Positions 1 to 35,923 of a DNA stretch of 35,923 nucleotides are shown in pieces. Where the stretch lies: positions 1 through 35,923 of the forward strand of contig JAQICC010000399.1 of assembly GCA_027858735.1 (NCBI GenBank), read 5' to 3'. Positions within the stretch are counted from its first letter, which is position 1; each line of letters opens with the position of its first letter. The translations under genes and the position numbers were made by a program. Below the pieces are notes generated by a model. That model was not told where the DNA came from and did no database searches. It saw nothing but the letters and a program-made list of their open reading frames with translations. The stretch is from Salinivirgaceae bacterium (lineage in GTDB: Bacteria; Bacteroidota; Bacteroidia; Bacteroidales; SZUA-534).

Positions 1-404
1 GGCCTACATACTTAACTCCCGAGTTTTTGAGGATAAACCCGGATTTTCAAGGTCGTTTAGGTAAGCAAATAATTGAATTGACGCTTTCATGTCATTAGAC
101 AATGAAAGGTCGAATTAGCCTGAAACCAGAAAGCATCTTTTGATCTTTCTGCGTTTAAAAACGCTAACTAAACAACATTGCAGTAGAAGTTCTGGAAGAA
201 CGCAGTATCTGCATTTGGCAAAGGTTAATTTCTTTATATTTAAAAAGTCTAAATAAAAATAGCCTCTATAGAACTAACCAACTGCAACTTACCTCCAATA
301 ACAATCTCAAAATCAGAGTAAAACATATAGAATAGATGAAAATAAATTATTATCCGATGAAAATATTTTCTATTTTTGAGCTGTTATTTTAAATTAGTCT
401 ATAT
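1..404. other. Intergenic region upstream of the Fur-family gene
   Basis: This stretch has no convincing gene. A frame open from the left edge ends at a TAG at 96-98, and a 28-codon minus-strand frame lies at 4-90, but neither resembles a known protein. The segment just before the Fur-family gene is very AT-rich and holds a candidate -7 promoter box. I see no RNA gene or repeat here. Confidence 0.6.
371..378 (+). promoter_or_regulatory. Candidate -7 promoter box for the Fur-family gene
   Basis: TATTTTTG matches the Bacteroidota -7 consensus TAnnTTTG and lies 26 bases before the ATG at 405. I do not see a clear TTG box about 19 bases further upstream, so only half of the promoter is supported. 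Confidence 0.4.
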
Positions 405-890
405 ATGAATAACAAAAAAAAGATAGCACCAATAGTACTCGCCGACCCTGTTAGTGAGAAGGTCAGAGAAATATTCGTAAAATATTTAGGGCGCAACGGA
501 CATAGAAAAACCCCTGAACGCTTTGCTATTTTAGACGAAATATACAGTCAAGAAGGACACTTTGATATTGAAACGCTGTATATTTATATGAAAAATAAAA
601 ACTACAGAGTCAGCAGAGCAACCCTTTACAATACCATCGATATTTTACAAGAATGCAATCTGGTTATTAAACATCAGTTTGGGAAAAATATTGCTCAATT
701 CGAAAAGGCTTATAACTGTGCTCCTCACGATCATTTAATTTGCACAAATTGTGGCAAGGTAACCGAATTTTGCGATGCCCGTGTTGATGAAATTGAAGAC
801 CGGGCAGCCAAACAACATGGCTTTAAATTATCATATCATGCCCTTTATTGCTATGGTATTTGCAAAACTTGCCAAGCAGAATTAAATTAG
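405..890 (+). CDS. Fur-family transcriptional regulator
   Basis: This is a 161-residue ferric-uptake-regulator family protein, a metal-dependent DNA-binding repressor acting in the cytoplasm. The N-terminal half holds the winged helix, with the phrase [15 protein letters not shown] and the recognition helix around [13 protein letters not shown]. The C-terminal dimerisation and metal domain has [11 protein letters not shown] and a second CxxC pair (CKTC) near the end, the usual structural zinc site. Its length is normal for the family, with a slightly extended N-terminus. It lies 247 bases upstream of purA on the same strand. From general knowledge, a Fur-type gene next to purA is a familiar Bacteroidota arrangement. 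Whether it senses iron, zinc or peroxide cannot be read from the sequence, so no specific symbol is given. Confidence 0.93.
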
Positions 891-1137
891 AATTTCCTTT
901 TTTTTTGTTCCTAATTTTCCCTTTTCAATTGTCTGCTCATGAGGGTTTATATCCATTTATGTTAAATACAAAACGGGTTAAGTAACTAATGTTTTAAATA
1001 TTTATAAACAAAGTTAGCAACCACGTATTTTAAATAAAAATTATTAGTATTTTCGGGGTCGAAAAAAAATCAGGATTGTATGTATTAATTGAGCAATTGT
1101 TAATTACTGAAAGACAATCCATTAAACATGTTTATAA

Positions 1138-2406
1138 ATGAAGGTTGATGTATTATTAGGACTTCAGTGGGGTGACGAAGGAAAAGGAAAAGTTGTAGAT
1201 GTACTTACCCCCGATTACAACGTAATAACTCGTTTTCAAGGTGGAGCTAATGCAGGACATAGTTTAGAGTTCAACGGACAAAAACACGTTTTGCATCTTA
1301 TTCCATCCGGCATTTTTCACGACAAAGCCATTAACATTATTGGTAACGGTGTTGTTCTTGACCCTGCAATTTTCAAAATTGAAGTTGACGAAATCGTAAC
1401 AAAATTCAACATTAAGGTTTCAGAAAAAATACATCTTGCAAAAAAAGCAAACCTAATTCTACCCACACACCGCATGCTTGATGGTGCAATGGAAGCTGAA
1501 AAAGGTGATCACAAAATTGGTTCAACATTAAAAGGTATTGGACCAGCATATACCGATAAAATTGGCAGAAATGCGCTACGCATTGGGGATATTTTAGCTC
1601 CAAATTTTTTGGAGAAATACAATGCCATTAAAAAGGGACATCTAAAAACATTATCCCTATATAATTTTGAATTCGACTTAGAATCACTTGAAAAAGAATG
1701 GTTCGAAGGAATTGAACTGCTTAAAAAATTCAAGTTTATTGAATGTGAACACGTTATTAATAAATACCTGACTGATGGAGACAAAAAAATATTGGCTGAG
1801 GGTGCTCAAGGCTCTTTGCTTGATATTGATTATGGTTCATATCCTTTTGTAACATCATCAACCACTATTTGTGCTGGTGCATGTACAGGAATGGGCATTG
1901 CCCCTTCAAAAATTGGCGAAGTTAAAGGTATATTTAAAGCTTATTGTACACGGGTAGGCTCGGGCCCATTTCCTACTGAACTTTTCGACGAAAACGGTCA
2001 GAAACTTCGCGACATTGGCAATGAATATGGCAGTACCACAGGCAGACCTCGCCGCTGCGGATGGATGGATTTAGTGGCTTTAAAATATGCAGTACAATTA
2101 AACGGTGTTACCGAATTAATTATGACCAAAGCTGATGTTCTTGATGGTTTCGATACCATAAAATTGGCAGTAGCATACAACGTTAACGGCGAGTTAGTTG
2201 AAGATTTTCCTTACGATATTGAAAACATTGTTGAAGCTGTTTATAAAGAATTTAAAGGTTGGAAAACAGATATCTCAAAAATTAAAGCAGAAAGTGAATT
2301 CCCCGTAGAATTAAGCGAATATATTGCCTTTATAGAAAAAGAAACAGGTGTACCCATTAAAATTGTATCGGTAGGACCAGACCGTGAGGCTACTATTATT
2401 CGATAG
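1138..2406 (+). CDS. purA: Adenylosuccinate synthase
   Basis: This enzyme makes adenylosuccinate from IMP, aspartate and GTP, the first committed step from IMP to AMP, in the cytoplasm. The 422-residue protein begins with the diagnostic loop GLQWGDEGKGKVVD. D13 and, in GGANAGHS, H41 fall at the usual catalytic positions. Further family phrases are KIGSTLKGIGPAYTDK, the glycine-rich LAEGAQGSLLDIDYGSYPFVTSS, and GSTTGRPRRCGWMDL near residue 300. It is about ten residues shorter than the E. coli enzyme, which is normal variation. The ATG at 1138 puts the conserved start at residue 1. It follows the Fur-family gene and precedes a lipoprotein gene by 56 bases. I saw no clear terminator after it. 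Confidence 0.98.
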   Translation: MKVDVLLGLQWGDEGKGKVVDVLTPDYNVITRFQGGANAGHSLEFNGQKHVLHLIPSGIFHDKAINIIGNGVVLDPAIFKIEVDEIVTKFNIKVSEKIHLAKKANLILPTHRMLDGAMEAEKGDHKIGSTLKGIGPAYTDKIGRNALRIGDILAPNFLEKYNAIKKGHLKTLSLYNFEFDLESLEKEWFEGIELLKKFKFIECEHVINKYLTDGDKKILAEGAQGSLLDIDYGSYPFVTSSTTICAGACTGMGIAPSKIGEVKGIFKAYCTRVGSGPFPTELFDENGQKLRDIGNEYGSTTGRPRRCGWMDLVALKYAVQLNGVTELIMTKADVLDGFDTIKLAVAYNVNGELVEDFPYDIENIVEAVYKEFKGWKTDISKIKAESEFPVELSEYIAFIEKETGVPIKIVSVGPDREATIIR

Positions 2407-2462
2407 ACAAAGAATAAGCAGTCGCAATTATTTTCTGTTAGGCACAAGTTTAAATTATTCAA

Positions 2463-4283
2463 ATGCGCATGAATTTTTTAACGCCATTTTTAAAATGTAA
2501 CAATAAATTTCTCCTGATTTTTATTGTTCTATTTATTGGGGCTTGTGATCATGAAGAGACTGAACCTGAGTATATTTTAACTGAAACAGAATGTGGTGAA
2601 TTACTCATCAGTTTTGATTGCTCCTCTTCATACTATTTTAGTCCTGGCTATGAAGTGGTTTTTACCAATAAATCGACCGATAAACTTGACTATTTCTGGG
2701 ATTTCGGCGATGACAGCTATTCTGATGAATATTCTCCAACTCACATTTTTGAAAAGAAACAAGATTATAAGGTAAAACTTACAGTCACCTCTAACTGCAC
2801 AAAAAAAACGCTTGTTAAAACTATATTTATAGGGAAAGACACGGCTAATTATGCAAAAGCTTGTTTTGATTATACCTCCAGTTTTTATTTTGAGACCGGT
2901 TCTACCATAAACTTTACAAATTGCTCACAAAATGCAACTAACATTGAATGGTTTTTTGGTGATGGGACTTCTTCAAGTGATACTACTCCAACGCACACCT
3001 ATAACACAGAAGGTGTTTACAAGGTTAAACTTATAGTTTCTAACTTTTACTCAGCCGATACATTAACTAAAGAAATTCAGATAACTAAAAAATCATCTAA
3101 ATATATTGAGTTCAATAATCAGTTATTTGAATTGATGAAATTTGGCTTAACTGACAAGGTGAGCTCCGATATTCAGTATAAAACAATAAGGTTAAGCCTT
3201 GCTTCCACCGAAATAGATCTAACTGATTTAACCGATTCCACAAAAATTATAAGCGCTTCGGGTTCAGTAGTTTATTTTGAATGGGCAATTGACAAATATT
3301 TATGCCCTGGTATTTATAACCAATTTTCAAAAGCATGGATGATTCCAGATTACAACAATGAATCTGGGCAAACAAACATAGCATATGATTTAAAAAACGG
3401 CTCCATCGAAATTTTAAACACCAATCCTCTTGAGTTGATATATAGCTCAGATATTGCTACTATCTATTATAAAGATGACAAGGTTTACAATGAGCTAAAC
3501 CGTTCTCTTTCTGAACTTAAAACCAGCATCAAAAACACTCAAGACAAAAGAGCTACCTTTACTTTTGACCAATATGAACGATTGCTAAAAAAACTAGCGG
3601 AGCCAAAATTTAATGTCCTTACTATTAATGAGATGAATACGACCTTTAATTCATCAAAAGTAATTGTTGGATTAAGACACGACGTAGATTGCCATCCTTT
3701 TAAAGCACTTGAGATGATGGAACTTGAACAAAGTTATGGATTGAAAGCCAGTTATTATATTTTACCAACGGTTGCTTATTATGGAAAGTTTTATGACACT
3801 GGCGTAAAGCGAAATACTTGCATGGAAGAGGTTTATAAGCAACTTGCGGGTGGTGGAAATGAAATAGGTGTGCACAACGACTTATTGGCCATAATGATAC
3901 AAAAAAAACAAGATCCTATGGAGTTTAATCGCGATGATCTGTTTTTTTATAAACAATTGGAAATTCCTATTTATGGATCGGTAGCACATGGTTCTTCCAT
4001 AGCAAGTACCTTAGGTAGTAACTTTCAAATGTTCTCAGAATTTGCAACAAAAGATTATGTTACTTACCAAGGCGTAGATTACCCCATTGGAACATACAGC
4101 ATGGAAGAATATGGATTTTCATACGAGGCCAATTTCGTCCCTTTTAATATGTATTTTTCAGAAAGTGGTGGAAAATGGAGTGGCAACAATGATTTGGATA
4201 GCATATTGGCATGGCTTGAAAATAGTAAACCCGGAGATCGAGTTCAGATACTTTGCCACCCAGTTTGGTGGGGAAAAGAATAA
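2463..4283 (+). CDS. PKD-domain lipoprotein with a polysaccharide-deacetylase-like domain
   Basis: This 606-residue protein is a predicted surface or periplasmic lipoprotein. A hydrophobic stretch ends in the lipobox FIGAC, with the lipidated cysteine at C28. Two PKD domains follow: the first has WDFGDD at residues 79-84, the second WFFGDG at 163-168, each ending in a YKVKL strand. A middle region (about 215-370) has no domain I recognise. The C-terminal part (about 395-606) resembles the NodB/polysaccharide-deacetylase fold. It has HDVD at 406-409, which would supply the metal-binding and catalytic aspartates, EIGVHND with H471, and a closing CHPVWW with H599. It probably binds and trims a cell-surface or environmental glycan, but the substrate is unknown and the deacetylase activity is inferred from these motifs only. 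Confidence 0.8.
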   Translation: MRMNFLTPFLKCNNKFLLIFIVLFIGACDHEETEPEYILTETECGELLISFDCSSSYYFSPGYEVVFTNKSTDKLDYFWDFGDDSYSDEYSPTHIFEKKQDYKVKLTVTSNCTKKTLVKTIFIGKDTANYAKACFDYTSSFYFETGSTINFTNCSQNATNIEWFFGDGTSSSDTTPTHTYNTEGVYKVKLIVSNFYSADTLTKEIQITKKSSKYIEFNNQLFELMKFGLTDKVSSDIQYKTIRLSLASTEIDLTDLTDSTKIISASGSVVYFEWAIDKYLCPGIYNQFSKAWMIPDYNNESGQTNIAYDLKNGSIEILNTNPLELIYSSDIATIYYKDDKVYNELNRSLSELKTSIKNTQDKRATFTFDQYERLLKKLAEPKFNVLTINEMNTTFNSSKVIVGLRHDVDCHPFKALEMMELEQSYGLKASYYILPTVAYYGKFYDTGVKRNTCMEEVYKQLAGGGNEIGVHNDLLAIMIQKKQDPMEFNRDDLFFYKQLEIPIYGSVAHGSSIASTLGSNFQMFSEFATKDYVTYQGVDYPIGTYSMEEYGFSYEANFVPFNMYFSESGGKWSGNNDLDSILAWLENSKPGDRVQILCHPVWWGKE

Positions 4284-4414
4284 ATATTTTAATAACAAAT
4301 CCGTGCATTATTTCTTCACCATATCCTATAGCGGTTCTATAAATACATTTCATATTCCCTTAAAATTGTTCTAAATTTAAGTAGTGGTTCTTATAATACT
4401 ATCTTTTTTTTATA

Positions 4415-4536
4415 AGTGCCTCTTAATAAAATTTCAAGATCAAGACTTGTGAGTCAATAAAATCAGGAGTTTACTTGTGTAAACGACTGTTTTTTGGCGA
4501 ACCTAACGCTGATATTGGAGTTTTCTTATAGGCACT
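4415..4536 (+). repeat. MITE-like intergenic element, copy A
   Basis: This 122-base element lies between the PKD lipoprotein gene and the ClC gene. Its ends are imperfect inverted repeats: AGTGCCT at 4415-4421 and AGGCACT at 4530-4536, each followed inward by an A-rich stretch. A perfect internal hairpin pairs GTTTAC (4469-4474) with GTAAAC (4479-4484) around TTGT. The text TCAAGACTTGTGAGTC and GACTGTTTTTTGGCGAACC closely matches copy B at 20279-20427, and the left part also matches copy C at 24026-24150 in inverted orientation. Confidence 0.65.
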
Positions 4537-4558
4537 AAGTAACAAATTAAAGCGATGT

Positions 4559-6325
4559 ATGCAAAAGCTGTTTAATACTTTTCTTTTATGGCGCCTAAAA
4601 TATATAAGCGACCGTAGCTTTATATTAATATTAAGTGTAATTGTAGGCATTTTAGCAGGGCTTATTGCATGGGCACTTAAATCAGGTGTGTTTTATATGC
4701 ATAATTTTTTTCGTGGCGATATGCGATTCAACCCACGAAATGTTCATCTTATTTTATATCCCCTACTTGGCTTAAGCTTAACCCTGCTTTTAAAAAAATT
4801 TGTGCTCCACGATTTTATTAGGCATAATATTGCATCAATTCTACATGCTATTTCAAAACGCAACAGCTTAATGCGTTTACATAAAATATACTCATCAGTA
4901 TCGGGCGCTATTTTAACAGCTGGTTTCGGAGGCAGTATTGGTTTAGAATCACCCATTATTTCATCGGGAGCTGCTTTGGGCTCAACCATTGGTAAAGTAT
5001 GCCGTCTTAACTACAAAAGCATTACCCTATTGCTAGGATGCGGTGCTGCAGGAGCCATTGCAGCAATATTCAACACCCCCATTGCGGGAATTGTTTTTGC
5101 CTTAGAAGTTCTTTTACTCGATATGAATCGCTTTTCGCTCATTCCTCTTTTAATGGCTTCGGTAAGCGGAGCCATTACTACCGAAATTTTATTTACCGAT
5201 GAAATTTTTTTTGAATTTGCAGTATCTCAGTCATTTAGCTTAACTCATGTTTTCTACTACATTGCATTAGGAGCAATTGCCGGTTTATGCTCTCACTACT
5301 TTACCAAAATATTTCTTCTAATAGAAAACTATTTCGATACCATTAAAAGCCCACTTAAAAAACTGGCACTAGGTGGCACATCATTAGGACTTCTAATCTA
5401 TATTTTTCCGGCCTTATACGGCGAAGGATACGATATCATAAAGACTATGCTTTCAGGAAAGGCCGATCAAATATTTACCGATAGTTTATTTGCAGGCTCT
5501 ATTGATTCAACAGCAGTTTTTATTGGATTTTTTATGGCTTTAATATTACTAAAAGTAATTGCTACGGCTTTAACTATTGGTGCCGGAGGCATTGGTGGAA
5601 TATTTGCCCCGTCGTTGTTTACCGGGGCAATATTAGGCTACCTTTTCGCTGTAATAAATAATAGTATTGGCATTGAAACCCTATCAGTAAGCAATTTTGC
5701 TTTGGTTGGAATGGCCAGTGTTTTAAGCGGCGTATTACAAGCACCCCTTACCGGGATTTTCTTAATAGCTGAAATAACAAGTGGCTACGAGCTTATTGTT
5801 CCATTAATGCTAGCCACAACTATTTCATACGTTACATCAAAATTTCTATCGTCGCATTCAATAATAACAGAACAACTGGCAAAACGAGGCGAATTGATTA
5901 CCCATCATAAGGACAAAGCTGTACTCCATTTTTTAAGCTTAAAAAACGTAATTGAAACCGACTTTTTTCCCATCAATGAAGATGCTACACTCGGGGGATT
6001 GGTTAAAGCTATTTCGCTCTCGAAACGAAATATATTTCCTATAATAAACAACGAGGGGGAACTTATAGGCATTATTCTACTCGACGACGTACGCGAAATA
6101 ATGTTCAATACCGATTGGTACAACACCAGTATTCTAAACTTAATGCAAATTCCACCGGCTATTATTGATACCGAAGCTCATATGGAAGAAGTTATTCGAA
6201 AATTTAATGAAACCGACGCATGGAATCTTCCCGTTTGCGAAAAAGGCAGATATATCGGATTTGTAAGTAAATCGAAACTATTTTCGGCTTACCGAACAAA
6301 GCTTATGGATTTAACTGAAGAATAA
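4559..6325 (+). CDS. ClC-family chloride channel/transporter with CBS domains
   Basis: This is a 588-residue integral inner-membrane protein of the ClC family, which moves chloride or other anions as a channel or proton antiporter. The membrane part (about residues 20-440) contains GFGGSIGLESP, where the E corresponds to the gating glutamate of the GxEGP motif, and GGIGGIFAPSLF, the GxFxP motif. The canonical GSGIP selectivity loop is not recognisable; the matching stretch appears to be RHNIASILHAI. A cytoplasmic tail (about 460-580) carries a tandem CBS pair, with FPIINNEGELIGIILLDDV and NLPVCEKGRYIGFVSKSKL. Such pairs usually bind adenine nucleotides. Start and length fit the family. It follows MITE-like copy A and has no obvious operon partner. 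Confidence 0.92.
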   Translation: MQKLFNTFLLWRLKYISDRSFILILSVIVGILAGLIAWALKSGVFYMHNFFRGDMRFNPRNVHLILYPLLGLSLTLLLKKFVLHDFIRHNIASILHAISKRNSLMRLHKIYSSVSGAILTAGFGGSIGLESPIISSGAALGSTIGKVCRLNYKSITLLLGCGAAGAIAAIFNTPIAGIVFALEVLLLDMNRFSLIPLLMASVSGAITTEILFTDEIFFEFAVSQSFSLTHVFYYIALGAIAGLCSHYFTKIFLLIENYFDTIKSPLKKLALGGTSLGLLIYIFPALYGEGYDIIKTMLSGKADQIFTDSLFAGSIDSTAVFIGFFMALILLKVIATALTIGAGGIGGIFAPSLFTGAILGYLFAVINNSIGIETLSVSNFALVGMASVLSGVLQAPLTGIFLIAEITSGYELIVPLMLATTISYVTSKFLSSHSIITEQLAKRGELITHHKDKAVLHFLSLKNVIETDFFPINEDATLGGLVKAISLSKRNIFPIINNEGELIGIILLDDVREIMFNTDWYNTSILNLMQIPPAIIDTEAHMEEVIRKFNETDAWNLPVCEKGRYIGFVSKSKLFSAYRTKLMDLTEE

Positions 6326-6336
6326 TTCAGTTTAAA

Positions 6337-6402
6337 GACCTCAGCCTGCAGCCACACCTTAAATTAGTGACTAAAGACTGCCGACTGAAGACTATAGACT
6401 AA
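6337..6402 (+). repeat. Heptanucleotide-period tandem repeat
   Basis: Just after the ClC gene, ACT recurs exactly every 7 bases at 6370, 6377, 6384, 6391 and 6398, giving degenerate units of the type ACTnnnG. A second short run just before it repeats GCC-like units at 6337, 6344 and 6351 with the same 7-base period but a different phase. No protein is encoded here. The period is visible directly; the origin, by slippage or as a remnant of a longer array, is inferred. Confidence 0.55.
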
Positions 6403-6405
6403 TAA

Positions 6406-7680
6406 TTAATCACCATAAATAGGAATAAAGCTTAGCTGAGTAATATTTTCCAAATCGGCATAATCATATTGGTAAAGACCATCAACCCCTATCATTATTA
6501 ATACATCTTGTAAAGGTATCACGTCAAAAGCATTAATATCACTATAATGAGCCACCATATTTGAATCTATTTTCATTTTATCGGTAGCATTATAAACTTT
6601 TAAACCCGCATCGCCATCGCATACAAAAAGCACATCGTTTTTTATTCCCAATCCATAAGGTTCTTCCATTGGGTAGGTTTTAAGCAACTGAGGATATTCA
6701 ATTGTACTAATATCAATTACATCTAATTGACTTTCAATGGCTCCACATAGATTTCCTCCGCGCAAAGTTACATAAGCATAATCGCCTTCAACTACAACAG
6801 GGTCACAGGCACTTGCATGCCGAAATTCAGATATAAATTCAGGATTAGCAGGATTTTGCAAACCATACACAAACATGCCGGTTTGACTGCCAATAAATAG
6901 CATATTGTTATACGGAAAAATAGTCTCAATATTCCAGCTGATAGTAATATTTTTTTCAAAAACAGGATTTGCATTATTTGATACATTAAAAAGGTGCAGC
7001 GACGCATTATCAACTATATACAGATAATCGGCGAAGAGCGTAAAACGAGCCATAGACCCCCCTGTACCGCCACTCTTATCGACACCTCCCGATTCCGAAA
7101 AAGCCATTACATCGTTTGCCAAAAAACCTCGATCAATTGTGGAATAATAACCATAATCATTATTATATGCTTCAACCTCTTCAGTTTTCTCAGTTACTGT
7201 ATATCCAATAACAACACCGCTTTCATAATTAACCTGATCTAAAATACCCCCTTCAAATTCTGGTAAAATATAGGGAAAAACGCTCGTATCGCGATCAATC
7301 TCAACAATATTATTCAAGTCGCTTATATCAATTGTCAGTAAATCAATGTAACTGTCGGCATAAAGCATGTTTCCTTTTACTGCTAAATCAACATTCCCGG
7401 GTATGTCAATAAATTTCTCCACAACCGGATTGCTTGGGTCGGCATTATTAACCACATGAATACCCTTTTGATATTCATTCACAAAAATAAAATCTCCACG
7501 AAAATAAATTTTACCAGGTTGAATGATATCCTGTGCTTCTTTTACATCAAACGAAGCCCGAAGTTCGTCAAATGTCATGTAAACAGGTGTGTTTATTTTG
7601 TAGGTCTCTTCAATTTTATCGGAACACGATGAAATTAAAAAACCAATTAATATTAACGTAATAATGTTTAATTTTCTCAT
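6406..7680 (-). CDS. LVIVD-repeat lipoprotein
   Basis: This 424-residue protein has a lipoprotein signal with lipobox LISSC (C19), so it should be anchored in the outer or inner membrane. The rest is a string of beta-propeller-like blades of the LVIVD type. Examples are YIVDNASLHLFNVSNNANPVF, MFVYGLQNPANPEF and LDVIDISTIEYPQL, in which a D/V-rich strand is followed by a NPxxP-like turn. Many Bacteroidota encode such proteins on the cell surface, but their role is generally unknown and no catalytic motif is visible. It is transcribed divergently from the gene at 7840 across a 159-base region with two inverted repeats. Only the family and location are supported; function is open. Confidence 0.75.
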   Translation of the reverse strand: MRKLNIITLILIGFLISSCSDKIEETYKINTPVYMTFDELRASFDVKEAQDIIQPGKIYFRGDFIFVNEYQKGIHVVNNADPSNPVVEKFIDIPGNVDLAVKGNMLYADSYIDLLTIDISDLNNIVEIDRDTSVFPYILPEFEGGILDQVNYESGVVIGYTVTEKTEEVEAYNNDYGYYSTIDRGFLANDVMAFSESGGVDKSGGTGGSMARFTLFADYLYIVDNASLHLFNVSNNANPVFEKNITISWNIETIFPYNNMLFIGSQTGMFVYGLQNPANPEFISEFRHASACDPVVVEGDYAYVTLRGGNLCGAIESQLDVIDISTIEYPQLLKTYPMEEPYGLGIKNDVLFVCDGDAGLKVYNATDKMKIDSNMVAHYSDINAFDVIPLQDVLIMIGVDGLYQYDYADLENITQLSFIPIYGD

Positions 7681-7740
7681 TGTAGTAGTAGTTTTTAAGT
7701 TTGAATTAGACGCTTTTTAGATGGTCGAACAAATCAAAAA

Positions 7741-7800
7741 GTTGCGTCAATAAATAAAATTTGATTATGAACGCAACTCTTATGTTGATTCATTAATCAA
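7741..7800. promoter_or_regulatory. Two inverted repeats in a divergent intergenic region
   Basis: GTTGCGT at 7741-7747 is repeated inverted as ACGCAAC at 7771-7777 with a 23-base spacer. Close by, TTGATT-CATT-AATCAA at 7785-7800 is a perfect 16-base palindrome. They sit between the divergent genes starting at 7680 and 7840 and could be operator sites or leader hairpins. No regulator is known for either. Confidence 0.35.
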
Positions 7801-7839
7801 TAAACTGATTACAAACTCAAACTATCTAAAATAAGCATC

Positions 7840-8571
7840 ATGCCAAATCAAAATATTAGACTATTACTAGTATCATTTTTTTTTATTATTAGCGCAAGTG
7901 TATTCACCCAAACAACCGATGTACTTTACTTAAAAAACGGAAGTCAAATAAAGGGAAAAGTCCTTGAACAAACAGAGGAAAAAACCAGTATTGAAACATG
8001 CTGCGGTAGCATTTTAGTGTACGAGGCAAATACCATTGAAAAAGTGGAAACACTTAATACTCCCCTGGCCGGTTATATTAAAAAAAGTGGTTATTTTAAT
8101 TACACATCAATGGGAATGCTGATGGGGTCAGAGGAAAATGACAAACGCTCTATTTTTTCTGTTTTAATGGAACATCATTATCAAATAAATCCCTTTTTAT
8201 CGTTTGGTGGAATAATGGGAATTGAATACTATAATGAATCAGTAGCTCCACTTGGTGGGGTCGTTAAAATGCTTCTTCCAATGAATGGTAAAAGCTCACT
8301 ATTTATTGGTATATCAGGTGGGTATCTTATGCCACTTGAAGATGCTAAAACCAATGATTATTTTGAAGTTACCGATACCAAAGGAGGTCCATTTGCAAAC
8401 ACTGAAATTGGAATTATTATACCGTCTGAAAAAAGTGTAAATATGTATTTGGCTTTAGGCTATCGATACAACGAGCTTAACTATGTTCGAAAAGATTGGT
8501 ATTACGGCGATGTTGAGCGAAAGATTACTTACAACAGATTATCCATAAAAATAGGTATGGTACTGCATTAA
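7840..8571 (+). CDS. Secreted or outer-membrane protein of unknown function
   Basis: This 243-residue protein starts with a Sec signal peptide (hydrophobic core LLLVSFFFIISASVF, cleavage probably near residue 23). It continues with DVLYLKNGSQIKGKVLEQ, a phrase common in Bacteroidota secreted proteins that describe a strand-turn-strand motif. A CC pair lies near residue 52. From about residue 85 alternating hydrophobic strands, such as NPFLSFGGIMGIEYY and MYLALGYRYNELNYV, look like a small outer-membrane beta barrel, and the protein ends in a hydrophobic strand. I do not recognise a specific family. It is divergent from the LVIVD lipoprotein and its 3' end meets the terminator of the POT transporter gene. 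Confidence 0.7.
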   Translation: MPNQNIRLLLVSFFFIISASVFTQTTDVLYLKNGSQIKGKVLEQTEEKTSIETCCGSILVYEANTIEKVETLNTPLAGYIKKSGYFNYTSMGMLMGSEENDKRSIFSVLMEHHYQINPFLSFGGIMGIEYYNESVAPLGGVVKMLLPMNGKSSLFIGISGGYLMPLEDAKTNDYFEVTDTKGGPFANTEIGIIIPSEKSVNMYLALGYRYNELNYVRKDWYYGDVERKITYNRLSIKIGMVLH

Positions 8572-8600
8572 AAAACCGCCCTCGATATTGAAGGCGGCTT
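8571..8600 (-). terminator. Rho-independent terminator of the POT transporter gene
   Basis: CCGCC at 8576-8580 pairs with GGCGG at 8593-8597. Read on the minus strand the GC-rich stem is followed by TTTTTT (the A run at 8570-8575), the right order for genes transcribed leftwards. On the plus strand the T tract is poor. Confidence 0.75.
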
Positions 8601-8625
8601 CATGAATATTATTTAGATGAATTAG

Positions 8626-10143
8626 CTAGGTAATTCCTTTCATCATTCGTTTTAACCATGGAGTTAAAGTAAGTAGAATTAAAGCTGCAACGGCGGTTTC
8701 TGATGCAATAAACCAAAACACCGGAACTTCCTGTCCCAATGCTCCTTCTAACCATATCGAAATGGCTTTCATTTGCGATGCCACAAAATTACCCGCTGCA
8801 AATGAGCCCATCCAAACACCCATCATAGTTGAAACTAATTTAACAGGTGAAAGCTTGGTTACCATTGATAAACCTATTGGTGATAAACAAAGCTCACCAA
8901 AAGTGTGCATCATAAATACCATAACCAACCAAAGTGGGCTTACTTTTGTTATTTCACCACCTGCTTGTGACACACGGTTTGCAATAGCCATTATCACAAA
9001 TCCAAAACTTAGCAAAAGCATACCCCACACAAATTTCATGGGAGTATTCGGATTTAGCTTAAATTTAGAAAGTTTAACCCACAGCAATGAAAACAAGGGA
9101 GCAAAAATTACGATAAATATAGCATTAACACTTTGAAACCAAGTTGCTGGTATCTCAAAATTACCAATCATTCTGTCGGTAGTATCACGGGCAAATATGC
9201 TAAAGGTTGTTCCTGCTTGCTCAAAACCGGCCCAGAAAAAAATATTGAATACTGCTAAAACAAGAATAACTCCAACACGACTCCATTCTGTTTTTCCATG
9301 CGTACCTGAGAAAATATTGTATGCCAAATAAAAAATACCAGCTACTGAAACAATTCTAATAAGCCATGTTGTAAAGGATGCTGACAAGGAATTCCAAACA
9401 CTCATACCACCCAGTATAAACACCACAATTCCAACAACATACATCATTATATTGGCCCAATCTTTTGCAATTAAACGAACGCTTTCATGTTTTACTTTGG
9501 GGGGCATTCCAATTTTACCAAGAGTATGACTACGTATTAGAAACCAAGTGGTACCTATAAGCATACCAACTCCTGCTGCCATAAAACCATATTGCCATGC
9601 TACTTGCTCTCCTAACTTACCTGCAATTAGTGGCGACAAGAATGCTCCTAGGTTAATTCCCATATAAAATATGGTAAATCCACCATCTTTTTTAGGATCC
9701 GTATTATCATATAACTCACCAACCATGGTTGAAATATTTGGTTTAAAGAAACCATTCCCAAGTATTAGGATTCCCAAACCAGAGAAAAACAGAAACTGGC
9801 GAGTTTCAAGTGAACCTGTATTAGGCATTGCGCTAAACGACAATAAAAACTGCCCCATAGCCATAGTTATACCTCCAATATAAATGGTTTTACGTTGCCC
9901 CAAAACTTTGTCGGCAAGTATACCTCCCATTATAGGTGTAACATAAACCAATGCTGTAAAAATACCATAAATGGTAAATGCATCTAACTCGGCCATATTA
10001 AAACCGCCACCTATTAAAGTGTCCGTAAGGAAATATACCAAAAGTGCCCGCATTCCGTAGTAGCTAAAACGCTCCCACATTTCAGAGGCAAATAATGTGG
10101 ATAATCCTATGGGGTGTCCAAAAAATGATTTTTCTTGTGTCAT
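8626..10143 (-). CDS. POT/PTR2-family di-/tripeptide:proton symporter
   Basis: This is a major-facilitator protein of the proton-dependent oligopeptide transporter family, importing di- and tripeptides across the inner membrane. The conserved EMWERFSYYGMRALLVYFL near the N-terminus is the ExxERFxYYG signature of the family. FYMGINLGAFLSPLI is the second PTR signature. Twelve or more membrane segments are visible, plus a GELCLSPIGLSMVTKLSP stretch in the second half. I chose the ATG at 10143 (protein starting MTQEKSFFGHPIGL, 505 residues); a TTG 18 bases upstream would add six residues but lacks support. It is the last gene of the run dipeptidyl peptidase-GT39-pepD-transporter, 54 bases after pepD, and ends at a good terminator. 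Confidence 0.93.
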   Translation of the reverse strand: MTQEKSFFGHPIGLSTLFASEMWERFSYYGMRALLVYFLTDTLIGGGFNMAELDAFTIYGIFTALVYVTPIMGGILADKVLGQRKTIYIGGITMAMGQFLLSFSAMPNTGSLETRQFLFFSGLGILILGNGFFKPNISTMVGELYDNTDPKKDGGFTIFYMGINLGAFLSPLIAGKLGEQVAWQYGFMAAGVGMLIGTTWFLIRSHTLGKIGMPPKVKHESVRLIAKDWANIMMYVVGIVVFILGGMSVWNSLSASFTTWLIRIVSVAGIFYLAYNIFSGTHGKTEWSRVGVILVLAVFNIFFWAGFEQAGTTFSIFARDTTDRMIGNFEIPATWFQSVNAIFIVIFAPLFSLLWVKLSKFKLNPNTPMKFVWGMLLLSFGFVIMAIANRVSQAGGEITKVSPLWLVMVFMMHTFGELCLSPIGLSMVTKLSPVKLVSTMMGVWMGSFAAGNFVASQMKAISIWLEGALGQEVPVFWFIASETAVAALILLTLTPWLKRMMKGIT

Positions 10144-10197
10144 AATTTTATTTTGTTTCAAAATTGTTTCAAATAAACTAAAAAAGATTACTACATA

Positions 10198-11658
10198 CTA
10201 TTTTACGGGCACACTTTTTAGAGTTTCCTTAAGCCATTCGTAGAATTTACCAACCGATTCAATATTAACTTTCTCATCGGGCGAATGAGGAAAACGTATG
10301 GTTGGCCCAAATGAAATCATGTCCCAATTTGGATAAACGCCGCCCAATAAACCACACTCTAAACCTGCATGAATTGCTTTTATCTCAGGAACTTTACCGT
10401 ACAAGTTTTTATATGTTTCTTGCATGATTTTCAATATCTCAGAATTTATATTTGGTTTCCAACCTGGGTATTCGCCTGAAAAATTAATACGAGCGTCGGC
10501 CAAAGCAAACACACTTCCAATGGTATTAGCCAAATCATGTTTTGCAGAATCAACCGATGAACGCAATAAACACTGAACTATTACTTCATGTCCAACCAGT
10601 TTTACAACAGCCAAATTGGTGCTGGTTTCAACCAAACCTATCATGTCTTGGCTCATGCGAATTACCCCATTGGGGCACCCATTTACAGCCTTTGTAAGTC
10701 TGCTTTGAACCCCGTCCGAAATCATTTTTTCAGGCAACTCCGTTTTTTCAATAGCTATTTTTAACTCAGGATCAGCTGAAGCTAATTCTGCTTTTACAAC
10801 AACTTCATAATCGGCAACAAAACCAGCCAATTCACTTTCTTTACTTTCTGGAAATAAAAATGTACCAAAAGCTTCTCGCGGAATAGCATTTCGCAAACTG
10901 CCTCCTTGAATATTCGTTAAATGAACACCATATTTATGGTTAGCAAATTCAATAAAACGAAAAAATATTTTGTTGGCATTTCCTCTTTCTAAGGGAATAT
11001 CCATTCCTGAATGGCCCCCTTTTAATCCGGTTATGCTCATTCGATAAGCCACGTAGTGTGCAGGAATACTCTTAAGCTTGGCATCGAAATAAAAGTTACC
11101 ATCAATTCCACCGGCACAACCCACATATAGTTCCCCTTCATCTTCCGAATCCATATTCATTAAAATATCCCCTTCCAGAATTCCAGCTTTAAGTCCGAAA
11201 GCGCCGGTCATACCTGTTTCTTCATCAATGGTAAAAAGAGCTTCCACGGGTCCATGTTCAATATCAGTTGATGCCAAAATTGCCATGGCTGCAGCAACTC
11301 CCATTCCGTTGTCGGCACCTAAAGTGGTGCCCTTTGCCGTTACCCAACCATCGTCAATACAGGCATCAATCGGGTCTTTTGTAAAGTCGTGCTTTGCATC
11401 GCTATTTGCTTGTGGAACCATGTCAAGGTGTCCTTGAAATACTACTCCTTTCCGATTTTCATATCCCGGAGTTGCTGGTTTTTTAATGATTACATTACCT
11501 GTTTTATCAACAATGGTTCTAAGTCCCAGATCTTCTCCAAACCTCTTAACGTATTCAACCACTGCATCTTCATGTTTGCTAGGACGAGGAATTTGAGTTA
11601 GCTGGTAAAAGTATTTCCAAACAGCCGTGGGTTCTATATTTCTAATTTCTTTGCTCAT
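10198..11658 (-). CDS. pepD: Aminoacyl-histidine dipeptidase (M20 family)
   Basis: This 486-residue cytoplasmic metallodipeptidase cleaves Xaa-His and other dipeptides. It matches the PepD/carnosinase-like M20C family end to end. VFQGHLDMVPQ carries the first zinc histidine and nearby aspartate, GTTLGADNGMGVAAAMAI the bridging aspartate, FTIDEETGMTGAFGL the catalytic and metal glutamates, and MNMDSEDEGELYVGCAGG a further metal aspartate. GGHSGMDIPLERGNANK is the dimerisation-domain signature. Length is standard. It lies 19 bases downstream of the GT39-like gene and 54 bases upstream of the peptide transporter. This supports a joint role in using imported peptides. Confidence 0.95.
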   Translation of the reverse strand: MSKEIRNIEPTAVWKYFYQLTQIPRPSKHEDAVVEYVKRFGEDLGLRTIVDKTGNVIIKKPATPGYENRKGVVFQGHLDMVPQANSDAKHDFTKDPIDACIDDGWVTAKGTTLGADNGMGVAAAMAILASTDIEHGPVEALFTIDEETGMTGAFGLKAGILEGDILMNMDSEDEGELYVGCAGGIDGNFYFDAKLKSIPAHYVAYRMSITGLKGGHSGMDIPLERGNANKIFFRFIEFANHKYGVHLTNIQGGSLRNAIPREAFGTFLFPESKESELAGFVADYEVVVKAELASADPELKIAIEKTELPEKMISDGVQSRLTKAVNGCPNGVIRMSQDMIGLVETSTNLAVVKLVGHEVIVQCLLRSSVDSAKHDLANTIGSVFALADARINFSGEYPGWKPNINSEILKIMQETYKNLYGKVPEIKAIHAGLECGLLGGVYPNWDMISFGPTIRFPHSPDEKVNIESVGKFYEWLKETLKSVPVK

Positions 11659-11677
11659 TATATAACGCTTTAGGTTC

Positions 11678-13576
11678 TTAAAAATCGTTTAGACAATACC
11701 TACTTTTATTAAAAGGTATTTTATTTGTTTTACCATACGAAAAAGGGTTGCCAGGTATGGTAGATATTTTAATATCATTTAGCAGGTAGTTCGCATTGTT
11801 TGGGTTCCAAACATAAACCTTGGTTTGAGTATTTTTAGGAAATTTAATATCGGGAAGTGGAATGCTAAAAACTACTTTATTGAAACTTGAATCTTTAAGA
11901 ATATAGTCATCAATTTCACATGATCTCCAATCAATAGGGTTGCCTTTTTTTTCCATCGCCCATACTAATTTTGCCCCACCAATAGAGTCAATTTGCTTAA
12001 TGTTAGCTTCGATATTGATTATATTGTTTCGAGAAAAAATTATTGTATCTATTAACAGTTCTACATTCGCAAAATATTCACTATTAAAGTTGTTATTTGT
12101 ATCGCTTGTTATTTGATTGTCGTAGTTTTTATAGTAATTCCAATACGAGCAAGGTTTAGCTTGTTCAGCACTTGCTTTTTTTAATAAATAGGCTTCTCCG
12201 GAAATGGTAAATTCTTTTTTAACTATTTGCGGGAAATAATTCATGACAATTGCTAAATATGTTGGATTTGTTACTTCTGCTCTTCCAAAATACAAATATT
12301 CCTGAGTGCTATTTTCCATTAAATTAATGAGATCACGAGTATTGTTTGAAGAGTCAAAATATATGGTTGACGAACCATCGAAATTACGCCAACTATTGTA
12401 ACAGCTATCAATACGCTTATGAGTTATTTTAAGCGTTAGTAGGTTTGATTTGCCATATCCTTCAGTCCAATCAATTAGTCGGTTTGCAACCAATTTGTAT
12501 CTGTGGTTATTGAAATACTTAAAATGATTTCGCTCAATAATGAGGGAGCCAACACCTACTATTAAAATGGAAATTACAAGAATTAAATCTTTTTTAAAGC
12601 TCAACTTATGCATAAAGGATGCTAGAAACAATAGTAAAAAAGGAAACGAAAAGTATAGCACCCTTTCATGTATTACATTGTTTCTAAAATAAGAATATAA
12701 AAAACCAATTAACATAGGGGTTAAAAACCAAACCAGAGAAATAATTCTGTAATTAATTTCATTTTTAGTTGATCGGAATTTGAAAAATAGTACTATTGGG
12801 ATAATTGCTACTAGACTTACAACAATTGAATGATGAAAAATGTATGATATATATTTAAAAAAATAACTAAAGGAAAATTTTCCTAACCATCCTTCAATAC
12901 CACCTTTTGATAGTTGATAAAAGAAAATATCGAGGTGAGGAACAAATAGGAGAAAAATAAATAGCCCACTAATAAAGTAATATTTGAATTGATTTTTGTT
13001 TATTAGAAAGGCTCCTGTTATCCATACAATTGCCGCAAATAATAAACTAAAATAGTGGGTGTAAGAACATATTGATGCAGCTAATATATAGGCAATTGCA
13101 TTACGCCATAAAAATTTATCTTTAATAAGTTTATCCCAATAATATACCATTAATAAAATAAATGGGATACCAAACCCATACATACGAGCAATTTGGCTTT
13201 GCGCTACGGCATATTGCAATATTGCCATAAATGAAGCTGAATAAAGTGCAGCGCTTGTATTAAACCATTTTTTGCCAATTACATAAACCATAAATACCGA
13301 GAAAATACCGAAAATAATAATCGGGAACTTCACAGGTCCTGGATCTTTGCCAAATAATTTGGTATAGTAATAATAAAATACCTGAGTACCAATAGGGTGG
13401 TTATCCATTTCTTTCATTCCAATTTGAATAACATCATGTAAAGAATTAAATTCTAAGCGGAATAAAGTGCTAAACTCATCATGAGTTAATGATTGATCAG
13501 GGAGTTTGTAAAAACGGACAATAGCTGCTATTACTAATATTAATATTAATGGAATCAAAGTTTTACTGAATCGCAT
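11678..13576 (-). CDS. GT39-like integral membrane glycosyltransferase
   Basis: This 632-residue protein has a polytopic N-terminal half (about ten membrane segments up to residue 340) and a soluble C-terminal half. The first loop carries LTHDEFSTLFR with D33-E34, the acidic pair typical of the GT-C fold of GT39/ArnT/PMT-type enzymes, which use polyprenyl-phosphate sugars outside the membrane. QSQIARMYGFGIPF is a second family-like segment. The C-terminal domain (about 345-632) is not recognised. The donor and acceptor are unknown. It lies 22 bases after the peptidase gene and 19 bases before pepD, so it is probably co-transcribed with peptide-utilisation genes, which is an odd context. Confidence 0.8.
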   Translation of the reverse strand: MRFSKTLIPLILILVIAAIVRFYKLPDQSLTHDEFSTLFRLEFNSLHDVIQIGMKEMDNHPIGTQVFYYYYTKLFGKDPGPVKFPIIIFGIFSVFMVYVIGKKWFNTSAALYSASFMAILQYAVAQSQIARMYGFGIPFILLMVYYWDKLIKDKFLWRNAIAYILAASICSYTHYFSLLFAAIVWITGAFLINKNQFKYYFISGLFIFLLFVPHLDIFFYQLSKGGIEGWLGKFSFSYFFKYISYIFHHSIVVSLVAIIPIVLFFKFRSTKNEINYRIISLVWFLTPMLIGFLYSYFRNNVIHERVLYFSFPFLLLFLASFMHKLSFKKDLILVISILIVGVGSLIIERNHFKYFNNHRYKLVANRLIDWTEGYGKSNLLTLKITHKRIDSCYNSWRNFDGSSTIYFDSSNNTRDLINLMENSTQEYLYFGRAEVTNPTYLAIVMNYFPQIVKKEFTISGEAYLLKKASAEQAKPCSYWNYYKNYDNQITSDTNNNFNSEYFANVELLIDTIIFSRNNIINIEANIKQIDSIGGAKLVWAMEKKGNPIDWRSCEIDDYILKDSSFNKVVFSIPLPDIKFPKNTQTKVYVWNPNNANYLLNDIKISTIPGNPFSYGKTNKIPFNKSRYCLNDF

Positions 13577-13598
13577 AATTGAAACTGAGGTTTAAATT

Positions 13599-15794
13599 TT
13601 ATAAATTTTCACGAGTAAAATTAATCATTTTTGTATACAAATGAACACGGGTATTGCCTCCTGAAATGCTATGATTTCGGTTGGTATAATAAAACTGCTC
13701 AAATTGTTTGTTTGCCTGAACCAATGCTTCTGATATTTCTATACTATTTTGTAAATGTACGTTATCATCGGCTGTTCCATGCACAATTAAAAGTTTGCCT
13801 TTTAATTTATCAACATGATTTATGGGTGAATTGTCATCATAACCCTCAGGGTTCTCCTGAGGAGTACGCATAAATCGTTCCGTATAAATATTGTCGTAAT
13901 AACGCCAACTGGTCACAGGGGCAACTGCAATACCCATTTTAAAATAATCAGCCCCTTGAGTCATGCAATTCAGAGCCATAAAGCCTCCATAGCTCCACCC
14001 CCAAATTCCAATGCGCTGGGCATCAATATAATCTAAACCCCCTAAATATTTGGCCGATTCAATTTGGTCAATGGTTTCATATTTGCCCAATTGTAGATAG
14101 GTCATTTTTCTAAATTCTTCACCTCGGGCTCCCGTCCCCCTGCCATCAACACAGGCAACAATATAACCTTCCGCTGCAAGAATTTGCTCCCAACCAATAT
14201 AAAATTCATCTAATACTTCTTGCGAGTTTGGTCCACTATACTGGATCATAAGAACCGGATATTTTTTTGATGCATCAAAATTGCTTGGTTTTATCATCCA
14301 GCCATTTAGCTCAACCCCTTCACTTGTTTTAAAAGCAAAAAAATCCTTTGAGGCAATATTGGCTAAAGTCAATTTTTCTTTTAAATCTTCATTCCCCTCT
14401 AAAACTCGAATTTGCTTCCCTTTAGCATTGTGCAATGTTACCAAATTAGGAGTTAAAACATTCGAATGATAATTTATAAAATATTTAAACTCCTCACTAA
14501 AAATAGCATAATTACTACCGTCAAAGGCATTTAATTTTTCACTTCCAGAACCATCCAATTTAATGGAATAAATACTGCGTTGCATTGGAGTGGGTTGTGC
14601 ACTTTGATAGAATATTAATTTGTTTTTTGCATCGTATCCTATATATTCGGTTACATCCCAATTACCTTGTGTTATTTGTTTAACCAACGTACCATCGGCA
14701 TTATGAAGATAAATATGCACGTAACCATCACGTTCACTTGCATAAATAAACTGGCTACCACCATTTAAAAATGTTAGGTTATCAAAATAGGCTTCATCAA
14801 TATATCTTTCGTTGTTTTCAGTATAAAAAACCTCCGACTCCCCTGTTTGAGGATTGGCGTATAAAAATTCCAGTTTATTTTGCAATCGGTTTTCACGATA
14901 TACAACCATTTTACCATTCGGTGACCATTTTAACCTCATTATGTACTGATCCAATTCAGTTCCTACATCAACTTTAACAGTTTTACCCAATGCTATTTGA
15001 TAAGAATAAACTGAAACATCGCTATTAACCTCACCGGCTTTGGGATATTTAAATGTTTGATTTTCAGGATACAAAGCATTTTCAAGTTTTTCCGGTTTAA
15101 GTCCCTTATAAACGGTCATATTAAAAACAGGCACTTTGCTCTCATCGAATTTACAATAAGCCAAATAATCGCCATTTGGACTCCATTCAAAAGCCTTGGT
15201 ATATTCAAACTCTTCTTCATAAACCCAGTCAGGAGCACCATTAATAATTTTGTTCCATTCTCCATCGGTTGTAACTACCGTTTCTGTACCCGTTGCTAAA
15301 TTACTAATGTAAATATTGTTATTTCGAACAAATGCCACCTTTGAACCATCAGGAGAGAGTGTAGCTAATCTTTGATCTCCTTTATTTGAAACAGAAAAAA
15401 GTTTCTTTCTAATTAAGTCCCATACATAATAAGTCGCAGTAAAGGAATGGCGGTAAATATTATTCCTATTTATATAAAACAAAAGCTTTGTTTCATCAGA
15501 ATTAAAGGTGTAATTATCAATTTCTTTTACTTTATCATTTGAAAAATCCTTTACTGATACAATGTCTGCGACTTTATCGCCCGTTTTATAACTAAATTTT
15601 GCAATAATCGAATCTCCCACCAAAGTAGAATAGTGCAAACCATCATTCATTGAAGTTAAGCCATATACCGATTGCGGATAATAGGTCCAATTAGTATATA
15701 TATCTTCAAGCGTAACATTCTTTTTTTCAACCTCTTGAGCATATAATTGAAATGTACTAATTATAAGAAAACTTGCAATTAATAGTATTTTCAT
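13599..15794 (-). CDS. Dipeptidyl peptidase IV-type serine peptidase (S9B)
   Basis: This 731-residue secreted peptidase removes dipeptides, classically Xaa-Pro or Xaa-Ala, from the N-termini of peptides. A signal peptide ends near LYAQ (residues 17-20). A beta-propeller domain follows. It includes YEEEF at 192-196, the double-glutamate motif that holds the substrate N-terminus in DPP IV. The C-terminal alpha/beta-hydrolase domain has the full triad: S601 in GWSYGGFM, D676 in HGTADDNVH and H708 in NRNHSISG. The D-to-H spacing of 32 is as in the human enzyme. It heads the minus-strand run with GT39, pepD and the POT transporter and likely works in the periplasm or at the outer surface. Confidence 0.95.
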   Translation of the reverse strand: MKILLIASFLIISTFQLYAQEVEKKNVTLEDIYTNWTYYPQSVYGLTSMNDGLHYSTLVGDSIIAKFSYKTGDKVADIVSVKDFSNDKVKEIDNYTFNSDETKLLFYINRNNIYRHSFTATYYVWDLIRKKLFSVSNKGDQRLATLSPDGSKVAFVRNNNIYISNLATGTETVVTTDGEWNKIINGAPDWVYEEEFEYTKAFEWSPNGDYLAYCKFDESKVPVFNMTVYKGLKPEKLENALYPENQTFKYPKAGEVNSDVSVYSYQIALGKTVKVDVGTELDQYIMRLKWSPNGKMVVYRENRLQNKLEFLYANPQTGESEVFYTENNERYIDEAYFDNLTFLNGGSQFIYASERDGYVHIYLHNADGTLVKQITQGNWDVTEYIGYDAKNKLIFYQSAQPTPMQRSIYSIKLDGSGSEKLNAFDGSNYAIFSEEFKYFINYHSNVLTPNLVTLHNAKGKQIRVLEGNEDLKEKLTLANIASKDFFAFKTSEGVELNGWMIKPSNFDASKKYPVLMIQYSGPNSQEVLDEFYIGWEQILAAEGYIVACVDGRGTGARGEEFRKMTYLQLGKYETIDQIESAKYLGGLDYIDAQRIGIWGWSYGGFMALNCMTQGADYFKMGIAVAPVTSWRYYDNIYTERFMRTPQENPEGYDDNSPINHVDKLKGKLLIVHGTADDNVHLQNSIEISEALVQANKQFEQFYYTNRNHSISGGNTRVHLYTKMINFTRENL

Positions 15795-16282
15795 TTTTTA
15801 GCGGTTTCTAAATAAAGCCCACTAAGATACAATTTGAAATAAATACTCCGAATTATAACTATGCTTTTGTAGTATGTTATACAAATAGTTACTTGGATTT
15901 TAACACAGTATCTAATTAATTCTTTACCCCAGCACATCTACTTCCTCGCAATCGCTTTGAAGTAGGGAACTACGTCGGCAGGTATTCCAAGTTGTATTTG
16001 CACTAAACTAAACGCATGAATTAATCAGGATAGAAACTGGCCTAGCATTTAAATTCAATTCAAAAAATGGATATGAAGCTCAGGTAACAAAAGGTTTGCA
16101 TAGACATTCACGTTTTGCATTAATTCTTTTGGGTAGCTGTTTATATTACAGGAAGCTTGCTTGTAGCAGTAAAATAAAAAAACGTTTTTCAACAATAATC
16201 TGTGATTCTTTTTTTTGATCTGTTATTGTATTTGGTAAGTTTAAATAAAAAAAAGAGGTGAAAATTCACCTCTTTTTTTTAT
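15795..16282. other. Long intergenic region with a possible gene remnant
   Basis: These 488 bases separate the dipeptidyl peptidase gene from the small gene next to the sigma factor. No intact gene is visible. A plus-strand frame without an early start codon, open from about 16012 to the TGA near 16217, reads IETGLAFKFNSKNGYEAQ and then loses protein-like character. It could be a relic of an outer-membrane-type protein, or chance. The right end is the hairpin terminator at 16247-16280. Nothing else is recognised. Confidence 0.35.
16247..16280 (-). terminator. Rho-independent terminator after the sigma-factor gene pair
   Basis: A perfect 16-base inverted repeat (16247-16262 with 16265-16280) has core GAGGTGAA/TTCACCTC, flanked by A8 on one side and T8 on the other. 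It begins 3 bases beyond the stop of the small minus-strand gene. The symmetric A and T tracts would let it work in both directions. Confidence 0.85.
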
Positions 16283-16486
16283 TTAATTTATGAGATACTC
16301 AATATCTCCAATGGCATCTGATTTATCATAGTGGTACGCACTTGAAAAGGCCATTATGTTTTTAATACTTTGAGTTGAGGGTTCGAAAGTGTCAGAAAGC
16401 TCATCGAATATTAATTCATCAGCTTTCTTCACTTTTTTAAAACCCACCATTTCTTTAATTTGAAATAAAAGAGTAGATATTTGCAT
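16283..16486 (-). CDS. Small protein of unknown function next to the ECF sigma factor
   Basis: This is a 67-residue protein with no signal peptide and no membrane segment. The first third is hydrophobic/basic (FQIKEMVGFKKVKKADE) and the rest acidic. I recognise no domain. It lies 83 bases downstream of the ECF sigma gene on the same strand and directly before a strong terminator, so it is probably the second gene of that transcript. Classical anti-sigma factors of ECF sigmas are usually longer and often membrane-bound, so this is not an obvious one, although a small soluble regulator is possible. Coding is supported by its position between the sigma gene and the terminator, not by homology. 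Confidence 0.6.
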   Translation of the reverse strand: MQISTLLFQIKEMVGFKKVKKADELIFDELSDTFEPSTQSIKNIMAFSSAYHYDKSDAIGDIEYLIN

Positions 16487-16569
16487 AGGCGCGGTATTTA
16501 TTAATTTTAATTAAATAACGCAGCCGAAACTCTTTTTATTATAATTCAAATAAAAAAACTAAAAACAAA

Positions 16570-17163
16570 TTACAGATTCAGAACTAAATCAACTTTTGAT
16601 TCTTCCATTAATTTGCGCATATTAATAATAGCGTAGCGCATACGTCCTAAGGCTGTATTAATGCTAACATTTGTATGTTCTGCAATTTCTTTAAAGCTTA
16701 AATCGTAATAGTATCTAAGCTTCACTACTTCTTTTTGTTCCTCCGGTAATTTTTCAACCAAAATTTTCACATCTTCATGCACTTGTTCTACAACAAGTTC
16801 TTGCTCAATATTTAAATCAGAATATTTTGCTGAGTTAAATAAAGGAACTTCAGTATCGTCATCTGAAACAGTTTTCAAATGCTTGTCTTTTCTATAAAAG
16901 TCAATTACTAAATTGTGAGCAATGCGCATTACCCAAGAAACGAAGCGTCCCTCTTCGTTGTATTTACCGGAATGAAGTGATTTAATTACCTTAATAAAAG
17001 TATCTTGAAAAATATCTTCGGCTAATTCACGGTTTTTAACAACCATTAGAATATACGAAAACACTTTGCTTTTGTGTCGATTTATTAAGAATTCAAAGCT
17101 TGATTGGTTACCACCAAGATATTGCTTAATTAAATCATAATCACTCAGATTATGAATTTCCAT
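16570..17163 (-). CDS. ECF RNA polymerase sigma factor
   Basis: This 197-residue sigma-70 family protein of the extracytoplasmic-function class directs RNA polymerase to a specific promoter set. Region 2 is clear: ELAEDIFQDTFIKVIKSL followed by the -10-reading stretch FVSWVMRIAHNLVIDFYR. Region 4 is LPEEQKEVVKLRYYYDLSFKEIAEHTNVSI with the helix-turn-helix that reads the -35 element. Region 1.1 and region 3 are absent, as expected for the class. An unusually perfect Shine-Dalgarno sequence (AAGGAGGT, 5 bases before the ATG) precedes it. It is followed by the 67-residue gene and is divergent from uvrA. No anti-sigma gene is recognisable beside it, so the signal is unknown. Confidence 0.93.
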   Translation of the reverse strand: MEIHNLSDYDLIKQYLGGNQSSFEFLINRHKSKVFSYILMVVKNRELAEDIFQDTFIKVIKSLHSGKYNEEGRFVSWVMRIAHNLVIDFYRKDKHLKTVSDDDTEVPLFNSAKYSDLNIEQELVVEQVHEDVKILVEKLPEEQKEVVKLRYYYDLSFKEIAEHTNVSINTALGRMRYAIINMRKLMEESKVDLVLNL

Positions 17164-17167
17164 AATT

Positions 17168-17175
17168 ACCTCCTT
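17168..17175 (-). promoter_or_regulatory. Perfect Shine-Dalgarno site of the sigma-factor gene
   Basis: The minus strand reads AAGGAGGT, then AATT, then the ATG at 17163. Most other genes in the window lack such a site, as usual for Bacteroidota, so this one stands out. A second GGAGG lies at about 17220 in the same leader. Confidence 0.6.
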
Positions 17176-17253
17176 ATTTATTTGGTTCTAAGTGTAATTA
17201 TGTATCTATAAGCAATCCTCCTTTAATTTGGGTTAGTATTATTTGAATGGGAA

Positions 17254-17261
17254 CAAATATA
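17254..17261 (-). promoter_or_regulatory. Candidate -7 promoter box of the sigma-factor gene
   Basis: The minus strand reads TATATTTG here, an exact TAnnTTTG match, about 90 bases before the start codon. No clear TTG box is seen 19-21 bases further upstream. If used, it would give a leader of roughly 80 bases. Confidence 0.35.
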
Positions 17262-17405
17262 TAAAAAAATATTGCGAATCCTAAGCCTATCAAAAAAAAA
17301 TACATAATCTTTGTAAAAAGTCACATGAATCGAATCAAATTGACGATTTAAATGTTAAATCACTATTAAATTTGATCAACAAAAATAAAATCAGCAAAAT
17401 TTACA

Positions 17406-20195
17406 ATGAATAATAAAACGCAAAAATATATTGAGATCAAAGCTGCCCGAGTGCATAATTTAAAAGGCATCGATTTAAAAATACCTCTAAATAAACTTAT
17501 TGTTGTTACTGGTCTCTCCGGAAGTGGCAAGTCGTCGTTAGCATTTGACACTTTGTACGCCGAAGGGCAAAGAAGATACGTAGAAAGCCTTTCTTCCTAT
17601 GCCCGACAATTCTTAGGAAGAATTAATAAACCGGAGGTCGATTTCATTAAAGGCATCCCTCCTGCTATAGCAATAGAGCAAAAGGTAAATACGCGAAATC
17701 CGCGATCTACTGTGGGTACCTCAACCGAAATTTACGACTATTTAAAATTGCTTTATGCCCGAATTGGCAAAACATATTCTCCTGTAACAAATAAACTTGT
17801 AAAAAAGCATCACCCTGAGAATGTCGTAGATTATTTATTGGAATTCCCTGATGAAACAAAGGCCTTAGTGTTGGCACCCTTAAACAATAATAGTGGCCGA
17901 TCAACTTCCAAGGCACTTGAAATACTTACACAACAAGGGTTCTCAAGAATTGAAATTGATAATTCAATAATTAAAATTGATGAATTTAAGGAGGAAGATC
18001 GTTCAAAGACCATACATATTGTAATTGACCGTTTGGTTATAAACAAAGAAACTGACACCCAAAGCAGAATTGCTGATTCTGCTCAAACTGCTTTTTTTGA
18101 AGGACACGGGACTTGTATTGTTAAAATATTAACAGAAGGAAGCACCACCACCCAGATATTTACGAATCAGTATGAAGCCGACGGTATTGTATTTGAAGAA
18201 CCTTCGGTGCATTTTTTTAGCTTTAATAATCCATTGGGCGCTTGCCCAAGATGTGAAGGTTATGGTATGACCATTGGAATTGATGAAGACCTTGTAATTC
18301 CGAATCGCAGCCTTTCTATTTACGATGACGCCATTGCTTGCTGGCGAGGCGAAAAAATGACCGAATGGAAAAATGCACTAATATATGCGGCTGATAAATT
18401 TGATTTTCCAATACATAAACCCGTTTCAGAACTATCAAAAGAACAAGTTGACTTACTTTGGAAGGGGAACAAACATTTTAAAGGACTAAATCGCTTTTTT
18501 GCGTACTTAGAAGAAAAGAGCTATAAGATTCAATTCAGGGTAATGCTTTCACGTTACCGAGGAAGAACAACTTGTCCGGAATGCCATGGCACTCGATTGA
18601 GAAAAGAAACTCAATATGTTTTGGTTGGTGGAAAATCAATCAGTGAGTTAGTGAGCGTCCCTATTTCTGAATTATCAAAATTTGTATCAAAAATAAAACT
18701 TGACAAACACGATAACAAAATTGCAGAAAGATTATTCATAGAAATTAAAAACAGAATTCAGTTTTTATTAGATGTAGGTCTTAGCTACTTAACTCTTAAT
18801 AGATTATCATCGAGTCTTTCAGGTGGAGAATCTCAACGAATTAATTTAGCAACATCGCTAGGTAGTTCTTTGGTTGGTTCGCTTTACATATTAGACGAGC
18901 CAAGTATTGGCTTACATTCTCGTGATACTGAATTACTTATTAAAGTATTAAGAAACTTGCAGCAACTTGGTAATACTGTAATTGTTGTAGAACACGACGA
19001 AGACATAATAAAGGCTGCCGATGAAATTATTGATATTGGTCCGTTGGCTGGGAGAAATGGCGGTGAGGTTGTTTTTCATGGCAATAAAAGTCAATTAATG
19101 AAAAGTAAAAATAGCCTAACTACAAAATATCTTTTAGGTGAAATGCAAATACCTGTACCCAAAGAACGAAGAAGATGGAACAATTACATTGTGGTTGAGG
19201 GAGCAAGAGAAAATAATCTTAAAAACCTTACTGTAAAATTTCCATTAAACACGATGACAGTGGTAACAGGTGTTTCCGGATCAGGAAAATCATCGCTTAT
19301 TAATAAGGTTTTTTACACCGCTCTTAAAAAAAGGTATGGCGGACACGGTGATCAAACCGGTCATTTTAATAAATTATCAGGAGATTTAAACCTTGTTACT
19401 GAAGTCGAATTTGTTGATCAAAATCCAATTGGAAAATCATCCAGATCGAATCCGGTAACTTATATAAAAGCATACGACGAAATAAGAAAGCTTTTTGCTG
19501 ATCAGAAATCTGCAAAAGTAATGGGTTATAAACCTGCACATTTTTCATTTAATATTGATGGAGGTCGCTGCGAAGAGTGTCAAGGAGATGGAACCATTAA
19601 AGTGGAGATGCAATTTATGGCCGACATTGAGCTAGAATGCGAAAGTTGCAAGGGAAAACGATTTAAACCTGATGTGCTTGATGTTAATTACAGGAATAAA
19701 AGCATTTTTGATGTGTTGGAAATGACAGTTGATGAAGCAATGGAATTTTTCTCCGATAATCCCACTACCACAACACGAAAAATCGCAAAAAAGCTACAAA
19801 CTTTAATTGATGTTGGTCTGGGCTATGTTCAACTAGGCCAAAGTTCCTCAACATTAAGTGGTGGTGAGAGTCAACGAATAAAACTAGCTTCATTTTTAGG
19901 GAAAGAACGCGATAATAATCCCATGCTATTTATTTTTGATGAACCCACAACCGGCTTGCATTTTCACGATATAAACAATTTACTAAAATCGTTTAATGCC
20001 TTAATCGCAAAAGGCAATTCCATTTTAATAATTGAACATAATCCTGAAATTATTAAAAATGCTGACTGGGTTATTGATATTGGCCCCGAAGGAGGCGACA
20101 AAGGTGGACACATTGTCTTTGAAGGAACTCCTGAAGAGTTAGTTAAGTGCAAAGAATCTTATACAGGAAAGTATTTAGTTGAAAAACTTGTCTAA
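17406..20195 (+). CDS. uvrA: UvrABC excinuclease subunit A
   Basis: UvrA is the damage-recognition ATPase of nucleotide excision repair, acting with UvrB on DNA lesions. The 929-residue protein has two ABC-type ATPase halves. The first Walker A is GLSGSGKS (36-43) and the second GVSGSGKS (622-629). Two SGGESQR signatures precede the Walker B segments LYILDEPSIGLH and LFIFDEPTTGLH. Zinc-binding cysteine pairs appear as CPRCEGYG/CPECHGTR in the first half and CEECQGDG/CESCKGKR in the second. Length is normal. It is divergent from the ECF sigma gene, with a TAATCTTTG box-like sequence about 100 bases upstream that deviates from consensus by one base of spacing. A strong terminator follows the stop. 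A single complete copy is present. Confidence 0.98.
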   Translation: MNNKTQKYIEIKAARVHNLKGIDLKIPLNKLIVVTGLSGSGKSSLAFDTLYAEGQRRYVESLSSYARQFLGRINKPEVDFIKGIPPAIAIEQKVNTRNPRSTVGTSTEIYDYLKLLYARIGKTYSPVTNKLVKKHHPENVVDYLLEFPDETKALVLAPLNNNSGRSTSKALEILTQQGFSRIEIDNSIIKIDEFKEEDRSKTIHIVIDRLVINKETDTQSRIADSAQTAFFEGHGTCIVKILTEGSTTTQIFTNQYEADGIVFEEPSVHFFSFNNPLGACPRCEGYGMTIGIDEDLVIPNRSLSIYDDAIACWRGEKMTEWKNALIYAADKFDFPIHKPVSELSKEQVDLLWKGNKHFKGLNRFFAYLEEKSYKIQFRVMLSRYRGRTTCPECHGTRLRKETQYVLVGGKSISELVSVPISELSKFVSKIKLDKHDNKIAERLFIEIKNRIQFLLDVGLSYLTLNRLSSSLSGGESQRINLATSLGSSLVGSLYILDEPSIGLHSRDTELLIKVLRNLQQLGNTVIVVEHDEDIIKAADEIIDIGPLAGRNGGEVVFHGNKSQLMKSKNSLTTKYLLGEMQIPVPKERRRWNNYIVVEGARENNLKNLTVKFPLNTMTVVTGVSGSGKSSLINKVFYTALKKRYGGHGDQTGHFNKLSGDLNLVTEVEFVDQNPIGKSSRSNPVTYIKAYDEIRKLFADQKSAKVMGYKPAHFSFNIDGGRCEECQGDGTIKVEMQFMADIELECESCKGKRFKPDVLDVNYRNKSIFDVLEMTVDEAMEFFSDNPTTTTRKIAKKLQTLIDVGLGYVQLGQSSSTLSGGESQRIKLASFLGKERDNNPMLFIFDEPTTGLHFHDINNLLKSFNALIAKGNSILIIEHNPEIIKNADWVIDIGPEGGDKGGHIVFEGTPEELVKCKESYTGKYLVEKLV

Positions 20196-20200
20196 ACAAA

Positions 20201-20239
20201 AAAATGCCCTTTCTAGATCAACCAGAGAGGGCATTTTAA
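20201..20239 (+). terminator. Rho-independent terminator of uvrA
   Basis: AAAATGCCCTTTCT (20202-20215) pairs with AGAGAGGGCATTTT (20225-20238) with a single G-U pair and a 9-base loop. The stem starts 6 bases after the uvrA stop and its 3' arm runs into a T-rich stretch. Confidence 0.85.
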
Positions 20240-20278
20240 ATATTTTAATTCTTCTTAGAGTCTATCAATAAACTCAGG

Positions 20279-20427
20279 TGTTTGAAAAATAAAGTTTGAA
20301 TTCAAGGCTTGTGAAGTCAGAAAAACAACAGTCCCGAACTTGCTTCGGGATGACTGTTTTTATGACGAACATAACAGCCTGTTCCGAACTTGCTTCGGAA
20401 AAGAAGTCGGACTTTATTGGCAAACAC
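20279..20427 (+). repeat. MITE-like intergenic element, copy B
   Basis: This 149-base element fills the gap between the uvrA terminator and the prohibitin gene stop. Its ends are inverted repeats: GTGTTTG at 20279-20285 and CAAACAC at 20421-20427. The similarity continues inward as ATAAAGTTTGA on the left and, on the other strand, ATAAAGTCCGA from the right end. Inside are two REP-like hairpins sharing CCGAACTTGCTTCGG: TCCCGAA/TTCGGGA (20333-20350) and TTCCGAA/TTCGGAA (20382-20400). The left half matches copies A and C; the segment GACTGTTTTTATGACGAAC matches copy A. Confidence 0.7.
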
Positions 20428-20430
20428 TAC

Positions 20431-21240
20431 TTAGTTATTTCCTAGAATTAACGGCATTCCATCTTTTCCACCCACTATAACCACTTTTGAATTAGGCGAC
20501 TTAGCCAATTCCAATGTAGCTTCTATACCTCGCATTTTAAGCAATTCAGGTGTTAAGCTTGAATTGATAATTTTATTAGCAACAGCCTCACCTTGTGCGG
20601 CAATTCTCTTACGTTCAGCTTCAGAAATCTCTTTTTCCAACTTGAATTTATAGGCTAAAGATTCCTGCTCCTGTGTTAACTTTAATTCAATAGCTTTTCT
20701 AATTTCAGTCGGTAAATTAATTGATCGAATCAATAAAGCCTTCATTTCAATGTTATTTTCTTTTAATTTAGCTCCAGCTTCATCAATAATGGCTTGCTCA
20801 ACTTCTGAACGTTTTGTAGAATAAATTTCCTCTGCAGTAAATCTACCTGCAACTTGACGCACTGTTGAACGAACTTCAGGTATAACAAGCAAATTAGCAT
20901 AGTCTAATCTGAAACCCTCATATAAATAACCAATTTTATTATAAACAGGATAAAAACGTACCGTAACATCAATATTCACTGACAGTCCACTTCGATCAAG
21001 AACATCCATTGGTTCTTCACTTTTTTGCTCTTTTACATCAAAAACAAATACATCATTCCATGGAGCAATTATATGAAACCCCGGATCTAAAACGTTTTCT
21101 TTATCTAACCCTGTTGAGAATGGGCGAAAAATTACTCCCCGTTCAGTAGCATCTAAGGTCATAAATAACCTATTACCTAAAATTATTATTACAAATAATA
21201 CTGCAACACCTATTGCAACTAATCCTTGTGGTTTTTTCAT
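20431..21240 (-). CDS. Prohibitin-family (SPFH/Band 7) membrane protein
   Basis: This is a 269-residue SPFH-domain protein anchored in the inner membrane by an N-terminal segment (VAIGVAVLFVIIILGN, about residues 8-23). The band-7 core follows with GVIFRPFSTGLDKENVLDPGFHIIAPW and RSEVEQAIIDEAGAKL. It ends in a long charged coiled coil (LTQEQESLAYKFKLEKEISEAERKRIAAQGEA), as in prohibitins. Such proteins form ring or cage assemblies and often work with FtsH-type proteases or in membrane organisation, but no partner is visible here. It lies 48 bases downstream of the universal stress protein gene on the same strand, so the two are probably co-transcribed. Its stop is immediately beside MITE-like copy B. 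Confidence 0.9.
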   Translation of the reverse strand: MKKPQGLVAIGVAVLFVIIILGNRLFMTLDATERGVIFRPFSTGLDKENVLDPGFHIIAPWNDVFVFDVKEQKSEEPMDVLDRSGLSVNIDVTVRFYPVYNKIGYLYEGFRLDYANLLVIPEVRSTVRQVAGRFTAEEIYSTKRSEVEQAIIDEAGAKLKENNIEMKALLIRSINLPTEIRKAIELKLTQEQESLAYKFKLEKEISEAERKRIAAQGEAVANKIINSSLTPELLKMRGIEATLELAKSPNSKVVIVGGKDGMPLILGNN

Positions 21241-21288
21241 TTCAATTTAATTTAAATTTTTATTCAGTTTTTTATATTTCTAATAGTT

Positions 21289-22164
21289 CTACGATGCAGG
21301 AAGCTTAAATACTACATGATGTTTTATTTTTGGCACCATGCTCATTACAGGAATATCTGATTTTTGAATAATGGTTTTTGCAAATGAACCCAAAAAGGAT
21401 TCAACAATTTCAAGCTGTTGATGCGTAGTTATTAAGATAATATCCCCCTCTTTTTCCTTAATATAATTCAAAACACCATTGCGTCTATCACTTACCTTTA
21501 GCAATTCTGCATATACCTTAACTCCATGTTCTTCTATAAAACCGACAACCTGCTTTTGATGATTTTCAAGTTTATGCAAAACGCTATCATCATTTAAAGT
21601 ATAGGCTGAAACCATATAAATTCCAGCATTATTTTCTTTTGCTAATTGAACCGCAGCATTCACTTTTTCTCGTGATTCTTTTGTTATATCAAGTGGTAAA
21701 ATTATTCGATTTATAAATTTTACTTTTGGAGACTGTTTTAGTGTTACAACAGGACATTTGGCTTCTGAAACCACCCGTAGGGCATTTGTTCCAATAATCC
21801 ACTTCTTTATATTATCAACCGTACTGGTACCCATAATAATTAAAGAGATATTGAGATCCGTTACCTTACTTAAAATTGTATCACAAAGTTTACCTTTTTC
21901 AATAATACAATTAACTTCAAACATAGTGCTATCTATATACTGATCGGTAAAATTCCTTAAATGTTTCTTCAGCTTTCCAAGAAGCAATACCCGTTCTTCA
22001 TTCGAAAAAAAATCGCTCCAGATAGGATTTACACCTTTAAGAACATTAATAACCGTAACTTTACCACCATTAGTCTTCAATAAATTTGCAGCCATTTGCA
22101 ATCCATATACCGACTTATCTGAATAGTCAACGGGTACAAGTATATGTTTGGTTGTTGCATCCAT
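21289..22164 (-). CDS. Tandem universal stress protein
   Basis: This 291-residue cytoplasmic protein contains two UspA domains. The first (about 4-145) opens KHILVPVDYSDKSVYGLQMA and contains IIMGTSTVDNIKKWIIGTNA, a nucleotide-loop-like segment in which one usual glycine is replaced. The second (about 150-285) has INRIILPLDITKESREKV and ends with LGSFAKTIIQKSDIPVMSM. Two-domain Usp proteins are common in this phylum. They are generally linked to stress survival, but the exact role is not known from sequence. It is the first gene of a probable two-gene unit with the prohibitin-like gene and is divergent from the nucleoside phosphorylase gene, with an exact -7 box just upstream. Confidence 0.92.
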   Translation of the reverse strand: MDATTKHILVPVDYSDKSVYGLQMAANLLKTNGGKVTVINVLKGVNPIWSDFFSNEERVLLLGKLKKHLRNFTDQYIDSTMFEVNCIIEKGKLCDTILSKVTDLNISLIIMGTSTVDNIKKWIIGTNALRVVSEAKCPVVTLKQSPKVKFINRIILPLDITKESREKVNAAVQLAKENNAGIYMVSAYTLNDDSVLHKLENHQKQVVGFIEEHGVKVYAELLKVSDRRNGVLNYIKEKEGDIILITTHQQLEIVESFLGSFAKTIIQKSDIPVMSMVPKIKHHVVFKLPAS

Positions 22165-22195
22165 ATTTTTTTTCTATTTTTGGGTTCGATAGTTA

Positions 22196-22203
22196 CAAAA
22201 ATA
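22196..22203 (-). promoter_or_regulatory. Candidate -7 promoter box of the usp-prohibitin unit
   Basis: The minus strand reads TATTTTTG, an exact match to TAnnTTTG, 31 bases before the universal stress protein start codon. The upstream TTG element is not clear. Confidence 0.45.
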
Positions 22204-22271
22204 AAACTATTATTACACTAAACTCCATAAATGCTAATTAATTCTGCATAAACATAAAATCAATATAAAAT

Positions 22272-23144
22272 ATGATGAGAATTCCAGAATCGGAGTTGAT
22301 ACTAAATAAAGATGGGAGCATTTTCCACTTGCACCTTTTACCAGAGGATATTGCAGATACAATAATTTTGGTTGGCGATCAAGATCGAGTTGAAGTAGTT
22401 TCTAGTTTTTTCGATAAAATTGAGCTTAAAAAGCAAAATCGAGAATTCAACACACATACAGGAACCTTCAATGAAAAAAGAATTACCGTTACTTCAACCG
22501 GTATTGGAACTGATAATATTGACATTGTTGTAAATGAATTGGATGCCCTAGCCAATATTGACCTAAGTACCCGAACCGAAAAGATAGAAAAAAAGAAATT
22601 AAATTTCATTCGCATTGGCACAAGTGGTGCTCTTCAAAAAGATATTCCTATTGATACACCTGTAATTAGCCAAATGGCAATTGGCTTTGATGGCTTACTA
22701 AATTTTTATGCAAATAGAAACCAAATATGTAACCACGAAATAGAAAAAGCATTTGTTGAAAGTTTAAATTGGAACAAACAACTCGCTTCACCATATTTTG
22801 TAGATGGCTCGTTAGAGTTACTTGAAAAAATTGGCTTTGACATGAGAAAGGGGCTTACTATCTCAGCACCCGGGTTTTATGGTCCACAGGGTCGTGTTTT
22901 GCGATTACCCATTCAGGATGACAAAATTAATGAGAAAATTACCGCGTTCGATTATGGAAGCATGAAAATTACAAACTACGAAATGGAATGTTCTGCCATA
23001 TATGGTTTGTCTAAACTTTTAAACCACAACGCTATAACTATTTGCAATATAATAGCAAACCGAATTCGAGGAGAATACAGTAAAGATTACAAAGAATCGG
23101 TTAAAGAATTAATTTTAAAAGTTCTAGAAAGACTAACAGCTTAG
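22272..23144 (+). CDS. Nucleoside phosphorylase (uridine phosphorylase-like)
   Basis: This 290-residue cytoplasmic enzyme of the PNP/UDP phosphorylase family cleaves a nucleoside with phosphate to base and ribose-1-phosphate in nucleoside salvage. Motifs are IILVGDQDRVEVVS (phosphate site near the N-terminus), VTSTGIGTDNIDIVVNEL, FIRIGTSGALQKDIPIDTPV and NYEMECSAIYGLSKLL, which holds the ribose-binding MExE-like glutamates. The subfamily looks closer to uridine phosphorylases than to purine enzymes, but the base specificity is not certain, so no symbol is given. The start codon could be either of two adjacent ATGs. It is followed after 5 bases by the SirB1-like gene, so they are likely co-transcribed. 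Confidence 0.9.
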   Translation: MMRIPESELILNKDGSIFHLHLLPEDIADTIILVGDQDRVEVVSSFFDKIELKKQNREFNTHTGTFNEKRITVTSTGIGTDNIDIVVNELDALANIDLSTRTEKIEKKKLNFIRIGTSGALQKDIPIDTPVISQMAIGFDGLLNFYANRNQICNHEIEKAFVESLNWNKQLASPYFVDGSLELLEKIGFDMRKGLTISAPGFYGPQGRVLRLPIQDDKINEKITAFDYGSMKITNYEMECSAIYGLSKLLNHNAITICNIIANRIRGEYSKDYKESVKELILKVLERLTA

Positions 23145-23149
23145 ATTCT

Positions 23150-24016
23150 ATGGATCATAAAGAGATAAATGCTATAATCAATCTATTAGATGACCCTGAC
23201 TCGAATGTTTTTCAAGCCATTAGAGCTAAACTTTCGCAGCTTGGAACTGAGGTAATTCCGCACCTCGAAAAAGCATGGGAAACATCTCTGGATGAGCTGT
23301 TTCAAAGTCGTATTGAAAATATTATCCAAGAAATTCATCATACTGACATAAAAGGCAAACTTAAAAAGTGGATTAAAGATGGGGAACAGGATTTATTAAA
23401 AGGTGCGATTATAATCTCCCAATTTCAATATTCAGATGCAAAAGAAAAGGATATCACCCGACAGATAGGAATAATTAAAAAAGATATTTGGCTTGAAATA
23501 AATAATAATCTTACTGCTCTTGAAAAAATAAAAATTGTTAACCATATCTTTTTTGATGTACATAAATACTCCAGGAGCAAAGCTTTTTACAATAGCGTTC
23601 AGGGATTTTTCATCAACCATGTTTTGGATACTAAAAAGGGTTCACCTATTGCTTTAGCCATTATATATGCAACTATTTGCCAACAACTAGATATTCCTAT
23701 TTATGGAGTAGCCTTACCAAAAAATTTTATCTTGTGCTACAAAGACCAAATGCAGGATGTCTTTGATGCAGAGTTTACCGACAATGTACTTTTTTATATC
23801 AACCCATTTAATAAAGGAGTTGTATTTGGTAAAAATGAGATTGAACTGTTTATTAAACAGCAAAAACTTGAGAATAAAAAAGCTCATTTTCAGCCATGCA
23901 GTAATAGAAATACGCTTACTCACCTAATAAATGAGATTATTAATTACTACGAAACAAATGGTGATAAAACAAAAGCTGAAAATTATCGTTCGCTAATAAA
24001 AATTTTATATTTTTGA
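23150..24016 (+). CDS. SirB1-like transglutaminase-fold protein
   Basis: This 288-residue protein matches the SirB1/transglutaminase-like family. The central segment VLDTKKGSPIALAIIYATIC, followed by LDIPIYGVALPKNFILCY, is the family core, corresponding to the RRGxPxxLxxxY and GVxxPGHFLxR signatures. An N-terminal helical part (1-100) contains HEAT-like helices (INAIINLLDDPDSNVFQAIRAKL). No signal peptide is visible. The family is widespread and its biochemical role is poorly defined; catalytic activity is doubtful. It begins 5 bases after the nucleoside phosphorylase gene. I saw no functional link between the two beyond probable co-transcription. Confidence 0.8.
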   Translation: MDHKEINAIINLLDDPDSNVFQAIRAKLSQLGTEVIPHLEKAWETSLDELFQSRIENIIQEIHHTDIKGKLKKWIKDGEQDLLKGAIIISQFQYSDAKEKDITRQIGIIKKDIWLEINNNLTALEKIKIVNHIFFDVHKYSRSKAFYNSVQGFFINHVLDTKKGSPIALAIIYATICQQLDIPIYGVALPKNFILCYKDQMQDVFDAEFTDNVLFYINPFNKGVVFGKNEIELFIKQQKLENKKAHFQPCSNRNTLTHLINEIINYYETNGDKTKAENYRSLIKILYF

Positions 24017-24025
24017 GCATTCATT

Positions 24026-24150
24026 AGAGTTCGACTATAAAGTCTGATTTCTACCTTGTGACATTCCTGAATATCAGATACTTACAAAATACAAACTTCT
24101 GATATACAAAAGTCGCAAGCCTTGAACTCGAACTTTCTATTTCAAACTCT
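24026..24150 (-). repeat. MITE-like intergenic element, copy C
   Basis: This 125-base element lies between the SirB1-like and Wzz-like genes, inverted relative to copies A and B. Its ends are imperfect inverted repeats: AGAGTTCGACTATAAAGTC on the plus strand and AGAGTTTGAAATAGAAAGTT on the minus strand. The minus strand AGTTCGAGTTCAAGGCTTG is almost the same as the left part of copy B. An internal hairpin pairs ATATCAG (24071-24077) with CTGATAT (24099-24105). The REP-like CCGAACTTGCTTCGG core of copy B is missing. Confidence 0.6.
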
Positions 24151-24194
24151 TGGTATACTAATAAAAGTTATATTAAACAAAAATAATTGTTATA

Positions 24195-25172
24195 ATGACA
24201 GATAAAAAGGAAACTCCTCAAGAAATTGACTTGATTGAATTATTTACCAATATTTTTAATTGGCTAGGAAAACAAATTCAATGGGCATATAAAATTGGCT
24301 TACATATTTTTTACTTTGGTGTGCGAAACAGTCCTTGGTTTGCTCTTTCCATTATATTAGGTGCAGCTGTAGGGTATTTTCAAGTAAAAACAACAGAACC
24401 CTACTATAAATCAGAATTAGTCGCATTTTCACATACAATCGACAATGTTGAAATCATTAAAAGCATTAACAATTGGGATTATTCAAAAGCTTTTGGAGAG
24501 GATACTTTAGAAAGCATAAAAAAAATTGGCGCTACCTATGTACTCGATATCAATAAAGATGGCATATGGGACGTGGTTGAAGATATTGAAACAGTGGAAA
24601 CACATGATTCTGTTACTGTAAAACAACGGCAATATGGAAATTTTTGTGTGCAAATTGAATTTAGCGATACCCTTGGATTTGAATATATTCCTGCCATTAA
24701 AGAAAAAGTATTAAACTATGTAACCAATAATAAAAGGGTTAAAGAAAGAAACTATATTAGATTAAAACAACAACAAGAGCTTATTCCAAGACTTCAAAAG
24801 GAAATGGCAGAGTTGGATAGTTTAAAGCGAACTGAATATTTCGGTAAGCAAAAAGACAAAACTGTAAAATTTGGTGAAGTTTTATTGGTAGGTGAAAAAG
24901 AAACCAAACTTTATCACAATGAAGTATTAAACCTTTACAAACAACAACAATCCTTAGAAAAAGCTTTATTATTGTATAAAGATCCTATTGAGCTTGTTCT
25001 GGATTTTTCAGTACCCGTTTTAGCAAAGGATAAGAAAACTGAACGCATGGTTAATCAATATACCAAACTTGGTTTTTTACTTGGGTTACTAATCATTACC
25101 ATAATTGACCGTCGTAAATTTGTATTTGCACAAATAAGAAGATCTAAGGAAGAGAATATTGACAAAAACTAA
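24195..25172 (+). CDS. Wzz-like membrane protein (putative chain-length regulator)
   Basis: This 325-residue protein has the layout of polysaccharide co-polymerases. A cytoplasmic/amphipathic N-terminus leads to a membrane segment (FALSIILGAAVGYF, about 49-62). A large external region includes a coiled coil around LKQQQELIPRLQKEMAELDSL, and a second membrane segment (LGFLLGLLIITII, about 294-306) sits near the C-terminus, followed by a short basic tail. Sequence similarity to Wzz is weak and a P-rich TM2 motif is absent, so this is a topology-based call. It is convergent with the polysaccharide locus and ends at a strong terminator. It could be the chain-length partner of that locus, or an unrelated membrane protein. 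Confidence 0.55.
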   Translation: MTDKKETPQEIDLIELFTNIFNWLGKQIQWAYKIGLHIFYFGVRNSPWFALSIILGAAVGYFQVKTTEPYYKSELVAFSHTIDNVEIIKSINNWDYSKAFGEDTLESIKKIGATYVLDINKDGIWDVVEDIETVETHDSVTVKQRQYGNFCVQIEFSDTLGFEYIPAIKEKVLNYVTNNKRVKERNYIRLKQQQELIPRLQKEMAELDSLKRTEYFGKQKDKTVKFGEVLLVGEKETKLYHNEVLNLYKQQQSLEKALLLYKDPIELVLDFSVPVLAKDKKTERMVNQYTKLGFLLGLLIITIIDRRKFVFAQIRRSKEENIDKN

Positions 25173-25190
25173 ATTACGTGTATAATATTC

Positions 25191-25217
25191 AAGGCTACTT
25201 CGGTAGCCTTTTTTTTT
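25191..25217 (+). terminator. Rho-independent terminator with UUCG tetraloop
   Basis: GGCTAC (25193-25198), loop TTCG and GTAGCC (25203-25208) form a perfect hairpin followed by a run of nine T. It ends the Wzz-like gene and stands 3 bases before the convergent acyltransferase stop. Confidence 0.95.
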
Positions 25218-25219
25218 CA

Positions 25220-25699
25220 CTATATCTTTTTTGCAGGAACTCCTACTACAGTAGTATTCTTTTCCACAGAACAATTAACCAAGCTAGCAGCTCCAATAAT
25301 GCTTTTTTCTCCTATTATTAATTTCTCTTTTCGGGTAATTATATTGCAGCGCATGCCTATATAGACACCATCATTAATTTCAATAAATAGCCTTTGTTGC
25401 CCTTTACCATGCAATGCAAAATAGCATCCATATGAAATGGTAACGTTTGAACCAATTACAGTATGAGACGGCTCTGTATCATCTAAATAGCATTTCATAC
25501 CAATAAAAGTATTTTTGCCAATTTTAAAACCAATTAGCCTATACATAGCTATACGAATTCCATTAAATGGAATATTTGGAATAATAACCACATTCAAATA
25601 TTTTCTAATGGGTCGCCATAATATTAAATGCAACGAATACTTAGCATAATAGGGTATCTCTTTGCCTTTTGATCGATAATAATACTCCAGAATTCTCAT
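25220..25699 (-). CDS. Hexapeptide-repeat acyltransferase
   Basis: This 159-residue protein has a left-handed beta-helix of hexapeptide repeats, for example IGKNTFIGMKCYLDD, IGSNVTISYGCYFALHG and IIGEKSIIGAASLVNCSVEKN, ending in VVGVPAKKI, the usual end of WcaF/CysE-type acetyltransferases. It would transfer an acetyl or other acyl group to a sugar in the cytoplasm. The basic N-terminus with IIPNIPFNGIRIAMYRLIG resembles O-acetyltransferases of capsule loci. It is the last gene of the minus-strand polysaccharide locus, 3 bases after the GT2 gene. The acceptor is not known. Confidence 0.85.
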   Translation of the reverse strand: MRILEYYYRSKGKEIPYYAKYSLHLILWRPIRKYLNVVIIPNIPFNGIRIAMYRLIGFKIGKNTFIGMKCYLDDTEPSHTVIGSNVTISYGCYFALHGKGQQRLFIEINDGVYIGMRCNIITRKEKLIIGEKSIIGAASLVNCSVEKNTTVVGVPAKKI

Positions 25700-25702
25700 A
25701 AG

Positions 25703-26692
25703 CTACTTCCTAAAATTATATATCGAAAGAGCTCCCATTATGGAACCCCATCCGTATGAAAAATGCAAACACAAAAAAGAATACATTAAATAGAAAAAGT
25801 TTTGCCCCTTACTATTTACATATATAAATACCAATAAACTGAAATAAGATAATAAAGAAACTCCAGCAATTATCAATATCCAAGGTGAGAAAAAGAAAAG
25901 CAACAGACATGGTATTAGGAGCGATAAAACAAAAAATAATGGGATAAAATGCCGTAAGCCCAAGGATGAAAATTTGCGGGTAATGCTCAAGGTTTTTAAA
26001 TTCCAATAACCATTTCCATAATTATTTCTTGCCAAACCCATAAAAGTTTCTCGTGCATAATAAGTGCATTTTAATGTGGGATCCATCCAAATATGGTAAC
26101 CAAAAGATTTAATTCTACTCGATAATTCCATATCATGATTTCGAATTAATTTTTCATTATACAACCCCACTATATCAAATAGCTCCTTTTTATATAAGCC
26201 AAATGGTACTGTATCTACTTCCAATAATTCATCAGCTCCCGTACGAAAGGTTGAATTACCAACACCAAATGGATGGGACAATACGTAACATATAGCGTTC
26301 GATTTTACATTTTCATGTTTTGATTTCGTTTCCAAAACTCCTCCAACCACATCTATATTATCACTTTTTATTAATTGATACAAAATAGCGATATAGTTAA
26401 GCGGGTAAACAGCATGGGCTCCTGCAATTAAAACGTAGTTGTACTTAGCATTCTTAATACCTAAATTGAGGGCAAAAGGTGTTTTCTGTTTTTTATTTTT
26501 TATCCATTGTATGCATGAATATTTTACTTGATAAGTAGAAACAATCTCCCTTGTTTTGTCGGTACTACCTCCATCAACAACCAGAACATCAAGCAAATCG
26601 ATATTATAGCCATTTAAAATAAGTCCATCCAAACATTCGCCTATATATTGCTCTTCGTTAAGGCAAGGAATAACTATTGAAACACCTTCCAT
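25703..26692 (-). CDS. Family 2 glycosyltransferase with C-terminal membrane segments
   Basis: This 329-residue GT-A-fold glycosyltransferase has SIVIPCLNEEQYIGECLDGL at the N-terminus, VLVVDGGSTDKTREIV (DxD-like, binds the nucleotide sugar) near residue 40, and NEKLIRNHDMELSSRIKSFG (acceptor/catalytic ED-like region) near 190. Hydrophobic helices at about 245-325 anchor it in the membrane, as in ExoA-type enzymes. It would add one sugar to the lipid-linked repeat unit on the cytoplasmic face. The start codon overlaps the stop of the preceding GT4 gene by one base (TAATG), which indicates translational coupling. Donor sugar and linkage cannot be told from the sequence. Confidence 0.92.
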   Translation of the reverse strand: MEGVSIVIPCLNEEQYIGECLDGLILNGYNIDLLDVLVVDGGSTDKTREIVSTYQVKYSCIQWIKNKKQKTPFALNLGIKNAKYNYVLIAGAHAVYPLNYIAILYQLIKSDNIDVVGGVLETKSKHENVKSNAICYVLSHPFGVGNSTFRTGADELLEVDTVPFGLYKKELFDIVGLYNEKLIRNHDMELSSRIKSFGYHIWMDPTLKCTYYARETFMGLARNNYGNGYWNLKTLSITRKFSSLGLRHFIPLFFVLSLLIPCLLLFFFSPWILIIAGVSLLSYFSLLVFIYVNSKGQNFFYLMYSFLCLHFSYGWGSIMGALSIYNFRK

Positions 26693-27810
26693 TAATTTAA
26701 TAATTTTTGATAAAGACTCACCAATTTTTGTTCCTCCGATATCCAGTTATATTTTAATGAAACTGATTGTAATCCATTTTTACTCATACTTTGCAATTCT
26801 TCGGTATTCTCTAAAAATTCTACGATTTTAGGAATCTCATCATCAATTTTTTCAATATTTATGCAAATTCCTGCCCTTGTTTTATTGATATAATTTTCAT
26901 ATAAAGGAAAATTGCATAGTATTATGGGCAATCCAAATTGCATGTATTCAAACATTTTTGTAGGTAATGATTCCAAATAATTGGCAACGGGTTTTAAAAA
27001 TACCAACCCAATATCGGCATTTTCTAAATAACTTTGAATTTGGGTAAATTCTATTTTTCCAACTAGTTCAATCTGTTCAGTTAACCCATGCTTATTTATG
27101 TATTTGATTATTTCACTTTTCAAGTTGTCAGAGAATATCTGCCCAACAATTTTTAAAGCACATACAACGTTATGCTGATTTAGCTTTTCAACAAGTTTTA
27201 TCATTTCCCATACGCCTCTATTCTCCGATACTCCACCTGTATAAACGAAGCTATGAGGTTTCTCAAAATTTCTTGTAGCTGAAATATTATCAATCAGAAT
27301 AGGTAAATTAAGCACCACTGTTGATTTCAGTTGTGGATAGTACTTCAAATAAGAATCTTCGGCTAAGACCAAAGCATCGAAAAACAAAATACTAAACCTT
27401 TCCACAAAAAAATAGATTTGTCGCACAAAAGGCTTTAAGCAATTTGGCAACCAATCTTTGGAAGAGATAGAGAGTCGAACATTTTCATGCACATCAAAAA
27501 TTACTTTTTTGCCACTTAACTTAAGCAGAATACCAGAAAGCATTAACTCAGGGTCATGAAAATGAAAAATTACAGCTTTTGTTTTTAGCGCCATCTTTGT
27601 CATTTTAAAGGTTACTGCCAGCATTCTACCTAATCTATTTTTGGGTAAATTATTCGAAATTACTTCAATACCATTTCTAACTTGATTGGATGCTATGGGA
27701 GCTACTAAACACACCTTATATCCAGCATTTTTAAGGCTTATACATTGCTTATGAAATATCCTTATGTCGAATGGAGGGTGAACTGATGTAAGGTGACAAA
27801 TCTTTTGCAT
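26692..27810 (-). CDS. Family 4 (GT-B) glycosyltransferase
   Basis: This 372-residue GT-B enzyme begins KICHLTSVHPPFDIRIFHKQ, a phrase common to polysaccharide GT4 enzymes. The C-terminal donor-binding half carries FVYTGGVSENRGVWEMI and, in PTKMFEYMQFGLPIILCNFP, the E-rich nucleotide-sugar site. There is no signal peptide and the protein should act on the inner-membrane cytoplasmic face. It overlaps the flippase stop and the GT2 start by one base each, so three genes are tightly coupled. Which sugar it transfers is unknown. Confidence 0.93.
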   Translation of the reverse strand: MQKICHLTSVHPPFDIRIFHKQCISLKNAGYKVCLVAPIASNQVRNGIEVISNNLPKNRLGRMLAVTFKMTKMALKTKAVIFHFHDPELMLSGILLKLSGKKVIFDVHENVRLSISSKDWLPNCLKPFVRQIYFFVERFSILFFDALVLAEDSYLKYYPQLKSTVVLNLPILIDNISATRNFEKPHSFVYTGGVSENRGVWEMIKLVEKLNQHNVVCALKIVGQIFSDNLKSEIIKYINKHGLTEQIELVGKIEFTQIQSYLENADIGLVFLKPVANYLESLPTKMFEYMQFGLPIILCNFPLYENYINKTRAGICINIEKIDDEIPKIVEFLENTEELQSMSKNGLQSVSLKYNWISEEQKLVSLYQKLLN

Positions 27811-29105
27811 TAAGAATTCAGATTTTTTTGTTTTAATCGCTTTTCGTATTGATGCAATATACTAAAATTAATAATGCCTGCCACAGCAAAGGCTATTACG
27901 TCAACAACCACATAAAGCTTAAGAAATGATTCAATATTTTCAAAATCAATAAAAAATAACGATACTATTAAAATAAAATAAAATGTCTGCCATAAGGATC
28001 CTATCCCTATTCTTTCAAAAGCTATAAAACTTGAATTAAAAGGCGAAACAACAAACTTAATTGCAAAAGACCAGATTAAAATTTGCGCATAAACACCCGA
28101 ATTTATCCAAGTTTCACCAAAAACCAAAGAGAATATCGGTATCCCAAAAAACTTTATTATCAGTATAAATAGGAGAGCTCCCAGCATTAAAATAAAAAAC
28201 GTTCCTAGCGCATCTTTTTTCACCGATTGCTTATTATTTTTCTTTTGCACAAATTGCTGAACTAATATTTGATTTAATGAAACAGCTATTAATGATAAAG
28301 GGATAATCAATATGCCCCTTGCAAAATCAAAGTATGCAGTTACTTCTGCACTAAACAACCTACTTATCATTATAATAGGCAATAGCCTGCTTATGGCATT
28401 CATTAAGGATGGTAAGGCATTAGATAATGGGAATTTTTTATACTCATTTGACAATTGTGAAATTGTCAATGAATTATCAGCAGCATCCCAACACTTCATT
28501 TTCCCTATATTTCGAATTGTTCTAAAAATTATAACAATATGACCTATTATATCCCCTATAACTAATCCAAAGCCTTTACCCCAATACCCTACAACTGTCT
28601 GTAATCCACCTTCAACAAACCTTCGAACTACTTTATTTGAACCTGATGTTGAAAATTTTTTTAATCGAATTAAAAAGTAATTTAACGCTTGATATGTTGA
28701 GAATATGAATATTGTAATCGGTAAATAAACCAACCAGGAGGAATAGTTTGACGACAAACCAATCAAATTCATAAAGTGAGTGCCAAAAAAGAATAATATG
28801 ATTGCAAAAAACAATACAAATACTGAAGAAATTAAAATGGATAACTTTGTGAGTTTATACCCATCAATATCTGATTTTGGTAATACAATAGCTTGTTCAT
28901 ATCTTAATGAGGCAATCGTAATAGCAATACCAACAACACTCATATAAACCGCAAAGGCACCAAAATCTTCTGGAGAATACAGCCTTCGTAGTACTACTTG
29001 AAAACCAACATACACTAATTGAGCAATTACGGTACCCGAAACAAGTATGCTTAGGTTTTTAGCAATCGGACTTTTCAACAAGTTAATTAGCTTAAGTTTC
29101 GCCAA
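27810..29105 (-). CDS. Polysaccharide flippase (Wzx-like, MATE/PST family)
   Basis: This 431-residue polytopic protein has about 12 membrane segments and the polysaccharide-synthesis family opening (SPIAKNLSILVSGTVIAQLVY). A stretch RYEQAIVLPKSDIDGYKL is typical of Bacteroidota Wzx-like flippases. It would move the undecaprenyl-linked repeat unit from the cytoplasmic to the periplasmic side. The start is a TTG at 29105: an in-frame stop lies two codons upstream and the first ATG would remove the first membrane segment. The stop overlaps the GT4 start by one base. The 144-base gap after the aminotransferase gene shows no obvious terminator. Confidence 0.9.
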   Translation of the reverse strand: MAKLKLINLLKSPIAKNLSILVSGTVIAQLVYVGFQVVLRRLYSPEDFGAFAVYMSVVGIAITIASLRYEQAIVLPKSDIDGYKLTKLSILISSVFVLFFAIILFFFGTHFMNLIGLSSNYSSWLVYLPITIFIFSTYQALNYFLIRLKKFSTSGSNKVVRRFVEGGLQTVVGYWGKGFGLVIGDIIGHIVIIFRTIRNIGKMKCWDAADNSLTISQLSNEYKKFPLSNALPSLMNAISRLLPIIMISRLFSAEVTAYFDFARGILIIPLSLIAVSLNQILVQQFVQKKNNKQSVKKDALGTFFILMLGALLFILIIKFFGIPIFSLVFGETWINSGVYAQILIWSFAIKFVVSPFNSSFIAFERIGIGSLWQTFYFILIVSLFFIDFENIESFLKLYVVVDVIAFAVAGIINFSILHQYEKRLKQKNLNS

Positions 29106-29249
29106 GAGTTATATGTTTTTTCTATTTTGACAGCACTTTTAAAATGATTAAGTTATCCAGATTAAAACGTACTTTAAAGTTTCTATTTCAAATGCAAACT
29201 TCACAAGTTGATTTTATATTTATACTATAAGCCTTTAAAAAATAACAAT

Positions 29250-30383
29250 TTAACCATTCAATGTCTTTACTATGGTAGAGACTACTCGTTCTTTTTGTTC
29301 ATCGATTAAACTTGAGCCTGAAGGTAAACATAAGCCGATATTAAACAATTTTTCGGAGGTTCCATCAACATAAGCCGGGCTCTTCTCAAAAACGGGTTGC
29401 ATATGCATGGGTTTCCATAAATGACGGCTTTCAATATTTTCAGCATCTAGCGCCCAACGAATATCCTCACCGGAAACTCCATTTGTTTTTTCGGGATCAA
29501 CCAAAATAGTGGTTAACCAATAATTGGAATATGCCCTTGGCCGTTGTCTTAAAAACGAAATTCCTTCAAATTTACCCAGTTGCGATAAGTAAAAGTCAAA
29601 GTTTGCCCTGCGTTTTTTCACCCTATTCTCAATAACCTCAAGCTGTCCCCTTCCTATACCAGCTACCACATTGCTCATCCGATAATTATACCCAATATGC
29701 GTATGATGATAATAAGGAAAATCATCTTTTGCTTGTGTCGCTAAAAATCGGGCTTTTTGTATCCATTCCCGATTGCGTGAGATTAAAGCCCCCCCCCCAC
29801 TACTGGTAATAATTTTATTTCCATTAAATGAAATTATTGAAATATCACCCAAAGTACCACAGCGTTGATCTTGGTATTCACTACCTAAGGCTTCGGCTGC
29901 ATCCTCAATAATAGGTATTTCATATTTATCGGCTATCTCGCGTATAGGTTTCATTTTAGCAGGCATCCCATAAAGGTGTACCACAATAATTGCTTTGGGT
30001 TTTTTACCCTTTCCTATTCTGTCAACAATAGCTTTCTCCAACAATTCCGGACTCATGTTCCATGATTCGCTATCACTATCTACGAATATGGGAATTGCTC
30101 CTTGATATACAATTGGATTAACACAAGCTGCAAAAGTAAAAGAAGGTGCTAATACCTCGTCACCAGCCTTTATACCTAAGGTAATTAGCGCCAAATGAAT
30201 TGCAGCCGTACCCGAAGTTAATGCCAAAACGTGAGGAATACCCAGATATTCGCCTAATTCCTTTTCAAAACCAATTAAGTTTGAACCTGCAGGGGCTATA
30301 TAATTCTCATCGAAAGCCAGTTGGATATATTTTTGCTCTTCACCACTCATATGTGGAGGAGAAAGCCAAATTTTTTCTTGCAT
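29250..30383 (-). CDS. PLP-dependent sugar aminotransferase (DegT/DnrJ/EryC1/StrS family)
   Basis: This 377-residue enzyme transfers an amino group to a keto-sugar nucleotide, giving an amino or 4-amino-6-deoxy sugar for the polysaccharide. It opens with KIWLSPPHMSGEEQKYI and has the family core ALTSGTAAIHLALITLGIKAGDEVLAPSF. The PLP lysine is K190 in SFNGNKIITSSGGGAL. The adjacent glycines G196-G198 are encoded by GGG GGG GGG followed by GCT, a run of ten G that could slip. It is closest in style to PglE/LegC-like enzymes, but the substrate is not certain. The matching dehydratase is not in this window. It is first in the run leading to flippase, GT4, GT2 and acyltransferase. Confidence 0.93.
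   Translation of the reverse strand: MQEKIWLSPPHMSGEEQKYIQLAFDENYIAPAGSNLIGFEKELGEYLGIPHVLALTSGTAAIHLALITLGIKAGDEVLAPSFTFAACVNPIVYQGAIPIFVDSDSESWNMSPELLEKAIVDRIGKGKKPKAIIVVHLYGMPAKMKPIREIADKYEIPIIEDAAEALGSEYQDQRCGTLGDISIISFNGNKIITSSGGGALISRNREWIQKARFLATQAKDDFPYYHHTHIGYNYRMSNVVAGIGRGQLEVIENRVKKRRANFDFYLSQLGKFEGISFLRQRPRAYSNYWLTTILVDPEKTNGVSGEDIRWALDAENIESRHLWKPMHMQPVFEKSPAYVDGTSEKLFNIGLCLPSGSSLIDEQKERVVSTIVKTLNG
29789..29798 (-). repeat. Homopolymer of 10 G in the aminotransferase coding strand
   Basis: The plus strand has ten C in a row, so the coding strand has ten G covering codons 196-198 and the first base of codon 199. In a genome this AT-rich, a G10 tract inside a gene is exceptional. 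Gain or loss of one base would shift the frame about halfway through the enzyme. Confidence 0.9.
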
Positions 30384-30416
30384 AATTTAAAATTTAGAGG
30401 TCTAAATATAATAGTT

Positions 30417-30450
30417 AGCCACGAATTACACGAATGAACACGAATAAATA
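30417..30450. repeat. CACGAATT-type intergenic repeat (R1)
   Basis: Three CACGAAT units follow each other with starts 9 and 10 bases apart, beginning with AGCCACGAATTACACGAAT. It sits between the aminotransferase start and the stop of the first Uma2 gene. Confidence 0.75.
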
Positions 30451-30525
30451 TATTATTGATTTTTTTTTATGTGGAAGTTATTGTAGCTATTCCTGTAAAA
30501 TAGACCCCCTAAAATTTTCTAGAGC

Positions 30526-31113
30526 TTAGTCATCTCTGAAAACATCGTCAAGTATGATTTCAAGCTCTGGTAATATTCCTACCCTTACCTTATCACTTTT
30601 TACATATTTTGCATCAAACTGATATTTTCCTCTTTTATCCAGTTTAAAAACATCTACCATGTGTTCTCCCGGGTAAACCATCCAGTATTCTTTTACTCCT
30701 TGTTCCTGATAAAGTTGGAATTTATCCTTAGTATCTTTTTCTGCAGTCGATGGTGATAAAATTTCAATAATAAAATCAGGAGCTCCTATACATCCCCGAT
30801 CATCTAATTTTGACTTGTCGCAGATAATACAAATATCAGGCTGAACCACGGTGTAAGTTTCCTCGTCTGAATTACCTTTTGGAAAGCGCACATCAAAAGG
30901 AGCTGAAAACACACTACAAGGTTTTTTATATAAAAAACTGCTTATTTGTCTAAACAAATCCCCTGATGCTTCTTGATGCTTTCTTGCTGGTGCTGGTGAC
31001 ATTTTAAACAAACGTCCTTTTATTATTTCAATTCGTTCTTGAAACCTCCAAGTAAGATATTGAGCATAATTATAGGTTTTATTTATATCTAATGATGAAA
31101 TATTTGTTTCCAT
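30526..31113 (-). CDS. Uma2-family (DUF820) protein, copy 1
   Basis: This protein of 195 residues is in the Uma2 family of putative PD-(D/E)xK nucleases. The core is VVQPDICIICDKSKLDD, then GAPDFIIEILSPSTAEKD and KFQLYQEQGVKEYWMVYP, the family hallmarks with the acidic residues and the lysine of a restriction-nuclease-like fold. I chose the ATG at 31113, which aligns with the paralogue at 33267-33845. An upstream TTG at 31143 would take ten codons out of a CACGAATT repeat and is unlikely. The family's function is not known with confidence. It lies on the coding strand of the polysaccharide locus between repeats R1 and R2, 72 bases downstream of the fusion gene's stop. Confidence 0.88.
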   Translation of the reverse strand: METNISSLDINKTYNYAQYLTWRFQERIEIIKGRLFKMSPAPARKHQEASGDLFRQISSFLYKKPCSVFSAPFDVRFPKGNSDEETYTVVQPDICIICDKSKLDDRGCIGAPDFIIEILSPSTAEKDTKDKFQLYQEQGVKEYWMVYPGEHMVDVFKLDKRGKYQFDAKYVKSDKVRVGILPELEIILDDVFRDD

Positions 31114-31126
31114 ACCTTTATATTTT

Positions 31127-31160
31127 ACCACGAATTCACACAAATTTACATTAATTATTT
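31127..31160. repeat. CACGAATT-type intergenic repeat (R2)
   Basis: CCACGAATTCACACAAATTTACA is a degenerate copy of the three-unit repeat, immediately upstream of the first Uma2 gene. It overlaps the alternative TTG start of that gene. Confidence 0.6.
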
Positions 31161-31184
31161 AAATGTCTATTGGTTTTTGTGTCA

Positions 31185-33125
31185 TTACAAGAATTTGTCT
31201 TCATGCATAGATTTCCCATTTGCGGTTAAGGCGATTATTTTTAAATCAAGCAAGAGTGACCATTTTTGCATGTACTTTTTATTCACTAAGACTTTATCAG
31301 GAAAAATCACCTTGTCGTTATATTCTTTTGGGTTACCTTGCTTAGCCAATAAATATTCTTCATGCATATATTTTAACGATGCAGCTCCAGTTAAGCCTGG
31401 TTTCAATTGTAAAATAATTCTATCGCTACCTTCTAGCACATCTGCATAGCCCGGCACATCAGGACGAGGCCCAACAAAACTCATATCACCACGAATAATA
31501 TTCCACAACTCTGGTAATTCATCAAATTTATATTTTCGCATAAATTTTCCAAATCGAGTAATTCTGTTTTGTTCTTGTGCTGCCACAGTAGTATTCGATT
31601 TTACTTTTTTCATACTGCGGAATTTGTGCAGTTTGAACGATTTACCATTCTGACCAATACGAACCTGAGTAAATACTACAGGCCATCCCATGGTAAAACT
31701 TACAAACAATACAATTATTACAAGTACTGGGGACAATACAACAATGGCAATAGTCGCTAATAAATAATCAAAAGTTTCCTTGATAAATTTACTTCCAGGC
31801 TTACTCAAGTTAGGAACCAACTTCAATTCACTAATTTCCTGATGGCGAACCAAAAATGAGAGTGAAAAAAGAAAAAGGAATATGGGTACACTGAAAATAC
31901 TATTCCCGCTAAAAAATATAAAGAGGGTACAAACAAAAAGCATCATGGCAAATAGAGGATGCTTATTGAAATACAAAACACTATAATAAAAAGACACAAA
32001 CAAAAAGAAGAGCACAAAAATAGCGCCTAGTATGCCTGAATATAGTAGCGCTGATAATACAGGATTATGTGGATAATCAATTCCAGTTCTATATTTTTCT
32101 CCAAAATCTGTTAAGTAACCAAACCCATTTCCAAAAATTTTTTCTGTTATGGAGTAGTCCTCAAATAATTGTAATGCAAAATCCCATTTCTTTAATTGAT
32201 ATGCTAATTCATTGATCTTTATCTTATCATCATTGAGAGCTGACTGATCGAAGCCAAAATAATTGACCAACCAGTTTTCTTTCTGTTCGGGGTGACTATT
32301 CCATTGGTATATTGCGAATCCTGCAAAAATAACAAAAACAATGGTTGGTATTCTTAGGTTTGAAGCCAAAGAAGTGTTTGACTTATTATGATGGAAAATT
32401 TCCCTTAATTGGACAATGATTAAGACTATAAGGAGCAATAGCAAAAGTATGACACTCCTTGTGGAAAAAGAAAAAACAATATTTAAAATTAAAAGTGATG
32501 CCAACCCTAAGAGCACTACATTATCAGCAATTCCGCCTTTTTTCTGAGCTCGTGGAAAAAGTCCGGTTAAACCTAAAAAAGAATATAGGGCATAGAAATT
32601 TTTATCGTCATTTATAGAAGTCCCCCAGGGTGTTTCAATAGGTATGTGAATATGTAAAAGTTGTAAGGTAAATTTTGACAGCCCTATAGTTGCTACTATA
32701 ATTGAGGTTACCCAAATAACTCGACTCATTCGTCGAAAAACCCAAAAAAATCCTTCGTTATTCTTTGAATAATAGGTTAAAGCAAAAAATATAAATAAGA
32801 AAAAAAAATTTACTGCGTATTCAAGCAAATCACGAAAAGGTTTGTCATAAAACTGATCAGAAAGAAAAATTCCAATACAAAAAAATAATCCCATAAAAAT
32901 TAATGGGTTAAAAGTCTTTAGAAACTCAAAAATATATTCTTTCCGAAAAAGGTTTTCTTTTAATGAGAATAATGTGGCTATAAGTAAAATTCCAACAGAA
33001 GGTAAAAAAAGGTATTTAATTCCAGGTAATACCATACGTAAGAACCATAGCGCAACGCTTATTTGAAAAAGGCGGTTTACCAGCTTGGTTTTATCAATTG
33101 AAATTCGGGAAATTTTATTCTGCAT
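31185..33125 (-). CDS. Fusion of O-antigen polymerase/ligase-like and initiating sugar transferase domains
   Basis: This single 646-residue frame joins two enzymes that are normally separate. Residues 1 to about 430 form a polytopic domain like O-antigen ligases/Wzy polymerases, with many helices and the external loop motif PHNPVLSALLYSGILG (P352, H353, N354). From residue 446 a monotopic phosphoglycosyl transferase of the PglC/WbaP-C type begins: membrane-associated FIKETFDYLLATIAIVVL, KFRSM at 501-505, then FDELPELWNIIRGDMSFVGPRP with the catalytic pair D535-E536. The frame is continuous, and no start or stop lies near the junction. The C-terminal half would start the lipid-linked repeat unit in the cytoplasm, and the N-terminal half would polymerise or ligate it outside. 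It lies between two Uma2 genes in the polysaccharide locus. Confidence 0.88.
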   Translation of the reverse strand: MQNKISRISIDKTKLVNRLFQISVALWFLRMVLPGIKYLFLPSVGILLIATLFSLKENLFRKEYIFEFLKTFNPLIFMGLFFCIGIFLSDQFYDKPFRDLLEYAVNFFFLFIFFALTYYSKNNEGFFWVFRRMSRVIWVTSIIVATIGLSKFTLQLLHIHIPIETPWGTSINDDKNFYALYSFLGLTGLFPRAQKKGGIADNVVLLGLASLLILNIVFSFSTRSVILLLLLLIVLIIVQLREIFHHNKSNTSLASNLRIPTIVFVIFAGFAIYQWNSHPEQKENWLVNYFGFDQSALNDDKIKINELAYQLKKWDFALQLFEDYSITEKIFGNGFGYLTDFGEKYRTGIDYPHNPVLSALLYSGILGAIFVLFFLFVSFYYSVLYFNKHPLFAMMLFVCTLFIFFSGNSIFSVPIFLFLFSLSFLVRHQEISELKLVPNLSKPGSKFIKETFDYLLATIAIVVLSPVLVIIVLFVSFTMGWPVVFTQVRIGQNGKSFKLHKFRSMKKVKSNTTVAAQEQNRITRFGKFMRKYKFDELPELWNIIRGDMSFVGPRPDVPGYADVLEGSDRIILQLKPGLTGAASLKYMHEEYLLAKQGNPKEYNDKVIFPDKVLVNKKYMQKWSLLLDLKIIALTANGKSMHEDKFL

Positions 33126-33147
33126 AAGATTATTGCTCCATTTATGG

Positions 33148-33247
33148 GCACGAAATTAAAGTTTTGTCCACGAATTCAACAAATTATCACGAATTTATTT
33201 TATATTCTATTTTAGCCACAAATTTTCACAAATTAACACGAATTTAA
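33148..33247. repeat. CACGAATT-type intergenic repeats (R3, two copies)
   Basis: Two degenerate copies follow each other. One runs over about 33148-33200 (TCCACGAATTCAACAAATTA, then TCACGAATTTA). The other is at 33214-33246 (AGCCACAAATTTTCACAAAT, then TAACACGAATTTA). They occupy most of the gap between the fusion gene start and the second Uma2 stop. Confidence 0.7.
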
Positions 33248-33266
33248 ATAATTGTAATATTTGTTT

Positions 33267-33845
33267 TTACGCAAAAACTTTGGTAAGGTCTATTTCAAGA
33301 TCATTGAAAATATTGACTTTTAATCTATCTTGGTTGGCATATTTGCCTGAATGAATATATTTATTTTCTTCATTTAAAAGAAAAACATCTACCATTTCAT
33401 CTTCCGGCGCAACAATCCAGTACTCTCGAACACCAGCTTCTTGATAAATTTCAAATTTTTCATGAACATCTTTCTGGGCTGTTCTGGGTGATGAAATTTC
33501 GATAATGAAATCAGGAGCACCATTACATCCCTGATCATCAAGCTTATTTAAATCGCATATTACACATAAATCAGGTTGCACAACTGTGTATGGATTATTA
33601 TTATTCTCTAGCGGTAACCTTACATCAAAAGGAGCTGTATAAACTTCGCATTTTTTATTATCGAAATAGTTCAATAATATTCTTGATAATTTAATTGATA
33701 TTTTCTGATGCCTACGAGCCGGAGCCGGTGACATTCTATAAATTTTACCTTTAATGAGTTCAACACGTTCCTGAAAACGCCACATTAAATAATCAGCGTA
33801 GGTATAAGTTTTATTTGGATCGAGTAATGAGATATCTGTAATCAT
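33267..33845 (-). CDS. Uma2-family (DUF820) protein, copy 2
   Basis: This 192-residue protein is a paralogue of the gene at 30526-31113; by eye about half of the positions match. Shared blocks are MSPAPARRHQ, VVQPDLCVICDLNKLDDQGC, GAPDFIIEISSPRTAQKD and KFEIYQEAGVREYWIVAPE. It therefore has the same putative PD-(D/E)xK-like core. The ATG at 33845 fits the other copy's start. It is on the same strand and lies upstream of the fusion gene, while the other copy lies downstream, so the fusion is sandwiched between two directly oriented paralogues. Repeats R3 and R4 bracket it. Function unknown. Confidence 0.88.
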   Translation of the reverse strand: MITDISLLDPNKTYTYADYLMWRFQERVELIKGKIYRMSPAPARRHQKISIKLSRILLNYFDNKKCEVYTAPFDVRLPLENNNNPYTVVQPDLCVICDLNKLDDQGCNGAPDFIIEISSPRTAQKDVHEKFEIYQEAGVREYWIVAPEDEMVDVFLLNEENKYIHSGKYANQDRLKVNIFNDLEIDLTKVFA

Positions 33846-33860
33846 ATTCTATTTCTTTTG

Positions 33861-33898
33861 TCCACAAATTTGCACGAATTATCACTAATTATCACGGA
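33861..33898. repeat. CACGAATT-type intergenic repeat (R4)
   Basis: TCCACAAATTTGCACGAATT, then ATCACTAATT and ATCACGG, gives a copy with units at the same 9-10 base spacing. It separates the second Uma2 gene from hicA. Confidence 0.65.
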
Positions 33899-33914
33899 TA
33901 ATATTTTAAGTATG

Positions 33915-34106
33915 TTACTTCAGTACATCAACAACACCCAAATCTTTGCAAATTTTCCTACAAAGATTTTCTTTTATATCAGGATGACGGGGTATTGTTG
34001 TCATCTTTGCATTGATAGAATTTTTAAATAATGAATGTCTACCTCTTTCTCTGTGCAATAAACAATTGAATCCTTTAAGATGTTTTAGCAACTTATACCG
34101 CTTCAT
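33915..34106 (-). CDS. hicA: HicA-type mRNA interferase toxin
   Basis: This 63-residue protein is a HicA toxin, a small double-stranded-RNA-binding-fold ribonuclease. The catalytic histidine is H24 in RERGRHSLFK, the position occupied by the essential histidine in the GSH motif of the family; here the serine before it is an arginine. It ends in IPRHPDIKENLCRKICKDLG, the typical C-terminal helix region. It overlaps the antitoxin stop by one base (TAATG), so the pair is translationally coupled, with the antitoxin first. The module lies between repeats R4 and R5 within the polysaccharide locus, on its strand. Confidence 0.85.
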   Translation of the reverse strand: MKRYKLLKHLKGFNCLLHRERGRHSLFKNSINAKMTTIPRHPDIKENLCRKICKDLGVVDVLK

Positions 34107-34330
34107 TAAAGGGTAAAAGTTAAAGTTTGTGTAACTAATTTCTTAGCCTTGCTTGTTACAGATTTACTTCTTATTTCGGAAAACATTAAATTTACTGCGT
34201 CGCCAAGGTTTTCCTTAGCCTCCTCAATAGTTTCCCCCTGACTATTTATTCCCTCAATTTCTCTAATATATGCTATGTACCCACCTTCATCACATGGTTC
34301 AAATACTGCCGTTAATTCTATATTACTCAT
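34106..34330 (-). CDS. hicB: HicB-type antitoxin
   Basis: This 74-residue protein has the HicB partial-RNase-H-like N-terminal domain (ELTAVFEPCDEGGYIAYIREIEGINSQGETIEEAKENLGDAV), which binds the toxin. No DNA-binding C-terminal domain is obvious; the tail is short and basic (SKSVTSKAKKLVTQ). It may regulate its own transcription only weakly or through another site. It precedes hicA with a one-base overlap and follows the WecA-like gene across a 103-base gap holding a degenerate CACGAATT repeat. Confidence 0.88.
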   Translation of the reverse strand: MSNIELTAVFEPCDEGGYIAYIREIEGINSQGETIEEAKENLGDAVNLMFSEIRSKSVTSKAKKLVTQTLTFTL

Positions 34331-34349
34331 ATTTCATTTTTATCAACCA

Positions 34350-34396
34350 ATCTTGCTAACACAGACAAGATAAACAAATTTACATGAATTATTCCC
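34350..34396. repeat. Degenerate CACGAATT-type repeat (R5)
   Basis: TAACACAGACAAGATAAACAAATTTACATGAATT resembles the other copies only loosely (ACAAATTTACATGAATT). It lies upstream of the HicB gene. I give it low confidence as a member. Confidence 0.35.
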
Positions 34397-34433
34397 TATC
34401 TCAAAGCCTAAATGAAGTTATACTAGTAAACCT

Positions 34434-35414
34434 TTAATCCTTTGGAAAAGCAAAAATTTTATCAACCCTCCAATTCACAAAGAAAAGCAATCCTATTGAT
34501 ACTATCAATGCCATAATATCTTGTTGCAAATAAAAATGATTTAATAAAACTATTCCTATAAGCATTAAATTTATAATAATCGCATAAATATCCACCTTCA
34601 AATGAGACCATCCTGCTCTAGTTAACCTTTGATATCCATGCTTACGATGCGCTTTACTTAGTTGTTCTTTATTTTTCCATCGTCTGAATAAGGTGTAAGT
34701 TGCATCAAACCAAAATAGAGAAGTAAGTATTAACCAATTAACCATATTCAATTCTAACGAATTGTGAAAGTAAATTCCAAGCACTATAAGTATAAAGCCC
34801 AGTTGCGTACTACCCACATCGCCCATAAATATTTTTGCTTTGGGCCAGTTCCAAACCAAAAATCCAGCAACAGCTGCTATTAACAATCCTAAGAATGAAC
34901 TTCCTGAAATAATAAGCATTCCTACCGTCACTAAAATCGCTTCTTGAGATGCATAGGCATCAATTCCATCAAGGAAGTTGTAAAGATTTATAAACCAAAT
35001 GATTCCAATAAAAGCCCCAAACGTAAATATCCATAGCACAAATGGATTTTGTATCTCTGGTAATAAATTAAACCCACCTAAGAAATACAAAGCTCCTGCT
35101 GCAGAAATAGCCTGAGCTAACATACGAACCTTGGGTGTTAAGTCTAGTACGTCATCAAATGCACTTACTATTGCTAAAACAATACCTGAGAGTAATGCGA
35201 AAAATAAGTTTTGTTCAATCTGTCCTTTCCAAAACAAATAACCTAAGCCTAAAAACCAAACTATTACAATGGCTAAACCTCCACCACGTGGTGTTGGTAT
35301 GGTGTGAGAACTGCGCTCATTGGGATTGTCAATAATGTTTTTTTTGAGGGCAAGGAGGCGGACTAAGTAGGTTAGAGCGACGGAAAGTATAAGTGATATT
35401 ATATAAACTATCAT
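34434..35414 (-). CDS. Undecaprenyl-phosphate sugar-1-phosphate transferase (WecA/MraY family)
   Basis: This 326-residue polytopic enzyme transfers a sugar-1-phosphate (often GlcNAc-1-P) from a UDP-sugar to undecaprenyl phosphate, which starts polysaccharide synthesis. It has family signatures KNIIDNPNERSSHTIPTPRGGG, FDDVLDLTPKVRMLAQ, the catalytic-site phrase NLYNFLDGIDA and WPKAKIFMGDVGSTQLGF. The C-terminal loop KAHRKHGYQRLTRAG is also typical. About ten membrane helices are visible. It is the first gene of the minus-strand locus, with the fusion gene's PGT domain downstream as a second possible initiator. Which one starts the actual polymer is not decided by the sequence. Confidence 0.93.
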   Translation of the reverse strand: MIVYIISLILSVALTYLVRLLALKKNIIDNPNERSSHTIPTPRGGGLAIVIVWFLGLGYLFWKGQIEQNLFFALLSGIVLAIVSAFDDVLDLTPKVRMLAQAISAAGALYFLGGFNLLPEIQNPFVLWIFTFGAFIGIIWFINLYNFLDGIDAYASQEAILVTVGMLIISGSSFLGLLIAAVAGFLVWNWPKAKIFMGDVGSTQLGFILIVLGIYFHNSLELNMVNWLILTSLFWFDATYTLFRRWKNKEQLSKAHRKHGYQRLTRAGWSHLKVDIYAIIINLMLIGIVLLNHFYLQQDIMALIVSIGLLFFVNWRVDKIFAFPKD

Positions 35415-35428
35415 AATAAAAATATTTT

Positions 35429-35460
35429 AGCCACGAATTACACTAATTTTCACGAATTAT
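35429..35460. repeat. CACGAATT-type intergenic repeat (R6)
   Basis: AGCCACGAATTACACTAATT followed by TTCACGAATTAT repeats the unit at 9 and 10 base spacing, the same pattern as R1. It lies 14 bases upstream of the WecA-like gene start. Confidence 0.75.
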
Positions 35461-35573
35461 GAAAGAAAAAAATCATTATACCGAAAGCCTACTGGATATT
35501 TTGAATTAAAACATCCCCTTCCCCAATTTATCATTTTGTTAACATTCATTTACATTAATTGCTTATTATGTGA

Positions 35574-35611
35574 TTGATGAACACCATTAATTTATTATAT
35601 TTGCAAATATA
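35574..35611 (+). promoter_or_regulatory. Consensus Bacteroidota promoter with overlapping palindrome
   Basis: TTG at 35574-35576, exactly 19 bases, then TATATTTG at 35596-35603 fits the TTG-N19-TAnnTTTG promoter perfectly. The -7 box forms half of the perfect palindrome TATATTTGCAAATATA (35596-35611), a candidate repressor site. Transcription would begin about 15 bases before the ATG at 35625. Confidence 0.7.
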
Positions 35612-35624
35612 CAATAACAATATA

Positions 35625-35923
35625 ATGGAGAAATTATTTTTAAAATCAAACCGGAAAATTGAAGAAATAGATTTAACCTTTCAACGATTTCTAATAAGTA
35701 AAAATTTATTTACACACCGCTTAGTTGCTATTAAAGGGGCACGTGGCACAGGTAAAACAACTTTGCTATTACAGTATGCTAAAAAGTTTTTACCTATTGA
35801 TAACACGGTGCTATATTTTGCTATGGACGATCTATTCTTTACAAGGAATACCTTATACAGTTTGGCCGAACAATTTTTTATAAACAATGGAAAACACTTG
35901 CTTATTGATGAAGTTCACAAATA
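35625..35923 (+). CDS. AAA-type ATPase (partial, cut by the window edge)
   Basis: The first 99 residues of an ATPase are present, starting MEKLFLKSNRKIEEIDLTFQ. Walker A is GARGTGKTT at residues 38-46 and the last residues seen, HLLIDEVHK, are the Walker B. This layout, with the B motif about 50 residues after A, matches the AAA_14/DUF4143-type ATPases common in Bacteroidota and archaea. The rest, including a possible C-terminal nuclease-like domain, lies beyond the window. It is divergent from the polysaccharide locus and has its own consensus promoter. Confidence 0.85.
   Translation, partial: MEKLFLKSNRKIEEIDLTFQRFLISKNLFTHRLVAIKGARGTGKTTLLLQYAKKFLPIDNTVLYFAMDDLFFTRNTLYSLAEQFFINNGKHLLIDEVHK

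Follow-up and report, generated by a model that had tools for sequence, protein, structure and literature searches.

A predicted Bacteroidales membrane protein that joins a WaaL/Wzy-fold domain to a small monotopic phosphoglycosyl transferase

Introduction

Can the enzyme that starts a surface-glycan repeat unit and the enzyme that takes the finished unit off its lipid carrier be parts of a single polypeptide? The question is raised by a gene in a 35,923-nucleotide contig from a Salinivirgaceae bacterium (JAQICC010000399.1, assembly GCA_027858735.1; the whole of this stretch is called the window), whose product was originally predicted to be an O-antigen polymerase or ligase fused to an initiating phosphoglycosyl transferase (PGT). 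PGTs form the bond between undecaprenyl diphosphate (Und-PP) and the first sugar of the unit, referred to as sugar 1, and Wzy- and WaaL-type enzymes break this bond as they hand the chain over. Our analysis supports the premise of the prediction, namely that one reaction opens the pathway and the other closes it, and that they take place on different sides of the membrane. Here we ask whether the fusion is real, whether both halves are likely to be active, and what the N-terminal half does.

Results

The fused gene occupies positions 31185..33125 on the minus strand. Read from 33125 to 31185, the frame contains 646 codons, followed by a stop, with zero internal stops, whereas the plus strand over the same interval is riddled with stops; the predicted uninterrupted 646-residue frame is therefore correct in its coordinates, and its strand is the minus strand. 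The protein is divided into an N-terminal polytopic domain (residues 1-432; 31830..33125, minus strand), a linker (residues 433-448; 31782..31829, minus strand) and a C-terminal PGT domain (residues 449-646; 31185..31781, minus strand), and the PHN (352-354), KFRSM (501-505) and D535-E536 motifs are all found at the positions given for them. A Pfam search for PF02397 and PF04932 in one chain gave a strong answer for the first family and a weak one for the second. PF02397 matches residues 449-635 (E 3.5e-52, 177 bits versus a cut-off of 27) and is covered from model position 1 to 174 of 179, its full core, and all eight aligned fused proteins match it. PF04932 matches residues 209-371 of the window protein with 26 bits (E 8.6e-6), which is under its cut-off of 31.7; five of eight fused homologues match this family at E<=0.01, the best at 4.7e-9.

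The source assembly is fragmented (452 contigs), and a missed frameshift or misassembly at the junction could in principle have created the fusion. However, the same in-frame junction is present in ten genomes, the window's included, that span three families within a single order, taken to be Bacteroidales on the strength of named relatives, so that an artefact has a negligible probability and the fusion is not an assembly error. The nine other fused proteins are 42-67% identical to the window protein. Full-length fusions occur in 5 of 20 genomes of the window's family (G000, the window's own genome, as well as G009, G007, G002 and G004, whose proteins are 67%, 60%, 58% and 48% identical to the window protein, respectively), and the fusion is found in 2 of 6 genomes of a second family (G360 and G107) and 3 of 25 of a third (G115, G817 and G814). 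Contig ends cut two of the ten, G107 at the N-terminus and G814 in the first PGT helix; the junction is read through in all ten, these copies included. A thin phylum-wide sample of 395 genomes held zero further members. A scan of genome contigs gave no matches when the window protein was the single query and four named relatives when the alignment was used, all metagenome-assembled genomes, labelled Marinilabiliales, Salinivirgaceae (two) and Rikenella microfusus. The last label (L047, DYQV01000022.1) is probably wrong.

To view the two halves as folds, an AlphaFold2 model was built from 27 sequences (pLDDT 85.8, pTM 0.81). It contains two folded domains joined by a low-confidence stretch at residues 436-444, within the linker. 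By fold comparison, residues 13-432 match the O-antigen ligase WaaL (7tpg; Z 17.2 over 366 residues, rmsd 5.6), followed by the SEDS proteins FtsW and RodA (Z 8.6-11.7), with unrelated proteins below 7. This likeness comes from the fold comparison, as the N-terminal profile had zero matches among solved chains when searched by sequence. The C-terminal half has a predicted long helix (445-479), the reentrant helix region of the PGT, and residues 442-639 match PglC (8e37) with Z 19.8 over 180 residues at 31% identity. WbaP (8t53) matches with Z 19.7, its alignment being confined to residues 439-639. The chain as a whole does not fit a large, WbaP-like PGT: its N-terminal part is a WaaL-type domain in place of a four-helix bundle plus DUF, the WbaP alignment is confined in this way, and full-length family models score below their cut-offs. 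As each half has its fold and its catalytic residues, the two-domain claim of the original prediction is upheld. The membrane topology is no obstacle to such a fusion: both termini of WaaL are in the cytoplasm, so a WaaL-type fold is expected to end on the side that is proper for the PGT.

Conservation among the fused proteins bears on whether each half is likely to be active. The C-terminal domain carries the D-E dyad, K-x-R and PRP motifs of the monotopic PGT (monoPGT) superfamily. Within KFRSM (31611..31625, minus strand) K501 and R503 are invariant, as are the catalytic dyad D535-E536 (31518..31523, minus strand), R554 and P555, in all nine fused proteins that reach these residues; the first proline of the PRP motif is replaced by threonine in G360 and G107. 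In the N-terminal domain, the conserved Arg and His of the Wzy_C active site are present, judging from the alignment. R223 of the Wzy_C region (32457..32459, minus strand) and the P352-H353-N354 motif of the predicted periplasmic loop (32064..32072, minus strand) are invariant in all ten fused proteins, and so are G332 and G334. R223 and H353 were matched to the WaaL active-site Arg and His by motif position, without superposition, and the role of R223 is one that we assume by analogy with WaaL. The PGT half could instead be the only catalytic one, with the polytopic half acting to anchor the chain in the membrane or to provide a docking platform, much as may be true of the four-helix bundle in large PGTs, a reading to which the sub-threshold Wzy_C score of the window protein lends itself. 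We regard it as very improbable, since all ten proteins keep R223, G332, G334 and P-H-N, the other nine being 42-67% identical to the window's, and the model retains the entire WaaL fold. Outside the PGT domain, the most conserved part of eight fused proteins is residues 405-436, directly before the junction, where mean pairwise identity is 0.83, compared with 0.36 over the whole Wzy_C match and 0.73 in the PGT catalytic part.

The gene lies in a conserved cluster. The first pathway gene encodes a PglE-like sugar aminotransferase (29250..30383, minus strand; PF01041) whose best solved relatives are 1o61 (E 9.3e-96) and 4ztc (E 5.7e-95), which we take to be C. jejuni PglE. It is followed on the minus strand by a Wzx-type flippase (27810..29105; PF01943/PF13440) that is kept in the cluster, GT4-type (26692..27810; PF00534) and GT2-type (25703..26692; PF00535) glycosyltransferases, and a hexapeptide acyltransferase-like protein (25220..25699; weak PF00132, with a NeuD/PglB/VioB-type match below cut-off). 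Conserved beside the cluster, on the plus strand (24195..25172), is a candidate Wzz-like chain-length regulator that is hydrophobic near both ends; it has no confident Pfam match (Pfam Wzz at E 1.1 only, in two of four homologues), and its model is of low confidence. Upstream of the fusion lies a WecA/MraY-type polytopic PGT (34434..35414, minus strand; PF00953), as in G002 and G007. Two Uma2-family genes that are 57% identical (30526-31143 and 33267-33845, minus strand; PF05685) flank the fusion and look like insertions into the cluster; one of them separates the fusion from the aminotransferase in the window and in G009. The order fusion-PglE-Wzx-GT4-GT2 is found in G002, G004 and G115, and with the insertion in the window and G009; G360 and G107 retain the fusion, PglE and Wzx, G007 retains the fusion and PglE only, and G817 has an extra Wzy-like gene between PglE and Wzx. 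Directly upstream of the fusion in G115 is a PglD-type acetyltransferase gene, with homologous genes there in G360 and G004, which suggests that the first sugar is a 4-amino sugar. In G000 there is only one other PF02397 match, within a 498-residue frame of large-PGT size, and small-type PGT function in that genome would thus rest on the fused chain. Single clusters in G115, G360 and G817 (L065, L066 and L102, respectively) contain two monoPGTs, one of them fused, and three Wzy-like proteins, which suggests that two kinds of lipid-linked unit are made there in parallel.

These data leave the reaction of the N-terminal half to be weighed, because WaaL is the sole member of its superfamily among the solved-structure matches and the fold consequently cannot tell a polymerase from a ligase. 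We favor, at about an even chance, a bifunctional membrane enzyme of one surface-glycan pathway whose N-terminal half is most likely a polymerase. Gene content in G000, G007 and G009 counts for polymerase: the extra Wzy_C protein of ~430 residues seen in other clusters was not found in them, and they retain a separate Wzy_C-type protein of ~540 residues, a candidate ligase. Clusters with longer unfused N-terminal-domain relatives, on the other hand, often include a further polymerase candidate (O-ag_pol_Wzy in G006, EpsG in G143 and a weak Wzy_C in G007), so the N-terminal family may not be 'the' polymerase. That co-occurrence, together with WaaL being the nearest solved fold, counts for a ligase, or for a transferase that does not polymerise the unit begun by its own PGT but moves it once, as a block, onto another polysaccharide or lipid A-core. 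This would resemble a scheme proposed for P. gingivalis, in which a special linker unit is donor-only and ends in one copy (PMC13086638). The G000 genome has ~150 matches to TIGR04183, the type IX secretion C-terminal signal, and in P. gingivalis a linker saccharide attached to O-polysaccharide holds cargo of this kind in place (PMC13086638), which also counts for ligation or block transfer. We nevertheless consider ligation or block transfer rather unlikely, as the separate ~540-residue candidate ligase is present in G000, G002, G004, G007, G009 and G115, and the neighboring aminotransferase is closer to PglE than to WbpE. Because of the latter observation, we also decided against a direct equivalence with P. 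gingivalis A-LPS.

The gene set further resembles the Neisseria pgl locus (PGT, PglE-like, flippase, two glycosyltransferases and Wzy_C, with PglD-like in some genomes), and the cluster might then be a protein glycosylation locus whose N-terminal half is a protein O-oligosaccharyltransferase. This appears quite improbable, given that the Pfam matches of the window protein and its homologues include no PglL-specific family and that the Wzz-like candidate sits beside the cluster.

Genomes with unfused relatives indicate how the fusion may have arisen. In G006, which belongs to the window's family, a 618-residue relative of the N-terminal domain adjoins a 191-residue PGT gene at a distance of ~190 nucleotides, and in G042, G250 and G328 a PGT, PglE and a longer relative (~1,125 residues) are in one cluster. 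Separate genes for the two halves thus already share clusters in unfused relatives, a 'Rosetta stone' sign of functional association. The PGT tree groups the fused domains with the stand-alone PGTs from a single genus (97/88, one outgroup row included), and the data do not reject a single clade for the fused domains (p-AU 0.37). Stand-alone PGTs fall among fused ones, so the Wzy half may have been lost later. Some relatives of the N-terminal domain (L043:7386-9239, L069:5516-7375, L039:6307-8238 and L068:406-2313) have an insert of ~150-200 residues where the fused proteins have a short loop, and the start of the insert (N-L-x-x-N-G-D) resembles a carbohydrate-binding module; further relatives are longer still, at 831-1127 residues.

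Discussion

In the mechanism that we infer, the C-terminal monoPGT half would use a UDP-sugar, probably that of a bacillosamine-type amino sugar, to place a sugar-1-phosphate on undecaprenyl phosphate (Und-P) at the cytoplasmic face. The neighboring GT4 and GT2 enzymes would lengthen the unit, and the neighboring Wzx would flip it. The N-terminal WaaL/Wzy-fold half, most likely a polymerase with a periplasmic active site, would then transfer the unit from Und-PP. As the kind of bond that a PGT makes is the one that a Wzy breaks, the two halves need compatible specificities for sugar 1 and the carrier, and the fusion may serve to tie together enzymes in which these match, at a fixed 1:1 ratio.

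It was originally proposed that lipid-carrier release by one half feeds a new start by the other. The Wzy/WaaL reaction leaves Und-PP in the periplasm, which becomes available to a PGT only after dephosphorylation and a return flip; because the chain is without a pyrophosphatase (or other phosphatase) domain and a carrier flippase domain, the idea is unsupported as stated. One chain that makes and breaks the same kind of Und-PP-sugar bond, each on its own face of the membrane, could allow the state of the periplasmic polymerase to gate the cytoplasmic starter. We think this distinctly unlikely, but if it were true, new units would be started no faster than completed ones are consumed, and the shared carrier would not be tied up.

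The individual domains have well-known counterparts, and the fused protein differs from each in its architecture. Small monoPGTs such as Campylobacter PglC are alike in catalytic domain, D-E dyad, fold and PglE-like neighbor, whereas PglC stands alone. Large monoPGTs (WbaP/WcaJ) share the C-terminal catalytic domain; however, their N-terminal part consists of four transmembrane helices and a DUF, in contrast to the full WaaL/Wzy-type domain seen here. WaaL and Wzy of the Wzy_C superfamily share the fold over residues 13-432, the conserved Arg and the His-containing loop, but they are normally stand-alone, whereas here the domain is extended C-terminally by a PGT. Neisseria PglB is a PGT fused to an acetyltransferase, a cytoplasmic partner that helps to make the first sugar. 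In both proteins a PGT is thus fused to a partner from the same pathway, and in Neisseria that partner is cytoplasmic. Proteins with a functional domain fused N- or C-terminally to a monoPGT core form a recognised class, the Bi-PGTs (PMC10942596). The present chain falls within this definition, its partner being presumed functional from the conserved motifs, and it differs from other Bi-PGTs in that the partner is polytopic and would act at a late step on the opposite membrane face. No description of a Wzy/WaaL-PGT chain was found in the literature searched, whose coverage ended short of the main class survey (O'Toole 2021). The Bi-PGT class is known and the Wzy/WaaL pairing appears to be a new addition to it, although databases may already contain the architecture unremarked.

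PGTs have been termed gatekeepers that are likely to be regulated (PMC10942596), and post-translational control is incompletely understood (PMC12802240). How initiation is matched to polymerisation in Wzx/Wzy pathways, without locking up undecaprenyl phosphate, is likewise poorly understood. A covalent link between a starter and a Wzy/WaaL-type enzyme would mean that both can operate side by side, and it would offer a tractable single-chain system. The fusion also suggests that the specificities of the PGT and of the polymerase or ligase for the first sugar have evolved jointly.
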